Of a stretch of 64,000 nucleotides of DNA, positions 1-64,000 are shown one piece after another (the first letter of the stretch is position 1; every line of letters starts with the position of its first letter). The notes below the pieces were generated by a model. That model did no database searches, was not told where the DNA came from, and saw only the letters and a program-made list of their open reading frames with translations. This DNA comes from Providencia rettgeri (GTDB lineage: Bacteria > Pseudomonadota > Gammaproteobacteria > Enterobacterales > Enterobacteriaceae), in contig NZ_CP053896.1 in the NCBI RefSeq assembly GCF_013255915.1, forward strand, positions 744,001 to 808,000, in the 5' to 3' direction. The position numbers and the translations under genes were made by a program.

Positions 1-469
1 TTTTTTGTTTCATTTAATTAGGAAAAATGCTTATTTTGTTTTGATGTGACTAATTTTTAACAACTCCATAACATTTGTTTGTAATTTAAACGAATGAAAA
101 AATCATGAGGCTAAGTATCAATACGTACCTGTGTAATCTGTTGCTATTGGCGCTCTTGTATTGATGAGCATGGGGGTAAATGATAAGAAATATAGCTGCT
201 AAATGCATCAATTAACCTGGTCGTTGTTGCTCATCTTCTCATCTTGATTCTCTTCACAGGAAATTACTGAAGGCTATCTCTATTGCCTATTTAATAGTCA
301 TTTTGGTTTTTTATTGAGTAAAAAATTATTAATCTTTAAATATTTGTTATCTTGGTTTTTAACACTGCATTTGATGTAATGAGTGTCTTTTTGTGGATGA
401 GTTTTTCGTGCTGGTAGATAATTTATCGAATAAAAAAAGGGAGATAAAAGGGATGTTTTGCAAATAAAT
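1..469. other. AT-rich gap upstream of the thr promoter
   Basis: I see no convincing gene in this stretch. An open frame on the minus strand (298-618) runs antisense across the thr promoter and leader and is not credible. The window edge may cut off a neighbouring gene to the left. Confidence 0.5.
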
Positions 470-505
470 TTGACAAAATATACCAATTGCTTTAACCGTA
501 TAGAG
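470..505 (+). promoter_or_regulatory. thr operon promoter
   Basis: A -35 box TTGACA (470-475) is followed, after the usual spacer, by TTTAACCGTATAG. This matches the arrangement I recall for the E. coli thr promoter (TTGACT, then TTTAACCAATATAG). It lies about 40 bp before the leader peptide, as expected for an attenuated operon. Confidence 0.75.
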
Positions 506-540
506 AGAAACTTAAAGAATCTAAGAGACAGACAGAATCT

Positions 541-609
541 ATGCGTAATATCAGCCTGACTATTATTATTACCACCACCACCGTAACCACAGGAAACGGG
601 GCGGGCTGA
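541..609 (+). CDS. thrL: thr operon leader peptide
   Basis: A 22-codon leader peptide, MRNISLTIIITTTTVTTGNGAG. Seven of its residues are Thr and four are Ile. In the known thr attenuation mechanism, ribosomes stall on these codons when charged Thr-tRNA or Ile-tRNA is scarce, which prevents the downstream terminator from forming. The terminator hairpin starts 27 bp after the stop codon and thrA follows directly, as in E. coli. The peptide has no function of its own beyond being translated. Confidence 0.93.
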   Translation: MRNISLTIIITTTTVTTGNGAG

Positions 610-635
610 CGCATCCAAAAAATAAAAATGAAAAA

Positions 636-668
636 GCCCGCATACTTAACCGATGCGGGCTTTTTTTT
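636..668 (+). terminator. thr attenuator
   Basis: GCCCGCAT (636-643) pairs with ATGCGGGC (653-660) and is followed by eight T. It lies between thrL and thrA, so it is the attenuator that ends transcription when Thr and Ile are plentiful. Confidence 0.92.
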
Positions 669-693
669 GGTGTTAATTCAGGAGAGAAATACC

Positions 694-3153
694 ATGCGTG
701 TGCTTAAATTTGGCGGTACTTCGGTTGCAAATGACGAACGAGTACTGAATGTTGCTGACATCGCTGAAAGTAAACTAGCAGATGGACAAGTGGCTTTGGT
801 GCTATCTGCACCAGCAAAAATCACAAACCATCTGGTTGCTATGATTGAAAAAACGGTTGCAGGACAAGATGTCATCACGCATGTTAATGATGCTGAAATG
901 ATTTTTGCTAACCTTTTAAAAGGATTAAAAGAAAAACAACCTGGTTTTGAATATGATCGGTTAAAAAAACTGACAGAACAAGAATTCGCACAAATCAAAC
1001 AAGTACTGCATGGTATTACTCTTCTCGGGCAATGTCCGGACAGCATTAACGCATCAATTATCTGCCGTGGTGAAAAGCTCTCTATCGCCATTATGGAATC
1101 AGTGCTAAAAGCACGCGGCCATAATGTGACGGTTATTAACCCAGTTGAGAGCTTACTCGCGAAAGGTCATTATCTTGAATCTACGGTTGATATAAATGAG
1201 TCAACTAAACGTATTGCCGATTTAAATATACCGAAAGATCATTTTGTTTTAATGGCAGGTTTCACAGCGGGTAATGAAAAAGGTGAATTAGTAGTATTAG
1301 GCCGTAATGGGTCTGATTATTCTGCTGCGGTTTTAGCGGCCTGCTTACGTGCTGATTGTTGTGAAATTTGGACTGATGTTGATGGGGTCTATACTTGTGA
1401 CCCGCGTTTGGTGCCTGATGCGCGTTTGTTAAAAGGTATGTCATACCAAGAGGCCATGGAGTTATCCTACTTCGGAGCCAAAGTCCTTCACCCTCGTACC
1501 ATCGCCCCAATTGCTCAATTCCAAATCCCTTGCCTGATAAAAAACACCACTAATTTAAGCGCTCCAGGTACTTTAATTGGTGATGGGCAAACCGATGAGA
1601 GCACGCCAGTGAAAGGGATCACCAACCTGAATAACATGGCGATGATCAACGTATCCGGCCCCGGAATGAAGGGGATGGTGGGGATGGCTGCTCGCATTTT
1701 CTCCGTCATGTCTCGCAAAGGGATCTCTGTCGTTCTGATCACACAGTCTTCATCGGAATACAGTATTAGTTTTTGTGTTCCGCAAAATGAGTTAGTGAGA
1801 GCTCGCGCTGCACTGGAAGAAGAATTTTACTTAGAGCTGAAAGATGGCGTACTTGATCCACTGGATGTGATGGAGCAGTTAGCGATTATTTCAGTTGTGG
1901 GGGATGGAATGCGCACTTTGAAGGGCATTTCGGCGCGTTTCTTCTCGGCTTTGACTCGCGGTAACATCAACATTGTCGCTATCGCACAGGGGTCTTCTGA
2001 ACGTTCTATTTCTGCCGTTATTGCCAATGAGTCTGCCACAACAGCGGTACGCTTATGTCACCAAATGCTATTTAATGCAGAGCAAGTTATCGAAGCCTTT
2101 ATCATCGGTGTGGGTGGTGTTGGTAATGCATTAATTGAACAAATTCACCGCCAGCAACAATGGTTAAAACAAAAGCATATTGATCTGCGTGTATGTGGTA
2201 TTGCAAATTCACGCGCAATGTTAACGGATATGCAAGGGATTGATTTAGATAACTGGAAAGCGGAGCTAGCGGAAGCGAAAGAGCCATTTAGTTTAAGCCG
2301 TTTAATTCGCTTAGAACGTGAATACCATTTCTTGAACCCTGTCATTATTGATTGCACATCAAATCAGGAAATCGCAGAGCAGTATGTCAATTTCTTGAAA
2401 GACGGCTTTAATGTGGTTACACCGAATAAAAAAGCCAATACATTATCGATGGATTACTACCATCAATTACGTGCGGCAAGTGAAACCTCAAAACGTAAAT
2501 TCCTCTATGACACTAACGTAGGTGCAGGGTTGCCAGTTATTGAAAACCTACAAAACTTACTGAATGCAGGGGATGAACTGGTTCACTTTAGCGGAATTTT
2601 ATCAGGCTCTTTATCATTCATTTTTGGTAAATTAGACGAAGGTATGTCTTTATCAGAAGCCACAACACTTGCGAAAGAAAAAGGTTTCACAGAACCAGAT
2701 CCTCGTGATGATTTATCAGGTATGGATGTTGCGCGTAAATTATTAATTTTAGCGCGTGAAGCGGGTTATCATTTAGAATTGCAAGATATTGAAATTGAAC
2801 CTGTTTTACCTTCGGACTTTGATAGCAGTGGCCCTGTTTCTGAGTTTATGGCACGTTTGCCACAACTGGACGAGCAATTTGCACAGCGTATAAAAGCCGC
2901 AGAAGCGGAAGAAAAAGTGTTACGCTATGTTGGGCTGATTGAAGAAGGGCGCTGCCAAGTGAAAATCGTCGCTGTTGATGGCAATGACCCACTCTTCAAG
3001 GTTAAAAATGGTGAAAATGCACTGGCTTTCTATACACGCTATTACCAACCAATTCCTTTAGTATTAAGAGGTTATGGCGCAGGTAATGATGTTACTGCTG
3101 CTGGTGTATTTGCGGATATGCTGCGTACCCTTTCATGGAAATTGGGAGTTTAA
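694..3153 (+). CDS. thrA: bifunctional aspartokinase I / homoserine dehydrogenase I
   Basis: Cytoplasmic two-domain enzyme for the first and third steps from aspartate to threonine: phosphorylation of aspartate and NADPH-dependent reduction of aspartate semialdehyde to homoserine. The kinase domain opens with [13 protein letters not shown] and covers about residues 1-290. Paired ACT regulatory domains follow (about 315-460). The dehydrogenase part starts with the nucleotide loop [13 protein letters not shown] near 470 and contains NVGAGLPVI. The length is 819 aa against 820 in E. coli. I chose the ATG at 694 because AGGAGAG lies just before it; a longer reading from 628 would run through the attenuator. 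First gene of thrABC; thrB starts 3 bp after the stop codon, suggesting translational coupling. Feedback inhibition by threonine is known for the family. Confidence 0.97.
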
Positions 3154-3156
3154 TAA

Positions 3157-4086
3157 GTGATTAAAGTTTATGCACCGGCTTCAATTGGTAATGTGAGCGT
3201 CGGGTTTGATGTCCTTGGGGCAGCTGTTTCGCCTGCTGACGGTTCACTATTAGGTGATTGTGTAACAATTGAAGCTGCGGATACTTTTTCCCTGACGAAT
3301 CAAGGAAAATTCGTTGCTAAGCTGCCGAAAAAAAATGAACACAATATTGTTTACCAGTGCTGGCAGTTGTTTTGTGAGCGCCTTGGTAGGCCATTAAATG
3401 TCGCGATGACGCTTGAAAAAAATATGCCAATTGGTTCAGGGCTCGGTTCTAGCGCCTGTTCTGTTGTCGCTGCACTGATGGCGCTTAACGAATTTGCAGA
3501 GAAACCATTCGATGATACTCAACTGCTTGGCATGATGGGGGAGCTCGAAGGGCGTATTTCAGGAAGTGTGCACTATGATAACGTCGCACCGTGTTTTTTA
3601 GGTGGTTTGCAGCTGATTATCGAACAAAATGGCATTATTTCTCAGCCTGTACCTGCATTTGAAAATTGGTATTGGGTTATGGCTTACCCTGGAATTAAGG
3701 TATCGACAGCAGAAGCGCGTGCGATCCTGCCTGATAGCTATCCACGCCACGATATAGTAAACCATGGCCGATACTTATCAGGGTTTATTCATGCATGCCA
3801 TACAAACCAGCCGTTACTTGCCGCAACGATGATCCAAGATGTTGTCGCAGAACCTTATCGTACACAATTATTACCCGGTTTTGCGGCAGCACGTCAAAAT
3901 GCAAAAGAAATCGGTGCATTGGCTTGTGGTATCTCTGGCTCAGGGCCAACATTGTTTGCTATTTGCGATGAGAAACATATCGCTGAAAAAATGGCGAGCT
4001 ACTTGCAACAACATTATATTCAGAATGATGAAGGCTTTGTGCATATCTGCCGTTTGGATCTGGCCGGGGCAAGGACAATAGGGTAA
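3157..4086 (+). CDS. thrB: homoserine kinase
   Basis: GHMP-family kinase that phosphorylates homoserine with ATP in the cytoplasm, the fourth step to threonine. The start is GTG at 3157, three bases after the thrA stop. The N-terminus [21 protein letters not shown] and the ATP-binding loop [18 protein letters not shown] (near residue 88) are typical, as is the C-terminal [11 protein letters not shown]. The length of 309 aa equals the family norm. thrC starts 3 bp after its stop, so the three genes form one compact operon. Confidence 0.97.
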
Positions 4087-4089
4087 ATA

Positions 4090-5385
4090 ATGAAACTGTA
4101 TAATTTAAAAGATAACAATGAACAAGTAAGTTTTGCACAAGCGGTTAAGCAGGGGTTAGGTAAGCAGCAAGGTTTATTTTTTCCTCAAGACTTACCTGAG
4201 TTTACAGCGGCTGAAATCGACGAATTATTAAAATTAGATTTCGTCACACGTAGCAGCCGAATTTTAAGTGCCTTTATTGGTGATGAAATTCCACAAGAAG
4301 AATTAGCTGCACGTGTTAAAACCGCGTTTGCTTTTCCTGCGCCAGTTTCTAAGGTTGAAGATGATGTAGCAACGTTGGAGTTATATCATGGGCCAACACT
4401 CGCATTTAAAGACTTCGGTGGCAGATTTATGGCTCAGGCATTGGGCCAAGTAGCTGGTGAGCAGCCGGTGACCATTTTGACTGCCACTTCTGGGGATACA
4501 GGAGCCGCGGTTGCACACGCATTCTATCGTCTTAAGAACGTGCAAGTTGTTATTCTCTATCCAGAAGGAAAAATTAGCCCGCTGCAAGAGAAACTCTTCT
4601 GCACGCTGGGTGAAAATATTCATACGGTTGCGATTAAAGATGACTTCGATGCATGCCAGGCATTAGTAAAACAATCATTTGATGATGAAGAGCTGAAAAA
4701 GGCGTTGTATTTAAACTCGGCGAACTCGATCAATATCAGTCGTTTGTTAGCTCAAATTTGTTATTACTTCGAAGCCGTCGCGCAGATCCCAGCAGAAAAA
4801 CGTGATCAATTAGTGATCTCGGTTCCGAGTGGTAATTTTGGTGACCTTACGGCAGGTTTATTAGCTAAATCAATGGGCCTACCGGTTAAACGCTTTATTG
4901 CAGCAACTAACGTAAATGACACTGTGCCGCGTTACCTTGTTGATGGGCAATGGAAACCAAAGCAAACTGTGGCAACATTATCGAACGCCATGGATGTTAG
5001 CCAGCCAAACAACTGGCCTCGTATTGAAGAGTTATTCCGCCGTAAAGGTTGGTCCCTTGATGAATTAGGCCATGGAGCGGTGAGTGACGACGTGACTAAA
5101 GAGACAGTACGTGAATTAGATAAAAAAGGGTATTTATCTGAGCCACATGCTGCGGTTGCTTATCGTGTGCTTCGTGACCAGTTGCAAGAAGGTGAATACG
5201 GGCTGTTTTTAGGCACGGCACACCCAGCTAAGTTTAAAGAAAGTGTTGAAGAAATTCTTAATAAGGCAATACCTTTACCGAAAGAGTTAGCAGAGCGTGC
5301 GGAACTACCACTCCTCTCACACTTTTTACCATCTGACTTTGCACAATTACGCGCATTTTTAATGAAATTAGCACCTAAGCAATAA
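4090..5385 (+). CDS. thrC: threonine synthase
   Basis: PLP enzyme that converts O-phosphohomoserine to threonine and phosphate, the last pathway step. The lysine in GPTLAFKDFGGRFM (near residue 108) is the PLP-binding residue. TSGDTGAAVAHAF and SVPSGNFGDLTAG fit phosphate and substrate binding in the fold type II family. The length is 431 aa against 428 in E. coli. Last gene of thrABC; a strong rho-independent terminator starts 17 bp after the stop codon. Confidence 0.97.
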   Translation: MKLYNLKDNNEQVSFAQAVKQGLGKQQGLFFPQDLPEFTAAEIDELLKLDFVTRSSRILSAFIGDEIPQEELAARVKTAFAFPAPVSKVEDDVATLELYHGPTLAFKDFGGRFMAQALGQVAGEQPVTILTATSGDTGAAVAHAFYRLKNVQVVILYPEGKISPLQEKLFCTLGENIHTVAIKDDFDACQALVKQSFDDEELKKALYLNSANSINISRLLAQICYYFEAVAQIPAEKRDQLVISVPSGNFGDLTAGLLAKSMGLPVKRFIAATNVNDTVPRYLVDGQWKPKQTVATLSNAMDVSQPNNWPRIEELFRRKGWSLDELGHGAVSDDVTKETVRELDKKGYLSEPHAAVAYRVLRDQLQEGEYGLFLGTAHPAKFKESVEEILNKAIPLPKELAERAELPLLSHFLPSDFAQLRAFLMKLAPKQ

Positions 5386-5401
5386 AAATTGCAAGTGTAC
5401 G

Positions 5402-5429
5402 AAAAACGGAAGCGAAAGCTTCCGTTTTT
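5402..5429 (+). terminator. thrABC terminator
   Basis: A 12-bp perfect stem AAAAACGGAAGC with a GAAA tetraloop; the right arm ends in five T. It marks the end of the thr operon and the left border of the accessory region. Confidence 0.85.
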
Positions 5430-5511
5430 ATTGGTAATACCATCTTTTATAAAGATAATTATATGGTTTCATATTGCCACATCACTTATTCACTTCTAAC
5501 GGATTTATTTG

Positions 5512-6093
5512 TCACATTGAGCTAATGCTAATACCATCGTGCCCATCTCTACCGCCATCAGGTCCACCGCGCCCTCCTTTTCCTCCTTGGCTACCATTGC
5601 CCCCATTTCCACCATTACCACTACCAGAGCCGTTGCCCCCATTACCTCCGTTACCGCCATTAGTTCCACCATGTCCCCCATTTCCCCCATTGCCATTTAC
5701 AGTTCCATTCCCGCCGTTCCCACCACTACCACCACCATCTCCATCACCGCCATTTCCGCCATCACCTCCAGTTACACTGCCATTACCGCCATTCCCTCCA
5801 TTTTGGCCATCACCACCGTGTCCACCATGACCACCGTTACCACCATGGCCACCTTGACTATCATTTCCAGCGTGACCCGAATTTCCGTTTTGTCCATAAC
5901 TTACAAAGCTAAAAATTTTAGAATAGTAATATTGGCCATGGAGTATCGAACATACTTTATTATTAATTTCATTAATATTGAGTTCATTTTTTAATAAACA
6001 GTTAGATGGAGTATTAAATAAGGAGTGAGAGTATGCTGAAAATGAAATAGAACTAATTAATAAGACGCCAAGTGAAATGTAATTTTTATACAT
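5512..6093 (-). CDS. secreted glycine-rich GGN-repeat protein
   Basis: Not recognised as a named family. The 193-aa product starts with a signal peptide (MYKNYISLGVLLISSISFSAYSHS), followed by about 50 ordinary residues with two Cys. The last 110 residues or so are almost pure Gly-Gly-Asn, with scattered His, Asp and Ser, ending near GGRGGPDGGRDGHDGISISSM. It resembles neither a TOMM precursor (few Cys/Ser in the repeats) nor a collagen (no GXY pattern). The start is set by GGAGGAA 6 bp upstream. It follows the 76-aa gene by 61 bp, with a hairpin between them, so the two are probably cotranscribed. Function unknown; a structural, adhesive, antimicrobial or metal-binding role is only a guess. 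Confidence 0.7.
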   Translation of the reverse strand: MYKNYISLGVLLISSISFSAYSHSLFNTPSNCLLKNELNINEINNKVCSILHGQYYYSKIFSFVSYGQNGNSGHAGNDSQGGHGGNGGHGGHGGDGQNGGNGGNGSVTGGDGGNGGDGDGGGSGGNGGNGTVNGNGGNGGHGGTNGGNGGNGGNGSGSGNGGNGGNGSQGGKGGRGGPDGGRDGHDGISISSM

Positions 6094-6095
6094 GG

Positions 6096-6140
6096 TAAAT
6101 TCCTCCGTTCCCCCCTCATCGAGTGAGGAGGGAAATATTT
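6096..6140 (-). other. intercistronic hairpin between the two glycine-rich genes
   Basis: Read on the minus strand, TTTCCCTCCTCA and TGAGGGGGGAA flank a short loop. The hairpin stands directly before the ribosome binding site of the 193-aa gene. It could protect the upstream mRNA, attenuate readthrough or tune translation of the second gene; the sequence does not decide which. Confidence 0.5.
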
Positions 6141-6154
6141 AGTGACGAGATATA

Positions 6155-6385
6155 TTATCTACCGTTGCCGCCATTACCGCCGTTACCACCATGGCCGCCA
6201 TTCCCTCCATTACCACCATTTCCTCCATTACCACCGTGACCGCCATTCCCTCCATTTCCTCCATGGTTTTGTTCATAAATAGTAGAATAAGTCGAAGTAT
6301 TGTCAGAATGTTTTTCTTGGAAAGAAGTTGCAGATGCTAGAATTGGGAATAATAAAGATACTATGACAATAGATGCTTTATACAT
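6155..6385 (-). CDS. small secreted GGN/GGH-repeat peptide
   Basis: A 76-aa protein with a signal peptide (MYKASIVIVSLLFPILASA), about 20 linker residues, and a mature tail from about residue 42 made only of GGN and GGH units, ending in NGR. No Cys, and no aromatic residue in the repeat. The signal peptide resembles that of the 52-aa gene upstream (M-F/Y-K-x-S-I, then LLFP and AT at the cleavage site). Its 5' region also shares the block GCAGTTCAYTTCAAT with that gene. GAGGAT before the ATG serves as ribosome binding site. It is the first gene of a probable two-gene unit with the longer repeat protein. Function unknown. Confidence 0.65.
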   Translation of the reverse strand: MYKASIVIVSLLFPILASATSFQEKHSDNTSTYSTIYEQNHGGNGGNGGHGGNGGNGGNGGNGGHGGNGGNGGNGR

Positions 6386-6650
6386 ATAAAATCCTCGATT
6401 AAAAGTTTAAATTGAAGTGAACTGCAAGGAAATTGTAATTCATGATTTTGAATAAGTAATTAATATTTTCATCTAAGAGTGAAATTAAATTTAGTCCACT
6501 GTTAATATAAAATAACATTATTTATTTTTTTTGTGCGTATTTTAAATGATTTATTAATAATGAATCATTTGAGATAATTAATTAATAATTTGCCAGGTAA
6601 TGTTTTGTTTTAAAATTAATTATCATAAGATTAGGGTTTTATGGGGTAGG
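6386..6650 (-). promoter_or_regulatory. promoter region of the glycine-rich gene pair
   Basis: Very AT-rich. On the minus strand a TACAAT -10-like hexamer stands about 55 bp before the 76-aa gene, followed by GCAGTTCACTTCAAT. A TATTAT hexamer and GCAGTTCATTTCAAT lie at the matching distance before the 52-aa gene. The likeness suggests a common regulator or shared ancestry; no -35 box is clear here. Confidence 0.4.
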
Positions 6651-6653
6651 ATA

Positions 6654-6690
6654 GTAAAGTGGAATATATTAAAATACAATTCCACTTTAC
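6654..6690. repeat. 12-bp inverted repeat
   Basis: GTAAAGTGGAAT (6654-6665) and its exact complement (6679-6690) enclose a 13-nt AT-rich loop. It lies downstream of the 52-aa gene and could end its transcript, but there is no T-run on either strand. Confidence 0.5.
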
Positions 6691-6804
6691 CATTGATTTT
6701 AACAGCATATAGGCCTATGTTTCCTAATGTAGTATATTAAAAGGATATAAGGCTATATATTATGAAGGGAATTACCTTAAGCTTTGTTTGATGTCTTCTG
6801 AATT

Positions 6805-6963
6805 TTATTTGATGTTCAGCCAAACATCATCATCATCCCCGTTATAGGCTACGTTTACGTCTATATCTAGGATAGGTGGCTCTGGTGGGAAAGGAAGAAT
6901 AGGAGTAGCGAAAGAGAGAGTTGGAAATAATAAAAATGCAAATATGATTGATTTTTTAAACAT
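6805..6963 (-). CDS. tiny secreted Pro/Asp-rich peptide
   Basis: A 52-codon gene. The signal peptide MFKKSIIFAFLLFPTLSFA is clear. The mature part of about 33 residues has a proline cluster (PFPPEPP), then an acidic stretch with DDDD and a WLNIK end. AAAAGGTGATT stands before the ATG. Signal peptide and 5' region are related to those of the 76-aa GGN peptide, although the mature sequences have nothing in common. Four Asp in a row could bind a cation, but that is speculation. Family not recognised. Confidence 0.6.
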   Translation of the reverse strand: MFKKSIIFAFLLFPTLSFATPILPFPPEPPILDIDVNVAYNGDDDDVWLNIK

Positions 6964-7124
6964 ATAATCACCTTTTAAAGTTAGTATTGAAATGAACTGC
7001 CTAGAAATAATAACTTATTTTTCTTGATGTTCAATAAATATTCAATCAATTTAGTAATAAAAAATGAAATTGGTCAAATAAAAATCTATTTGTTGTGTCT
7101 ATAACTAAATTTTATTTTTTTAAT

Positions 7125-7164
7125 TTAAAACCATATTAATATTTATTTAATAATATGGTTTTAA
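7125..7164. repeat. 14-bp inverted repeat after the 49-residue-repeat gene
   Basis: TTAAAACCATATTA (7125-7138) and its complement (7151-7164) lie 9 bp beyond the stop codon of the minus-strand gene. The position suits a transcript end, but no T-run follows on the minus strand. Confidence 0.45.
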
Positions 7165-7172
7165 AGTTCTAA

Positions 7173-7637
7173 TTAATTATTTTTTGAATATCCTATTATT
7201 TTACTTTGTATAGAAGCAGATGAACTATTTTTATGAAAGTTTAACATGGTGACGGCTTTTTCATTTTCATTCATATCGGAAAATGGTTTTGCAACTTTTA
7301 CCATCGATTTTTTATAGTTAGGTGATTGGCTTTGGTGGCTACTGATCATATTCTGCATTACTGGGGAGGTACTATTTTGAGTAAAATTCAATGCGGTAGC
7401 AGCTTGAGTATGTCTATCTAATTGAAGAAATGATTGGGTTGAGTTGATATTATCGTTGACTGAAGTACCCGCCTTACTCAAGTGGTCATTAATCGATTTT
7501 TGATTAGAATACGATGTATTGTTCTCAGTGAAATTTAATGCATTCGCTGCATTATAATGTATTTCTTTTTCTGTTTGAGCGTTTGCTACATGTGTTGTTA
7601 CAGTCACAAGTGTTAAAGCAAAAATAATTTTTTTCAT
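7173..7637 (-). CDS. exported protein with three 49-residue repeats, probable copper-regulon member
   Basis: Not recognised as a known family. The 154-aa product has a signal peptide cut after about residue 20 (TTHVANA-QTEK), so it is probably periplasmic. The motif A-x-x-x-LNF-x-x-N-x-T/S-S recurs with LNF at 34, 83 and 132, exactly 49 residues apart, and an Ile follows each at the same distance. His27 pairs with His76 and His52 with His101 at the same period, which could be metal ligands; the third unit lacks both. No Cys. A CusR-like palindrome lies 76 bp upstream, and the gene follows cusRS in the same direction after about 107 bp. Together these suggest copper or silver induction. The molecular role is unknown. 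Confidence 0.75.
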   Translation of the reverse strand: MKKIIFALTLVTVTTHVANAQTEKEIHYNAANALNFTENNTSYSNQKSINDHLSKAGTSVNDNINSTQSFLQLDRHTQAATALNFTQNSTSPVMQNMISSHQSQSPNYKKSMVKVAKPFSDMNENEKAVTMLNFHKNSSSASIQSKIIGYSKNN

Positions 7638-7712
7638 AACAAATCCTTATTAAGTTAGATAATTTATCTTGTAACTATAATAAGGCTTTATTTCTGTCTG
7701 AATACTGACAAC

Positions 7713-7734
7713 AAGATGACAAAATTGCCATTTA
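7713..7734. promoter_or_regulatory. CusR-box-like palindrome upstream of the repeat protein gene
   Basis: Compared with the perfect 22-bp box at 9870-9891, 18 of 22 positions are identical: AAGATGACAAA on the left and ATTGCCATTTA on the right. It lies between the end of cusS and the start of the 154-aa gene, 76 bp from the latter. This makes that gene a probable CusR target. Confidence 0.6.
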
Positions 7735-7744
7735 TGGTAGATAT

Positions 7745-9133
7745 TTAATTTGGTTCCTTAGGTAAAAATACAGTAAAACGTGTTGAAAAATCATCTGATG
7801 TTACAGTGATTCTTCCCTTATGCGCTAATATGATTGATTTGACGATAGCCAACCCAATTCCGCTCCCTTCATTTTTTCTTTGTCTTGATTTATCTACTCG
7901 ATAAAATCTGTCAAAGAGTTTTGCTAAATGTTCTTCTGGTATTTTTATGCCGGGATTGCTGATAATTAATTCAATACCATTTTTTACATTCGAAATATTA
8001 ATACTGACAGAATCCCCCTTTGGGGTATAGCGGATAGCATTTGATATTAAGTTAGTAATTGCTCTTCTTAACATATCTTTATCGGCCATAATAGGGTCTG
8101 TATCACCAATTAGCTTAAGCTTTATTTCATTCTCTTCCGCGAGATATTCAAAATAATCAAATATGAGCTCTATTTCAGTTTTAATATTAATAACTTTTTT
8201 CTCAGGGATAAGCCTATTATCATCTGCTTGAGCAAGAAAAAGCATATCAGAGATCATTCGTGATAGACGGTTATATTCTTCTAAATTAGAATATAACACT
8301 TCAACGAGTTCTTCTTTACTGCGATTTTTACTCAAAGATATTTGGGTTTCAGTCATTAAATTAGTGATAGGTGTACGCATTTCATGAGCTATATCTGCTG
8401 AGAAATTCGTTTGTCTTACGAAAACATCTTCAATTTTGACTAACATCTGATTAAATGATTTTGTTAATTGTTTTAATTCATTAGGTACAGAATCAGGGTC
8501 TAAACGCACACTTAAGTTTTCGGAAGTGACATTTTTGATTTCATCGCTCACATCTTTAAGGGGTTTTAATCCTTTAATTACAAGGAAATAAACGACAAGA
8601 ATAGTAAATAAGCACAATATAATAGCGCTGACAATTAAATTATTTATTAATGAACTCAGATAATCATGATGAAAATTTAATGATAATGCAGTAACCAACC
8701 GATATTGTTTAGACTCTGAAGGGGAATCTACCTGAATAATAATTTCAGATAGGCGATAATTTTTAAGCTCTTCTTGGTTATTTTTATGAGGATCATAATT
8801 TTTTAAGTACGTAATGAGCTTATCTGTTGCATTGGGAGATATTAATTCATTTCCTTTTTTATCAATGAGATAAATAGTAATGTCTTGGTGCTCATTAATA
8901 ATGGTTTTAATACGTGCATATTGTTCACTTTGTGAGTCTGTATTGTTATTTAACAAGCTACGGATCGTTAGGTTCAACTGGTTAAGTGTGTATTCATCTT
9001 GCTGTTTAAAATGCAACATAACCGAATTGATCATGATCGAGCTAAATAGTAACAAGGCGAGGGAGAGAGTAATACTGATCAAAACAATAAGACGAATTGA
9101 AATTGAGACAGGAGATCGAAAAAATTTAATCAT
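7745..9133 (-). CDS. cusS: copper/silver sensor histidine kinase
   Basis: Inner-membrane kinase expected to sense periplasmic Cu(I) or Ag(I) and phosphorylate CusR. It has a transmembrane helix near the N-terminus ([19 protein letters not shown]), a periplasmic loop of about 130 residues, a second helix ([19 protein letters not shown]), a HAMP linker, the H-box [15 protein letters not shown] and a C-terminal ATPase domain with [13 protein letters not shown] place the start at the ATG at 9133, whose ATGATTAA overlaps the cusR stop; this gives 462 aa against 480 in E. coli. An in-frame TTG lies 15 bp further upstream. The metal assignment rests on the neighbouring cusCFBA and on similarity. Confidence 0.88.
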
Positions 9134-9809
9134 TTTCAGGGATCTCAAGTAAATAGCCCATTCCCCTGATGGTATGGATCAATTTAGGCTCATAGCCTTG
9201 ATCTATCTTAGCTCTTAATCTTTTCACTGCTACATCAATCACATTGGTATCACTATCAAAATTCATATCCCACACTTTTGAAGCGATAAGAGAACGAGAA
9301 AGTACTTCACCTTGGTGAAGAATAAAAAATTCCAATAAAGAAAACTCTTTACTGGTGAGTATAATTTTATCATTTTCACGGGTAACGCGTCGCTTAATCA
9401 GGTCAACATGCAAGTTAGCAATGGTAAACTGTGTTTTTTGGATGCTGCTGTTGCCTCTGCGTAATAAAGTTCTTACTCGAGCGAGTAACTCCGAAAAATC
9501 AAATGGTTTAACGAGATAATCATCAGCACCTAACTCTAGTCCTTTGACTCGATGCTCAACATTACCTAATGCAGTGAGCATCAGTATTGGTGTATTTTTT
9601 CCTGAATTGCGTAAGCTCTTTGCAATTTCCCAGCCGTTAATATCAGGTAACATCACATCAAGAATAATTAAATCATAGTCTTCAGTTGTGGCCATATGCA
9701 GGCCTGTAATACCATTTTCGATTGCATCAACAATAAACCCGGACTCACTTAAGCCTTTAGACAAGTATTCTCTCGTTTTATGTTCATCTTCAACAATAAG
9801 TAATTTCAT
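9126..9809 (-). CDS. cusR: copper/silver response regulator
   Basis: OmpR/PhoB-type response regulator of 227 aa, the same length as E. coli CusR. The receiver domain has the phosphoacceptor Asp in [16 protein letters not shown] (near residue 51) and the conserved Lys in [12 protein letters not shown]. The C-terminal winged-helix domain (about 125-227) ends in [18 protein letters not shown]. When phosphorylated it should activate the divergent cusCFBA operon through the palindrome at 9870-9891. cusS follows with an 8-bp overlap, so the pair is translationally coupled. Confidence 0.92.
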
Positions 9810-9869
9810 CTCAGACCTATCAGCTGGGTAAATAATGCAGCCATTCTAAGCACTACAGCAACGAAATGT

Positions 9870-9891
9870 AAAATGACAAATTTGTCATTTT
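9870..9891. promoter_or_regulatory. CusR box
   Basis: A perfect 22-bp palindrome: AAAATGACAAA followed by its exact complement. It fits the E. coli CusR box as I recall it (AAAATGACAA, two free bases, TTGTCATTTT). It lies in the divergent cusR-cusC intergenic region and can serve both operons. Confidence 0.93.
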
Positions 9892-9963
9892 CATGTCATC
9901 AATCTAACAGGAGGTCTTTTTTACTATAGCTCCAATTTTAATTACTAGAGGCATGGCTATACC

Positions 9964-11358
9964 ATGTATTCCCCAAAAATATTAATAATAGCTTATGCCT
10001 TAACTTTGACGGGCTGTGTTTCGCTCGCTCCTGAATATCAACGCCCTAACCTTAATTTACCTCATCAATTCAATAGTCATGTTTCTGATGCAGCAAAGCA
10101 GGCTCAAACTGAATTATTGATCCCTAGTTGGGAACAATTTATTCAAGACCCTCAAATGAAAAGCGTGATAGAAATTGCACTAGAGAAAAACAGCGATTTA
10201 TACCTTGCTGCGTTAGATGTAGAGGAAGCTCGTGTACGTTTTGGGCTCGCGGGGGCAGAAAAATATCCTCAAGTTAATTCATCGATGAGTGGTGATTATA
10301 GTCAGTCGTTAGAGAGCGGGTCATCCTTTAATAAGAAATACAGCGTAGGCATTGATATCAGCTATGAGCTGGATTTTTTTGGGCGTATCAAAAATTTATC
10401 TGATGTAGACAAAGCAAAGTTTATTGCTTCTCAAGAGATGAGCCGTGCGACACAAATCATCACGATTAAAACAGTAGCAGAAGCGTACTTAGATGTGGTG
10501 TATAACCAAAAGCTATTATTAATTGCACAAGAGACAAAACAAAGTTATCTCAATAGTCAATCAATTGTAATGCAAAAAGTGGCGGCAGGAAAAGCCGCGC
10601 TATCAGACCTAGAACAAGCTAAAGGGCAAGTACAGTCTATTTCTATTAATATCGAAAAAATTGAAAGTGAAATTGCAAAAAATGAAAATTTACTGAATTT
10701 TTTGACAAATGACTATGCAACAAAAATAAACTTAGATCTAGGACGCTACGAGCCAAACTATCCTTTAATTACGACACCTCCAGATATTCCTTCTGAAATA
10801 TTGCTAAAGCGCCCAGATATTATGGCTGCGGAGCAAAACATTATTTCTGAGAATGCCAACATAGGTGTAGCGAGAGCAGCTTTCTTTCCTTCTATTTCCT
10901 TTAATACGGGAATTGCAAATAGTAATGATTCTTTAACGGGGTTATTTGACTCTTCAAATGGTATTTGGAATTTTATTCCTAAAATTACGCTACCTATTTT
11001 TACTGGGGGGACAAATAGCCGAAATTTAGAGTTGGCAAATATTAGAAAAAATAAAGCGATTGCTAATTACGAAAAAAGTATTCAAGTAGCGTTTCGAGAA
11101 GTGAAAGATGCCTTAGTGATAAAATTGAGTTTAGAAAAACAACTTATCTCCCAAGAGCAATATGTCAACACGCTGCAAAACGTCTTAACACAGAAACAAG
11201 CAAGTTATCGATATGGTGGTTTAAGTTATCTCGATGTTCTCGAAGCGCAGCGTAGCTTATTTACAGAACAGCAAAACTTATTGATGTTGAAAATAGAACA
11301 GCAGAAGAATGAAATAAATTTATTCTCTGCATTAGGTGGCGGATTAATCAAATCATGA
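9964..11358 (+). CDS. cusC: copper/silver efflux outer membrane channel
   Basis: Outer membrane factor of the CusCBA tripartite pump; TolC-like trimer forming the exit duct. The N-terminus has a lipoprotein signal (ALTLTGC, Cys near residue 18), as in E. coli CusC. Two OEP domains follow, with LDVVYNQKLLLIAQETKQSY in the first coiled coil and ILLKRPDIMAAEQNI opening the second, a hallmark of the NodT/CusC group. The length is 464 aa. First gene of cusCFBA, 72 bp after the CusR box. The start is the ATG at 9964; an earlier ATG at 9954 is out of frame. Confidence 0.93.
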   Translation: MYSPKILIIAYALTLTGCVSLAPEYQRPNLNLPHQFNSHVSDAAKQAQTELLIPSWEQFIQDPQMKSVIEIALEKNSDLYLAALDVEEARVRFGLAGAEKYPQVNSSMSGDYSQSLESGSSFNKKYSVGIDISYELDFFGRIKNLSDVDKAKFIASQEMSRATQIITIKTVAEAYLDVVYNQKLLLIAQETKQSYLNSQSIVMQKVAAGKAALSDLEQAKGQVQSISINIEKIESEIAKNENLLNFLTNDYATKINLDLGRYEPNYPLITTPPDIPSEILLKRPDIMAAEQNIISENANIGVARAAFFPSISFNTGIANSNDSLTGLFDSSNGIWNFIPKITLPIFTGGTNSRNLELANIRKNKAIANYEKSIQVAFREVKDALVIKLSLEKQLISQEQYVNTLQNVLTQKQASYRYGGLSYLDVLEAQRSLFTEQQNLLMLKIEQQKNEINLFSALGGGLIKS

Positions 11359-11366
11359 GGGTAAAA

Positions 11367-11708
11367 ATGAAAAAACTAAATACGGTATTTTTTGTAATTT
11401 CAATGGCGATATTAACAGCAACCAGCTATGCAAATGCAGCTGAACATAATCACTCTATTTATCCAGAAAAAGCGGCGGAACCAACAATTAACACTGAAGG
11501 AAAGCTAATCTCGATTGACAAAGATAATAAAAAATTAACGATAAATCATAAAGAAATAGAAAGCATTGGTTGGCCACCAATGACGATGCGTTTTACATAT
11601 GAAGATGAAAATATGATCAACGGTTTACAAGAAAATGATGAATTGAAATTTTCATTTGTACAACAAGGTAATCTTTCAATGTTGAAATCCGTCGAAAAAA
11701 TAAACTAA
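11367..11708 (+). CDS. cusF: periplasmic copper/silver chaperone
   Basis: Small periplasmic metallochaperone that hands Cu(I) or Ag(I) to CusB/CusA. A signal peptide (MKKLNTVFFVISMAILTATSYANA) precedes a small beta-barrel domain. The motif GWPPMTMRF contains the Trp and two Met that coordinate the metal in E. coli CusF; a His lies upstream in the LTINHKEIES segment. I prefer the ATG at 11367 (113 aa), with GAGGG just upstream; an ATG at 11355 overlaps the cusC stop and would add four residues. E. coli CusF is 110 aa. Confidence 0.9.
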   Translation: MKKLNTVFFVISMAILTATSYANAAEHNHSIYPEKAAEPTINTEGKLISIDKDNKKLTINHKEIESIGWPPMTMRFTYEDENMINGLQENDELKFSFVQQGNLSMLKSVEKIN

Positions 11709-11725
11709 ATAGGTAGAGAGATGTT

Positions 11726-12994
11726 ATGTCATTAGTTAAACTGACCAAATTGCTATTGGTAATTATTTTATCGAGCGTTATTTCAATTTTATTTTACCGT
11801 TATTTTTTCGTTATAGAAAATAATAGCCAATCAGTTGAAAAACAAGAACGCACCGTATTGTATTGGTATGATCCCATGTATCCCAATACCAAGTTTGATC
11901 AACCAGGGAAATCCCCTTTTATGGACATGGATCTTGTTCCTAAATATGCGGATGAAAACTTGGCTTCAGCGAATAGCAAAGGGGTAACAATTAACCCAAC
12001 ACAGACACAAAATTTAGGGCTTAAAACGGTGGATGTGAAGTGGGGGAAATTAAACTATGACTTAACATTTCCAGCCGAAATTGCGTTTAATGACCATCAA
12101 TTTGCTATTGTACAAGCACGCGAAAATGGTTTTGTTGAAAAAGTTTATCCATTCACAGTAGGTGAGAGGATCCAAAAAGGCGTTCCTATTGCTGAGCTAA
12201 CGATCCCTGCATGGGTTGAAGCACAAAGCGAATATCTTGCGCTTAAGCAAATGAATGCGAGCCAACAAGATCTTAATAGTGTCATTGAGCGTTTACGTTT
12301 AAATGGCATGCCAGAAGGCGCGCTTTCTCAGTTTATTAAAACAGGAAAAGTGCAAACACGTTTTACTATTCAAGCTCCTATTTCTGGGGTAATTACTGCA
12401 CTTAATCTACGTTTAGGGATGAATGTATCCAAAGAAGTCGTTATCGCACAAATACAAGGAACAGATCCATTATGGATTAATGCATCTGTTCCTCAGTCAG
12501 TTGCTGAATTACTTAATCAACAAACACAATTTACAGTTTCTATTCCTGCCTATCCTTCGCAGTTATTTACTGTAAAAAACTGGTTGATATTACCCAGTGC
12601 AGATCAAGCAAGTCGTACAATTAATATTCGTACAGAAATTGCTGATCCTAACCATTTATTAAAACCAGGTATGACAGCATATTTAAATTTAGTTGCAGAA
12701 GGTAATGAAAGTTTATTGATCCCTTCACAAGCCATTGTGGACTCTGGGAAAGAACAGCATGTTATTGCTGTTGGTGAGAATGGTGAATTTATTCCCAAAA
12801 GAGTACGAGTGCTGAGTGAATCTCAACAAATGACAGCAATATCTGAAGGCTTACAAGTGGGTGAGCATATAGTGACTCAGGGTATTTTCCTGATTGATTC
12901 TGAAGCGAATATTGCTGGTGCATTAGCCAAGATGGAAGCGCTTCCTGAAGTATCAGCGTCATCTAATCATTCATCACATAAATCTCAGGAGTAG
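11726..12994 (+). CDS. cusB: copper/silver efflux membrane fusion protein
   Basis: Periplasmic adaptor linking CusA to CusC. The N-terminal signal anchor (LLLVIILSSVISILFYRYFF) is followed by a Met-rich metal-binding segment: YDPMYPNTKFDQ and then SPFMDMDLVPKY. The three Met match those that bind metal in E. coli CusB. Lipoyl-like, hairpin and beta-barrel domains follow up to about residue 380. The C-terminus has a His/Ser-rich tail (SSNHSSHKSQE). Length 422 aa against 407 in E. coli. Spaced 17 bp from cusF and 3 bp from cusA. Confidence 0.93.
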   Translation: MSLVKLTKLLLVIILSSVISILFYRYFFVIENNSQSVEKQERTVLYWYDPMYPNTKFDQPGKSPFMDMDLVPKYADENLASANSKGVTINPTQTQNLGLKTVDVKWGKLNYDLTFPAEIAFNDHQFAIVQARENGFVEKVYPFTVGERIQKGVPIAELTIPAWVEAQSEYLALKQMNASQQDLNSVIERLRLNGMPEGALSQFIKTGKVQTRFTIQAPISGVITALNLRLGMNVSKEVVIAQIQGTDPLWINASVPQSVAELLNQQTQFTVSIPAYPSQLFTVKNWLILPSADQASRTINIRTEIADPNHLLKPGMTAYLNLVAEGNESLLIPSQAIVDSGKEQHVIAVGENGEFIPKRVRVLSESQQMTAISEGLQVGEHIVTQGIFLIDSEANIAGALAKMEALPEVSASSNHSSHKSQE

Positions 12995-12997
12995 AGT

Positions 12998-15900
12998 ATG
13001 TTGGAATGGATTATAAGACGCTCGGTTGCTAACCGATTTCTAGTGTTAATGGGAGTCGTGTTTTTAGTCATTGCGGGTATTTGGAGCATTCGCAGTACAC
13101 CAGTTGATGCATTACCTGACTTATCTGATGTACAAGTGATCATCAAAACCACTTATCCAGGGCAAGCGCCGCAACTGGTCGAAAACCAAGTTACCTACCC
13201 GATAACGACGACGATGCTATCTGTGCCGGGAGCAAAAACGGTGCGGGGGTTTTCTGCATTTGGTGACTCATATGTTTATGTTATTTTTGAAGATAATACA
13301 GATTTATACTGGGCTCGTTCACGAGTTTTAGAATATTTAAATCAAGTCCAAAACCAATTACCCAAAGGTGCAGTAGCCTCCATTGGCCCTGATGCGACAG
13401 GTGTTGGTTGGATTTTTGAATATGCTTTAGTGGATAAAACTGGAAAACATAATCTAGCAGAACTACGTTCATTACAAGATTGGTTTTTGAAATATGAATT
13501 GAAGGCTTTGCCTAATGTTTCAGAAGTGGCAACCGTTGGCGGTGTGGTTAAATCTTACCAAATCTTAGTTGACCCACTCAAGCTCAGCCAATTTTCAGTG
13601 ACATTACCTGAAATAAAACAGGCCGTTGAAATGGCTAACCAAGAAGCTGGTGGTTCATCGATTGAAATTGCTGAAGCTGAATATATGGTTAGAGCAAGTG
13701 GTTATCTTCAATCTATTGATGACTTCAATAAAATCTACCTAAAAACGCCAGAAAATGGTGTACCTATTTACCTACAAGATGTTGCTCGAATACAGGAAGG
13801 CCCCGAAATGCGTCGTGGGGTTGCTGAGCTAAATGGAGAAGGAGAGGTCGTTGGGGGAATTATTCTGCTTCGCTCTGGTGAAAATGCACGTAATGTGATT
13901 CAGGATGTAAAACAGAAACTTGAAGATTTAAGTGCTAGCTTGCCGGAAGGCATCGAAATTATCACGACTTATGATAGAAGCATTCTTATTGATAACGCGA
14001 TTGATAATTTAAGTTATAAGTTACTAGAAGAATTTATTGTTGTCGCATTAGTGTGTGCCGTTTTTTTATGGCATTTCCGTTCTGCTCTCGTGGCAATTAT
14101 TTCTTTGCCCCTTGGATTATTTATTGCCTTTATCGTCATGCGCTACCAAGGAATAAATGCAAATATTATGTCGTTAGGGGGCATTGCAATTGCGATCGGA
14201 GCAATGGTGGATGCCGCCATTGTTATGATCGAAAATGCACATAAAAAATTAGAAAAATGGCAACATGAAAATGAAGATAAAGTCATTGATAATGCCCAGC
14301 GTTGGAAAGTTATTACGGATTCCGCTGTTGAAGTTGGGCCTGCATTATTTATCAGTTTATTAATTATCACATTGTCTTTTATTCCTATCTTTACGTTGGA
14401 AGGGCAAGAAGGCCGTTTATTTGGTCCACTTGCATTCACAAAAACCTATGCCATGGCGGGTGCTGCGGCTTTAGCGCTGATTGTTATTCCAATTCTAATG
14501 GGATATTGGATCCGCGGTAATATTCCAAATGAAAATAAAAACCCACTGAATCGTTGGTTGATCTCACTCTATAGCCCTATTTTAATTAAGGTATTAGCGT
14601 GGCCGAAAACCACCTTATTAATTGGTTTCTTATCTTTATTTACGGTGATATGGCCATTAAAAAATTTAGGTGGTGAATTTCTTCCTGCAATTAATGAAGG
14701 TGACTTACTTTATATGCCTTCAACATTACCGGGTGTTTCGCCTGCACAAGCGGCATTTTTACTACAAAATACGGATAAGTTAATCAAAACTATTCCAGAG
14801 GTGGATACGGTATTTGGAAAAGTTGGTAAAGCTGAAACAGCAACGGATTCAGCCCCGATGGAAATGATTGAAACAACGATACGTTTGAAGCCGCAAGCAC
14901 AGTGGCGAGAAGGAATGACACTCGAAAAAATTATTGATGAGCTCGATGAAACTGTACGTTTACCTGGGGTTGCAAACTTATGGGTTCCACCTATTCGTAA
15001 CCGTATTGATATGTTATCTACGGGAGTCAAAAGCCCTATAGGTATTAAAGTATCAGGCAGGGATCTTGAAGAAATCGATGCATTAGCCCAAGAAATTGAA
15101 AAAGTCACAAAATCGGTACCGGGGGTGGTTTCAGTTTTGGCTGAGAGGTTGGTAGGCGGACGCTATATTGATGTCAAAATTGATAGAGAAAAAGCGGCTC
15201 GTTTTGGTATGAGTGTCAGCGACGTACAAGTGTATATTTCAATGGCCACTGGTGGGGAAATGATTGGGGAAACAGTTGAAGGGATTGAGCGTTACCCAAT
15301 TAGCATAAGATATCCTCAAGATTACCGAAATAGTGTATCTGCGATGAAGTTATTACCAATTTTAACGCCAAACAAACAGCAAATAGTACTTAGTGATGTT
15401 GCAGATGTCTCCGTGAATATGGGCGCTCCCATGTTGAAAACAGAGAACGCCAGACCGACTAGTTGGATTTATATTGATGCACGTGATCGTGATATGGTTT
15501 CTGTTATTAAAGATATTGATACAGCAATAAAAGATAATATTCAAATGAGGCCGGGTCTTAGCTATTCCTTTACGGGGCAATTTGAATTACTCGAAAGGGC
15601 TAACCAAAAATTAATGTTAATGGTTCCCGCGACCATCATGATTATTTTTGTACTACTTTATTTAGCCTTTAGACGATTTAGTGAAGCTTTACTGATTTTA
15701 TTAAGTTTACCTTTTGCTTTAGTGGGCGCGATTTGGTTCCTTTATTGGATGAACTTTAATTTATCAGTTGCAACAGGAACTGGATTTATTGCATTGGCAG
15801 GTGTCGCGGCTGAATTTGGCGTAGTTATGTTGATTTATTTACGCCATGCAATCGAAGATAAAGAAAAACAGCAAGGAATAAGCAAGCTATCAAACCAAGA

Positions 15901-16135
15901 TTTAGACCGTGCATTATATGAAGGTGCAGTTTTACGTGTTCGCCCTAAAGCCATGACGGTTGCCGTAATTTTAGCCGGTTTATTGCCAATATTACTTGGA
16001 ACAGGAGTCGGTTCAGAAGTGATGAGCCGTATTGCTGCACCGATGATTGGTGGAATGATAACTGCACCGTTATTATCCCTATTTATCATTCCTGCGGCTT
16101 ATAAATTAATCTGTCAGTTACGCCATAAAAAATAG
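12998..16135 (+). CDS. cusA: copper/silver efflux RND transporter
   Basis: Inner-membrane RND pump of the heavy-metal (HME) class; a trimer that exports Cu(I) or Ag(I) using the proton gradient. The 1045 aa match the family length (1047 in E. coli). Visible hallmarks are the N-terminal [13 protein letters not shown], the proton-relay helix [19 protein letters not shown], and the three methionines of the periplasmic metal site in [14 protein letters not shown] and RFGMSVSD. The RND duplication is evident, with twelve expected membrane helices. Last core gene of the operon; a copG-like gene follows after 45 bp. Confidence 0.95.
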
Positions 16136-16180
16136 ACACTTTTTAAGTACTAGTCATTATTATTGATAAGGTAAATAGCA

Positions 16181-16603
16181 ATGAAGAAGATAATTTTAGG
16201 TGGAATGTTTTTACTGTCATTTTCTGCATTTTCTCAAAACCAGAGCGTGCAATTGTATAAAGATGCAAACTGTGGTTGCTGCCAATTATGGGGAGAAGGA
16301 GTTAAAAAAGCAGGGTATGACGTTGTGGTCAATGAAATCAGTTATGATGAGTTGAACAAACTGAATGATGAGCTGAATGTGCCTTATAACTTACGCAGCT
16401 GCCATATCGCTAAATACAAAGGTAAAGTGATTGTTGGCCATGTTCCTGTCAGCAGTCTTGATGCGATTGATGCCTTACCAGCGGATGTGGTAGGGATTTC
16501 TGTTCCGGGTATGCCAATTGGTAGCCTAGGGATGGAGCAGCCAGATGGCCGTACTCAGCCTTATTCTGTGGTGCAGTTTAAAGCAAATGGGGAATATCGT
16601 TAA
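16181..16603 (+). CDS. periplasmic DUF411 (CopG-like) metal protein
   Basis: A 140-aa protein with a signal peptide (MKKIILGGMFLLSFSAFSQ). The motif DANCGCCQLW and the later RSCHIAKYKGKVIVGHVP mark the DUF411 family, which includes CopG of copper-resistance operons. The CGCC cluster plus the third Cys can bind Cu(I). Downstream PADVVGISVPGMPIGSLGMEQ is also conserved in the family. It lies 45 bp after cusA in the same direction, so it probably belongs to the efflux operon. E. coli cus has no such gene. The exact role of CopG proteins (Cu redox or storage) is not settled. Confidence 0.85.
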   Translation: MKKIILGGMFLLSFSAFSQNQSVQLYKDANCGCCQLWGEGVKKAGYDVVVNEISYDELNKLNDELNVPYNLRSCHIAKYKGKVIVGHVPVSSLDAIDALPADVVGISVPGMPIGSLGMEQPDGRTQPYSVVQFKANGEYR

Positions 16604-16620
16604 TTGAGATAAAATTTATT

Positions 16621-16644
16621 AAGTTGCAGGATATCCTGCAACTT
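16621..16644. terminator. terminator between the cus operon and the aldo-keto reductase gene
   Basis: The perfect palindrome AAGTTGCAGGAT plus its complement lies between two convergent genes, with T-rich sequence a few bases further on the plus side. Probably bidirectional. Confidence 0.65.
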
Positions 16645-16651
16645 GTGTGTT

Positions 16652-17644
16652 TTATTCGCCTTCTAATATTAATTCGATGGCTTTGAGCTCTTTTTGCGTA
16701 AAATTACGATTTTTTAGTATCCCCATTGCATCATCAATTTGGCTGATACGGCTTGCGCCAATGAGAACGGAAGTGATCCTGTCGTGTCTCAGTAACCATG
16801 CTAATGCCATTTGGTTTAGCTTTTGTCCTCTTTTTGTTGCCAGTTCATTCAGTTGTTTAACCTTTGATAAAATGTTTGACGTGAGTCTTTCTGGGGGCAA
16901 AGAAGGATTACCTGCAGCACGTGAATCAGCAGGGATGCCATTAAGGTAGCGATCGGTTAATATCCCACCAGCCAATGGAGAGTATGCGATAGAGCCAACG
17001 CCTTCTTCTTCCAGTAAATCGAGTAAATCTTCTTCGGGAGTACGTTCTAGCATGGAATATCTAGGTTGGTGAATCAGGCAAGGGGTTCCTAATTCATTGA
17101 GAATATTAATGGCTTCTTTGGCTAAATTGGTTGGGTAATTAGAAATCCCCACATACAGGGCTTTTCCTTGGCGAACTATGAGATCCAGCGCTCCCATGGT
17201 TTCTTCTAATGGAGTATTGGGATCAGGTCGATGATGATAAAATATATCTACATAATCTAATCCCATTCGCTTTAAACTTTGGTTTAGGCTTGCAACTAAG
17301 TATTTTTTACTTCCCCAGTCGCCATAAGGGCCATCCCACATAGTGAAACCCGCTTTTGATGAAATAACCATTTCATCGCGATAAGGCAGAAAATCCCGCT
17401 GCATAATTTTGCCAAATGTACTTTCGGCAGAGCCTGGTGGTGGCCCATAATTATTAGCAAGATCAAAATGGGTGATCCCAAGGTCAAAAGCATGGCGAAG
17501 CATGGCTTGGCAATTATCAAAGGGTTTGTTATCGCCAAAGTTGTGCCATAACCCTAATGAAATCAGTGGTAAGCGTAATCCGCTACGGCCACATAAACGA
17601 TATTCCATTTCAGTATAGCGCTTTGATGATGCAACATAAGGCAT
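16652..17644 (-). CDS. yghZ: aldo-keto reductase, YghZ/Gpr type
   Basis: NADPH-dependent aldo-keto reductase, cytoplasmic. The E. coli homologue YghZ reduces L-glyceraldehyde 3-phosphate and detoxifies methylglyoxal. Motifs of the clade are SGLRLPLISLGLWHNFGD, the catalytic Asp/Tyr segment THFDLANNYGPPPGSAE, VISSKAG and DYVDIFYHHRPD; the C-terminal SVLIGASRISQID binds the cofactor phosphate. The length of 330 aa is slightly shorter than E. coli (346), missing the tail. Start MPYVASSKRY aligns with the E. coli start and has GGAGG upstream. Convergent with the copper operon; no link to copper is evident. Confidence 0.85.
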   Translation of the reverse strand: MPYVASSKRYTEMEYRLCGRSGLRLPLISLGLWHNFGDNKPFDNCQAMLRHAFDLGITHFDLANNYGPPPGSAESTFGKIMQRDFLPYRDEMVISSKAGFTMWDGPYGDWGSKKYLVASLNQSLKRMGLDYVDIFYHHRPDPNTPLEETMGALDLIVRQGKALYVGISNYPTNLAKEAINILNELGTPCLIHQPRYSMLERTPEEDLLDLLEEEGVGSIAYSPLAGGILTDRYLNGIPADSRAAGNPSLPPERLTSNILSKVKQLNELATKRGQKLNQMALAWLLRHDRITSVLIGASRISQIDDAMGILKNRNFTQKELKAIELILEGE

Positions 17645-17835
17645 ACTTCACCTCCAAAATAGTGGGTAAAACTCAATTTATACTGTCATAAAGCTAAAAA
17701 GTAGGCTGAGGAATCAATGCTAATTTGTTCTTGACTAGAAGGTTTATGAGTAAATTGTGATAGAGCCCGAAAAAAGAGTGAAGTATTTTGGCATTCGTGG
17801 GTATCGGCTGCGTACCAATCCCCACGTTTTGTATA

Positions 17836-18612
17836 TTAGGCTTGCTCTGAGCGGGTAAATACCAGCTCGTTACCTTTAGATTGGCTTTCATCAAATTGAT
17901 AGCCTTCTAAATTAAAATCAGCCAGTTGGTCTGTTTTCGTTAATTTATTTTGGATGATAAAGCGGCTCATTAAACCCCGCGCTTTTTTTGCATAAAAACT
18001 GATAACTTTATATTTACCATTTTTTTCATCAAGGAAAATAGGCTTGATAATTTGCCCGTCCAATTTCTTTGTATTCACCGATTTAAAATATTCATCTGAG
18101 GCAAGGTTGACTAATATTTGATCTTTTTGCTCCGCTAATGCGTGATTTAATTGCTTGGTGATGATGTCTCCCCAAAACTCATATAAATCTTTTCCACGGG
18201 TGTTTTTTAATCGAATTCCCATTTCTAAGCGGTAAGGTTGCATTAAATCTAGCGGTCTTAAGATACCGTAAAGACCTGATAATATGCGTAAATGAGATTG
18301 AGCAAACGCAAAATCGTCTTGAGAAAAGGTTTCTGCTTGCATACCAGTATACACATCCCCTTTGAAGGCAAGGATCGCTTGGCGTGCATTTTCTGGGGTA
18401 AAGTCCGCATGCCATTCTGCAAAACGGGCAGCATTGAGCCCCGCAAGCTTGTCACTAATTTTCATTAAACTGGCAATATCTGCAGGGGTTAATTTACGAC
18501 AGACATTAATTAATTTTTGTGACTCAGTAAGTAATTCAGGCTGAGTAAACTGCTGTGTCGCAAGTGGGCTTTCGTAGTATAATGTTTTTGCAGGTGAAAT
18601 TGTAATAAGCAT
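17836..18612 (-). CDS. yaaA: peroxide stress protein YaaA
   Basis: Cytoplasmic 258-aa protein, identical in length to E. coli YaaA. In E. coli it belongs to the OxyR regulon and lowers free iron, limiting DNA damage under hydrogen peroxide. The N-terminus [19 protein letters not shown], the central [22 protein letters not shown] and YEFWGDIIT are diagnostic of the DUF328/UPF0246 family. It marks the return to the E. coli gene order (thr, yaaA, talB). An OxyR site was not identified by eye. Confidence 0.93.
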
Positions 18613-18878
18613 GACTTGACCCTTTATAAAGAATGATACTGCTTACTTTAGCAAAAATTCTTCCTAATTGGCTAATTGATACGATAAGCCAAACCAATAT
18701 TATTCTTTAATTACAATGATAGCACAATATAACTAGCTAAAAGGATTCAGTTTCTAATTGGCTAGCGAAATCGATTGCCAATCAAATAGTTGCTTTTGAC
18801 TAGATTTACTTGCTTGCAGCAATATGGATGCATGATATTATCTGTAGACGGTGCGGCGATAGCCACAATTCCTTTATA
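18613..18878. other. intergenic region between yaaA and the ERIC remnant
   Basis: No gene or clear promoter was recognised here. It must hold the yaaA promoter on the minus strand. Confidence 0.4.
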
Positions 18879-18980
18879 ATACGCAAAGTAATTCAAGTTG
18901 CAGTTTGTTAGCCTACACCACAAGAGTCGCAAGAATTGTAGGTAGCTAACCACCGCTACAACTTGGAATATGACGGGTAT
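18879..18980 (-). repeat. degenerate ERIC element upstream of talB
   Basis: The ends fit an ERIC (IRU) consensus read on the minus strand: ATACGCAAAGTAATTCAAG then TTGCAG at the left, and CAACTTGGAATATGACGGG then TAT at the right. The centre is diverged and the element is about 102 bp instead of 127. It ends 18 bp before the talB start codon, so it lies within the talB leader. Confidence 0.7.
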
Positions 18981-18998
18981 AACAACGAGATTAAAGAA

Positions 18999-19952
18999 AT
19001 GACCGATAAACTAACCTCATTACGTAGTCTGACAACTGTTGTTGCTGATACTGGCGACATCGAAGCGATGAAGCTTTACAAACCACAAGACGCGACCACA
19101 AATCCCTCGCTGATCTTAAATGCTGCACAAATTCCTGAGTACCGTAAATTAATTGATGAAGCGGTAGAATGGGCTCGTAAGCAAAGCAATAATCGCGAGC
19201 AACAAATTGTTGATGCTTGTGACAAGCTGGCTGTTAATATCGGTCTGGAAATTCTGAAATTAGTTCCAGGTCGTATTTCTACTGAAGTTGATGCGCGCCT
19301 GTCTTATGATGAAGAAGCTTGTATTGCTAAAGCGCGTCACTTAATCAAAATGTATAACGATGCAGGCATCAGCAATGACCGTATTCTGATTAAACTGGCT
19401 TCAACTTGGCAGGGTATCCGTGCTGCAGAGAAACTGGAAAAAGAAGGCATTAACTGTAACCTGACTTTATTATTCTCTTTTGCTCAAGCGCGTGCTTGTG
19501 CGGAAGCGGGCGTATACCTGATTTCTCCATTTGTGGGCCGTATTCTTGACTGGTACAAAGCGAATACAGATAAGAAAGAATTCGCACCACATGAAGACCC
19601 AGGTGTGGTTTCTGTTACTGAAATCTACAACTACTACAAAGCTCACGGTTATAAAACTGTGGTTATGGGCGCAAGCTTCCGTAACGTGGGTGAAATCATT
19701 GAACTAGCAGGTTGTGACCGTTTAACTATCTCTCCAGGCTTATTAAAAGAGCTGTCTGAATCACAAGGTGAATTAGTACGTAAACTGACTGATACAGGTA
19801 AAACTAAAGAGCCAGGCGCTAAGTTGACTGAAGCAGAGTTCTATTGGCAGCACAACCAAGACCCAATGGCGGTTGATAAACTGTCTGACGGTATCCGTAA
19901 GTTTGCAGTAGACCAAGAAAAACTAGAAAAAATGATTGCAGACTTACTGTAA
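18999..19952 (+). CDS. talB: transaldolase B
   Basis: Pentose phosphate pathway enzyme that moves a dihydroxyacetone unit from sedoheptulose 7-phosphate to glyceraldehyde 3-phosphate. The start [20 protein letters not shown] gives 317 aa, equal to E. coli TalB. The Schiff-base lysine lies in [16 protein letters not shown] (near residue 132), and [20 protein letters not shown] and [10 protein letters not shown] are conserved. A longer reading from a TTG at 18963 would begin inside the ERIC remnant and is unlikely. A terminator follows 18 bp after the stop. Confidence 0.96.
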
Positions 19953-19970
19953 TTTATTTCATTTTTCCTT

Positions 19971-19999
19971 AAAACCCAGCCTGTTGGTTGGGTTTTTTT
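19971..19999 (+). terminator. talB terminator
   Basis: AAAACCCAGCC pairs with GGTTGGGTTTT across a TGTT loop, with more T following. Confidence 0.85.
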
Positions 20000-20142
20000 A
20001 TGCCTATTTTTCATTGAGTTAGTTCTCAATTTCAAGATATAAAATCAAGGGCGCTTTATGCAATCGTTCATCATGGTATGATATTGCCCCTGTTTATTAT
20101 TAAGTGAACAGTTTTTGATTGAATAATTTCTTTGAGGTTTGT

Positions 20143-20724
20143 ATGGATGAATTGCGCATAGGTCTGGTTTCCGTTTCTGATCGTGCTTCGAGTGGTATTT
20201 ATGAAGACAAAGGCATTCCCGCATTAGAAGAGTGGTTAGCGAAAACGTTGACAACCCCTTTTCGTATCGAAACTCGCCTGATCCCTGATGAGCAAATCAT
20301 GATAGAGCAAACATTATGTGAGCTGGTGGATGAGTTTGCTTGCCATTTAGTCCTAACCACAGGCGGCACAGGACCTGCTCGCCGTGATGTCACGCCTGAT
20401 GCAACCCTTGCGATTGCAGACCGTGAAATGCCAGGTTTTGGCGAACAAATGCGCCAAATTAGCCTAAAGTTCGTCCCTACTGCGATACTGTCACGCCAAG
20501 TAGGGGTAATACGCAACCAGGCTTTGATTTTAAATTTACCTGGGCAGCCTAAAGCGATCGCGGAAACTCTGGAAGGTTTAAAAGACAAAGAAGGGAATGT
20601 GGTAGTTTCTGGTATTTTTGCCAGTGTTCCTTATTGTATTCAATTGCTTGACGGCCCATATGTAGAAACAGACCCTACGGTTGTGAAGGCATTTAGGCCT
20701 AAATCCGCAATTCGTCCTGAATAG
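20143..20724 (+). CDS. mog: molybdopterin adenylyltransferase
   Basis: Activates molybdopterin by adenylylation before molybdate insertion. The 193-aa protein (195 in E. coli) has the MoaB/Mog fold: RIGLVSVSDRASSGIYEDKG at the N-terminus, and LVLTTGGTGPARRDVTPDA with the GGTG loop and catalytic Asp. SVPYCIQLLDGPYVETD is typical of Mog rather than MoaB. The start at 20143 is preceded by GAGG at a good distance. Convergent with satP. Confidence 0.95.
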   Translation: MDELRIGLVSVSDRASSGIYEDKGIPALEEWLAKTLTTPFRIETRLIPDEQIMIEQTLCELVDEFACHLVLTTGGTGPARRDVTPDATLAIADREMPGFGEQMRQISLKFVPTAILSRQVGVIRNQALILNLPGQPKAIAETLEGLKDKEGNVVVSGIFASVPYCIQLLDGPYVETDPTVVKAFRPKSAIRPE

Positions 20725-20734
20725 TTTGCGATGT

Positions 20735-20762
20735 AATCAGGTGAGGCTTAGCTCACCTGATT
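20735..20762. terminator. bidirectional terminator between mog and satP
   Basis: AATCAGGTGAG (20735-20745) pairs with CTCACCTGATT (20752-20762) over a 6-nt loop between convergent genes. No long T-run on either side. Confidence 0.65.
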
Positions 20763-20802
20763 AATAATATTTAATGCATAAAATCACATACGTTAGTTAA
20801 AT

Positions 20803-21369
20803 TTAACCACGTTGGCCAATCGGTAATACCGTTTTGCCATATTGCTCATTTAATATTTCTGCGACCGCTAAATAAAATGCGCTAGCGCCACAGATAATTC
20901 CTTCAAAACCAGCAAATTTTAGTAATGCTGCATTTCCCGTAATATTGCCAATCGCTAATAAAGCGAATAATACAGTTAAGCTACCAAAGACAAATTGCAA
21001 AACAAAATTAGCTTTGAAGGTTCCTAAAAACATGAAAAAGGTAAAAATTCCCCAAATAGCGAGGAAAACACCTAAAAACTCAGGTGAAGTTGCTTCGGCT
21101 AATCCCATTGAAGGCAAAAATAATAACCCCACTAATGCAATCCAAAACATACCGTAAGAGGTAAATGCAGTTGCACCGAATGTATTGCCTTTTTTGTATT
21201 CAATCAGACCTGCAATAAATTGAGCAATACCACCATAAAAAATGCCCATACTTAAAATAACGGATGAAAGAGGGAAAAAACCTGCATTATGAATATTCAG
21301 CAGGATGGTTGTCATACCAAAGCCTAGTAAACCAAGTGGGCCTGGATTTGCAAGAGAGCTAGACTGCAT
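20803..21369 (-). CDS. satP: acetate/succinate:proton symporter
   Basis: Inner-membrane transporter of the GPR1/FUN34/YaaH family, for acetate and succinate uptake with protons in E. coli. The family signature NPGPLGLLGFGMTT is at the N-terminus, and six hydrophobic helices are visible through the 188 aa, the same length as E. coli SatP (YaaH). The start at 21369 has AGAGGTTAT upstream; a longer reading would add ten residues without a good ribosome site. Its position between mog and dnaK matches E. coli. Confidence 0.93.
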   Translation of the reverse strand: MQSSSLANPGPLGLLGFGMTTILLNIHNAGFFPLSSVILSMGIFYGGIAQFIAGLIEYKKGNTFGATAFTSYGMFWIALVGLLFLPSMGLAEATSPEFLGVFLAIWGIFTFFMFLGTFKANFVLQFVFGSLTVLFALLAIGNITGNAALLKFAGFEGIICGASAFYLAVAEILNEQYGKTVLPIGQRG

Positions 21370-21526
21370 ATAACCTCTGGTAAAATATAAAAAATTCAAA
21401 TAGATAAAAACAAAAAGGTTTTGCCAAAGTGACAGCGGCGGCGCATCATACGCAGTTTTAATTGTTTAAACCATGATCACAAGACAGGTTTTTTTGCAAT
21501 AAATGCAAATTTTTTTGATTCTCCCC

Positions 21527-21554
21527 CTTGATGAATGAATTTGTGACCCCATCT
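21527..21554 (+). promoter_or_regulatory. dnaK sigma-32 promoter, distal
   Basis: CTTGATG (21527-21533), 13 bp, CCCCATCT (21547-21554). This fits the heat-shock consensus (CTTGAAA, 11-16 bp, CCCCATNT) and resembles E. coli dnaK P1. Confidence 0.88.
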
Positions 21555-21626
21555 TAAAAGCATCAACTGATATCAATCCAAATTATTGCGTATTGAAAAA
21601 TAATTTAGGCTCAGAGTGAAAACTCC

Positions 21627-21654
21627 CTTGAAAATGAAATATTGAGCCTCATAT
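21627..21654 (+). promoter_or_regulatory. dnaK sigma-32 promoter, proximal
   Basis: CTTGAAA (21627-21633), 13 bp, CCTCATAT (21647-21654), 50 bp before the dnaK start. A second heat-shock promoter in tandem with the distal one. Confidence 0.85.
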
Positions 21655-21704
21655 AGATTGATATCGAAATCATAGTGAAAAGAATTCCTTTGGAGGCGTT
21701 TTAG

Positions 21705-23621
21705 ATGGGTAAAATTATTGGTATCGACTTGGGTACAACTAACTCATGCGTTGCAATTATGGATGGTACTACAGCTCGTGTTCTGGAGAACAGCGAAGGT
21801 GATAGAACTACTCCTTCCATCATTGCGTACACTCAAGATGGTGAAATTTTAGTTGGTCAGCCAGCGAAACGTCAGGCAGTGACTAACCCAGAAAATACTT
21901 TATTTGCAATTAAACGTTTGATTGGTCGTCGTTTCCAAGACGAAGAAGTTCAGCGCGACGTTTCTATCATGCCATATAAAATCATTGCGGCTGATAACGG
22001 CGATGCTTGGTTAGATGTGAAAGGCCAAAAAATGGCTCCACCACAAGTTTCAGCTGAAGTTCTGAAAAAAATGAAGAAAACAGCAGAAGACTATTTAGGT
22101 GAGCCAGTAACAGAAGCAGTTATTACTGTACCAGCTTACTTTAACGATGCTCAGCGTCAAGCGACTAAAGATGCTGGCCGTATTGCTGGTTTAGAAGTAA
22201 AACGTATCATTAACGAACCAACAGCAGCTGCATTAGCATACGGCTTAGACAGAGAAGTTGGTAACCGTACTATCGCGGTTTATGACTTAGGTGGTGGTAC
22301 ATTCGACTTATCAATCATCGAAATCGATGAAGTTGATGGCGAAAAAACGTATGAAGTTCTGGCTACCAATGGTGACACACACTTAGGTGGTGAAGACTTT
22401 GATACACGTTTAATCAACTACTTAGTTGAAGAATTTAAGAAAGAACAAGGTGTTGACCTGCGTAACGACCCGTTAGCAATGCAACGTCTGAAAGAAGCTG
22501 CAGAAAAAGCGAAAATTGAGCTGTCTTCTGCACAACAAACAGATGTTAACCTGCCGTATATTACAGCAGATGCAACAGGTCCTAAACACATGAATATCAA
22601 AGTGACTCGTGCGAAATTAGAGTCACTGGTAGAAGATTTAGTTAAGCGTTCTATGGAGCCAGTTAAAGTTGCTCTGCAAGACGCAGGCTTAAGCGTGAGC
22701 GAAATCAACGATGTTATCTTAGTTGGTGGTCAAACACGTATGCCAATGGTTCAAAAAGTTGTTGCTGATTTCTTTGGTAAAGAACCACGTAAAGACGTTA
22801 ACCCAGATGAAGCGGTTGCAATGGGTGCGGCAGTTCAAGGTGGTGTTTTAGCGGGTGATGTTAAAGACGTTCTGTTACTTGACGTAACTCCTCTGTCTTT
22901 AGGTATCGAAACCATGGGTGGCGTGATGACTTCGTTAATTGCGAAGAATACCACTATCCCAACTAAACATAGCCAAGTGTTCTCAACAGCTGAAGATAAC
23001 CAAGCAGCGGTAACTATCCATGTTCTGCAAGGTGAGCGTAAACGCGCAAGTGACAACAAATCACTGGGGCAGTTTAACTTAGATGGTATTCAACCTGCAC
23101 CACGTGGTATGCCACAAATCGAAGTGACTTTTGATATCGATGCGGATGGTATCTTGCATGTTTCTGCTAAAGATAAAAATAGTGGACGTGAGCAAAACAT
23201 CACCATTAAGGCTTCTTCAGGCCTGAATGATGAGGAAATCGAAAAAATGGTACGTGACGCAGAAGCAAACGCTGAAGCTGACCGTAAATTTGAAGAGCTA
23301 GTTCAGGTTCGTAACCAAGCTGACCAATTAGTTCACGGTACTCGTAAACAAATCGAAGAAGCCGGTGATAAATTACCAGCTGAAGATAAAGCGAATATCG
23401 AAAAAGCAACTTCTGAATTAGAAGCAGCAGCAAAAGGTGAAGACAAAGCGGATATTGAAGCGAAAATCCAAGCTTTAGTCACGGCATCTGCAAAACTTCT
23501 GGAAATCGCACAGCAACAAGCTCAAGCGGGCGGTGCAGCTGGCGCTGGCGCAGAAGCGAAAAAAGATGATGATGTTGTTGATGCTGAATTCGAAGAAGTT
23601 AACGACAAAGACAAAAAATAA
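21705..23621 (+). CDS. dnaK: Hsp70 chaperone DnaK
   Basis: Cytoplasmic ATP-dependent chaperone that works with DnaJ and GrpE in folding and in control of sigma-32. The ATPase domain opens with [19 protein letters not shown] and includes [17 protein letters not shown] and [12 protein letters not shown]. The substrate-binding domain starts after [19 protein letters not shown]. The lid ends in the acidic tail [17 protein letters not shown], the conserved C-terminal EEV-type motif. 638 aa, equal to E. coli. Two sigma-32 promoters lie upstream and dnaJ follows after 111 bp with a hairpin between. Confidence 0.98.
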
Positions 23622-23680
23622 TGCCCTTAGCGGGCGCAGTAGCTATAGCAAATGATAGTTAATGGTTACTGATACCGGAT

Positions 23681-23708
23681 ACGGGCGTCGAGGCAACTCT
23701 ACGCCCGT
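23681..23708 (+). other. dnaK-dnaJ intercistronic hairpin
   Basis: ACGGGCGT (23681-23688) pairs with ACGCCCGT (23701-23708). No T-run, so it is more likely an mRNA stability or partial attenuation element than a full terminator. Confidence 0.55.
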
Positions 23709-23732
23709 TCCGCATGTTAAGGGTAAAATTAA

Positions 23733-24866
23733 ATGGCAAAAAGAGATTTTTATGAGGTATTAGGCCTCGAAAGAAATGCATCGGATAAAGATATTAAGCG
23801 TGCTTATAAGCGCTTAGCGATGAAGCATCACCCTGACCGTAATCAGGGTGATAAAGGTTCAGAAGATAAATTTAAAGAGATCAAAGAAGCTTACGAAGTT
23901 CTTTCTGACGAGCAAAAACGTGCGGCTTATGACCAGTATGGTCATGCTGCGTTTGAGCAAGGTGGAATGGGCGGAGGCGGTGGCTTCGGTGGTGCGGACT
24001 TTAGTGATATCTTTGGTGACGTCTTCGGTGATATTTTTGGAGGCGGCCGCAGACAGCAGCGCCCAAGCCGTGGTTCTGATCTACAGTACAACATGGAACT
24101 GACTCTCGAAGAGGCTGTCCGTGGAGTGACCAAAGAAATCCGTATTCCAACCTTGGAAACCTGTGACGTTTGTCATGGTAATGGTGCGAAACCAGGAACT
24201 AGTGCGGATACGTGCTCAACCTGTCACGGTATGGGCCAAGTCCATATGCGCCAAGGCTTTTTCTCTGTACAACAGCCTTGTCCAACGTGTCATGGTCGCG
24301 GTAAAGTTATCAAAGATCCATGCAACAAATGTCATGGCCATGGCCGTGTTGAAAGATATAAAACACTGTCAGTTAAAATTCCAGCAGGTGTAGATACAGG
24401 TGACCGTGTTCGCTTGTCAGGAGAAGGTGAGGCCGGAGAAAACGGGGCACCAGCAGGAGATTTATTCGTTCAGGTTCATGTGTTGCCTCATAATATTTTT
24501 GAGCGTGATGGTAATAACCTGCACTGTGAGGTTCCAATTAACTTTGCTGATGCAGCACTGGGTGGCGAAATTGAAGTACCAACCCTTGATGGCCGTGTAA
24601 AACTGAAAATCCCAGCAGAAACCCAAACCGGTAAAATTTTCCGTATGAAAGGAAAAGGTGTGAAATCGGTACGTGGTGGTCTGCAAGGTGATTTAATGTG
24701 CCACATTGTTGTTGAAACCCCCGTTAAACTCAATGAGAAACAAAAAGAGTTGCTCAAAGAGTTTGGTGAATCATTAGGTGGAAAGAGCGGTGAGAAGAAC
24801 AGCCCGCGCTCTAAAAGCTTTTTAGATGGCGTTAAGAAATTCTTTGATGATTTAACTAATAAATAA
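23733..24866 (+). CDS. dnaJ: Hsp40 co-chaperone DnaJ
   Basis: Stimulates DnaK ATPase activity and delivers substrates. The J-domain has the HPD motif in [14 protein letters not shown] (near residue 33). A Gly/Phe-rich linker follows ([16 protein letters not shown]), then four zinc-binding CxxCxGxG repeats ([32 protein letters not shown]), and the C-terminal substrate domains. 377 aa, as in E. coli (376). Ends at a bidirectional terminator. Confidence 0.97.
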
Positions 24867-24890
24867 TTAGTTAATAATTGGAAAAGCTAG

Positions 24891-24930
24891 AATGGCTGAC
24901 TGAGCATATTGCCAAGTCAGCCATTTTTTT
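24891..24930. terminator. bidirectional terminator after dnaJ
   Basis: AATGGCTGACT (24891-24901) pairs with AGTCAGCCATT (24915-24925), followed by T on the plus strand; it separates two convergent genes. Confidence 0.85.
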
Positions 24931-24933
24931 ATC

Positions 24934-26334
24934 TTATTTTACGACTTCACCACTAGCAACCACAGTTTCGCGGACTTTACTGGCAAAATCTTGAGCTTCT
25001 TTGATAATTGTATTTTCATCAGCAGTCAGTATTTTACGGTCTTGCATCAATACCTTGCCATCAACAATAGTATGGCGAACATTGGCTCCATTTGCGCCAT
25101 AGACTAATGCGGCATAGGGGCTATACATAGGAACCATATTTGGTGATTTGGTATCAATAACAATGATATCAGCTAATTTCCCTGCTTCGAGAGAGCCGAG
25201 TTTGTCTTCCATATGTAATACCCGCGCAGAGCCCATGGTCGCCATCTCAACAACAGTGATTGGTGGCATCGCTGCTCTATCTTTATTGGCTAGTTTGTGA
25301 ATTTTACCGACTAAATTTAGCTCATTTAACGTCGTTAGCGTATTACTCGACATTGGTCCATCCGTTCCCAAACCAACGCGGATCCCCTTTTCCAGCATGG
25401 TTGTCACAGGGGCAACACCTTTAGCAGACTTAGTATTCGCACTGATATTATGCGCAACGCCGACATCATACTGCTTGAGTAGATCCATATCCTTTTCATC
25501 AACCATAATGGCGTGCGCTGCAATAACTTTATTATTCAGTGCGCCAATGTCAGCCATATATTGTACAGGGCTTTTCCCTCCTGTACGTTTGGCTATTTCT
25601 TCTTGTTCACGGTCAGTTTCCGCCAGATGGATCATTACTGGAACATTAAGTTCTTGAGATAATTTTGCTATTTTCTGTAAATGCTCTGTTGTATTGGTAT
25701 AAGGCGCATGAGGCGCAAAAGCAGGGGTGATACGTGGGTGATCTTTGTATTGATTGATAAAGTTGACTGCATAATCGATACCTTCATCTGCATTTTTTGC
25801 ATCAGCGACGGGAAATTGAATCACTGATTCCCCAAGAACCGCTCTTAGTCCAATTTTATCAACGGTTTTAGCCACTTCATCTTCAAAGTAATACATATCA
25901 ACGTAAGTTGTGACGCCACCTTTAATCATTTCAATATTCGCAAGGTTGGCCCCAACTCGTACCATTTCACGGGAAACCATTTTATTTTCTAATGGGAAAA
26001 TATAACGGTGTAAACGGTCTGGCACATCATCGGCTAAGGAACGAAACACGGTCATAGATGCATGTGTGTGAGTGTTAATTAGCCCTGGCATGACAATATC
26101 GCCATTAACATTCAGGACATTAGGTGCTTGATAATTTTGAGCAAGTTCAGGGCCACCAACCGCAATAATTTTATTGCCTTTGATGACAACCGTGCCATGG
26201 TCAATAACCTGTTTTTTAGCATCCATTGTTAAGATGGTTCCATCTACGATTATGGTGTCCGCGGGGATAGCTGAAAAACTAGGAAAAGAAGCACTAATAA
26301 TGGAAATAGCCAGTAAAGATTTTAAAAGCGACAT
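24934..26334 (-). CDS. exported amidohydrolase, TRZ/ATZ (deaminase-like) family
   Basis: A metal-dependent amidohydrolase close to 5-methylthioadenosine/S-adenosylhomocysteine deaminases and chlorohydrolases. Unlike most of that group it carries a signal peptide (MSLLKSLLAISIISASFPSFSA), so it should act in the periplasm. Metal and catalytic residues appear in GLINTHTHASMTVF, FAPHAPYTNT, VMIHLAETDREQEE, IAAHAIMVDEKD and GLGTDGPMSSNTLT. 466 aa from the ATG at 26334, with GAGG upstream. Encoded alone next to an EamA permease. The substrate cannot be told from sequence; an exported nucleoside or N-heterocycle deaminase is my best guess. Confidence 0.8.
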   Translation of the reverse strand: MSLLKSLLAISIISASFPSFSAIPADTIIVDGTILTMDAKKQVIDHGTVVIKGNKIIAVGGPELAQNYQAPNVLNVNGDIVMPGLINTHTHASMTVFRSLADDVPDRLHRYIFPLENKMVSREMVRVGANLANIEMIKGGVTTYVDMYYFEDEVAKTVDKIGLRAVLGESVIQFPVADAKNADEGIDYAVNFINQYKDHPRITPAFAPHAPYTNTTEHLQKIAKLSQELNVPVMIHLAETDREQEEIAKRTGGKSPVQYMADIGALNNKVIAAHAIMVDEKDMDLLKQYDVGVAHNISANTKSAKGVAPVTTMLEKGIRVGLGTDGPMSSNTLTTLNELNLVGKIHKLANKDRAAMPPITVVEMATMGSARVLHMEDKLGSLEAGKLADIIVIDTKSPNMVPMYSPYAALVYGANGANVRHTIVDGKVLMQDRKILTADENTIIKEAQDFASKVRETVVASGEVVK

Positions 26335-26455
26335 TTTGGCCTCATATCTGGTGAGAAAATATAACAATTATGGGTAAATAAAAAGCAATAATACGATTTT
26401 GAATAAAGCTAAATTAGTTGCTTGATAACCAAACATTCAAATAATAACAATTTTA

Positions 26456-27304
26456 TTAATGACTTAATTTTGCTAATAAAACACCAAAAACAATAACAAC
26501 ACAGGCAATGACTCGCATGACGTTGAATTTTTCTTTAAGAAAAGCAATGGATAAAAACATGGCAAATAGTACGCTAGTTTCTCTAACTGCGGCGACCATG
26601 ACAATCGGTGCTTGGCTCATCGCCCATATGGCAATGCCATAGCTAATGAGTTGCATTAACCCACCTAGCAACCCTGAACGCCAGTATTGTTGAATTCCAA
26701 CAAGTAAGGCACCACGATATTTGATAAGGCCAGGTACAGCTAACACAATCCCATTTAAAAGAAACAACCAAAGTGTGTACACGACAGGGTCTTCACTTGC
26801 TCTGGCACCATAGCCATCGGATAGGGTATAGCAAGCCGTAAAGAAGGCGGTTGATAAGGCAAAAACTAGTGCTTTTCCCTTAATATTCAATGTGAATTTT
26901 TTACCCGCAAAAGCAATGAGCACTACGCCACTAATAATGCACAAAACACCAATAAGACCCATTAGAGGAATGAGCTCGTTAAATAGCAAAGCACCTAGTA
27001 CTGCTGTCATTAATGGCGCAGAACCACGTGATATTGGGTAAATTTGGCTTAAATCGCCATGTGTATAAGCCTGACTTAAAAAATAGGTATAGCCAATATG
27101 AAACAGTACCGATAACGCTAACCAATGGATAGCTTCTGGTGATGGTAGGCCTAACCAAAGTATTGCTGGTATCGCTAAGGCGCCAGAAAAAACAGAAATC
27201 ATGACTAGGCCGAAAAAACGGTCATTACCAAATTTAACTATAGCGTTCCAGCTTGCATGGCAAAAAGCTGCAAACAGCACAGAAAGTAATACGTAAGTTG
27301 TCAT
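26456..27304 (-). CDS. EamA/DMT-family transporter
   Basis: Inner-membrane protein of 282 aa with about ten hydrophobic helices in two repeated halves, as in the drug/metabolite transporter superfamily. The helix LSQIYPISRGSAPLMTAVLG with its P-x-x-R-G segment and the late RETSVLFAMFLSIAFLKEKF match the EamA domain. Substrate unknown; relatives export amino acids or metabolites. Same strand as the amidohydrolase but separated by 121 bp; cotranscription is possible. Confidence 0.8.
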   Translation of the reverse strand: MTTYVLLSVLFAAFCHASWNAIVKFGNDRFFGLVMISVFSGALAIPAILWLGLPSPEAIHWLALSVLFHIGYTYFLSQAYTHGDLSQIYPISRGSAPLMTAVLGALLFNELIPLMGLIGVLCIISGVVLIAFAGKKFTLNIKGKALVFALSTAFFTACYTLSDGYGARASEDPVVYTLWLFLLNGIVLAVPGLIKYRGALLVGIQQYWRSGLLGGLMQLISYGIAIWAMSQAPIVMVAAVRETSVLFAMFLSIAFLKEKFNVMRVIACVVIVFGVLLAKLSH

Positions 27305-27693
27305 CGTTAAATTGTAATCATTAGTATTTTATTAGCAATCTAAACACATTGTTTTGCGAAACGTTTGGCAAATATTTTGTAAATAGTCTTCCATATTTAT
27401 CGTTTTTACAAAAGGTATCGAAGAAAGAAACAGGCAAGTTTTTCTTGTGCAAATAAAAGGGATAAATTTTGATGTACTAGAAAAGTTGAATTTATAAAGT
27501 CTGTTTATCACAAAATTTATTATTTGTTTTTATAAAAGTTGTCTATAGTAAAATTAACGTTTTTTTCTCATTTGCCGTGGTCTCTAACCCAAATAAGTCG
27601 GTAATTCCGAGTGTTAAGCGATAAATAAACGATTTTTTACGAATTAATAATTAGCATAGTATTAACATTCAAAAAAACATTGGGGTTAACTAT
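27305..27693. other. intergenic region upstream of nhaA
   Basis: AT-rich, no gene seen. It should hold the nhaA promoter and NhaR sites, but I cannot assign them by eye. Confidence 0.4.
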
Positions 27694-28869
27694 ATGACAG
27701 CAATTATTCGTAAATTTTTAAGGTTAGAAGCAGCAGGGGGCTTACTTCTGATTATTGCTGCCATAGTCGCTTTAATAATGGCTAACTCACCATTACAAGG
27801 GGCTTATCAGCAATTTTTAGATATTCCTGTATCCATTAAAATATCAGAGTTTGGTTTAGATAAGCCGCTGATATTATGGATTAATGACTTCCTAATGGCG
27901 ATTTTCTTTTTGGTGGTCGGCCTTGAAGTAAAGCGCGAATTATTAGAAGGATCCCTTGCAGGACGTGATAAAGCGATATTTCCAGCAATCGCAGCTTTAG
28001 GAGGGATGATTGCCCCAGCATTAATTTACTTATTATTTAATGGTGGAGATGCAGTTACCCAGCAAGGTTGGGCAATACCTGCCGCTACAGACATTGCTTT
28101 CGCGCTAGGTGTGATGGCCTTATTAGGTAAGCGAGTACCAACAGAACTTAAGGTGTTCTTATTAGCATTAGCTATTATTGATGACCTTGGTGTTATCGTG
28201 ATTATTGCCTTTTTCTATACAAGTTCTGTTTCCTTGGTTGCATTGGGGTTGTCAGCACTGTGCATTGCCATTCTCTGTATGATGAATTGGCGTAGAGTAG
28301 AGAATACAGCGGCTTACTTAGTTATTGGGTTAATATTATGGGTGTGTATTTTGAAATCTGGAGTGCATGCCACATTAGCAGGGGTCATTGTTGGCTTCTT
28401 GATCCCTTTACATGGTACTAACCAGACCAAACCTTCAGAAGAATTGGAACACGTTTTACATCCATGGGTTGTTTACTTAATTCTACCTATTTTTGCGTTT
28501 GCTAATTCGGGTGTGCAACTTCAAGGTGTGACTTTTGAAGGTTTGTTGAGCCCACTGCCATTAGGAGTCGCTGCGGGGCTAATTTTGGGTAAGCCAATTG
28601 GGATTTTTCTGTTTAGTTGGATTTCGGTAAAACTTGGGTTTGCAAAATTGCCAGAGTCGATTAACTTAAAACAAGTTTTTGCCGTTTCTGTACTGTGTGG
28701 GATCGGTTTTACTATGTCTATTTTTATAACCGGCCTCGCATTTGATGGGTTGGATGAGGTGTATAGTACCTATTCACGTCTAGGAATCTTGATTGGTTCT
28801 ACGTTAGCTGCATTTTTAGGTTACTTTATGTTAAGAGTAGTGTTACCGAAACAAAAAGAACTAACCTAG
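27694..28869 (+). CDS. nhaA: Na+/H+ antiporter NhaA
   Basis: Inner-membrane antiporter that expels sodium or lithium in exchange for two protons, important at alkaline pH. 391 aa (388 in E. coli) with about twelve helices. The ion-binding aspartates are visible as [14 protein letters not shown] and [16 protein letters not shown], matching Asp133 and Asp163/164 of E. coli. [14 protein letters not shown] is also conserved. The regulator nhaR follows in the same direction, as in E. coli. Confidence 0.97.
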
Positions 28870-28932
28870 TACAAGTTTATTGTGTAATTTTGCAAATTAT
28901 TAGTAAGAATTTCCGAACTAATAATCTATGAT

Positions 28933-28966
28933 ATACCGTAGTGTGTTTTTTAATACACTACGGTAT
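28933..28966. terminator. hairpin between nhaA and nhaR
   Basis: ATACCGTAGTGT (28933-28944) pairs with ACACTACGGTAT (28955-28966), then TCATTTT. Probably ends or attenuates the nhaA transcript. Confidence 0.6.
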
Positions 28967-29058
28967 TCATTTTAAAGGCTCTGAAAAGTATGAGCTGCGG
29001 GTAAATGTGTATGGTCAATAGCGGTTACATAGCTAGTGACGGTACCGAAGGAATCGAT

Positions 29059-29979
29059 ATGCGGGTTTCACATCTTAATTTTAACCATCTTTACTACTTC
29101 TGGCATGTATGTAAAGAAGGCTCTGTCGTCGGAGCAGCAGAAGCGCTTTACCTGACTCCTCAGACAATTACAGGGCAAATAAAAGCATTGGAAGAGCGAT
29201 TAGGTGGAAAGTTATTCAAAAGGCAGGGGCGAGGTTTGGTGCCATCTGAGCTTGGGCAATTAATTTTTCGCTATGCAGATAAAATGTTCATGCTTAGCCA
29301 AGAAATGCTAGATATCGTCAATTACAGCCGTGAATCTAATTTATTGTTTGATGTTGGGGTCGCAGACACGCTCTCAAAACAGCTAGTTAGTAAAATATTA
29401 GAGACTACGGTTGTTGAGCATGAACAAATTCATTTACGTTGTTTTGAATCAACGCATGAATTACTATTAGAACAGCTTAGCCAACATAAATTAGATATGA
29501 TTTTGTCTGACTGCCCTGTGGACTCATCACAACAAGAAGGCTTGTTCTCGGTGAAGTTGGGCGAGTGCAATATGAGTTTCTTTTGTCGTCAGCCGATCCC
29601 TAAAAAGCCATTTCCTGAATGTTTAGAGGAACGTCGCTTATTGATTCCAGGGCGGCGATATTTGTTAGGTAGGCATATCTTAGCTTGGATACGAAATAAA
29701 AACCTGCAAGTAGAAGTGTTAGGTGAGTTTGATGACGCAGCGCTTATGAAAGCATTTGGCATGCATTATAACGCGATTTTTGTTGCTCCATCGCAGTATA
29801 CACCTGACCTTTTAGGTGGCGAAGATATTGTAGAGTTAGGCCGTTTAGAGAGCGTAAAAGAAGAGTACTACGTTATTTTTGCAGAAAGAATGATCCAGCA
29901 CCCAGCCGTGCAGCGAGTGTGTAATAAAGATTTCTCAGATTTATTTTCAGTTCCGCTTGATAGCTTAGATAAAAAATAG
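29059..29979 (+). CDS. nhaR: LysR-type activator of nhaA
   Basis: Transcriptional activator that responds to sodium and induces nhaA in E. coli. The N-terminal helix-turn-helix is clear: [20 protein letters not shown] then [20 protein letters not shown]. The LysR effector domain follows. I place the start at the ATG at 29059 ([10 protein letters not shown], 306 aa), with AAGGA upstream and alignment with the E. coli start; the ATG at 29011 and the start at 29005 would add up to 18 non-conserved residues. E. coli NhaR is 301 aa. Confidence 0.93.
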
Positions 29980-29990
29980 TAACAAATAAA

Positions 29991-30014
29991 AAACCGGCAT
30001 AAGCCGGTTTTTTT
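29991..30014. terminator. bidirectional terminator between nhaR and rpsT
   Basis: AAACCGGC (29991-29998) pairs with GCCGGTTT (30003-30010), flanked by A-rich sequence on the left and T on the right. Serves both convergent genes. Confidence 0.87.
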
Positions 30015-30034
30015 AAGCTAATCAAGAAGCAAAA

Positions 30035-30295
30035 TTACATTGCTTTGATTTGAGCAACTAAGTTAGCTTTATGACGTGCTGCTTTATTTTTGTGGATCAG
30101 GCCTTTAGTAGCATGGCGATCAACAATAGGTTGCATGTCATTGAATGCTTTCTGAGCAGCTTCTTTATCGCCTGCAGCGATAGCAAGGTAAACTTTCTTG
30201 ATAAAAGTACGTACCATAGAGCGACGGCTAGCGTTATGCTGGCGACGTTTCTCTGACTGAACGGCACGTTTCTTAGCTGATTTGATATTAGCCAA
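30035..30295 (-). CDS. rpsT: 30S ribosomal protein S20
   Basis: Binds 16S rRNA and helps 30S assembly. The 86-aa basic protein starts [20 protein letters not shown] and includes [20 protein letters not shown] and the end [18 protein letters not shown], all typical of S20 (87 aa in E. coli). In E. coli its translation is autoregulated. Position between nhaR and ribF is conserved. Confidence 0.97.
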
Positions 30296-30883
30296 GGTCC
30301 AACTCCCAAATGTATTCTATTGAGGACAATTCAAAGGTCGAGGAATATGCCCTTTCGCCCTTCATTTGTCAATGGATTTGTGCAAATAAACATCGTGTAC
30401 TTCGATGCTCATGCGTTGTGAATGGTGCAAGATTCTATCAGCAAATATAAGAAGAATACAGATCTTAGCGTGAAAAAATGCATAATTGATGGCAGAAATT
30501 TAAAAAGAACTAAGGGTAAAAATATTTTTTAGTCTGTCAATCAGTGGGTAGTATGAAAATTAAACATGTTGTGGTTGTTTTTTGTTCTTTTTAATCGTTT
30601 GGTTATAACCATTGAAGTGTAAAACATAAAAATATAATATTTTTAGAGACCTTGGAACAAATTTGTTGTATTGATAATCCATTGGTTACCCCAAAGTTTT
30701 TGATATTCGAATCCAATAGCTCTGCTTGGGAGCGTAATAACCCACTAATTGCATAAAAATAGTACGGAAAAAATCGTGTAGAGATCAAAAAAATAGGGTT
30801 TAATGAAACCTTTTGCGAACTAAGGTTAACCTTATGCGTCGTACAAGGTATAATCCTGCAATTTCCTCGGTATTGAGCCTGTT
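30296..30883. other. rpsT-ribF intergenic region
   Basis: A 588-bp gap between divergent genes. It must contain rpsT promoters (minus) and the ribF promoter (plus). A 61-codon frame at 30603-30788 has no ribosome binding site or recognisable sequence and I do not count it as a gene. E. coli has a small hypothetical gene (yaaY) at this place, but I see no equivalent. Confidence 0.45.
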
Positions 30884-31822
30884 ATGGAGCTAATTCGCGG
30901 TATACAGAATATCCGGGCGTGCCACCATGGTTGCGTGCTGACTATCGGTAATTTTGATGGTGTTCATCGTGGGCATCAGGTTTTACTTCAAAATTTGAAA
31001 CTTAAGGGTGCGCAGTTAGGGTTGCCAACTGTCGTGATGATATTTGAGCCACAGCCCCTTGAATTTTTTATTGGTGACAAAGCGCCAGCGCGTTTGACGC
31101 GTTTGCGAGACAAAGTTAAATACCTTGCAGATAGTGGTATTGATTACCTCTTATGTGTTGAATTTAACCAGCACTTTGCGTCATTAACACCTGCTGAGTT
31201 TGTTTCTGACTTACTTGTCAGTAAGCTTGGTGTAAAGTACCTCGCTATAGGTGATGATTTCCGCTTTGGGAAAAATCGCATGGGGGACTTTGCTTTTTTA
31301 CAACAAGCGGGTAGTGAATTTGGTTTTGAAGTTGCAGATACAGAAAGCTTTTGTGATTCAGGGCTCCGTATCAGCAGTACAGCGATACGAAAAGCCATTC
31401 AAGAAAATAATCTTGAATTAGCAGAAAGCCTATTAGGGCACTCTTATCGTATTAGCGGGCGAGTGGTTCATGGTAACCAACTTGGTAGAACAATAGGTTT
31501 TCCAACGGCAAACCTACCGTTAAAACGTTTAGTCACACCAGTAACTGGTGTATATGCTGTAGAAGTTTACGGTTTAGGTGATAAGCCTTTACCGGGTGTG
31601 GCAAATATTGGCACACGTCCGACTGTATCTGGAAAAGGAACACAGTTAGAAGTTCATCTGATTGATGCAAATATGGATTTATATGGGCGTCATATCGATG
31701 TAGTGTTACGTAAGAAATTACGTGATGAGCAGCGGTTTGCTTCGTTGGAAGCGCTTAAGGAGCAAATTGCTAATGATGTAATTGCAGCGAGAGAGTATCT
31801 TACTGCAATAGGAATCAGATAA
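30884..31822 (+). CDS. ribF: bifunctional riboflavin kinase / FAD synthetase
   Basis: Converts riboflavin to FMN and then FAD. The N-terminal adenylyltransferase domain has GNFDGVHRGHQVLL (near residue 23) and FRFGKNRMGDF. The C-terminal kinase domain has GRTIGFPTANLPLKRLVTPV and GVANIGTRPTV. 312 aa against 313 in E. coli. First gene of the conserved ribF-ileS-lspA-fkpB-ispH cluster; ileS starts 28 bp downstream. Confidence 0.96.
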   Translation: MELIRGIQNIRACHHGCVLTIGNFDGVHRGHQVLLQNLKLKGAQLGLPTVVMIFEPQPLEFFIGDKAPARLTRLRDKVKYLADSGIDYLLCVEFNQHFASLTPAEFVSDLLVSKLGVKYLAIGDDFRFGKNRMGDFAFLQQAGSEFGFEVADTESFCDSGLRISSTAIRKAIQENNLELAESLLGHSYRISGRVVHGNQLGRTIGFPTANLPLKRLVTPVTGVYAVEVYGLGDKPLPGVANIGTRPTVSGKGTQLEVHLIDANMDLYGRHIDVVLRKKLRDEQRFASLEALKEQIANDVIAAREYLTAIGIR

Positions 31823-31850
31823 TTTAGCGGAAAATTGGAACTGAGAATCG

Positions 31851-34661
31851 ATGAGTGACTATAAAAATACCCTGAATCTACCGGAAACAGGGTTCCCAAT
31901 GCGTGGCGATCTCGCTAAACGCGAACCACAGATGTTAGAGCGCTGGTACAAAGAAGGTTTGTATCAGGCAATCCGTAAAGCAAAATCGGGCAAGAAAACC
32001 TTTATTCTGCACGATGGTCCTCCGTATGCTAACGGCAGTATTCATATTGGTCACTCAGTTAACAAAATTCTCAAAGATATTATTATTAAGTCCAAAGGGT
32101 TGGCGGGTTATGATTCTCCATACATCCCAGGTTGGGACTGCCATGGATTACCGATTGAACATAAAGTTGAACAAATCGTCGGTAAGCCAGGGGAAAAAGT
32201 TTCCGCTGCTGAATTTCGTGCACAATGCCGTCAATACGCTAAAGAGCAAATTGAAGGGCAAAAAGCTGATTTCATGCGTCTTGGTGTTTTAGGTGAGTGG
32301 GATAAACCTTATCTAACAATGGATTTTAAAACCGAAGCTCATATTATCCGAGCATTGGCTAAAACCATTGCAAATGGCCATTTAGTGAAGGGGGCAAAAC
32401 CTGTTCACTGGTGTACTGCTTGCGGTTCTTCATTAGCGGAAGCTGAAGTTGAATATTATGATAAAACCTCGCCATCTATCTATGTTCGCTTCCCAGCCGT
32501 AGATGGCAAAGCTGTGTGCGAAAAATTTGGCATTGTTAGCGAAAAAACACCTTCGTTAGTCATCTGGACAACAACGCCTTGGACTTTGCCAGCTAACCGC
32601 GCGATTTCTTTAAACCCTGAGTTTAAATATGATTTAATCGAAGCAAATGGTGAGTTACTCATTTTAGCTGCTGACCTTGTCGAAGAGGTAATGAAAACGA
32701 TAGGGGTTGAAGCGTGGGCAGTTCTAGGGGAGTGTGAGGGTTCTGCACTTGAACTTTTACGTTTCAATCATCCATTTATGGGCTTTGATGTGCCTGCAAT
32801 TTTGGGTGACCATGTGACATTAGATGCGGGTACTGGTGCTGTTCATACTGCACCAGGCCACGGTCCTGAAGACTATGTGGTTGGTCAGAAATATGGCTTA
32901 GAAACAGCGAACCCTGTAGGGCCAGATGGTTGCTTCTTACCAAATACTTACCCAACATTAGATGGTGTGTTTATTTTTAAAGCTAATGACCTTATCGTTG
33001 AATTATTGAACGAAAAAGGCGCATTACTATACAAACAAGCGATTCAACACAGCTATCCATGCTGCTGGCGCCATAAGACTCCAGTTATCTTCCGTGCTAC
33101 GCCACAGTGGTTTATCGGTATGGATAAAAACGGTTTACGTGAACAATCGCTGAAAGAAATTGATATTGTTCAATGGATCCCGGGTTGGGGGCGCGCACGT
33201 ATTGAATCAATGGTTGAAAACCGCCCAGACTGGTGTATTTCTCGTCAACGTACTTGGGGTACCCCAATGTCGTTGTTTGTTCATAAAGACACTGAAGAGT
33301 TACACCCTCGTACATTAGAATTAATGGAAGAAGTGGCTAAGCGTGTTGAAGTGGATGGCATCCAAGCATGGTGGGATCTTGACCCAGCAGAGCTGTTGGG
33401 TGATGAAGCCGAAACATATCGTAAAGTACCTGATACCTTAGACGTATGGTTTGACTCAGGTTCAACGCACTTTGCGGTTGTGGACGCACGTCCTGAATTC
33501 CATGGTAATTCAGCGGATATGTACCTTGAAGGGTCAGATCAACACCGCGGCTGGTTTATGTCATCATTGATGTTATCAACCGCAATGAAAGGTAAAGCAC
33601 CTTATCGCCAAGTATTGACACATGGCTTCACTGTTGATGGCCAAGGCCGCAAAATGTCTAAATCTTTAGGCAACACAGTGAGCCCTCAAGATGTCATGAA
33701 TAAACTGGGTGCAGATATCTTACGTTTATGGGTTGCATCAACGGATTACACTGGCGAAATCGCGGTTTCAGATGAAATTTTAAAACGCGCGGCTGACTCA
33801 TACCGCCGTATTCGTAATACTGCACGTTTCTTACTGGCTAACTTAAATGGTTTTAATCCTGAAACCGACATGGTGAAACCAGAAGATATGGTGGTTTTAG
33901 ACCGCTGGGCGGTGAGCCGTGCTTTAGAAGCTCAGCAAGAGATAGCCAAAGCTTATGATGAGTACGATTTCTTATCTGTTATCCAAAGATTAATGCATTT
34001 CTGCTCCATTGAAATGGGGTCATTTTATCTGGATATCATCAAAGACCGTCAATACACCGCGAAAAGTGATAGCTTAGCGCGCCGTAGCTGCCAAACTGCG
34101 TTATTCCACATTGTTGAAGCATTAGTGCGTTGGATGGCTCCGGTTCTGTCGTTTACTTCTGATGAAATTTGGAATGAGTTACCAGGAAAACGCGCTCAAT
34201 TTGTTCTTACCGAAGAGTGGTATGACGGCTTATTTGGTTTAGATGAATCAAATGAAATGAACAACAGCTTCTGGGCTGAGTTGTTAGCGGTTCGTGGTGA
34301 AGTGAATAAGGTGTTAGAACAAGCGCGTACTGATAAGCTTATCGGGGGCTCATTAGAAGCCGCTGTGACTTTGTATGCCGATAAAGCTCTGGCTGAAAAA
34401 CTACAAAGCCTTGGTGATGAATTACGCTTTGTTTTACTGACATCACAAGCCCATGTCGCTGATATTGCAACGGCTCCAGCAGATGCGCAAGAAAGCGAAT
34501 TGAAAGGCCTAAAAATTGCTTTCAGTAAAGCGGCGGGTGAAAAATGCCCTCGTTGCTGGCATTATGCAAGTGATATCGGTTCTTCGAGCGAGCAACCAGA
34601 AATTTGTGGTCGCTGTGTCACTAACGTAGCCGGTAACGGTGAAACGCGTAAGTTTGCTTAA
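31851..34661 (+). CDS. ileS: isoleucyl-tRNA synthetase
   Basis: Charges tRNA-Ile; class I synthetase with an editing domain against valine. The signature HIGH is present as [16 protein letters not shown] near residue 60, and KMSKS as [16 protein letters not shown]. The editing domain includes [14 protein letters not shown]. The C-terminal zinc site is [11 protein letters not shown] then CGRCVTNV. 936 aa (938 in E. coli). Its stop overlaps the lspA ATG by one base, implying coupled translation. Confidence 0.97.
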
Positions 34662-35164
34662 TGAAGACGCCAGTTTGTTCTACCGGTTTGCGTTGGTTAT
34701 GGTTGACCATTGTGATCATCGTTGCGGATTTAGGCATTAAGCAATTAGTGCTTAGTGATCTAAATCTGTACGAGCCACACCCGATAATGCCATTTTTCAA
34801 CATAATGTACGCACAAAATTTCGGAGCGGCATTCAGTTTCTTGGCTGATGAAGGTGGTTGGCAACGTTGGTTCTTTGCGGGTATTGCAATTGGGATATCT
34901 GTAATCTTGATGGTTATGATGTATCGCCAAAGTGCACAAAAACGCCTATCAAATATTGCTTATGCATTGATTATTGGCGGTGCTATCGGTAATTTAAGCG
35001 ACCGTTTAGTCCATGGCTTCGTTATCGATTACCTTGATTTTTACGTTGGTAATTGGCATTGGCCGACATTTAACCTAGCGGATATGGCGATATGTATTGG
35101 TGCGGCACTTGTCATTTTTGAAGGTTTTTTACCTGATAAATCAAAGCAAGAAAAAGCCAAATAA
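34661..35164 (+). CDS. lspA: lipoprotein signal peptidase II
   Basis: Inner-membrane aspartyl protease that cleaves prolipoprotein signal peptides after diacylglyceryl transfer. Four membrane helices fit the 167-aa protein. Catalytic Asp residues are in [20 protein letters not shown] and the later [12 protein letters not shown]. The start overlaps the ileS stop (TAATG). Natural client proteins in this window include CusC and the MetQ-like lipoprotein. Confidence 0.96.
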
Positions 35165-35199
35165 GATGGCAGCGTACTAGGTTAGAATGTAATAACTCA

Positions 35200-35220
35200 C
35201 AGCCCAGATTTTCTGGGCTG
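35200..35220 (+). terminator. hairpin between lspA and fkpB
   Basis: CAGCCCAG (35200-35207) pairs with CTGGGCTG (35213-35220), followed by AATTTTA. A weak terminator or mRNA processing element inside the cluster. Confidence 0.5.
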
Positions 35221-35246
35221 AATTTTATGATAAATAGGTTTGGTTT

Positions 35247-35717
35247 ATGTCTACTCAAATACAGGCACAGAGCTCTGTTTTACTGCATTTCACATTGAAA
35301 TTGGAAGATGGCTCTACGGCTGACTCCTCGCACGCACAAGGAAAGCCTGCGTTATTTGTTTTAGGGAATGACTCCTTATCGCCAGAACTTGAAGCCCAAT
35401 TGATTGGCCTTAATGAAGGTGAAAAGAAAAGTTTTTCGCTGCCCGGAGATACTGTTTTTGGGAAACATAACCCTGACTTAGTTCAATATTTTTCATTGCG
35501 TGATTTTATAGAAACAGGCATTCCTGAAATTGGTACGATAATGCTATTTACGGCGATGAATGGCAGTGAAATGCCAGGTGTAGTAAAATCAATTGAAGGT
35601 GAGTCGATTACTATTGATTTTAATCACCCTCTCGCAGAGCAGCAGATTAGTTTTGATATCGAAGTGCTTGAAGTAGACCCGCAATTGGAGAATCACAATG
35701 CAAATATTTATGGCTAA
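35247..35717 (+). CDS. fkpB: FKBP-type peptidyl-prolyl isomerase
   Basis: SlpA/FkpB-type isomerase, 156 aa (149 in E. coli). The FKBP half-sites [18 protein letters not shown] and [19 protein letters not shown] flank an inserted flap domain, as in the SlyD/SlpA class. It lacks the His-rich metal tail of SlyD. Cytoplasmic. Its last 20 bp overlap the start of ispH, a tighter arrangement than I recall in E. coli. Confidence 0.93.
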
Positions 35718-36651
35718 CCCTCGTGGGTTTTGTGCAGGCGTAGACCGCGCAATTAGCATCGTAGAAAGGGCGTTAGAAATATATGGTGCTCCGATTTACG
35801 TTCGTCACGAAGTGGTTCATAACCGTTATGTTGTTGATGATTTACGTCAACGTGGTGCTATCTTTATTGAGGAAATCTCAGAAGTACCAGATGGGTCTAT
35901 TTTGATTTTTTCTGCGCATGGCGTTTCCCAAGCTATTCGTCAAGAAGCTCGCTCTCGCGATCTCACCATGTTATTTGATGCGACTTGTCCTTTGGTTACG
36001 AAAGTTCATATGGAAGTTGCACGAGCTAGCCGTAAAGGCAAAGAGGCTATTTTAATTGGCCACGCTGGGCACCCAGAAGTCGAAGGTACGATGGGGCAAT
36101 ATAGCAACCCTGAAGGTGGGATGTATCTTGTTGAAAGCCCAGAAGATGTTTGGAAACTGAAAGTGAAAGATGAAAATAATCTCTCTTTCATGACACAAAC
36201 AACGCTTTCTGTTGATGATACTTCTGATGTCATTGATGCGCTGACATCTCGCTTTCCAAGTATCGTTGGACCCCGTAAAGACGATATTTGTTATGCAACG
36301 ACTAACCGCCAAGAAGCAGCGAGAGAGCTTGCAGAACGCGCTGACGTTGTTTTAGTCGTCGGTTCTAAAAACTCATCAAACTCAAATCGTCTTGCAGAGT
36401 TAGCTTCGCGTATGCAAAAACCTGCCTATTTAATTGATGGTGCGGAAGATATTAAAACGGAATGGTTAGCGGATAAAAATATTATCGGCTTAACCGCAGG
36501 GGCATCTGCTCCAGATATTCTAGTTAGGCAAGTTATTGATAGACTTAAAGAATTAGGGGCTGATTCTGTTGTTGAATTGCAAGGGCGTGAAGAAAATATC
36601 GTCTTTGAGGTCCCTAAAGAATTAAGAGTTGAGGTTAAAGAGATTAATTAA
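35698..36651 (+). CDS. ispH: 4-hydroxy-3-methylbut-2-enyl diphosphate reductase
   Basis: Last enzyme of the MEP isoprenoid pathway; an iron-sulfur protein making IPP and DMAPP. The three cluster Cys are visible in [26 protein letters not shown] and [18 protein letters not shown] near the C-terminus is also conserved. 317 aa (316 in E. coli). The start [10 protein letters not shown] aligns with E. coli and lies inside the fkpB end in another frame. Confidence 0.97.
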
Positions 36652-36672
36652 TCATTTGATTTCAATTATAGG

Positions 36673-36708
36673 AACAGCCGCTTTATGATTTATTCCTTAG
36701 CGGCTGTT
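36673..36708 (+). terminator. hairpin after ispH
   Basis: AACAGCCGCT (36673-36682) pairs with AGCGGCTGTT (36699-36708). Only a weak T content follows, so it may be a partial terminator. Confidence 0.5.
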
Positions 36709-36945
36709 GTAACTTATCCGCTCATCGCTCATATAGTCCCTTTCATCGTTTCTCTCCATTAATACTTTTACTGATAATCCTCGTGTTCTCTACGCTTTTG
36801 TTAATAACGATGCATTTTTGCTAGCAGAATGGGGTCAGGATAGTTAATCTGTATCACAATCATTTCTAAACTATGGGTAAAAATAGTTTTTTTATCCTAA
36901 ACAACAGTTCAAATTTATCGATTTACATTAATTAAAAAAGGATAA

Positions 36946-37770
<825 letters not shown>

Positions 37771-37829
37771 TTTTTTATTTTTTATTTTGTCTTTTAAATT
37801 ATGGCCTTGTAATCTATATTTATTATTAT

Positions 37830-37866
37830 AATATCGATTTGAATTATTTTTATTCAAATCGATATT
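37830..37866. repeat. 15-bp perfect inverted repeat downstream of dapB
   Basis: AATATCGATTTGAAT (37830-37844) and its exact complement (37852-37866) enclose a 7-nt T-rich loop. It can end the dapB transcript, although no T-run follows on the plus strand. Confidence 0.6.
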
Positions 37867-38168
37867 AATTGGTGTTTTCATGGTTTTTATCTTCAATTTT
37901 GCTCGTTAATTATCCTTTCTTCCTTCTTTTAGCTGGGTTATTATCAATAAACTAGTTATCTTGCTTTGCAACCGTTTACTTATTCATATTTACTGCTATT
38001 TATACTACTCATCCAACTAAAAGTGAGGTAGTTAAGTAAAAAAGTAAGATAAAAGTGAAAAAAATGCATTTTTTTCTAGACAAGACCCTATCTCATCATT
38101 AGAATGCGCGCAATTTGCCAAAAATTTGCTTAAAAACTCATTTTGGCATTGATTTAGATCGTAAAATC
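37867..38168 (+). promoter_or_regulatory. carAB upstream control region
   Basis: AT-rich region between dapB and the arginine boxes. By analogy with E. coli it should hold the pyrimidine-controlled upstream promoter and binding sites such as IHF and PepA, but I cannot place single sites with confidence. Confidence 0.4.
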
Positions 38169-38203
38169 TGAATTAATATGCAAAAAACGTGATTTATTAT
38201 TCT
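38169..38203 (+). promoter_or_regulatory. tandem ArgR boxes before carA
   Basis: TGAATTAATATGCA (38169-38182) and TGATTTATTATTCT (38190-38203) match the two-ARG-box layout of E. coli carAB. Their left ends are 21 bp apart, two helical turns. They suggest arginine repression of the proximal promoter. Confidence 0.75.
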
Positions 38204-38215
38204 CCGGAGGGTGTT

Positions 38216-39379
38216 TTGATTAAGTCAGCTATATTGGTTCTAGAAGACGGAACCCAATTCCACGGGCGTGCTATCGGTGCAGAAGGCGCTGCAGTTGGAG
38301 AAGTCGTTTTCAACACGTCGATGACCGGATATCAAGAAATAATTACAGACCCTTCCTATTCCCGCCAAATTGTTACTCTCACTTATCCCCATATTGGTAA
38401 TGTCGGCACTAATGCTGATGACGAAGAATCCCCAAATGTTCATGCACAAGGCTTAATCATTCGTGACTTACCATTGGTTTACAGTAACTTCCGCGGGCAA
38501 GAAGGGTTATCCGAATATCTAAAACGCCATAATGTCGTGGCGATTGCGGATATCGATACACGTAAATTAACACGTTTACTGAGAGAAAAAGGCGCTCAAA
38601 ACGGTTGTATCATTGCGGGTGATAACCCTGATGTTGCACTCGCATTGGAAAAAGCGCGTAGTTTTTCAGGTTTGAATGGGTTGGACTTGGCAAAAGAAGT
38701 CTGCACTAAAGAGATTTATAACTGGTCCCAAGGTTCATGGACGCTGGAAAATGGCCAGCAAGGCGCGAAAACGGCGGAAGAACTCCCTCTACATGTTGTT
38801 GCTTATGACTTCGGTGCAAAGCGTAATATCTTACGTATGTTAGTTGACCGTGGTTGCCGTTTAACGGTGGTGCCAGCAACTACACCAGCAGAAACCGTAT
38901 TGGCGATGAACCCCGATGGTATTTTCTTATCGAATGGCCCTGGTGACCCGGCTCCTTGTGATTATGCAATCAAGGCAATTGAAACATTCTTAACCACAGA
39001 AATCCCAGTATTTGGTATTTGTTTAGGGCACCAATTACTCGCTTTGGCCAGCGGTGCTAATACCATGAAAATGAAGTTTGGCCATCATGGCGCTAACCAT
39101 CCGGTTAAAGATTTAGACAAAGATGTGGTGATGATCACGGCGCAAAACCATGGTTTTGCGGTTGATGAATCGACACTTCCCGACACACTGCGCGTGACTC
39201 ACAAGTCACTGTTTGATGGAACATTGCAAGGTATTCACCGTACGGATAAACCAGCATTTAGTTTTCAAGGCCACCCAGAAGCAAGCTCAGGGCCACATGA
39301 TGCGGCAAATTTATTCGACCATTTCATTGAATTAATTAATGAATACCGTCAAAACACACCTCGTCAAAACGCACAATAA
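38216..39379 (+). CDS. carA: carbamoyl phosphate synthase small subunit
   Basis: Glutaminase subunit that feeds ammonia to CarB for arginine and pyrimidine synthesis. I place the start at a TTG (38216): GGAGGG precedes it, and the protein then begins [12 protein letters not shown], as in E. coli, which also starts with TTG. The class I amidotransferase triad is seen in [16 protein letters not shown] (Cys) and [13 protein letters not shown] (His, Glu). 387 aa. carB follows 14 bp after the stop. Confidence 0.95.
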
Positions 39380-39393
39380 TCGGGAGCAAAAAA

Positions 39394-42300
39394 ATGGCAA
39401 AACGTACAGATATAAAAAGCATTCTGATTTTAGGTGCCGGCCCAATTGTGATTGGCCAAGCATGTGAATTTGACTATTCAGGTGCCCAAGCGTGTAAAGC
39501 ACTGCGTGAAGAAGGTTACCGCGTAATCTTAGTTAACTCGAACCCAGCGACTATTATGACAGACCCAGAAATGGCGGATGCAACTTACATCGAGCCGATT
39601 CACTGGGAAGTTGTGCGTAAAATTATTGAAAAAGAGCGCCCAGATGCAGTATTACCGACCATGGGGGGCCAAACCGCATTGAACTGTGCGCTTGAATTAG
39701 AGCGTAAAGGCGTTTTAGCCGAGTTCGGTGTCACCATGATTGGGGCGACTGCTGATGCAATAGATAAAGCAGAAGATCGCCAACGCTTTGATAAAGCAAT
39801 GAAAAAAATCGGCTTGGGCACTGCACGCTCAGGTATCGCACATAATATGGAAGAAGCATTTGCTGTTGCCGATGCGGTAGGCTTTCCCTGTATTATTCGC
39901 CCATCATTTACGATGGGAGGTACCGGTGGCGGTATCGCCTATAATCGCGAAGAGTTTGAAGAAATTTGTACTCGCGGTTTAGATTTATCCCCGACTAACG
40001 AATTATTGATAGATGAATCGCTGATTGGTTGGAAAGAATACGAAATGGAAGTTGTCCGCGATAAAAAAGACAACTGTATTATCGTTTGTTCCATTGAAAA
40101 CTTCGATGCCATGGGGATCCATACAGGTGACTCTATCACCGTAGCACCAGCTCAAACACTGACTGATAAAGAATACCAAATCATGCGTGACGCATCGATG
40201 GCAGTATTGCGTGAAATCGGCGTTGAAACAGGTGGCTCTAACGTTCAATTTGCGGTAAACCCTAAAGATGGGCGCTTAATTGTTATTGAAATGAACCCGC
40301 GGGTTTCGCGTTCATCAGCGCTTGCCTCTAAAGCAACAGGCTTCCCAATTGCAAAGATTGCGGCAAAATTAGCCGTGGGCTATACCCTTGATGAGTTAAT
40401 GAATGATATCACTGGTGGCCGTACCCCTGCATCATTTGAACCTTCCATTGACTACGTTGTGACAAAAATTCCGCGCTTTAACTTTGAAAAATTTGCGGGC
40501 ACGAATGACCGACTCACAACGCAAATGAAATCGGTTGGCGAAGTGATGGCTATCGGTCGCACATTCCAAGAATCAATGCAAAAAGCGTTACGTGGGTTAG
40601 AAGTGGGCGCAACAGGCTTTGACCCGAAAGTAGCCCAAGAGGACCCTGAAGCTCTGACTCGTATCCGTCGTGAATTAAAAGATGCTGGTGGAGAGCGTAT
40701 TTGGTTTATTGCGGATGCATTCCGTGCGGGGCTTTCTGTTGATGGTGTTTTCAATTTAACCAATATTGACCGCTGGTTCTTAGTGCAAATCGAAGAACTG
40801 GTACGTTTAGAAGAAGAAGTGGCTGAATTAGGTATCAATGGCCTGACCAAAGACTTCTTACGTGTACTCAAACGAAAAGGTTTTGCAGATGCCCGTTTAG
40901 CTAGTCTAGTCGGGGTTTCTGAAGCAGAACTGCGTAAATTACGTCAAGGCTATGATTTACATCCTGTATATAAACGTGTTGATACCTGTGCGGCAGAATT
41001 TGCAACAGATACGGCTTATATGTATTCCACTTATGAAGATGAGTGCGAGTCAAACCCAAATAATGCTAAACCGAAGGTGATGGTATTAGGCGGTGGGCCA
41101 AACCGGATTGGGCAAGGGATTGAATTTGACTATTGCTGCGTGCATGCATCTTTAGCGTTACGCGAAGACGGCTATGAAACCATTATGGTCAACTGTAATC
41201 CTGAAACCGTTTCAACTGACTATGACACGTCAGATCGTCTCTATTTCGAACCTGTCACCCTTGAAGACGTACTTGAAATTGTACGTATCGAGCAGCCAAA
41301 AGGCGTGATTGTGCAATATGGTGGTCAAACACCATTGAAATTAGCGAGAGCGTTGGAGGCTGCCGGTGTTCCTGTTATTGGCACGAGCCCAGATGCCATC
41401 GACCGCGCAGAAGATCGTGAACGTTTCCAGCAGGCCGTTAATCGCTTGAACTTGAAGCAACCACAGAACGCAACTGTCACAGCGATTGAGCAAGCCGTTG
41501 AAAAAGCAGCTGTTATTGGCTACCCGCTGGTTGTTCGTCCATCCTATGTACTAGGTGGCCGAGCAATGGAAATTGTATATGATGAAATCGATTTACGTCG
41601 CTATTTCCAGACCGCGGTAAGTGTCTCTAACGATGCGCCAGTGCTACTTGACCGTTTCCTAGACGATGCGGTTGAAGTTGACGTAGATGCGATTTGTGAC
41701 GGTGAGATGGTACTGATCGGCGGTATCATGGAACACATTGAGCAAGCAGGTGTGCACTCTGGTGATTCCGCATGTTCTCTACCTGCTTATACGCTTAGCC
41801 AAGAAATCCAAGATGTAATGCGTGAACAAGTTCGTAACCTTGCCTTTGAGTTACGTGTGCGTGGCTTGATGAACGTGCAGTTTGCAGTCAAAAATAATGA
41901 AGTTTACTTAATTGAAGTCAATCCACGTGCGGCAAGGACTGTGCCTTTTGTCTCTAAAGCAACGGGTGTGCCATTAGCGAAAGTTGCAGCGCGTGTGATG
42001 GTAGGGCAAACCTTGGCACAGCAAGGGGTGACGGAAGAGGTTATTCCACCATATTACTCTGTGAAAGAGGTGGTATTGCCATTCAATAAATTCCCTGGTG
42101 TTGACCCAATTCTTGGGCCTGAAATGCGTTCAACAGGCGAAGTAATGGGCGTCGGCCGGACATTTGCTGAAGCCTTTGCTAAAGCGATGTTAGGCTGTAG
42201 CTCGACGATGAAAAAATCAGGCCGTGCACTGTTATCTGTTCGTGAGGGAGATAAAACTCGCGTGGTTGATTTAGCTGCTAAGCTGTTAAAACACGGCTTT

Positions 42301-42615
42301 GAGCTGGATGCTACTCACGGCACTGCGATTGTGTTAGGAGAGGCTGGTATTAACCCACGCCTCGTCAATAAAGTTCATGAAGGTCGTCCACACATTCAAG
42401 ATAGAATTAAGAATGGTGAATATGATTACATTGTGAATACCACCGCAGGGCGTCAAGCCATTGAAGACTCAAAATTAATTCGTCGCAGTGCATTGCGTTA
42501 TAAAGTCCACTATGACACGACGTTGAATGGTGGGTTTGCCACTACGATGTCGCTCAGTGCAGACCCAACCGATACGGTAATCTCTGTACAAGAAATGCAT
42601 GCATTAATTAAGTAA
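39394..42615 (+). CDS. carB: carbamoyl phosphate synthase large subunit
   Basis: Synthesises carbamoyl phosphate from bicarbonate, ammonia and two ATP. The internal duplication is evident: [20 protein letters not shown] near the start and [20 protein letters not shown] in the middle, each opening an ATP-grasp half. The C-terminal allosteric domain binds UMP and ornithine in E. coli. 1073 aa, equal to E. coli. A good terminator follows. Confidence 0.98.
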
Positions 42616-42635
42616 TAATTTAACGTTATCTATAT

Positions 42636-42668
42636 AAGCCTCAGTATTCAATCTACTGGGGCTTTTTT
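42636..42668 (+). terminator. carAB terminator
   Basis: AAGCCTCAGTA (42636-42646) pairs with TACTGGGGCTT (42654-42664), one G-T pair, followed by TTTTT. Confidence 0.85.
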
Positions 42669-42763
42669 ATTGCTATTCTATAAAGCCATCTCCTGACGAG
42701 AGGGAAATTGTCTGCTGATATAATGGATAAGATGGAATTTTAATAAAAAGTGCAAAGTGGTGA

Positions 42764-42794
42764 TTGACTCTCACGTAACGTGAGGCACTAACCT
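42764..42794 (+). promoter_or_regulatory. MerR-type promoter and operator
   Basis: TTGACT and TAACCT are separated by 19 bp, longer than the usual 17. The spacer contains the perfect palindrome CTCACGTAACGTGAG (42770-42784). This long-spacer, operator-in-promoter design is typical of MerR family control, so the downstream regulator is probably autoregulated. Confidence 0.85.
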
Positions 42795-42818
42795 TAGTCG
42801 TAATTACAGGAGGAACAT

Positions 42819-43844
42819 ATGCTATTTCAAGTTGGTGAGATCGCGGAAAAAACAGGATTAACCATCCGTACGCTTCATCATTATGAAGAAATTGGCTTAT
42901 TGGTACCAACTGCAAGAACCGATGCAGGTTATCGGCTTTACAACATGCAATGCATAGAGCGTTTAACGCAAATTCAATTGTTACGGCAAGTTGGAGTCAA
43001 ACTGAAAAACATCGGTGAATTACTGGATGGCCAGAGTGGAGATATGACGAGTTTGCTGCAAGAGCGAATTGCACTATTAACGGAACAAATGGAGCAAATG
43101 GCGACATTACGTAATCGATTAGAGCAATTACACAGGCAAATGCAAACGGGGAATACTTTAACTCAGGCTGATTGGTTTTCTGTATTGGAGATGATGTCGA
43201 TGTTTGATAAATATTTTACCCCTCAAGAATTGGAACAATTGCCATTATATACGGCGCATACGCTGAAAAACCAAGAGTGGCAACAGCGCGTAGCAACGGT
43301 AAGCAAGCTGATGGAACAAGGTGCAACACCTCAATCTACAGAGGTGCAACAAATTGCACATGAATGGATGACAGCGTTAGAAAGAGATACTGGAGGAAAC
43401 CCTGATTTCTTTGCACGACTGAATCAAATTCATTTATCGGATAACACGTTAGCTTATTCATCAGGCATTTCTGTCGCAATGATCCAATTTGTTGCAGAGG
43501 GTTTTAGTGAATACCAATTATCACTGTTTAAACCCCATTTAACCGCGGAGCAATTTGCTTTTGTTCAGCAACATTATTTTGCTTCAGGGCAGGTGTGGCC
43601 TGAGTTAATTGCGGGTTTATATAATGCATTAAAAGCCCAAAAATCCCCAGATTCACCTGAAGTACAACAATTAGCACAAACATGGTTAACGATGTTCAAC
43701 CAGTTTACGGGGGGAGATCCTGAGCTACAAGAGAGAATTCGGGCTATTTATCGTGAAGATCCCAAAATTTCTCAAGGGACATGGATGACTGCAGAAATTG
43801 GTCAGTACTTATTTTCTGCTATTAGTAGTTTGATGACTGAATAA
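42819..43844 (+). CDS. MerR-family regulator with TipAS-like C-terminal modules
   Basis: Transcriptional regulator of 341 aa. The N-terminal MerR winged helix is clear (VGEIAEKTGLTIRTLHHYEE, then GLLVP and DAGYRLY), followed by a coiled coil up to about residue 110. The C-terminal part has two related helical modules: STEVQQIAHEWMTALERDTG near 180 and SPEVQQLAQTWLTMFNQFTG near 285, each followed by GNPDF or GDPEL. In TipA such domains bind thiopeptide or other drug-like ligands. No efflux gene lies beside it, and the palindromic promoter suggests control of itself. Ligand unknown. Confidence 0.85.
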   Translation: MLFQVGEIAEKTGLTIRTLHHYEEIGLLVPTARTDAGYRLYNMQCIERLTQIQLLRQVGVKLKNIGELLDGQSGDMTSLLQERIALLTEQMEQMATLRNRLEQLHRQMQTGNTLTQADWFSVLEMMSMFDKYFTPQELEQLPLYTAHTLKNQEWQQRVATVSKLMEQGATPQSTEVQQIAHEWMTALERDTGGNPDFFARLNQIHLSDNTLAYSSGISVAMIQFVAEGFSEYQLSLFKPHLTAEQFAFVQQHYFASGQVWPELIAGLYNALKAQKSPDSPEVQQLAQTWLTMFNQFTGGDPELQERIRAIYREDPKISQGTWMTAEIGQYLFSAISSLMTE

Positions 43845-43848
43845 ACCA

Positions 43849-43872
43849 AATGGCCGCTGACTAGCGGCCATT
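43849..43872. repeat. hairpin after the MerR gene, copy 1
   Basis: AATGGCCGCTGACTAGCGGC then CATT forms a near-complete palindrome. A near-identical copy lies at 44014-44037. No T-run; it may still end the transcript. Confidence 0.55.
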
Positions 43873-43882
43873 GAGGTTGTTG

Positions 43883-43919
43883 ACAAAGCGGGATAAAAGC
43901 GTGGTTTTTCCCGCTTTGT
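43883..43919. repeat. 11-bp inverted repeat
   Basis: ACAAAGCGGGA (43883-43893) and TCCCGCTTTGT (43909-43919) pair across a 15-nt loop that contains T-rich sequence. Confidence 0.5.
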
Positions 43920-44013
43920 GTTATCAGCCGAAAATCAATAAATTGATTTTTCTAGTTTATTTTCAAAACCTATTCGACTTGCCGCCAAACATAATATGTT
44001 TGTCAGCAGTCTG

Positions 44014-44037
44014 AATGGCTGCTGACTAGCGGCCATT
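44014..44037. repeat. hairpin copy 2, before yghB
   Basis: Differs from copy 1 (43849-43872) by one base in the left arm. It lies 11 bp beyond the yghB stop codon, in the place of a terminator. Confidence 0.55.
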
Positions 44038-44048
44038 GTTCAGTCATA

Positions 44049-44726
44049 TTATGATTTCTCTTTGCTACTCGAGAGTGCTTTGCGGTGTTTCCAGTACATT
44101 ACAATTGAGCCAATTAGGCCACTAATCAGTAGGATAACTGGGATAATCATCAACGCACTAATCACAATTTGCTCGTGTTCTTTCACAAAAGGAATTTGGT
44201 TTAGGGCATACCCTAAGGTGACAATCAAGCCAACCCATAACAAACCACTTAACCAGTTAAAAAACTGGAAACGGCGGTGGCTTAATTCAGATAACCCAGC
44301 AAGCAAAGGTAATATCGTTCTGACAAATGCAAGAAAGCGCCCTATAAGTAGCGCGTATAAACCTTGCTTATTAAACATATTGTTTGCTTTGGTGTGATAT
44401 TCCTCAGGGATTTGCGCTAACCAGCGCTTCACAACCTTAGTTTCACTTAACCATCGGCCTTGCAGAAAACCCAACCAGCAACCTAAACTGGCTGCGGTTG
44501 TTAGCAATAATATCGTGGGTATAAAGTGCAAAACCCCTTTGGCAATTAATGCACCAGAAAGGATCAACAAGGTATCACCGGGTAAGAAAGCGGCGGGAAG
44601 GACGCCATTTTCTAAAACAATGACAACAAAAAGTACGGTATAAATAACCCAAAGCACTTCAGGGTTGGAGAGTTTAAGGAAATCGTGGTGCCAAAGTGCC
44701 AGTACGATTTCGCGTAGGACTTCCAT
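44049..44726 (-). CDS. yghB: DedA-family membrane protein YghB
   Basis: Inner-membrane protein of the DedA/SNARE-associated family, linked in E. coli to proton motive force, cell division and possibly undecaprenyl- or phospholipid transport. Conserved blocks are [35 protein letters not shown] and [19 protein letters not shown]. YghB and YqjA are close paralogues; the neighbour metC, as in E. coli, favours YghB. About five hydrophobic helices in 225 aa. I prefer the ATG at 44726, with AGGA 7 bp upstream; one at 44732 would add two residues. Confidence 0.88.
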
Positions 44727-44825
44727 AATCATTCCTGTATCTGCGTAAAAGCGAATTTCTTTATTATCTATATTACAGGAAAAAAAGGGTTCAAGTTTGA
44801 TTTGTTTGAAGAATTAATCATTTAG

Positions 44826-44866
44826 TGAAAAAATTGCAGGAAACATTTAACGCAGCTCCTGCAATT
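44826..44866 (-). terminator. metC terminator
   Basis: On the minus strand ATTGCAGGA and TCCTGCAAT form a stem followed by five or six T. Confidence 0.75.
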
Positions 44867-44884
44867 AATATATTGATTTTTAAT

Positions 44885-46069
44885 TTAAATTCTTTCGAAA
44901 GCTAATTGTAAGTCGTGAATTAAATCATCGGTGTGCTCTAGGCCTATATGCACTCGGAAGAAGGTTCCTTCTTTTGGTGAAAAATCATACTGCCGCATAT
45001 TGAGTAAATCTTCTTTTTGGTATCCCAAAATTAGCGACTCAAAACCACCCCATGAATAACCCATTTTAAAATGATTAAAATTATCAAGAAAAGCGGTAAA
45101 TTGCTCAGTGGTTAAGCGTGATTTTAGTTGGAAAGAGAAAAGGCCATTAGCACCTGTAAAATCACGGATAAAGAATTCATGGCCAGGTGAATTCTCTAGT
45201 ACAGGGTGAAATACCTGTTCAACTTCAGGGCGTTGTTGTAACCAGTTAGCGACTTGTAAGCTATTAATTTGATGCTGCTTTAAGCGAGTCGGCAATGTAT
45301 GTAGTCCTCGATTAGCCATATAAACGGTGTCTGGATCAGCCGTTTGGCCTAAGAGATATGAATTTTCGCGCAATGTTTCAATACAGCGTTGGTTTGCCAC
45401 AGCAAGGCCGAGCATACCGTCGGAATGGCCATTGATATATTTAGTTGCTGATTGGATTGATACGTCAACATCAAATAATAAAGGTTTAAGTAAAACACCA
45501 GCAGCCCAAGTGTTATCAATCATAATCACAATTTCAGGGGATTTCGCACGTATTGTCTTTACGATTGTCGGTAAATCATGAACTTCCATGGTGATAGAAC
45601 CGGGGGACTCTAAGAATACAATACGCGTATTAGGCTGAATTAAATCAGCGATACCCGTTCCGATGAGTGGATCAAAATACGTGGTTTGGATATTTAACTT
45701 AGTGAGAATATTGTCGCAAAAATTTTGAGTTGGGTCATAAGCTGAGCCTGTAACAAGGATATGTTCGCCAGCAGAAATAAACGACAAAATGGCATTTGTG
45801 ATAGCTGCTGCGCCTGATGGGTAAAGGACGCATCCAGCACCTGATTCTAATTCTGTCATGGCCTCTTGAAAAGCGAAATGAGTTTGCGTACCACGACGCC
45901 CATAAAATAATACGCTATTTGCACGATGACGAGTTGCATGACGTTTCTCTTCGAGCGTATCAAAAATAATAGATGATGCTCTCTGAATTACGGGATTTAC
46001 CCCTTTTTGCGTGTACTTAGGGTTCCGACCAATATGGACTAATTGTGTTTCAGGTTTTATGTCTGCCAT
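44885..46069 (-). CDS. metC: cystathionine beta-lyase
   Basis: PLP enzyme that splits cystathionine into homocysteine, pyruvate and ammonia in methionine synthesis. The PLP-binding Lys is in [18 protein letters not shown] (near residue 210). [18 protein letters not shown] and the [19 protein letters not shown] segment fit the family. 394 aa (395 in E. coli). It lies divergent from exbBD as in E. coli. A weak MetJ-like octamer AGACGTTA stands at 46124-46131. Confidence 0.95.
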
Positions 46070-46123
46070 GATTTTTCCCTACACAGGATGTGAACTAGTT
46101 AAACTCAAAGGTGATTTATACTA

Positions 46124-46131
46124 AGACGTTA
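46124..46131 (-). promoter_or_regulatory. possible MetJ half-site
   Basis: AGACGTTA matches six of eight bases of the MetJ box AGACGTCT and lies 55 bp before metC. No clear tandem partner is seen, so this is weak. Confidence 0.3.
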
Positions 46132-46315
46132 AATGATCCTGATAGAAATGTAACCTGAGTATTCTTCAACTTTCAATTCATAGGTAAGTCTCATTTTCTC
46201 AGGTTGCGTATGAACACTTAATTGAGCTATGAATTATTAAGGAAAATAACCGCATAATAGAGAAGGACATGTTTGTCTAAACGCAAAAAAACACAAAAAA
46301 ATCGCGAATACTAAT

Positions 46316-46328
46316 GATAATTACTATC
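46316..46328. promoter_or_regulatory. Fur box upstream of exbB
   Basis: GATAAT-T-ACTATC fits the Fur pattern GATAAT-N-ATTATC with one mismatch, and the flanks (AAT and AATT) extend it. It lies about 155 bp before exbB, which is iron-regulated in relatives. Confidence 0.72.
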
Positions 46329-46357
46329 AATTCGCGCTGTGTTTGATATCATCAGCA

Positions 46358-46379
46358 CCGTCTTTTTGAAAAGAGACGG
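46358..46379 (+). other. 5' leader hairpin of exbB
   Basis: CCGTCTTTT and AAGAGACGG can pair over a TGAA loop. It lies between the Fur box and exbB; role unknown. Confidence 0.35.
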
Positions 46380-46482
46380 ACAGCGCGAGTCAAATTTCGC
46401 TTTTAAAGGTTAGTCGATGAATGGCACAATCATCGATATGAATTTTATTATACAACACTAAAAAGAGAGTAAAGGCCAACTG

Positions 46483-47427
46483 ATGCGTAAACTAACAGCT
46501 TCTATTCTATTGGCGTTCGGCTTGATGGGTACGGCAGTCGCTGAAACCACACCTGCAACAACACCAGCTGCGTCTCAAAACACACCATCAACACAACCGG
46601 CAGTAAATTCAGCCGCACCAACAACAACGACACCAAGTGCTGAAGTTGCATCAGTACCTGCTGAGCCTGCACAAGGCGAAGCCGTGAACACAACAGTTGT
46701 TAATGAAAACATTGAAATTGCAACAGAAGCACCAACAGGGGGTTTTGATCAAGACTTATCTGTTTGGGGAATGTACCAAAATGCAGATAACGTGGTTAAA
46801 ACCGTTATGATTGGTTTGGTGATTGCTTCTGTCATTACATGGGCTCTATTTTTCTCAAAAGGTTTGGAAATATTAGTCGCTCGTCGCCGCTTAAAAGCAG
46901 AAGCAAAAGCGATTGCTGAGGTGAAGTCACTTGATGAGGCGGTCAGTATCGCAGAAGGCTTCAAAGCAAATAGCATTACACGTATGTTATTAAATGAAGC
47001 TGTTACTGAGCGGGCTTTATCAGCCAATAGCTCTGATTTATCAGGCACAAAAGAGCGCACATCATTCCGTTTAGAAAGAGCTGTTGCTGCGATTAGCCGT
47101 TATATGGGGCGTGGTAATGGCTATTTGGCGACTATTGGTGCGATTTCTCCATTTGTCGGTCTATTTGGGACTGTCTGGGGGATCATGAACAGCTTTATCG
47201 GGATTGCCCACTCGCAAACGACTAACCTCGCTGTTGTTGCCCCTGGTATTGCTGAAGCATTATTAGCGACAGCAATTGGTCTTATTGCCGCTATCCCTGC
47301 GGTTGTGATTTATAATATTTTTGCCCGTATGATCAACAACTATCGTGGTCAAGTAGGGGATGTCGCTGCTCAGTCCGCATTGTTACTGGGGCGTGATCTT
47401 GATCTGGCAAATAGCAAAGCAAGGTAA
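46483..47427 (+). CDS. exbB: TonB-system energising protein ExbB, with N-terminal extension
   Basis: Inner-membrane proton-channel subunit of ExbB-ExbD-TonB, which powers siderophore, heme and B12 receptors. It has a signal peptide (MRKLTASILLAFGLMGTAVA) and a Thr/Ala/Pro-rich periplasmic stretch of about 60 residues before the core (about 85-314). The core shows three membrane helices, with ISPFVGLFGTVWGIMNSFIG and LATAIGLIAAIPAVVIYN. 314 aa against 244 in E. coli; the long form with signal peptide is known in several other Gammaproteobacteria. exbD follows after 5 bp; Fur control is likely. Confidence 0.95.
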   Translation: MRKLTASILLAFGLMGTAVAETTPATTPAASQNTPSTQPAVNSAAPTTTTPSAEVASVPAEPAQGEAVNTTVVNENIEIATEAPTGGFDQDLSVWGMYQNADNVVKTVMIGLVIASVITWALFFSKGLEILVARRRLKAEAKAIAEVKSLDEAVSIAEGFKANSITRMLLNEAVTERALSANSSDLSGTKERTSFRLERAVAAISRYMGRGNGYLATIGAISPFVGLFGTVWGIMNSFIGIAHSQTTNLAVVAPGIAEALLATAIGLIAAIPAVVIYNIFARMINNYRGQVGDVAAQSALLLGRDLDLANSKAR

Positions 47428-47432
47428 TTATT

Positions 47433-47861
47433 ATGGCAATGCGTTTAGGTGACGAACAAGACGATAGCGGTGAAATGCATGAAATTAACGTAACACCTTT
47501 TATTGATGTTATGTTGGTTTTATTGATTATCTTTATGGTTGCGGCACCATTGGCAACAGTTGATATTAAAGTCGACTTACCCGCCTCGACAGCGAAGCCG
47601 CAGCCGCGTCCTGAAAAACCTGTATTTCTAACGGTTAAATCGGATAGCCAGCTTTTTATTGGTGACCAAGCTGTGACAAAGGAACAGCTTGCTTCTACAC
47701 TTGACCAAGCAACGAGTTCCAATAAGGAAACAACAATCTTTTTCCAAGCGGACAAGAGTGTTGATTATGAAACTATGATGGATGTAATGAATGCATTGCG
47801 TCAATCAGGGTACTTGAAGATTGGTTTAGTGGGAATGGAAGCGACATCATCCTCAAAATAA
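47433..47861 (+). CDS. exbD: TonB-system protein ExbD
   Basis: Membrane partner of ExbB with one helix and a periplasmic domain. MHEINVTPFIDVMLVLLIIF holds the conserved Asp of proton transfer (near residue 25). 142 aa (141 in E. coli). Five bases separate it from exbB. No tonB lies nearby, which is usual. Confidence 0.96.
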   Translation: MAMRLGDEQDDSGEMHEINVTPFIDVMLVLLIIFMVAAPLATVDIKVDLPASTAKPQPRPEKPVFLTVKSDSQLFIGDQAVTKEQLASTLDQATSSNKETTIFFQADKSVDYETMMDVMNALRQSGYLKIGLVGMEATSSSK

Positions 47862-47877
47862 GCTGATTAAGCCATAT

Positions 47878-47916
47878 AAACGCGTTTTATCATTAAGGGT
47901 AAAACGCGTTTTTTTA
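47878..47916 (+). terminator. exbBD terminator
   Basis: AAACGCGTTTTA (47878-47889) pairs with TAAAACGCGTTT (47900-47911), followed by more T. Confidence 0.87.
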
Positions 47917-48811
47917 TGATCTAACCATACCACTAAGATAAGTTCGTGTCTTACTAACCTCCCTTAGGTACTATTTGTGAAAATCGAAGCGCATTTATTT
48001 ATCTAATTAATTTTTTTTTAAAGAATTTTATTCTTATTTGACGCTTTTTATTCGCAATTTGATAAGGTAGCTTGACCATTGTGCCCATTTTTTTACTCTA
48101 TTTTGGATGTTTTCGCTTGTATTCCCGATAAGTAATAAATATTTTCATTAATTTTTATAATGAATTATTGTGTGTTTTTCCTTTCTTATCATAGTAATTT
48201 CTATTGATATTACCTTTTTTTCTACCTACTCATTAGTCATATTGATTCATTTTCTTAGTTTTTTAATTTATAAATACGAGTTAAATAACCTATTAATTCT
48301 GGTTATTTTATCAATGACAATGCAATAATGATGTAAAACTTTATTAAAAATAAACCATGTTACCAATAAGGATTTATATAAGTATTATTTTTAATCTATT
48401 TTTGTATATTCCCTTATTAATAGGGCGGTTATTTAATAAAAGAGAGATTGGTCAAAAAATGATTGTTTATCATAGGTCTGGTTGTTTTTATTTTTAATTT
48501 TTAGGTTGATAAATCTTAATTACGTAAATACTACTAATAAATTATAATGAAAAATATGTTAATTTTATTAATGTTCAAAAAGTTTTATTATTCCAGGGAA
48601 TATATTTTTAAAGCTAATTTATATATTTAATTAATATTAAATTTATTTTTAAATTTGAAATGAATTCTTTTTTATAAAAAATGTAAATTGTTTGTAATAT
48701 CTTAACTATAGGTTAAATATTTTGCCTCATTCTTATGTTTTTTTTGTATCTTTTTGATTTGAATTGATTTTATGTTTTATTCTGTATCTTGTCATGAAAA
48801 TGAAAAAACAC
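47917..48811. other. very AT-rich gene desert
   Basis: About 0.9 kb with long A/T stretches and no plausible coding frame. The composition suits H-NS-type silencing or decayed DNA. I see no tRNA, att site or IS end in it. Confidence 0.5.
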
Positions 48812-48839
48812 TTGCGCAACAAAAGTGTTGCGCTATAAT
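48812..48839 (+). promoter_or_regulatory. sigma-70 promoter with palindromic operator
   Basis: TTGCGC (48812-48817), 16-bp spacer, TATAAT (48834-48839). The spacer and -35 box contain inverted arms GCGCAAC (48814-48820) and GTTGCGC (48827-48833), which could bind a dimeric regulator. It stands out strongly from the surrounding AT-rich DNA. Confidence 0.6.
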
Positions 48840-49026
48840 GCAATCAATAACATTTAGAAACACTTTTAAATACTTTATTATACTGAGTTATCTATTTTTA
48901 TAATTTACTTATGCTAGGGAATTAATAAGGCCAACACTAATTTGGGAATCATACAAAGTTAGTGAATATTTAGGTCTTAACATTAAAAATAGATATAGTT
49001 ACTTAACAGTTAGCTCAGCTAAGTAA

Positions 49027-49143
49027 ATGTATTTAGACCGTGATATAAGTGTTATTACTGGAGTCAAATGGGCTGACTACAGACTACGCATAGCAAGCGT
49101 CGCCGTAATACGGCAATTTCATATTATACTCTTCTATAGATAA
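49027..49143 (+). CDS. possible 38-aa peptide in the orphan transcript
   Basis: The frame starts MYLDRDISVITGVKWADYRL and ends in FHIILFYR, 17 bp before the terminator stem. The ribosome binding site is poor (AGCTAAG). A leader peptide or small protein is possible, but a chance frame is just as likely. Confidence 0.25.
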   Translation: MYLDRDISVITGVKWADYRLRIASVAVIRQFHIILFYR

Positions 49144-49160
49144 AATAAGACTACACTTCC

Positions 49161-49191
49161 AGCGTTATCATTGAGATAGCGCTTTTTTTTT
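49161..49191 (+). terminator. terminator of the orphan unit
   Basis: AGCGTTATC (49161-49169) pairs with GATAGCGCT (49175-49183), one G-T pair, followed by a run of T. Confidence 0.82.
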
Positions 49192-49391
49192 ATTCCTAAC
49201 TATCTCTTTAAATCTGGCTGTGCTCGAGATCAATTTGCCTCTCGTTTTATGATGAAATAACTTCACGAAAAAATTTATCGGAGTATGATGTTGCCACTTC
49301 GCTGTGGGGATCGATATAAATACTTATAACGATAATTATACAACGGCGAGTTTCTCTGCCAAGGTCTGGCGTGAATGAATTGGAAGTAACA

Positions 49392-50606
49392 ATGACTTGG
49401 TCTGATTTTAAATCTCGCTATCTCATCGGTTTTTGGAAACCATTACCTGCAGTTATTGCCGCAGGTATCTTATCAACCTATTATTTTGGCTTGACTGGCA
49501 CGTTTTGGGCAGTTACGGGTGAGTTTACGCGTTGGGGCGGGCACATCATGCAATTATTTGGCGCTGAACCAGAGACATGGGGCTATTTCAAAGTTATTGG
49601 TTTTGAAGGTACACCATTGGATCGCATTGATGGTGTGATGATTATTGGTATGTTTGCTGGGTGTTTTGCCGCTGCGTTATGGGCAAATAATATCAAATTA
49701 CGAATGCCTCAGCACCGTATCCGTATTTTTCAAGCTATTTTGGGCGGTATTATCGCTGGATTTGGTGCTCGTTTGGCAATGGGGTGTAATTTAGCCGCAT
49801 TTTTTACTGGGATCCCTCAATTCTCATTACACGCGTGGTACTTTGCTGTTGCTACTGCGGCAGGGTCATATTTTGGTGCGAAATTTACACTAATGCCAAT
49901 GTTTCGCATCCCTGTGAAACTGAAAAAAGTCAGCACCGCATCTCCGTTAACACAAAATCATAATGTGGCGAAAAGACGCTTTAAACTAGGAATGGTGATT
50001 TTCACATTAGCACTAGCTTGGGGTTTTTATACTTTATTAGACTCCCCTGTGATGGGTTTTGCTATCTTATGTGGTATTGGCTTCGGGTTACTGATTGAAA
50101 GAGCGCAAATTTGTTTTACCTCCGCATTCCGTGATCTGTGGATCACCGGACGCACACATATGGCCAAAGCTATCATTATTGGTATGGCAGTCAGTGCAAT
50201 TGGTATCTTCAGCTATGTACAGTTAGGCGCAACGCCAAAAATTTTATGGGCTGGGCCGAATGCAGTGATTGGTGGATTACTGTTTGGCTTCGGTATTGTG
50301 CTCGCTGGTGGTTGTGAAACGGGCTGGATGTACCGCGCGGTCGAGGGCCAAGTCCATTATTGGTGGGTAGGTTTTGGTAATATCATTGGTGCTACGGTGC
50401 TGGCTTATTACTGGGATGATTTAGGTCCTTGGTTGGCGACTGATTTTGACAAAGTTAATTTACTTGAAACCTTTGGACCAGAAGGTGGATTGCTAGTCAC
50501 TTATGGATTATTAGCGGTAGCATTTGTGTTGATGTTGGTCTGGGAAAAACATTTTTTCCGTAAACGTTCTCAAAAAGCATCTAATGTATCCGTGGAGGTA
50601 ATATGA
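49392..50606 (+). CDS. yedE: YedE, YeeE/YedE-family sulfur or selenium transporter
   Basis: Inner-membrane protein of 404 aa with about ten helices. YeeE/YedE relatives import thiosulfate or related sulfur or selenium species. The conserved Cys motifs lie in GARLAMGCNLAAFFTG, IERAQICFTSAFRDLW and VLAGGCETGWMYRAVEGQ. The start MTWSDFKSRY at 49392 aligns with E. coli YedE and has GGAAG upstream; a GTG at 49371 would add seven residues. yedF overlaps the end by 4 bp, so they are coupled. Confidence 0.92.
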   Translation: MTWSDFKSRYLIGFWKPLPAVIAAGILSTYYFGLTGTFWAVTGEFTRWGGHIMQLFGAEPETWGYFKVIGFEGTPLDRIDGVMIIGMFAGCFAAALWANNIKLRMPQHRIRIFQAILGGIIAGFGARLAMGCNLAAFFTGIPQFSLHAWYFAVATAAGSYFGAKFTLMPMFRIPVKLKKVSTASPLTQNHNVAKRRFKLGMVIFTLALAWGFYTLLDSPVMGFAILCGIGFGLLIERAQICFTSAFRDLWITGRTHMAKAIIIGMAVSAIGIFSYVQLGATPKILWAGPNAVIGGLLFGFGIVLAGGCETGWMYRAVEGQVHYWWVGFGNIIGATVLAYYWDDLGPWLATDFDKVNLLETFGPEGGLLVTYGLLAVAFVLMLVWEKHFFRKRSQKASNVSVEVI

Positions 50607-50842
50607 GTAATAAAGACATTATCCCTGATTATCGTTTAGATATGGTCGGAGAACCTTGCCCATATCCAGCAGTAGCAACACTAGAAGCAATGCCATCGTT
50701 GAAAAAAGGCGAAATATTAGAAGTGGTAAGTGATTGCCCGCAGTCGATTAATAATATTCCTCTAGATGCGAAAAACTACGGTTATACGGTGTTGGATATT
50801 CAGCAAGATGGGCCGACTATTCGTTATCTTATCCAAAAATAA
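50603..50842 (+). CDS. yedF: TusA-family sulfur carrier YedF
   Basis: Small cytoplasmic sulfur-transfer protein, 79 aa. The TusA signature is DMVGEPCPYPAVATLEAMP with the active Cys in the CPxP motif (near residue 19). VVSDCPQSINNIPLDAKNYG is also conserved. It overlaps yedE (ATGA) and probably accepts sulfur brought in by YedE. The stop is followed after 9 bp by the ERIC array. Confidence 0.94.
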   Translation: MSNKDIIPDYRLDMVGEPCPYPAVATLEAMPSLKKGEILEVVSDCPQSINNIPLDAKNYGYTVLDIQQDGPTIRYLIQK

Positions 50843-50851
50843 CGAATACGC

Positions 50852-51375
50852 GTCATATTTTGCACTGTCGCGGTGTTGGCTTCATGCGTTAGCCCTAGTC
50901 ACATACTTGTGTATGCTCCTAGGTTCTAACGCATTTGCCGCCTTGCGACAGCACAAACTATTTAGCGTATTGGTATTGGTCATACTTCGCACTGTCGCGG
51001 TGTTGGCTTCATGCGTTAGCCCTAGTCACATACTTGTGTATGCTCCTAGGTTCTAACGCATTTGCCGCCTTGCGACAGCACAAACTATTTAGCGTATTGG
51101 TATTGGTCATACTTCGCACTGTCGCGGTGTTGGCTTCATGCGTTAGCCCTAGTCACATACTTGTGTATGCTCCTAGGTTCTAACGCATTTGCCGCCTTGC
51201 GACAGCACAAACTATTTAGCGTATTGGTCATACTTCGCACTGTCGCGGTGTTGGCTTCATGCGTTAGCCCTAGTCACATACTTGTGTATGCTCCTAGGTT
51301 CTAACGCATTTGCCGCTTTGCGACACCACAAACTATTTAGCGTATTGGTCATACTTCGTGCTGTAGCGTTGTTGA
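50852..51375 (+). repeat. tandem ERIC array 1 (four copies plus a stub)
   Basis: Four head-to-tail copies start at 50852, 50979, 51106 and 51227 (periods 127, 127, 121), with a truncated fifth at 51348. Each copy begins GTCATACTTCGCACTGTCGC, has the core GTCACATACTTGTGTATGCTCC in its middle (split here by its palindrome CACATACTTGTGTATG), and ends with TTTGCCGCC and ACTATTTAGCGTATTGG. These fit the ERIC/IRU consensus in length and sequence. The third unit is short by a TATTGG hexamer. Copies are nearly identical, pointing to recent amplification or gene conversion. Open frames within are artefacts. Confidence 0.88.
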
Positions 51376-51389
51376 CTGCACTTATAGGC

Positions 51390-51905
51390 TTACTCTTCTT
51401 GTTCTTGCCAATTAGTAATATCTAGGACCAGCTCGCATTCATCATCCATATAAGCGCCTGTTGGTACAAAACCAAGTTTTTTGTAGAACTCAAATGGGCT
51501 TTCTTCCCCTTCACCACAGCTATTATAAAGGCGTGGGTATCCTTTTCTTTTTAAATAATGGATGACTTGAACTAGGGCTTCACGGCCGAATCCCAGCTTT
51601 TGGTAGGGTTCTGCAATCATAAAACGCCAAAGCATAATACCGTTATATTCTAATTCATCATCATCTAACCCAGAATGCAGCATGATGAAACCGACAGGGA
51701 CATCATCGGCGTAAATGCCTCGATACCATGCGCAATCAGAAAACTGGGCTTCCACCATGGAATAGGCATTGTCAGCCACCATATTACGTTGTGCTTCACT
51801 AAGCGTATGACTTAGTAAGCAAATTTCAGAAAAATTATCGGCGGTGACTTTTTGTAGGGTAACCAGTGAATTTTCATCTAATTCAGGTTCGATGAGCTCT
51901 TTCAT
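51390..51905 (-). CDS. GNAT-family N-acetyltransferase
   Basis: Cytoplasmic acetyl-CoA-dependent acetyltransferase, 171 aa. The acetyl-CoA-binding motif is IAEPYQKLGFGREALVQVIH, where the usual Q/RxxGxG/A pattern appears as QKLGFG. SPFEFYKKLGFVPTG forms the last strand. The acidic C-terminus resembles spermidine/diamine acetyltransferases, but the substrate is not certain. Single gene on the minus strand with the end of the ERIC array 15 bp beyond its stop codon. Confidence 0.85.
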   Translation of the reverse strand: MKELIEPELDENSLVTLQKVTADNFSEICLLSHTLSEAQRNMVADNAYSMVEAQFSDCAWYRGIYADDVPVGFIMLHSGLDDDELEYNGIMLWRFMIAEPYQKLGFGREALVQVIHYLKRKGYPRLYNSCGEGEESPFEFYKKLGFVPTGAYMDDECELVLDITNWQEQEE

Positions 51906-52070
51906 AACATTTCCTTCGACAGAATATTGACCATAATCATCAGTGATGGGCTATTTTTATTATTGTTGTTGAACATAATTAAATATTAGAAATTTGCGAT
52001 ATGGATATAAATCAATCAACCAGAGATTTCACTACCAGTCAATGACTTAATTGTGGCTATGTAAGCGGGA

Positions 52071-52111
52071 TCTAAAAAGTGATGGCAACTTACTTAAGTG
52101 TGAGTTGCCAT
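52071..52111 (-). terminator. rdgC terminator
   Basis: ATGGCAACT (52082-52090) and AGTTGCCAT (52103-52111) form a stem; on the minus strand it is followed by CACTTTTTAG. Confidence 0.62.
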
Positions 52112-52141
52112 TGTGAGGGCGATAGAGGGGATAGAAACAAA

Positions 52142-53047
52142 TTAGTGCTCGGCTTCGCCACCTAATACATCAATCAAGCGAGCGATTAATGCACTAAGTT
52201 CACCTGTCATTAATACGTAATCAGCATCAAATTTTTGCGCGTAGTCTTCTTTAGCGATGTCGTCATTTTGGTCTTTTAATGTATCGCTAAATTTGAGGCG
52301 CTTCAGGGAACCATCATCAGATAACATGAACTGGATACGCTCTTCCCAATCCAAGGCCAGTTTGGTAACGAGTTTACCGGCTTCAATGTGGGTGGCGATT
52401 TCATCAGAAATGAGTTCTTGCTTCTTACAACGGATAATACCACCTTCTTCTAAGATAGCTTTTAGCTCCGCTTCATCCATGACGGCAAAACCTTGTGGTA
52501 ATGAGCCCGAACGGATCCATTCAGTGAGTGTTAGCTCTATTGGATCTTTAAAAGTCAGAGGGACGACAGGTAAGGAACCTAAGCTTTTGCGGAGTAAGGC
52601 TAAATTGTCTTCAGCGCGTTTTGCGCTTGCGGCATCAACAATAATTAATTGATTTACTGTATCAATCCAAATGTAGGTTTTACTGAATTTACTGAATGCA
52701 CGAGGAAGGAGTGAGTGAACAACTTCATCTTTTAGTGAATCTTTTTCTGTTTTCTTCAGCTTACGGCCTTGGTCAGCTTCCAATTTTTCGATTTTATCCT
52801 GCAATTCTTGCTTAATTACAGGAGATGGCAGCATTTTTTCTTCTTTTTTAGCACAGATAAGAATTTGGTTACCCGCTGCATGTGTCAATGCATCACCACC
52901 ATTCATAGGGGAAACCCAGCCAGTTTGCATCATATCTTGGCTACCACAAGGGTGATAGGCGAGGGCGGCAAGCTGTTTCTCTAAATCATCTGCGGAGAGT
53001 GCCAAATCCCGATTCAGGCGATAGACCAATATATTCTTGAACCACAT
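52142..53047 (-). CDS. rdgC: recombination-associated protein RdgC
   Basis: Ring-shaped DNA-binding protein that restrains RecA in E. coli. 301 aa (303 in E. coli), starting [36 protein letters not shown] and [22 protein letters not shown] are typical of the family. Divergent from mak, the same pairing as in E. coli. Confidence 0.95.
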
Positions 53048-53250
53048 GAAAAACCTACCTTTGTTGATAAATAGCCAGTTAGAGCAGGGAGCTATGATAG
53101 CGAATTGTCTGTTATTAAGCGAAAAAAAATGCGCTATCGTTGAGGGCTGCTATCATTTCATTAGTTAGCTATTGATAATCCCCCTCAAAGCAAGCCATGA
53201 TAGCTATAGAAGCCCTGACATAAAAACTTTAAATAGTAGAGAACATCATA

Positions 53251-54156
53251 ATGAGAATAGGTATTGACCTTGGTGGAACCAAAATTGAAGTTATTGCATT
53301 AGATGACAGTGGCAATACTTTGTTTCGTAAACGTATTCCAACACCTCGTGGTGATTATGATGCGACACTTAAAGCGATAGCAAGTTTAGTGGCAGATGCA
53401 GAAACGGCGACTGGGTTGTCAGGTAGTGTTGGTGTGGGGATCCCTGGAACATTGTCTCCTGTGACTGGTAAAGTTAAAAATGCCAATTCCACATGGCTTA
53501 ATGGTAAACCGTTCGATGCTGATTTGAGTTATTTATTAAATCGTGAAATAAAAATGGCGAATGACGCTAATTGCCTAGCTGTCTCAGAAGCGGTTGATGG
53601 CGCAGGAGCAGGCGAGAAAGTCGTGTTTGCTGTTATTATCGGAACCGGTTGTGGTGCAGGAATTGCGATAAATGGGCAAGTGCATTCGGGGGGAAATGGC
53701 GTTGCAGGGGAATGGGGGCATAACCCTTTACCATGGCAAGATGAGCAAGATAGGCAGTTTCTAGTATCAGAAAGCTGTTATTGCGGGCTGACGGGCTGCA
53801 CCGAATTGTTTGTTTCAGGTACAGGGTTTATGGCGGATTATGCAAAAATGTCAGGAAGCCAAAAAACGGGGATGGAAATTGTTGCATTAGCTCAAACAGG
53901 TGATAAGCATGCCACCATTGCACTGGAAAATTACCTTAATCGCCTTGCAAAAGCCCTTGGACAAGCCATTAATATGTTAGACCCAGATGTGATAGTGCTA
54001 GGGGGCGGAATGAGTAATGTTGATTGCCTCTATGAAGAGCTACCAAAGCGTATTCGTCAGTGGGTGTTTGGTAGGGAGTGTGATACACCGATTCGTAAGG
54101 CGGTGCATGGCGATTCGAGTGGGGTTCGCGGAGCTGCTTGGTTGTTTTCGTCCTAA
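53251..54156 (+). CDS. mak: fructokinase, ROK family
   Basis: Phosphorylates fructose (manno(fructo)kinase) with ATP in the cytoplasm. [20 protein letters not shown] is the phosphate-binding loop. The ROK signature is [20 protein letters not shown], with [10 protein letters not shown] and the zinc motif [10 protein letters not shown]. 301 aa (302 in E. coli). The first ERIC copy of array 2 begins within its stop codon. Confidence 0.94.
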
Positions 54157-54983
54157 TTTACGTTGTCGCGGTGTTGGCTTCATTCGGCTACTCGGGTCAC
54201 ATACTTGTGTATGCTCCCCGAGATACCCTCTTTTGCCGCCTAGCGACAACGTAAATTAGTTAGAAAATAGAGCCTGTGAGATGGTTGCGGTGTTGGCTTC
54301 ATTCGGCTACTCGGGTCACATACTTGTGTATGCTCCCCGAGATACCCTCTTTTGCCGCCTAGCGACAACGTAAATTAGTTAGAAAATAGAGCCTGTGAGA
54401 TGGTTGCGGTGTTGGCTTCATTCAGTCACTCTAGTCACATACTTATGTATGCTCCCCGAGATACCCTCTTTTGCCGCCTAGCGACAACGTAAATTAGTTA
54501 GAAAATAGAGCCTGTGAGATGGTCGCGGTGTTGGCTTCATTCGGCTACTCGGGTCACATACTTATGTATGCTCCCCGAGATACTCTCTTTTGCCGCCTAG
54601 CGACAACGTAAATTAGTTAGAAAATAGAGCCTGTGAGATGGTCGCGGTGTTGGCTTCATTCGGTTACTCGGGTCACATACTTATGTATGCTCCCCGAGAT
54701 ACCCTCTTTTGCCGCCTAGCGACAACGTAAATTAGTTAGAAAATAGAGCCTGTGAGATGGTCGCGGTGTTGGCTTCATTCGGCTACTCGGGTCACATACT
54801 TGTGTATGCTCCCCGAGATACCCTCTTTTGCCGCCTAGCGACAACGTAAATTAGTTAGAAAATAGAGCCTGTGAGATGGTCGCGGTGTTGGCTTCATTCG
54901 GCTACTCGGGTCACATACTTGTGTATGCTCCCCGAGATACCCTCTTTTGCCGCCTTGCCTCAACTCGAATTATTTAGAAAAAA
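54155..54983 (+). repeat. tandem ERIC array 2 (seven copies)
   Basis: Seven head-to-tail units of exactly 119 bp; the landmark GCGGTGTTGGCTTCATT recurs at 54168, 54287, 54406, 54525, 54644, 54763 and 54882. Copy 1 has 15-bp terminal inverted repeats (AATTTACGTTGTCGC at 54155-54169, complement at 54243-54257). The last copy ends in a different arm, CTCAACTCGAATTATTTAG, typical of a standard ERIC end. Copies 3-5 have ATACTTATGTAT in the centre, the others ATACTTGTGTAT. It shares its core with array 1 but forms a separate subfamily. Confidence 0.87.
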
Positions 54984-55548
54984 TACTTGGTTTCTAATCA
55001 AATGAAAGTTCTTTAGGAAAAATACTTAATTTCTAATCAAATGAAAAATATGTATAAAACTAATGATTAAATAATCATCTTTTATTTCTTAAATTAAATT
55101 TAGATTAATTGAAAATAATTTGATGGATATATTTATAGAATAAAAAGGATAAGTAAAAATAAAGGTGCTTTCTTGGCTAAATAAAGCACAGAAATTTAAG
55201 TTAAATAAGTTTCTTTAATACTCAGTGATATAAATCACAGTTCTTTTTTTCCTACGAAAAATATTCACAACTCCTCAATGGAATAAGTTGAGTTAATTAA
55301 GGTGAATTTGTCATCATTAATTCATTTTTGTGAGCTATATAAAAATCAAGCCCAATAAAAAGATGAAAATCGTGATTTAGTCACAAAAAATGGTTACTGT
55401 TTGCAGTGTATTATCATTAAAAATTGACGTCATGCACATAGTGTAAAATTTTAACGCTAACTTTGTTGTTTATTTGTTCAATTTTACAGGGTAGGTACTC
55501 AGATTTGAGAGGCAATTTTCTCTCAATAATGGCAACTAAGGGGATTAC
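54984..55548 (+). promoter_or_regulatory. cpdB upstream region with a CRP-like site
   Basis: AT-rich stretch of 565 bp, no gene seen. AGTGATATAAATCACA at 55224-55239 fits the CRP pattern (GTGA, six bases, TCACA), about 310 bp before cpdB. The distance is long, so a direct role is uncertain. Confidence 0.5.
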
Positions 55549-57498
55549 ATGAATAAAGTATTAAAACTTTCAACACTTGCTATGTTAGTCGCATTTAATG
55601 CGAACGCAGCAACAGTTGATTTACGCGTAATGGAAACATCGGATGTTCACAGCAACCTCATTGATTTTGACTATTATAGAGACAAGCCAACAGAGCAATT
55701 TGGTTACGTTCGTACCGCGACATTAATTAAAGCCGCTAAACAAGAAGCGACAAACTCAGTATTAGTGGACAACGGAGATTTAATCCAAGGTAGCCCATTA
55801 GCAGACTATATAGTAGGTGAAGGTTTAAAAGACGGTGAATCTCACCCTGCACATAAACTTTTAAATACTATGGGTTACACCGTAGGTAACTTCGGTAACC
55901 ATGAGTTTAACTTTGGATTAGAATTCTTACATAAAGCTATTGATGGCGCAAAATTCCCATACATTAACGCTAATATTATTGATGCGAAAACGGGTAAAAA
56001 CTACTTTAACCCATACATTATTGTAGATACACCGGTTAAAGATAGAGACGGTAAAACGCACACTATCAAGATTGGTTACATTGGTTTTGTTCCCCCACAA
56101 ATTCTTATTTGGGATAAACCAAATTTAGAAGGCAAAGTTTTAGTTAATGACATTACTGAAACTGCGAAAAAATTTGTACCACAAATGAAAAAAGAAGGTG
56201 CGGATTTAGTTGTTGCTATTCCTCACTCTGGTTTTTCTCAAGAGCCATATAAAGCAATGGCTGAAAACTCAGTTTATTACCTCAGTGAAGTCCCAGGTAT
56301 CGACGCTATTATGTTTGGCCACTCACACGGCGTATTCCCTAGCAAAGATTTCAGCGATATCAAAGGTGTTGATATTGCAAAGGGAACAGTTAATGGTGTA
56401 CCTGCGGTTATGCCAGGACAGTGGGGTGATCATTTAGGTGTGGTTGATTTAGTGGTCAATAATGATGATGGCGCGTGGAAAGTGGTTGATGCAACAGCTC
56501 ATGCACGCCCTGTCTATGATAAACCAAATAAGAAAGCCTTGGTTGAGCGTGATGGCGACCTAGCAAAAATTATTGAACAAGAACACCAAGATACTCGTAA
56601 GTTTGTCGGAAAACATATCGGTAAAGCATCCGAAAATATGTACAGCTACTTAGCATTGGTTCAAAGCGACCCAACTGTACAAATCGTGAATGATGCTCAA
56701 ATCGATTACACCAAAAACTTTATTCAAGGTGACCCTGACCTCGCAGATTTACCAGTTCTTGCAGCCGCAGCGCCATTTAAAGCGGGTGGACGTAAAAATT
56801 CACCGACTGAATTTATTGAAGTCGAAAAAGGTGATTTAACTTTCCGTAATGCTGCTGACTTATATTTATATCCAAATACATTAGTTGTAGTTAAAGCCAC
56901 AGGTGCGGATGTCGTCGAGTGGTTAGAATGTTCAGCCGGGATGTTCAATCAAATCAACCCACAATCAACAGCACCACAAAGCTTATTGAATTGGAATGGT
57001 TTCAGAACTTATAATTTCGATACAATTAGTGGTGTAAATTACCAAATCGACCTGACTCAGCCAGCGAAATACGATGTTGATTGCCAAACAGTCAACAAAG
57101 ATGCTAACCGAATCAAAAACGTAACCTACCAAGGTAAACCGATTGATCCAAAAGCAACTTTCTTAGTGGCAACGAATAACTACCGTGGCTACGGCGGTAA
57201 ATTTGCTGGAACAGGTGATAATAATGTTGCATTTGCATCACCGGATGAAAACCGTTCTATTTTAGCGGCTTATATTGCTAAAGAGTCTAAAGATAAAGGA
57301 CAAATTGCGACTAAAGCGGCTAATAATTGGTCATTCACTCCAATTAAAACAGACAAAAAACTGGATATTCGCTTTGAAACTGCACCGAGTGAAAAAGCAG
57401 CAAAATTCATCAAAGAGAATGCACAGTATCCGATGAAACAAGTCGGTACTGATGATATTGGTTTCGCTATTTATCAAATAGATTTAACCGAGAAGTAA
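55549..57498 (+). CDS. cpdB: 2',3'-cyclic-nucleotide 2'-phosphodiesterase / 3'-nucleotidase
   Basis: Periplasmic enzyme that turns extracellular 2',3'-cyclic nucleotides and 3'-nucleotides into nucleosides. The signal peptide is [20 protein letters not shown]. The metallophosphatase domain has [36 protein letters not shown] and [10 protein letters not shown]. The C-terminal nucleotide-binding domain has [16 protein letters not shown] and [15 protein letters not shown]. 649 aa (647 in E. coli). Many blocks match E. coli CpdB directly. Single gene. Confidence 0.95.
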
Positions 57499-57519
57499 TC
57501 TGAACACATTGATATCATT

Positions 57520-57545
57520 CAAGCCTACCTACGGGTGGGCTTTTT
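57520..57545 (+). terminator. cpdB terminator
   Basis: AAGCCTACC pairs with GGTGGGCTT around TACG, with one mismatch or bulge, followed by TTTTTAG. Confidence 0.75.
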
Positions 57546-57664
57546 AGTGGCTAAATAATGTGTTTAAGAGGTACTTTTTAGAGGGGAAAATAGTGCTCGG
57601 AATATTAAGACAATTTTTACATTAAATATTCCGAGCAGTTATGATTAAGGTAAACATTATGGAG

Positions 57665-57964
57665 CTACTCATAAAAGACATTTAACATAGGTAATTTAGT
57701 GTGTTTATCATACTCAACTTTCACATATTCAGATTCTACCTTTTGGCCATTTTTTAAAGACCCAGTTATTGAAACATCTTTACCTTTTCGGTAACACGTA
57801 ATATTCACTTGCTCTTTATGTTCAACTTTGACTGAACATTGTGGCTCATAGATATAACCTGTAAATGTAATTGTACCTCCTGATGAATTATTACTTGCAT
57901 AGGTGAAAGAACAACTTGAAATGATTATAGCAACAACAGATGTTAGTAAAGATAAACCTTTCAT
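57665..57964 (-). CDS. small exported pilin-like protein
   Basis: A 99-aa protein with a signal peptide (cut near FTYAS-NN). The mature start SGGTITFTGYIYEPQCSVKV resembles the first strand of type 1 fimbrial subunits, which begin with a similar GxVxFxGxVxxxxC pattern. It has a second Cys (NITCYRK) only about 13 residues later and then stops after 99 aa, where pilins are about 150-180. So it is either a cut-down pilin-like domain or an unrelated small protein. AAGGGGGGTGG is a strong ribosome site. No usher or chaperone gene lies nearby. Function unknown. Confidence 0.7.
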   Translation of the reverse strand: MKGLSLLTSVVAIIISSCSFTYASNNSSGGTITFTGYIYEPQCSVKVEHKEQVNITCYRKGKDVSITGSLKNGQKVESEYVKVEYDKHTKLPMLNVFYE

Positions 57965-58340
57965 AGTCCACCCCCCTTAATAACACTTACACGATGGAAC
58001 GTGTTTTTGTGCTCTCACTTTTAGTGTAGTTCAAATATCTATAATGCAAAACTAAAAATGAAAATATACTTAGAGTTTAGTAGGGTGATTGGCTAATGAA
58101 TTGATAAATATCAACTTATGTAGTTGTCAAATTTCGCATGTTCAATTAATAGTCAGACGGTAACACGAGTGTAATAATAATAGTATAATTGTAAATATTT
58201 CTTTTTATTTCGATAAACTATTTTGAATAAATATGTTTTATTGAGGGTGCGGATTAATTTAGAATAAGTTATAAGTTAAAACTATGATAATCATTGGTGA
58301 TGACATTGAATTATTCACCTTGATTATATCAAATAAATAA
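57965..58340. other. intergenic region before the nitroreductase terminator
   Basis: AT-rich, no gene recognised. It holds the promoter of the pilin-like gene on the minus strand. Confidence 0.4.
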
Positions 58341-58371
58341 AATCCTCTCGTAAATATATTACGAGAGGATT
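58341..58371 (-). terminator. nitroreductase gene terminator
   Basis: AATCCTCTCGTAA (58341-58353) and its exact complement (58359-58371) form a 13-bp stem with a 5-nt loop, 24 bp beyond the minus-strand gene's stop. Confidence 0.75.
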
Positions 58372-58394
58372 ATTTAAATTCTTAGTATTCTAGT

Positions 58395-58994
58395 TTATTT
58401 GAAAACTTTGAAACGAACATCGTCGTCCATAAAGTTTTTATCACCAGCGGGTGCATTAATCGAACCAAATACCATTTGAGCGCGTAATATCCAGTTAGCT
58501 GGTACATTCCATGTTGTTTGAACGTCATTATCAATCAGTGGATTGTAATGTTGCAAAGATGCACCGATATTTTCTTGTGATAATGCTGTCCAGACTGCAA
58601 ATTGTGCGATACCACTGGCTTGTTCAGACCAAATTGGGAAATTATCCGCATATAAAGGGAATTGTTCTTGTAAACCTTTTACGATGTTTTCGTCTTCAAA
58701 AAACAGAATAGAACCAGCCCCTGCAGCAAAGCTATCAATTTTTTGTTCTGTTGAAGCGAAGGCTTGCTCAGGAACAATTTTACGCAGTGCTTCTTTAGTC
58801 ATATTCCACAATTTTTTGTGTTCAGCACCAAATAAAATTACCACACGAGACGTTTGCGAGTTAAATGATGATGGTGAATGTTTAACTGCTTCTTTAATTA
58901 GTTTCGTGACGTGTTCTTCTGATACTGGTAAAGCATCGCCGAGGTTATAAATAGTACGACGATTTTTAATCATTTCGATAAATGCGTTAGACAT
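58395..58994 (-). CDS. nitroreductase-family FMN oxidoreductase
   Basis: Cytoplasmic flavoprotein of 199 aa. FIEMIKNRRTIYNLGDALPV and KHSPSSFNSQTSRVVILFG bind FMN in the nitroreductase fold. It is closest to the YodC/Frm2-like group rather than E. coli NfsA/NfsB (which are longer). The physiological substrate is unknown; quinone, nitro compound or lipid-related oxidant reduction are family roles. Stands alone. Confidence 0.85.
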   Translation of the reverse strand: MSNAFIEMIKNRRTIYNLGDALPVSEEHVTKLIKEAVKHSPSSFNSQTSRVVILFGAEHKKLWNMTKEALRKIVPEQAFASTEQKIDSFAAGAGSILFFEDENIVKGLQEQFPLYADNFPIWSEQASGIAQFAVWTALSQENIGASLQHYNPLIDNDVQTTWNVPANWILRAQMVFGSINAPAGDKNFMDDDVRFKVFK

Positions 58995-59295
58995 TTTAGT
59001 CTCCTAGCTTTTCATTAGCGCACGGCATTTTATTGAATAAATCTTAGAAGCCGTAGTGTGTTTCAATGGTTATTACTATAACTTGGCGAATGAAAAATCA
59101 TAGAAAAAAAATTTAACGATAAGGTTCAAATTTTTGCACTAAGTTAAGTTTTGCTTTTAATTTGTTTAAAATCAATATATTAAATATATTTCTGGTGAGG
59201 TTTTATGATGGGAGATGACATTAATAGGCACAAATGAATAATATACATATAAAATAATTGAGCATAGAAAAAGAGAGAATAGATGGGTCATTAAA
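58995..59295. other. intergenic region between the nitroreductase and lipoprotein genes
   Basis: AT-rich, no gene seen. It contains the nitroreductase gene promoter on the minus strand. Confidence 0.4.
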
Positions 59296-59297
59296 GA

Positions 59298-59326
59298 GCC
59301 TAGCAAGAGGCGTAATCCTGCTAGGC
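59298..59326 (-). terminator. hairpin after the MetQ-like gene
   Basis: GCCTAGCA (59298-59305) and TGCTAGGC (59319-59326) pair; on the minus strand TCTTTAATG follows. Moderate terminator. Confidence 0.5.
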
Positions 59327-59347
59327 AAGAATGATAACTAGTTTTAC

Positions 59348-60208
59348 TTAATTGAGTTCACTAACATTTTTGGTTATTTCGATTTTAGTTCCACCAAAAT
59401 TATCAATGATGTACTTTCTTACCGCTTCAGTGTGGTACAGTTCTGCTAATTTGGCAAATTTAGGGTTATCCTTGTTATCTGTTTTAACAACTAATAAATT
59501 GATATTATTAATAATAGTCTCATCATTCTCTTCCCTAAATAACGAGTCAGTTAAAACGTTTAACCCGCCTTCTTGTGCAGCGGTATTACCTATGACTGCA
59601 ATATCAACATCAGGCAATGCTCTTGGGCCATGAGCATATTTTATTTGCCTAAAAACTAAGTCCTTAGGGTTCGAGACAATATCATTAGTAGACCCTGTGG
59701 CTTGGTTAAAATTAGGTTTTAATGCAATTAACCCCGACTTTTCAAGTAATTTAAGTGCACGTATATGGTTGGCGGCATCATTGGGAATGGCAACGATAGA
59801 TTGCTTAGGTAAATCAGCTAATTTTTTATGTTTTACCGAATATATGCCCATTGGCTCAAAGTAGGTGGTTGAGATCGCCGTTAATTGGTTATTATGATTT
59901 TTATTAAAATCTTTTAAAAACCCCCAAGATTGAAATGCATTAACATCAACATCTCCGTCAATGGTAGCGACGTTGAGTGTTATTCCATCGTCAATAATTT
60001 TGACATCAATATCGAGGTTGGCTTGTTTAGCTTCCGGTGATTGGGCAATAAATTTCCATATATCCGCATCACTACCGTGGCTGCCAATAATAATTTTTTG
60101 TGAAGTTGCTTTTTGTGGTGCTGTAATTTCATTGGTGTCTTCTTCTTGGGAGCAAGCCACTAAGGCTGATAACGACAAGGACAATAACACTGCAGGTAGT
60201 TTTTTCAT
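59348..60208 (-). CDS. MetQ/NlpA-family substrate-binding lipoprotein
   Basis: Lipoprotein binding protein for methionine or a related compound. The lipobox LSALVACSQ (Cys near residue 19) precedes a NlpA-type domain with IIIGSHGSDADIWKFIAQ, FEPMGIYSVKHKKLADLPKQ and AIPNDAANHIRALKLLEKSG, which are typical of MetQ. The metNI ABC genes are not adjacent, so it either shares another permease or works with the MetNI of a distant locus. Divergent from the oxygenase and PLP enzyme genes, so it may deliver their substrate. Confidence 0.85.
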   Translation of the reverse strand: MKKLPAVLLSLSLSALVACSQEEDTNEITAPQKATSQKIIIGSHGSDADIWKFIAQSPEAKQANLDIDVKIIDDGITLNVATIDGDVDVNAFQSWGFLKDFNKNHNNQLTAISTTYFEPMGIYSVKHKKLADLPKQSIVAIPNDAANHIRALKLLEKSGLIALKPNFNQATGSTNDIVSNPKDLVFRQIKYAHGPRALPDVDIAVIGNTAAQEGGLNVLTDSLFREENDETIINNINLLVVKTDNKDNPKFAKLAELYHTEAVRKYIIDNFGGTKIEITKNVSELN

Positions 60209-60448
60209 TTGATGATCTCTAATTGGTTTTGTTCTCGGTATCTAACCAAATAAAAATAACGCTTTATAAATAATATTTTTTTCGTATTTCTTATTTTCAG
60301 TTATATAAGATGTGAACTGTTACAAAAAGTTATATCGATATAGTTTAAAATTATTTTTAGTAATATCAGATGTGGTATTTAATCGAGTGATAAATATATC
60401 TTGAATTTTATTCATTATTTAAATAAATATTTTAGAAGGTCGATTAAT

Positions 60449-61483
60449 ATGTCTATAACACAATTACCCATTATTGATTTACAAGAACTCGAAAACCCTG
60501 AAACACGAGAGAATTTCTACAAAAAATTACGGTTTATTGCTAGAGAAATTGGTTTTTTTTATCTCGTTGGGCACAATATTCCTGTTGGTACACGTGAGGA
60601 ACTATTAGCCACAACTAAACAATTTTTTGCCTTACCTCAAAGCGAAAAAGAAAGCATTTCGATGGAGCACTCAAAGCATTTTCGTGGGTATACAGCATCC
60701 ACGGAAGAGAGCACTCGTAGCCAGCCAGATTACCGTGAACAGATTGATATTGGTGAAGAGTTACCTGCATTGCAACTTAATTATGATGACCCTATCTGGT
60801 TTAATTTACACGGGCCAAACCAATGGCCGCAATCTTTACCTGAACTTAAATCTCAGGCACTTGCGTGGCAAAGTGAAATGCGAACCATTGCAGTAAAATT
60901 AATTAAAGCGTTTTTAGTTGCACTAGAATTACCTGAAAATAGTTTTGATAAAATTATTGCCGAGCCGGCACAACATTTATTAAAACTTATTCATTACCCG
61001 GCAAGAGAAAATAATAATGAAGGAGAGCAAGGCGTTGGTGCACATAAAGATGCGGGGATCTTAACCTTATTATGGCAGGACAATAGTGGAGGCCTACAAG
61101 TTGAAACAGATGTAGGCTGGATAGATGTTGAACCTTTGGAAAATGCATTTGTGGTAAATATTGGAGAAGTATTTGAATTAGCCACTAATGGCTATTTACG
61201 TGCGAATGTTCATCAAGTTGTTAGGCGTAAAAATAGTCATTCTCGTTATTCCATTGCTTATTTTATTACGCCAAATATTTTTGCAGAAGAAGTCCCATTA
61301 TTAAATTTACCCGATTATTTAGCGCAACAAGCGTTAGGGCCTGATAGCGATCCATTGAACCCATTATTTACCAACCTCGGAAAAAATGTCATTAAAGGGC
61401 GCTTGCGCTCCCATTTAACGGTCACACGTCGCTTTTATCCTAAGGAATATGAGCAAATAATAAGTAATAATAATATTATCTGA
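60449..61483 (+). CDS. 2OG-Fe(II) oxygenase, isopenicillin N synthase-like
   Basis: Non-heme iron oxygenase of 344 aa. The DIOX_N region (about 5-110) starts MSITQLPIIDLQELENPETR and includes EIGFFYLVGHNIP. The catalytic iron ligands are in GVGAHKDAGILTLLWQD (HxD) and RANVHQVVRRK (His), with the 2-oxoglutarate Arg-x-Ser in RYSIAYF. I use the ATG at 60449, with AGAAGGT upstream; an ATG-type start at 60401 would add 16 residues. It lies 48 bp before the PLP enzyme, a likely operon. The substrate is not known; the neighbours suggest a sulfur amino acid derivative. Confidence 0.82.
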   Translation: MSITQLPIIDLQELENPETRENFYKKLRFIAREIGFFYLVGHNIPVGTREELLATTKQFFALPQSEKESISMEHSKHFRGYTASTEESTRSQPDYREQIDIGEELPALQLNYDDPIWFNLHGPNQWPQSLPELKSQALAWQSEMRTIAVKLIKAFLVALELPENSFDKIIAEPAQHLLKLIHYPARENNNEGEQGVGAHKDAGILTLLWQDNSGGLQVETDVGWIDVEPLENAFVVNIGEVFELATNGYLRANVHQVVRRKNSHSRYSIAYFITPNIFAEEVPLLNLPDYLAQQALGPDSDPLNPLFTNLGKNVIKGRLRSHLTVTRRFYPKEYEQIISNNNII

Positions 61484-61531
61484 GCAGTCGAGTCGTTAGA
61501 GATATGATGATAAACCGTATTGGAGCTAAAA

Positions 61532-62815
61532 ATGTCAGAACAGAGTTATAAAAAGGACTTACAAGGTAAAGAATTATCTCCAGAAACCTTAATGATGAGT
61601 TATGGCTATGACCCTAAGCTTTCAGAAGGGTCAATTAAGCCACCTGTTTTTCTGACATCCACATTTGTATTTAAAACCGCTCAGGAAGGGAAAGATTTTT
61701 TTAACTTAGTTAGTGGGCGCACACAAACGAGCGAAAACCATAAACAAGGATTGGTGTATTCACGTTTTAACCACCCAAATAGTGAGATTGTCGAAGACAG
61801 ACTCGCCCTGTATGAGGGGGCAGAAAGCGCAGCGCTATTTTCTTCTGGTATGTCGGCAATTACAACGTGCTTAATGGCAGTATTGCAACCGGGTGATGTG
61901 TTACTCCATTCTCAGCCACTTTATGGTGGAACTGAAACCTTATTTTTAAACACGTTAGCCCGTTTTGGAATAACTTCGGTTCCTTTTCAAAATGGTTATG
62001 AGCAAGAATCTATTTTAGACGTTGCTAAACGTATCGAAAAAGGTAAAAAAGTCGCGGCTATCTATATTGAAACGCCGTCTAATCCATTGAATACACTTGT
62101 TGATATTGAATTAATTAGCCAAGTGGCAAAGCAGATATCGACGAACCAAAATGGACTAATTCCATTAGTCATTTGCGATAATACGTTGCTAGGGCCTGTA
62201 TTTCAAAAGCCGTTGTCATTAGGCGCAGATTTAAGTGTGTACTCACTAACTAAATATGTGGGAGGGCATTCAGACCTAGTTGCGGGTGCTGTGGTTGGAA
62301 GTCAGGAGTTAGTCAAGAAAGTGAAGGCGCAACGTAATGCCATCGGTACACAGCTTGACCCCCATTCTAGCTGGATGTTAGGGCGGTCATTAGAAACATT
62401 ACAGTTACGTATGGAAAGGGCAAATGAGAGTGCAAAAATATTGGCTGAATATCTTCATCAGCACCCTAAAGTCAGCAAAGTGCATTTTCCTGCTTTTTTT
62501 CCGGAAGGAAGTGTGGAACATCAAGTTTATCAAAAACAATGCACGGGTGCAGGCTCAACTTTCTCTATCAATGTGGGGAGTAATGAAGCGGATGCATTTC
62601 GTTTTCTAGACAACTTAGCTATCTTTAAATTAGCAGTTAGCCTAGGGGGGACTGAGTCGCTCGCCAGCCATCCGGCGTCCACAACCCATTCAGGTGTTGC
62701 TCAAAAAGTCCGGGAGCATATTGGTATTAGTGATAATTTAGTGCGCTTATCAATTGGTATTGAAAATGTGAATGACCTTAAATATGCATTGGAACTAGCA
62801 TTAGAGGCGATTTAA
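61532..62815 (+). CDS. Cys/Met-metabolism PLP enzyme (cystathionine gamma-synthase-like)
   Basis: Cytoplasmic PLP enzyme of the Cys/Met metabolism family, 427 aa. [20 protein letters not shown] binds PLP phosphate, and the Lys in [20 protein letters not shown] forms the Schiff base. [10 protein letters not shown] and [19 protein letters not shown] are conserved. It is larger than MetB or MetC (about 390) and has an insertion near residue 60 ([12 protein letters not shown]). It could be a methionine gamma-lyase, a cystathionine gamma-synthase or a related thiol enzyme. Start at 61532 is set by GGAG; a TTG lies 12 bp upstream. Confidence 0.8.
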
Positions 62816-62819
62816 TCAT

Positions 62820-62841
62820 CAGGGTGGGGCTTTCCCACCCT
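62820..62841. terminator. bidirectional terminator before sbcC
   Basis: CAGGGTGGG pairs with CCCACCCTG around a GCTTT loop between convergent genes. Confidence 0.75.
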
Positions 62842-62860
62842 GAATAATCACAAAATTGCG

Positions 62861-64000
62861 TTAACTGATGCGGTATTGTGCGGGAAGTTCGCTAAAACCA
62901 AGTCCATTGCCCTTTTTCACTGCAATTTGTACGGGGATGCGCTCTTTCATTGCTTCCACATGGCTAATCACGCCAATAGTTTTGCCGGATGCATTCAAAC
63001 TTTCTAATGCATCTAGGGCAATATCTAACGTTTCTGCATCTAAAGTACCAAAACCTTCGTCTAAAAAGAGCGATTCCAATTGTGTACGGTGACTCACCAT
63101 ATCGGATAGCGCTAGGGCCAATGCTAAACTAACTAAAAAGCTTTCCCCGCCAGAAAGCGTTTTAATGTCTCTAATGCTATCTGCTTGCCAGCCATCAATA
63201 ACTTGTAACTCAAGGTTTGCTTGGTGGCTACGCTGTAATAAATAACGACCATGAAGTTTTTCAAGTTGTTGATTGGCTAAAGAAACTAAACAATCCAAAG
63301 TTAGGCCTTGTGCATAACGTCGGAATTTATCCCCTTCAGCGGAGCCGATAAGTAAACTGAGATAGCTCCAATCGTCATAACTTAATTGGCTTTTCTCTAT
63401 TTCTTGCAGTAAATCTTGTTGCTGATGGCGCAGTTGCTTATCTGCACTGAGTTGGTTAATTATCTGGCCTTGCTTTTGGTTTATTTGCTTAATTTCTTCA
63501 TCAAGTTGAGTGACTACTGTTTGTAATTGTGTTTCAGTAAGCGCCGAAAAATCAGCAATGCGTTGTTGATTCAGTGCTTCAATCGCCTGTAGCCCCTCTT
63601 TATAACGTGTTTCACACTGAATACGAGCTTGGTTTATGCGCTGTTTTAGCTCTTCTAATTGTTGCTTTTCTTCGTGGCTTATTAACGCATCAAGAAAGGC
63701 TTGTTGATGGCTAAATGGGCTATCTGTAAGTGATTGAGTGAACAGAATATTAGCTTGTTTTTGTGCCAGTTTTGTTTTTTCACTGGCGTCAATGAGCTCT
63801 TGATAGCTTCCATTCATTGAGGCGATAGCTTTATCAATCTCATTGAGTTGTTTACTTAATTGTTCCTGAGTTTGGAAAAGCATGGTTTGTTTATCATTCA
63901 ATTTCTGAATGAATTGGCTGATAGCTAAACCAGAAAGCAGTGTTTTCCGTTGCGCTATTTTTTGCTCTAAATCTAACTCAATTTGTTTAAGACGATTTCT
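62861..64000 (-). CDS. sbcC: exonuclease subunit SbcC, C-terminal part (cut by the window edge)
   Basis: ATPase subunit of the SbcCD nuclease, which cuts hairpins at palindromes. Only the last 379 residues are in the window; the frame stays open to position 64000. They include the end of the coiled coil (many Gln/Leu heptads), the ABC signature TLSGGESFLVSLALALALSD and the Walker B LESLFLDEGFGTLDAET. The missing N-terminal half must hold the Walker A. SbcCD acts on inverted repeats like those in the ERIC arrays 8 kb away, but this is only a remark. In E. coli, sbcC also lies near rdgC and mak. Confidence 0.93.
   Translation of the reverse strand, partial: RNRLKQIELDLEQKIAQRKTLLSGLAISQFIQKLNDKQTMLFQTQEQLSKQLNEIDKAIASMNGSYQELIDASEKTKLAQKQANILFTQSLTDSPFSHQQAFLDALISHEEKQQLEELKQRINQARIQCETRYKEGLQAIEALNQQRIADFSALTETQLQTVVTQLDEEIKQINQKQGQIINQLSADKQLRHQQQDLLQEIEKSQLSYDDWSYLSLLIGSAEGDKFRRYAQGLTLDCLVSLANQQLEKLHGRYLLQRSHQANLELQVIDGWQADSIRDIKTLSGGESFLVSLALALALSDMVSHRTQLESLFLDEGFGTLDAETLDIALDALESLNASGKTIGVISHVEAMKERIPVQIAVKKGNGLGFSELPAQYRIS

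Follow-up and report, generated by a model that had tools for sequence, protein, structure and literature searches.

Probably exported glycine-repeat proteins of Providencia and other Enterobacterales: a candidate two-gene operon downstream of thrC

Introduction

Polyglycine-II domains are rare among solved structures, and the polyglycine sandwich of phage S16 gp38, as described in PMC6851490, holds 37 glycines among 73 residues, arranged in 10 motifs. Bundles rich in glycine occur in a number of proteins that are not related to one another (PMC8409303), and stretches of the GGAGGX type are said to favour the polyglycine-II form (PMC7550000). Glycine also recurs in RTX proteins, which are described as having Gly/Asp-rich calcium nonapeptides and as being exported by type I secretion. 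Class II microcins and double-glycine bacteriocins have a double-glycine leader, with a dedicated exporter and an immunity gene nearby.

Here we analysed a stretch of 64,000 nucleotides from Providencia rettgeri (the window), in which three small genes lie downstream of thrC. The original prediction had treated them as a set of secreted proteins with a constant leader and a variable cargo. In our assessment there is about an even chance that two of them form an operon for Sec-exported glycine-repeat proteins, one short and one long, which act as polyglycine-II units at the cell surface or in the matrix, and that the family is spread in Enterobacterales. The genes themselves are real, and their family is without a description in the searches made.

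Results

Gene order downstream of thrC

In the 4.74-Mb genome that contains the window, ORFs of 193, 76 and 52 aa lie to the right of thrABC on the minus strand and are followed by a 154-aa SilE-like gene and by cusS and cusR; cusC, cusF, cusB and cusA come next on the plus strand, cusB and cusA being assigned from sequence and order, not by family search. The three small genes stand in a row, as had been predicted, and their N-termini look by eye like signal peptides (Table 1). The 193-aa long protein has eight GGX runs and a conserved C-terminal pattern. Past its gene, an inverted repeat was read by eye as a terminator common to it and thrC; no terminator was listed at this place by the scan, and Rfam gave no match at E 0.1 over 5380-7760. 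No transporter or immunity gene was recognisable in the interval, whose neighbours are thrC and either cus/silE or an aldo/keto reductase gene, and no secretion system was linked consistently to the glycine-repeat operons. Antisense to the 193-aa gene (5474-5994, plus strand), open frames of 118 and 151 aa, rich in Pro and in Thr/Ile, merely shadow the GGN repeats and are likely not genes.

Table 1 Features of the glycine-repeat locus (window coordinates)
Feature	Position	Strand	Basis or remark
Long gene, 193 aa: signal peptide, spacer of about 40 aa with two Cys, GGX-repeat domain	5512-6093	-	contracted allele
Short gene, 76 aa: signal peptide MYKASI..SLLFPILASA, spacer of about 20 aa, (GGN/GGH)n tail ending NGR	6155-6385	-	
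52-aa gene: leader homologous to that of the short gene; mature part Pro-rich, then NGDDDDVWLNIK	6805-6963	-	
Hairpin between short and long gene, its end 2 nt upstream of the Shine-Dalgarno GGAGG of the long gene	6108-6134	-	
5' region of the short-long operon: -10-like TACAAT at 6432-6437 (by eye) and GCAGTTCACTTCAAT at 6411-6425	6411-6437	-	presumed transcript start
5' region of the 52-aa gene: promoter-like TTGAAC-16-TATTAT and GCAGTTCATTTCAAT; paralogous to the short gene's 5' region	6986-7034	-	
Inverted repeat AAAACGGAAGC-GAAA-GCTTCCGTTTT between the thrC end and the long-gene end	5402-5429	.	by eye

Likeness of leaders and 5' regions

An upstream block common to the 52- and 76-aa genes had been predicted, and GCAGTTCAYTTCAAT indeed has exactly two copies in the genome, both at this locus (6411-6425, 6986-7000); when as many as two mismatches were allowed, it matched 31 genome sites and the reversed control 28. 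The -10-like hexamer predicted at the same place in both genes was likewise recovered by eye, TACAAT and TATTAT (7007-7012) each lying 6 nt upstream of the block, and the promoter scan lists the latter, of the 52-aa gene, and not the former. No copy of the block was found upstream of the 193-aa gene, the second gene of the operon with the 76-aa gene.

The leaders of the 52- and 76-aa proteins are identical at 11 of 20 residues. Their local BLOSUM62 score of 53 was reached by none of the 946 pairs (maximum 40) among 44 signal peptides of the same genome, which were picked heuristically and some of which are probably not true signal peptides. At the DNA level, the two genes align from about -60/-55 to +60 with one 3-nt gap and a score of 42, compared with at most 23 (52-aa gene) and 16 (76-aa gene) against 331 other ORF starts in the window and in 400 kb of this genome. 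The 52-type and short-gene leaders of G160 agree at 14 of 20 residues, and a genus search with the 52-aa protein even found the short gene's leader in G165. These comparisons indicate that the two genes have their 5' region and signal peptide in common by homology. The leader of the 193-aa protein scored 33 against that of the 52-aa protein, equalled by 9 of the 946 random pairs (borderline), and 21 against that of the 76-aa protein, equalled by 194. The idea of one set of signal peptides was therefore borne out for the 52- and 76-aa proteins, whose likeness exceeds that of random signal peptides; for the 193-aa leader, no clear excess over unrelated signal peptides is seen. A first version of the leader test drew on a pool of 25 that included orthologues and was set aside for this reason; the 52/76 score was attained there by 26 of 300 pairs. 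The mature parts, held to be unrelated, do differ for the 52-aa protein; the 76- and 193-aa proteins have the same kind of GGX repeat, the original prediction itself having recorded GGN/GGH repeats in the former and a longer GGN repeat in the latter.

Distribution in Providencia

Among the thrC-downstream stretches of 24 Providencia genomes, window included, 20 carry the long gene next to thrC, 19 of them with an intact pair and one (G168) with an eroded pair. The other four (G152, G155, G163, G166) have neither gene beside thrC, and no short-protein match was found elsewhere in them at E 0.001. A text screen of named thrC loci (80 loci listed, a collection that overlaps with the 24 genomes) placed such repeats near thrC in 7/10 Providencia, versus 0/70 of other genera; the ten Providencia loci are those with at least 87% identity, and the next locus, from Moellerella, has 83%. 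The long protein has 217-219 aa in the near relatives G153, G160 and G156, against 193 aa in the window, whose long gene is a contracted allele, and repeat copy number differs between two genomes of one species (76 vs 61 aa for the short protein, 193 vs 219 aa for the long one). The Cys pair is missing from 3 of 19 long proteins, and one more has a single Cys. In G168 the short gene has 49 aa and the long gene 168 aa; in this operon copy (L069:269-967) both frames are open, most glycine repeats are lost or replaced, and the copy is decaying as if constraint had been lifted.

The 52-aa gene was found in only 4 of the 24 genomes. In the three relatives that carry it the protein has 63-64 aa with a second DDDDVW unit, and the overall dN/dS of 0.40 indicates constraint weaker than in the glycine pair. 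Matches of the 52-aa protein in G056, G098 and G042 (E 0.03-0.08) were dropped, as was the genus match in G165, which is the short gene's leader. The concern that the genes might be absent or frameshifted in most relatives thus does not apply to the pair and does apply to the 52-aa gene, which appears from these comparisons to be a lineage-specific offshoot.

The adjoining silE-cus block

The silE-cus block follows thrC in 14 of the 24 genomes and an aldo/keto reductase gene takes its place in 10. With the eroded copy of G168 counted, the pair occurs in 11 of the 14 genomes with silE-cus and in 9 of the 10 without it, and a copper accessory role based on SilE/Cus linkage was rejected on this independence count; the cus neighbourhood in the window looks accidental. 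The block itself (7173-16135; relatives L061-L083) is a gain or loss polymorphism across the genus. Its SilE-like 154-aa gene (7173-7637, minus strand) matches NCBIfam AgBindSilE at E 4.9e-7, but with 30 bits against a cut-off of 200. Upstream of this gene, at 7707-7730, lies the imperfect palindrome ATGACAAAATTGCCAT, which we take to resemble a CusR box and which a script pattern of wider spacing omits.

Selection on the glycine repeats

dN/dS was obtained from Nei-Gojobori counts summed over genome pairs, in six comparisons whose pairwise sums are not independent. The GG domain had the lowest value of any region in all six (0-0.07, once nearly tied at 0.04 vs 0.05 for the leader), a value that the repeat alignment can lower by favouring Gly on Gly, with the equal length of several sequences limiting this bias; the range was 0.05-0.69 for leaders and 0.08-0.94 for spacers. 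For G000 (the genome of the window), G160 and G156 (three pairs summed), the GG tail of the short gene had 0 nonsynonymous vs 25 synonymous differences and the GG domain of the long gene a dN/dS of 0.04, and the GG domains gave 0.03-0.07 both with G159 included and in a separate set of six genomes. Non-Gly cells make up 18 of 1338 in the Gly columns of the long protein and 5 of 403 in those of the short one, and three to four different Gly codons are used in 73/74 and 22/23 of these columns, respectively. All these point to strong purifying selection on the GGX repeats. The comparison of signal and mature parts that had been proposed as a check came out opposite to a constant leader with variable cargo, for it is the repeats, more than the leader, that are preserved; such an arrangement describes the 52-aa gene only, and not the pair, in which the repeats are the most constrained part in six of six comparisons.

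Conserved expression signals

All 23 aligned sequences (19/19 short genes and 4/4 52-aa genes) retain the motif GCAGT at about 40 nt upstream of the ATG, with a -10-like hexamer directly preceding it by eye. The promoter scan gave 16 sites for the region vs 12.4 expected, which is near chance, and does not list the short-gene promoter, so the evidence here is the conservation and not the scan. The leader element TGCAGTTTATTTAAT has four exact matches, in G158, G161, G165 and G168, each of which precedes the short gene. With at most one mismatch it has 56 sites in 22 of 24 genomes vs 40 for the reversed control; a genome-wide site was rejected on this count, and no regulon for the element was found in the 24 Providencia genomes.

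A C-rich hairpin is present in all 19 intact short-long gaps and ends a few bases before the long gene's Shine-Dalgarno sequence. The whole gaps of the 19 operons fold at -16 to -24 kcal/mol, with z from -2.4 to -5.4 against mononucleotide shuffles; dinucleotide shuffles of three of them gave z of -1.7 for the window (11/200 shuffles as good) and of -3.1 and -3.5 for two others. Covariation is modest, with two-sided changes at one of six consensus pairs, in five sequences, among the 15 of 19 gaps aligned. Since no T-run follows, the hairpin is not a standard terminator. Outside the genus, a hairpin follows gene 1 in all six clusters folded, with z of -2.5 to -3.5 in L182, L183, L184 and L185 (L183 and L184 being alike in sequence) and weakly in Photorhabdus (z -2.1 in L186 and -1.2 in L187); the later gaps folded in L182, L184 and L185 showed no excess structure. 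Just upstream of one Photorhabdus short gene (L186:5285-5420) lies a tandem array of CATATAGT, possibly a variable-length switch.

Relatives in other genera

A profile of the long protein matched 12 of 392 genomes of the GTDB family, five of them Providencia. Five of the seven others have clear clusters: a short-long pair in G380 (thrC stretch identical to Photorhabdus bodei) and G254 (another Photorhabdus, 93%), and multi-gene clusters in G372 and G327 (nearest Pantoea dispersa, 81-84%) and in G035 (nearest Serratia, 77%). The order short gene, hairpin, long gene is kept in both Photorhabdus genomes. The match in G367 is doubtful (79 aa, single gene, stop inside the match). A second profile, which includes the cluster proteins of G380, G372, G327 and G035, matched 5 of 394 genomes of the order, a sample that overlaps with that of the family: the window, G035, G327, the Xenorhabdus-like G012 and, newly, G173. 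Of the matches to the 76-aa protein and the long profile, those in G115 (824-aa frame) and G147 (663-aa frame) were dropped as long but different proteins, that in G042 because its frame runs through a repeat of unrelated type, and that in G054 as a Gly/His/Arg-rich protein with another layout.

The long-type proteins end in the consensus NGGNGGNGGNGSGSGNGGNGGNAGxGGxGGKGGxGGPNGGxDG, and 33 columns are invariant in the C-terminal alignment of eight proteins, 32 of them Gly. Low-complexity sequences may come to a common pattern by convergence; homology of these relatives seems likelier, because gene order and leader type are held in common. The 140-aa cluster protein of G372 has matches on 41 Pantoea plasmid records, none covering 80% of the query, and in one of these records the gene is labelled hypothetical protein (e.g. 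WP_111534089.1).

The Pantoea-like and Serratia-like clusters (L182:3225-5313, L183:4814-6045, L184:3399-5019, L185:3154-4689) hold at least three GG-repeat genes each, with signal-peptide-like leaders; several have His clusters (HHKHHK), and G327 has two clusters. In G012 (L189:573-875) a single GG-repeat gene adjoins a type I secretion locus and a protease-inhibitor-like gene (labels by eye).

Family searches and fold

None of the three window proteins had a match above cut-off in Pfam, NCBIfam or PHROGs, and no family of bacteriocins, effectors or adhesins came up for them, so that such labels are guesses; a single PHROG, whose function is unassigned, matched the 76-aa protein at E 7e-5, probably through composition. 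A profile search of PDB chains gave no match at E 0.01, solved polyglycine-II members included, and single-sequence PDB matches were set aside as they look like low-complexity chance. BLAST found no match for the 193-aa protein in phage records or for the Photorhabdus protein in plasmid records, and these absences are weak evidence because BLAST masks low complexity. In open-licence full text, none of the matches listed was, by title or start of abstract, a paper about these proteins; a chance match, PMC12724215, mentions a Walker motif.

Repeat domains of the long proteins average 52% Gly and contain 6-10 GGX runs each. Most of these runs (148 of 170) have 9 (84) or 6 (64) residues, and 122 of the 151 gaps between them have 1-6 residues. 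This is the layout of a polyglycine-II bundle, with about half Gly, several short GGX motifs and short loops, by the yardstick given in PMC6851490, and from it we infer a polyglycine-II fold for the GGX domains, which might otherwise be disordered. Two AlphaFold runs gave pLDDT of 45 and 42 and pTM of 0.22 and 0.14, and no usable model; a CASP13 report calls such a polyglycine domain especially hard to predict.

Discussion

In the mechanism that we propose, both proteins would be exported by Sec by means of their signal-peptide-like leaders and then cleaved, after which the GGX stretches would form polyglycine-II helices. The roughly nine runs of the long protein, mostly of 6 or 9 residues and mostly 1-6 residues apart, could pack side by side into a rigid bundle, with turn loops and Asn, His and Asp side chains facing outwards, and the short protein would be a unit of one or two helices. 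The hairpin may let the short protein be made in excess over the long one, as is probably the case. The pair would act outside the inner membrane, most likely at the surface, in the extracellular matrix or in a binding layer rather than as a toxin, and this is the weakest step of the proposal. The 52-aa gene may have arisen when the 5' region and leader of the short gene were copied onto another small mature part.

A bolder and rather doubtful version of the proposal is that Enterobacterales have an undescribed export module made purely of polyglycine-II proteins, in which a short unit in excess and a long bundle, under control of the hairpin, build a glycine-helix lattice outside the cell membrane. 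It includes, as part of the same joint claim, that Providencia, Photorhabdus and Pantoea-like genomes either retained the hairpin or evolved it anew with another sequence.

The place of the window's pair next to silE-cusSR-cusCFBA would suit metal-chelating periplasmic or extracellular proteins, partnered with silE-cus, in which Cu, Ag, Ni or Zn is bound by the GGH units (in relatives also by His clusters). Of the residues other than Gly in the short repeats, 15% are His, and clusters such as HHKHHK and HSHHHY occur in Pantoea-like, Serratia-like and G173 relatives. However, the presence of the pair in 9/10 Providencia without cus here and its absence from 3/14 with cus speak against such a partnership, the four proteins of the Photorhabdus relatives contain a single His among them, and the 5' block is by eye not a CusR-type repeat, which leaves chelation improbable, though the proteins may bind metal independently of cus. 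It is more improbable still that the genes encode antimicrobial or bacteriocin-like peptides, a secreted set acting on competitors or hosts as first suggested: the proteins are small, probably exported and glycine-rich, and glycine-rich antimicrobial peptides are described in animals, but the leaders are Sec-type and not double-glycine, the interval lacks a recognisable transporter or immunity gene, the short repeat domains are almost uncharged (0.3 K+R per protein), and selection is strongly purifying and not diversifying.

Composition and GGX phase also resemble those of the snow flea antifreeze protein with its polyproline-II-type helices (PMC8409303), so that disordered, hydration- or antifreeze-like chains protecting the envelope against drying or freezing come into question. 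Against this, no Ala-rich face is apparent in the long protein, in which Asn, Ser, Asp and His account for most positions other than Gly. The Pantoea plasmid records do include plant and soil sources, but the repeats also occur in records of P. stuartii and P. alcalifaciens, which are host-associated mesophiles, and we hold protection of this kind to be very unlikely. Hardly credible, finally, is that these are unimportant low-complexity ORFs kept by chance since GGN repeats rarely give stop codons. Antisense and shifted frames of the repeats are open too, and copy number varies within one species as given above; yet leaders, Shine-Dalgarno sites, 5' element and hairpin are conserved over the genus, dN/dS of the Gly domains is very low, and operon order is identical in other genera.

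The reading of these genes as leader and cargo is thus corrected, in that selection keeps the repeats. An exported glycine-repeat pair conserved in culturable bacteria would offer a tractable system for the polyglycine-II fold and for glycine-helix surfaces, and would give a name to genes now called hypothetical, as in the Pantoea record. If the lattice exists, it would be a bacterial counterpart of the tip of phage gp38, possibly binding outer-membrane or host surfaces, with the target set by loop residues.

Compared with described systems, the locus lacks the marks of class II microcins, as its leaders are by eye of Sec type and the interval has no recognisable exporter or immunity gene. RTX proteins differ as well: no RTX model was among the Pfam matches, and the leaders are again Sec-type. 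The Pfam family GRP (PF07172), which we take to be a plant-type family, reaches 25 bits with the 76-aa protein, below its 30-bit cut-off and probably through composition. The PE_PGRS proteins of mycobacteria (PGRS, PF21526) are alike in having GGX repeats said to favour a polyglycine-II-like form (PMC7550000). The PGRS model matches the 76-aa protein weakly, with 17 bits vs a cut-off of 27; there is no PE domain match and no mycobacterial export, and the repeats here have Asn/His and not Ala. The snow flea antifreeze protein and other PPII bundles likewise have at least six glycine-rich helices with short loops (PMC8409303), whereas the former is a springtail protein with an Ala-rich face, and no sequence relation to it was found in the PDB. 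Hypothetical proteins of Pantoea megaplasmids (WP_111534089.1) have the signal-peptide-like leader, the Cys pair and the GGN repeats, and differ in their larger clusters and His clusters. The gp38 adhesin of phage S16 is similar in being about half glycine, with many short glycine-rich motifs and short loops (PMC6851490); it belongs, however, to the tail tip of a phage and includes attachment and beta-helix domains, whereas the proteins described here are free-standing bacterial proteins with Sec-type leaders.
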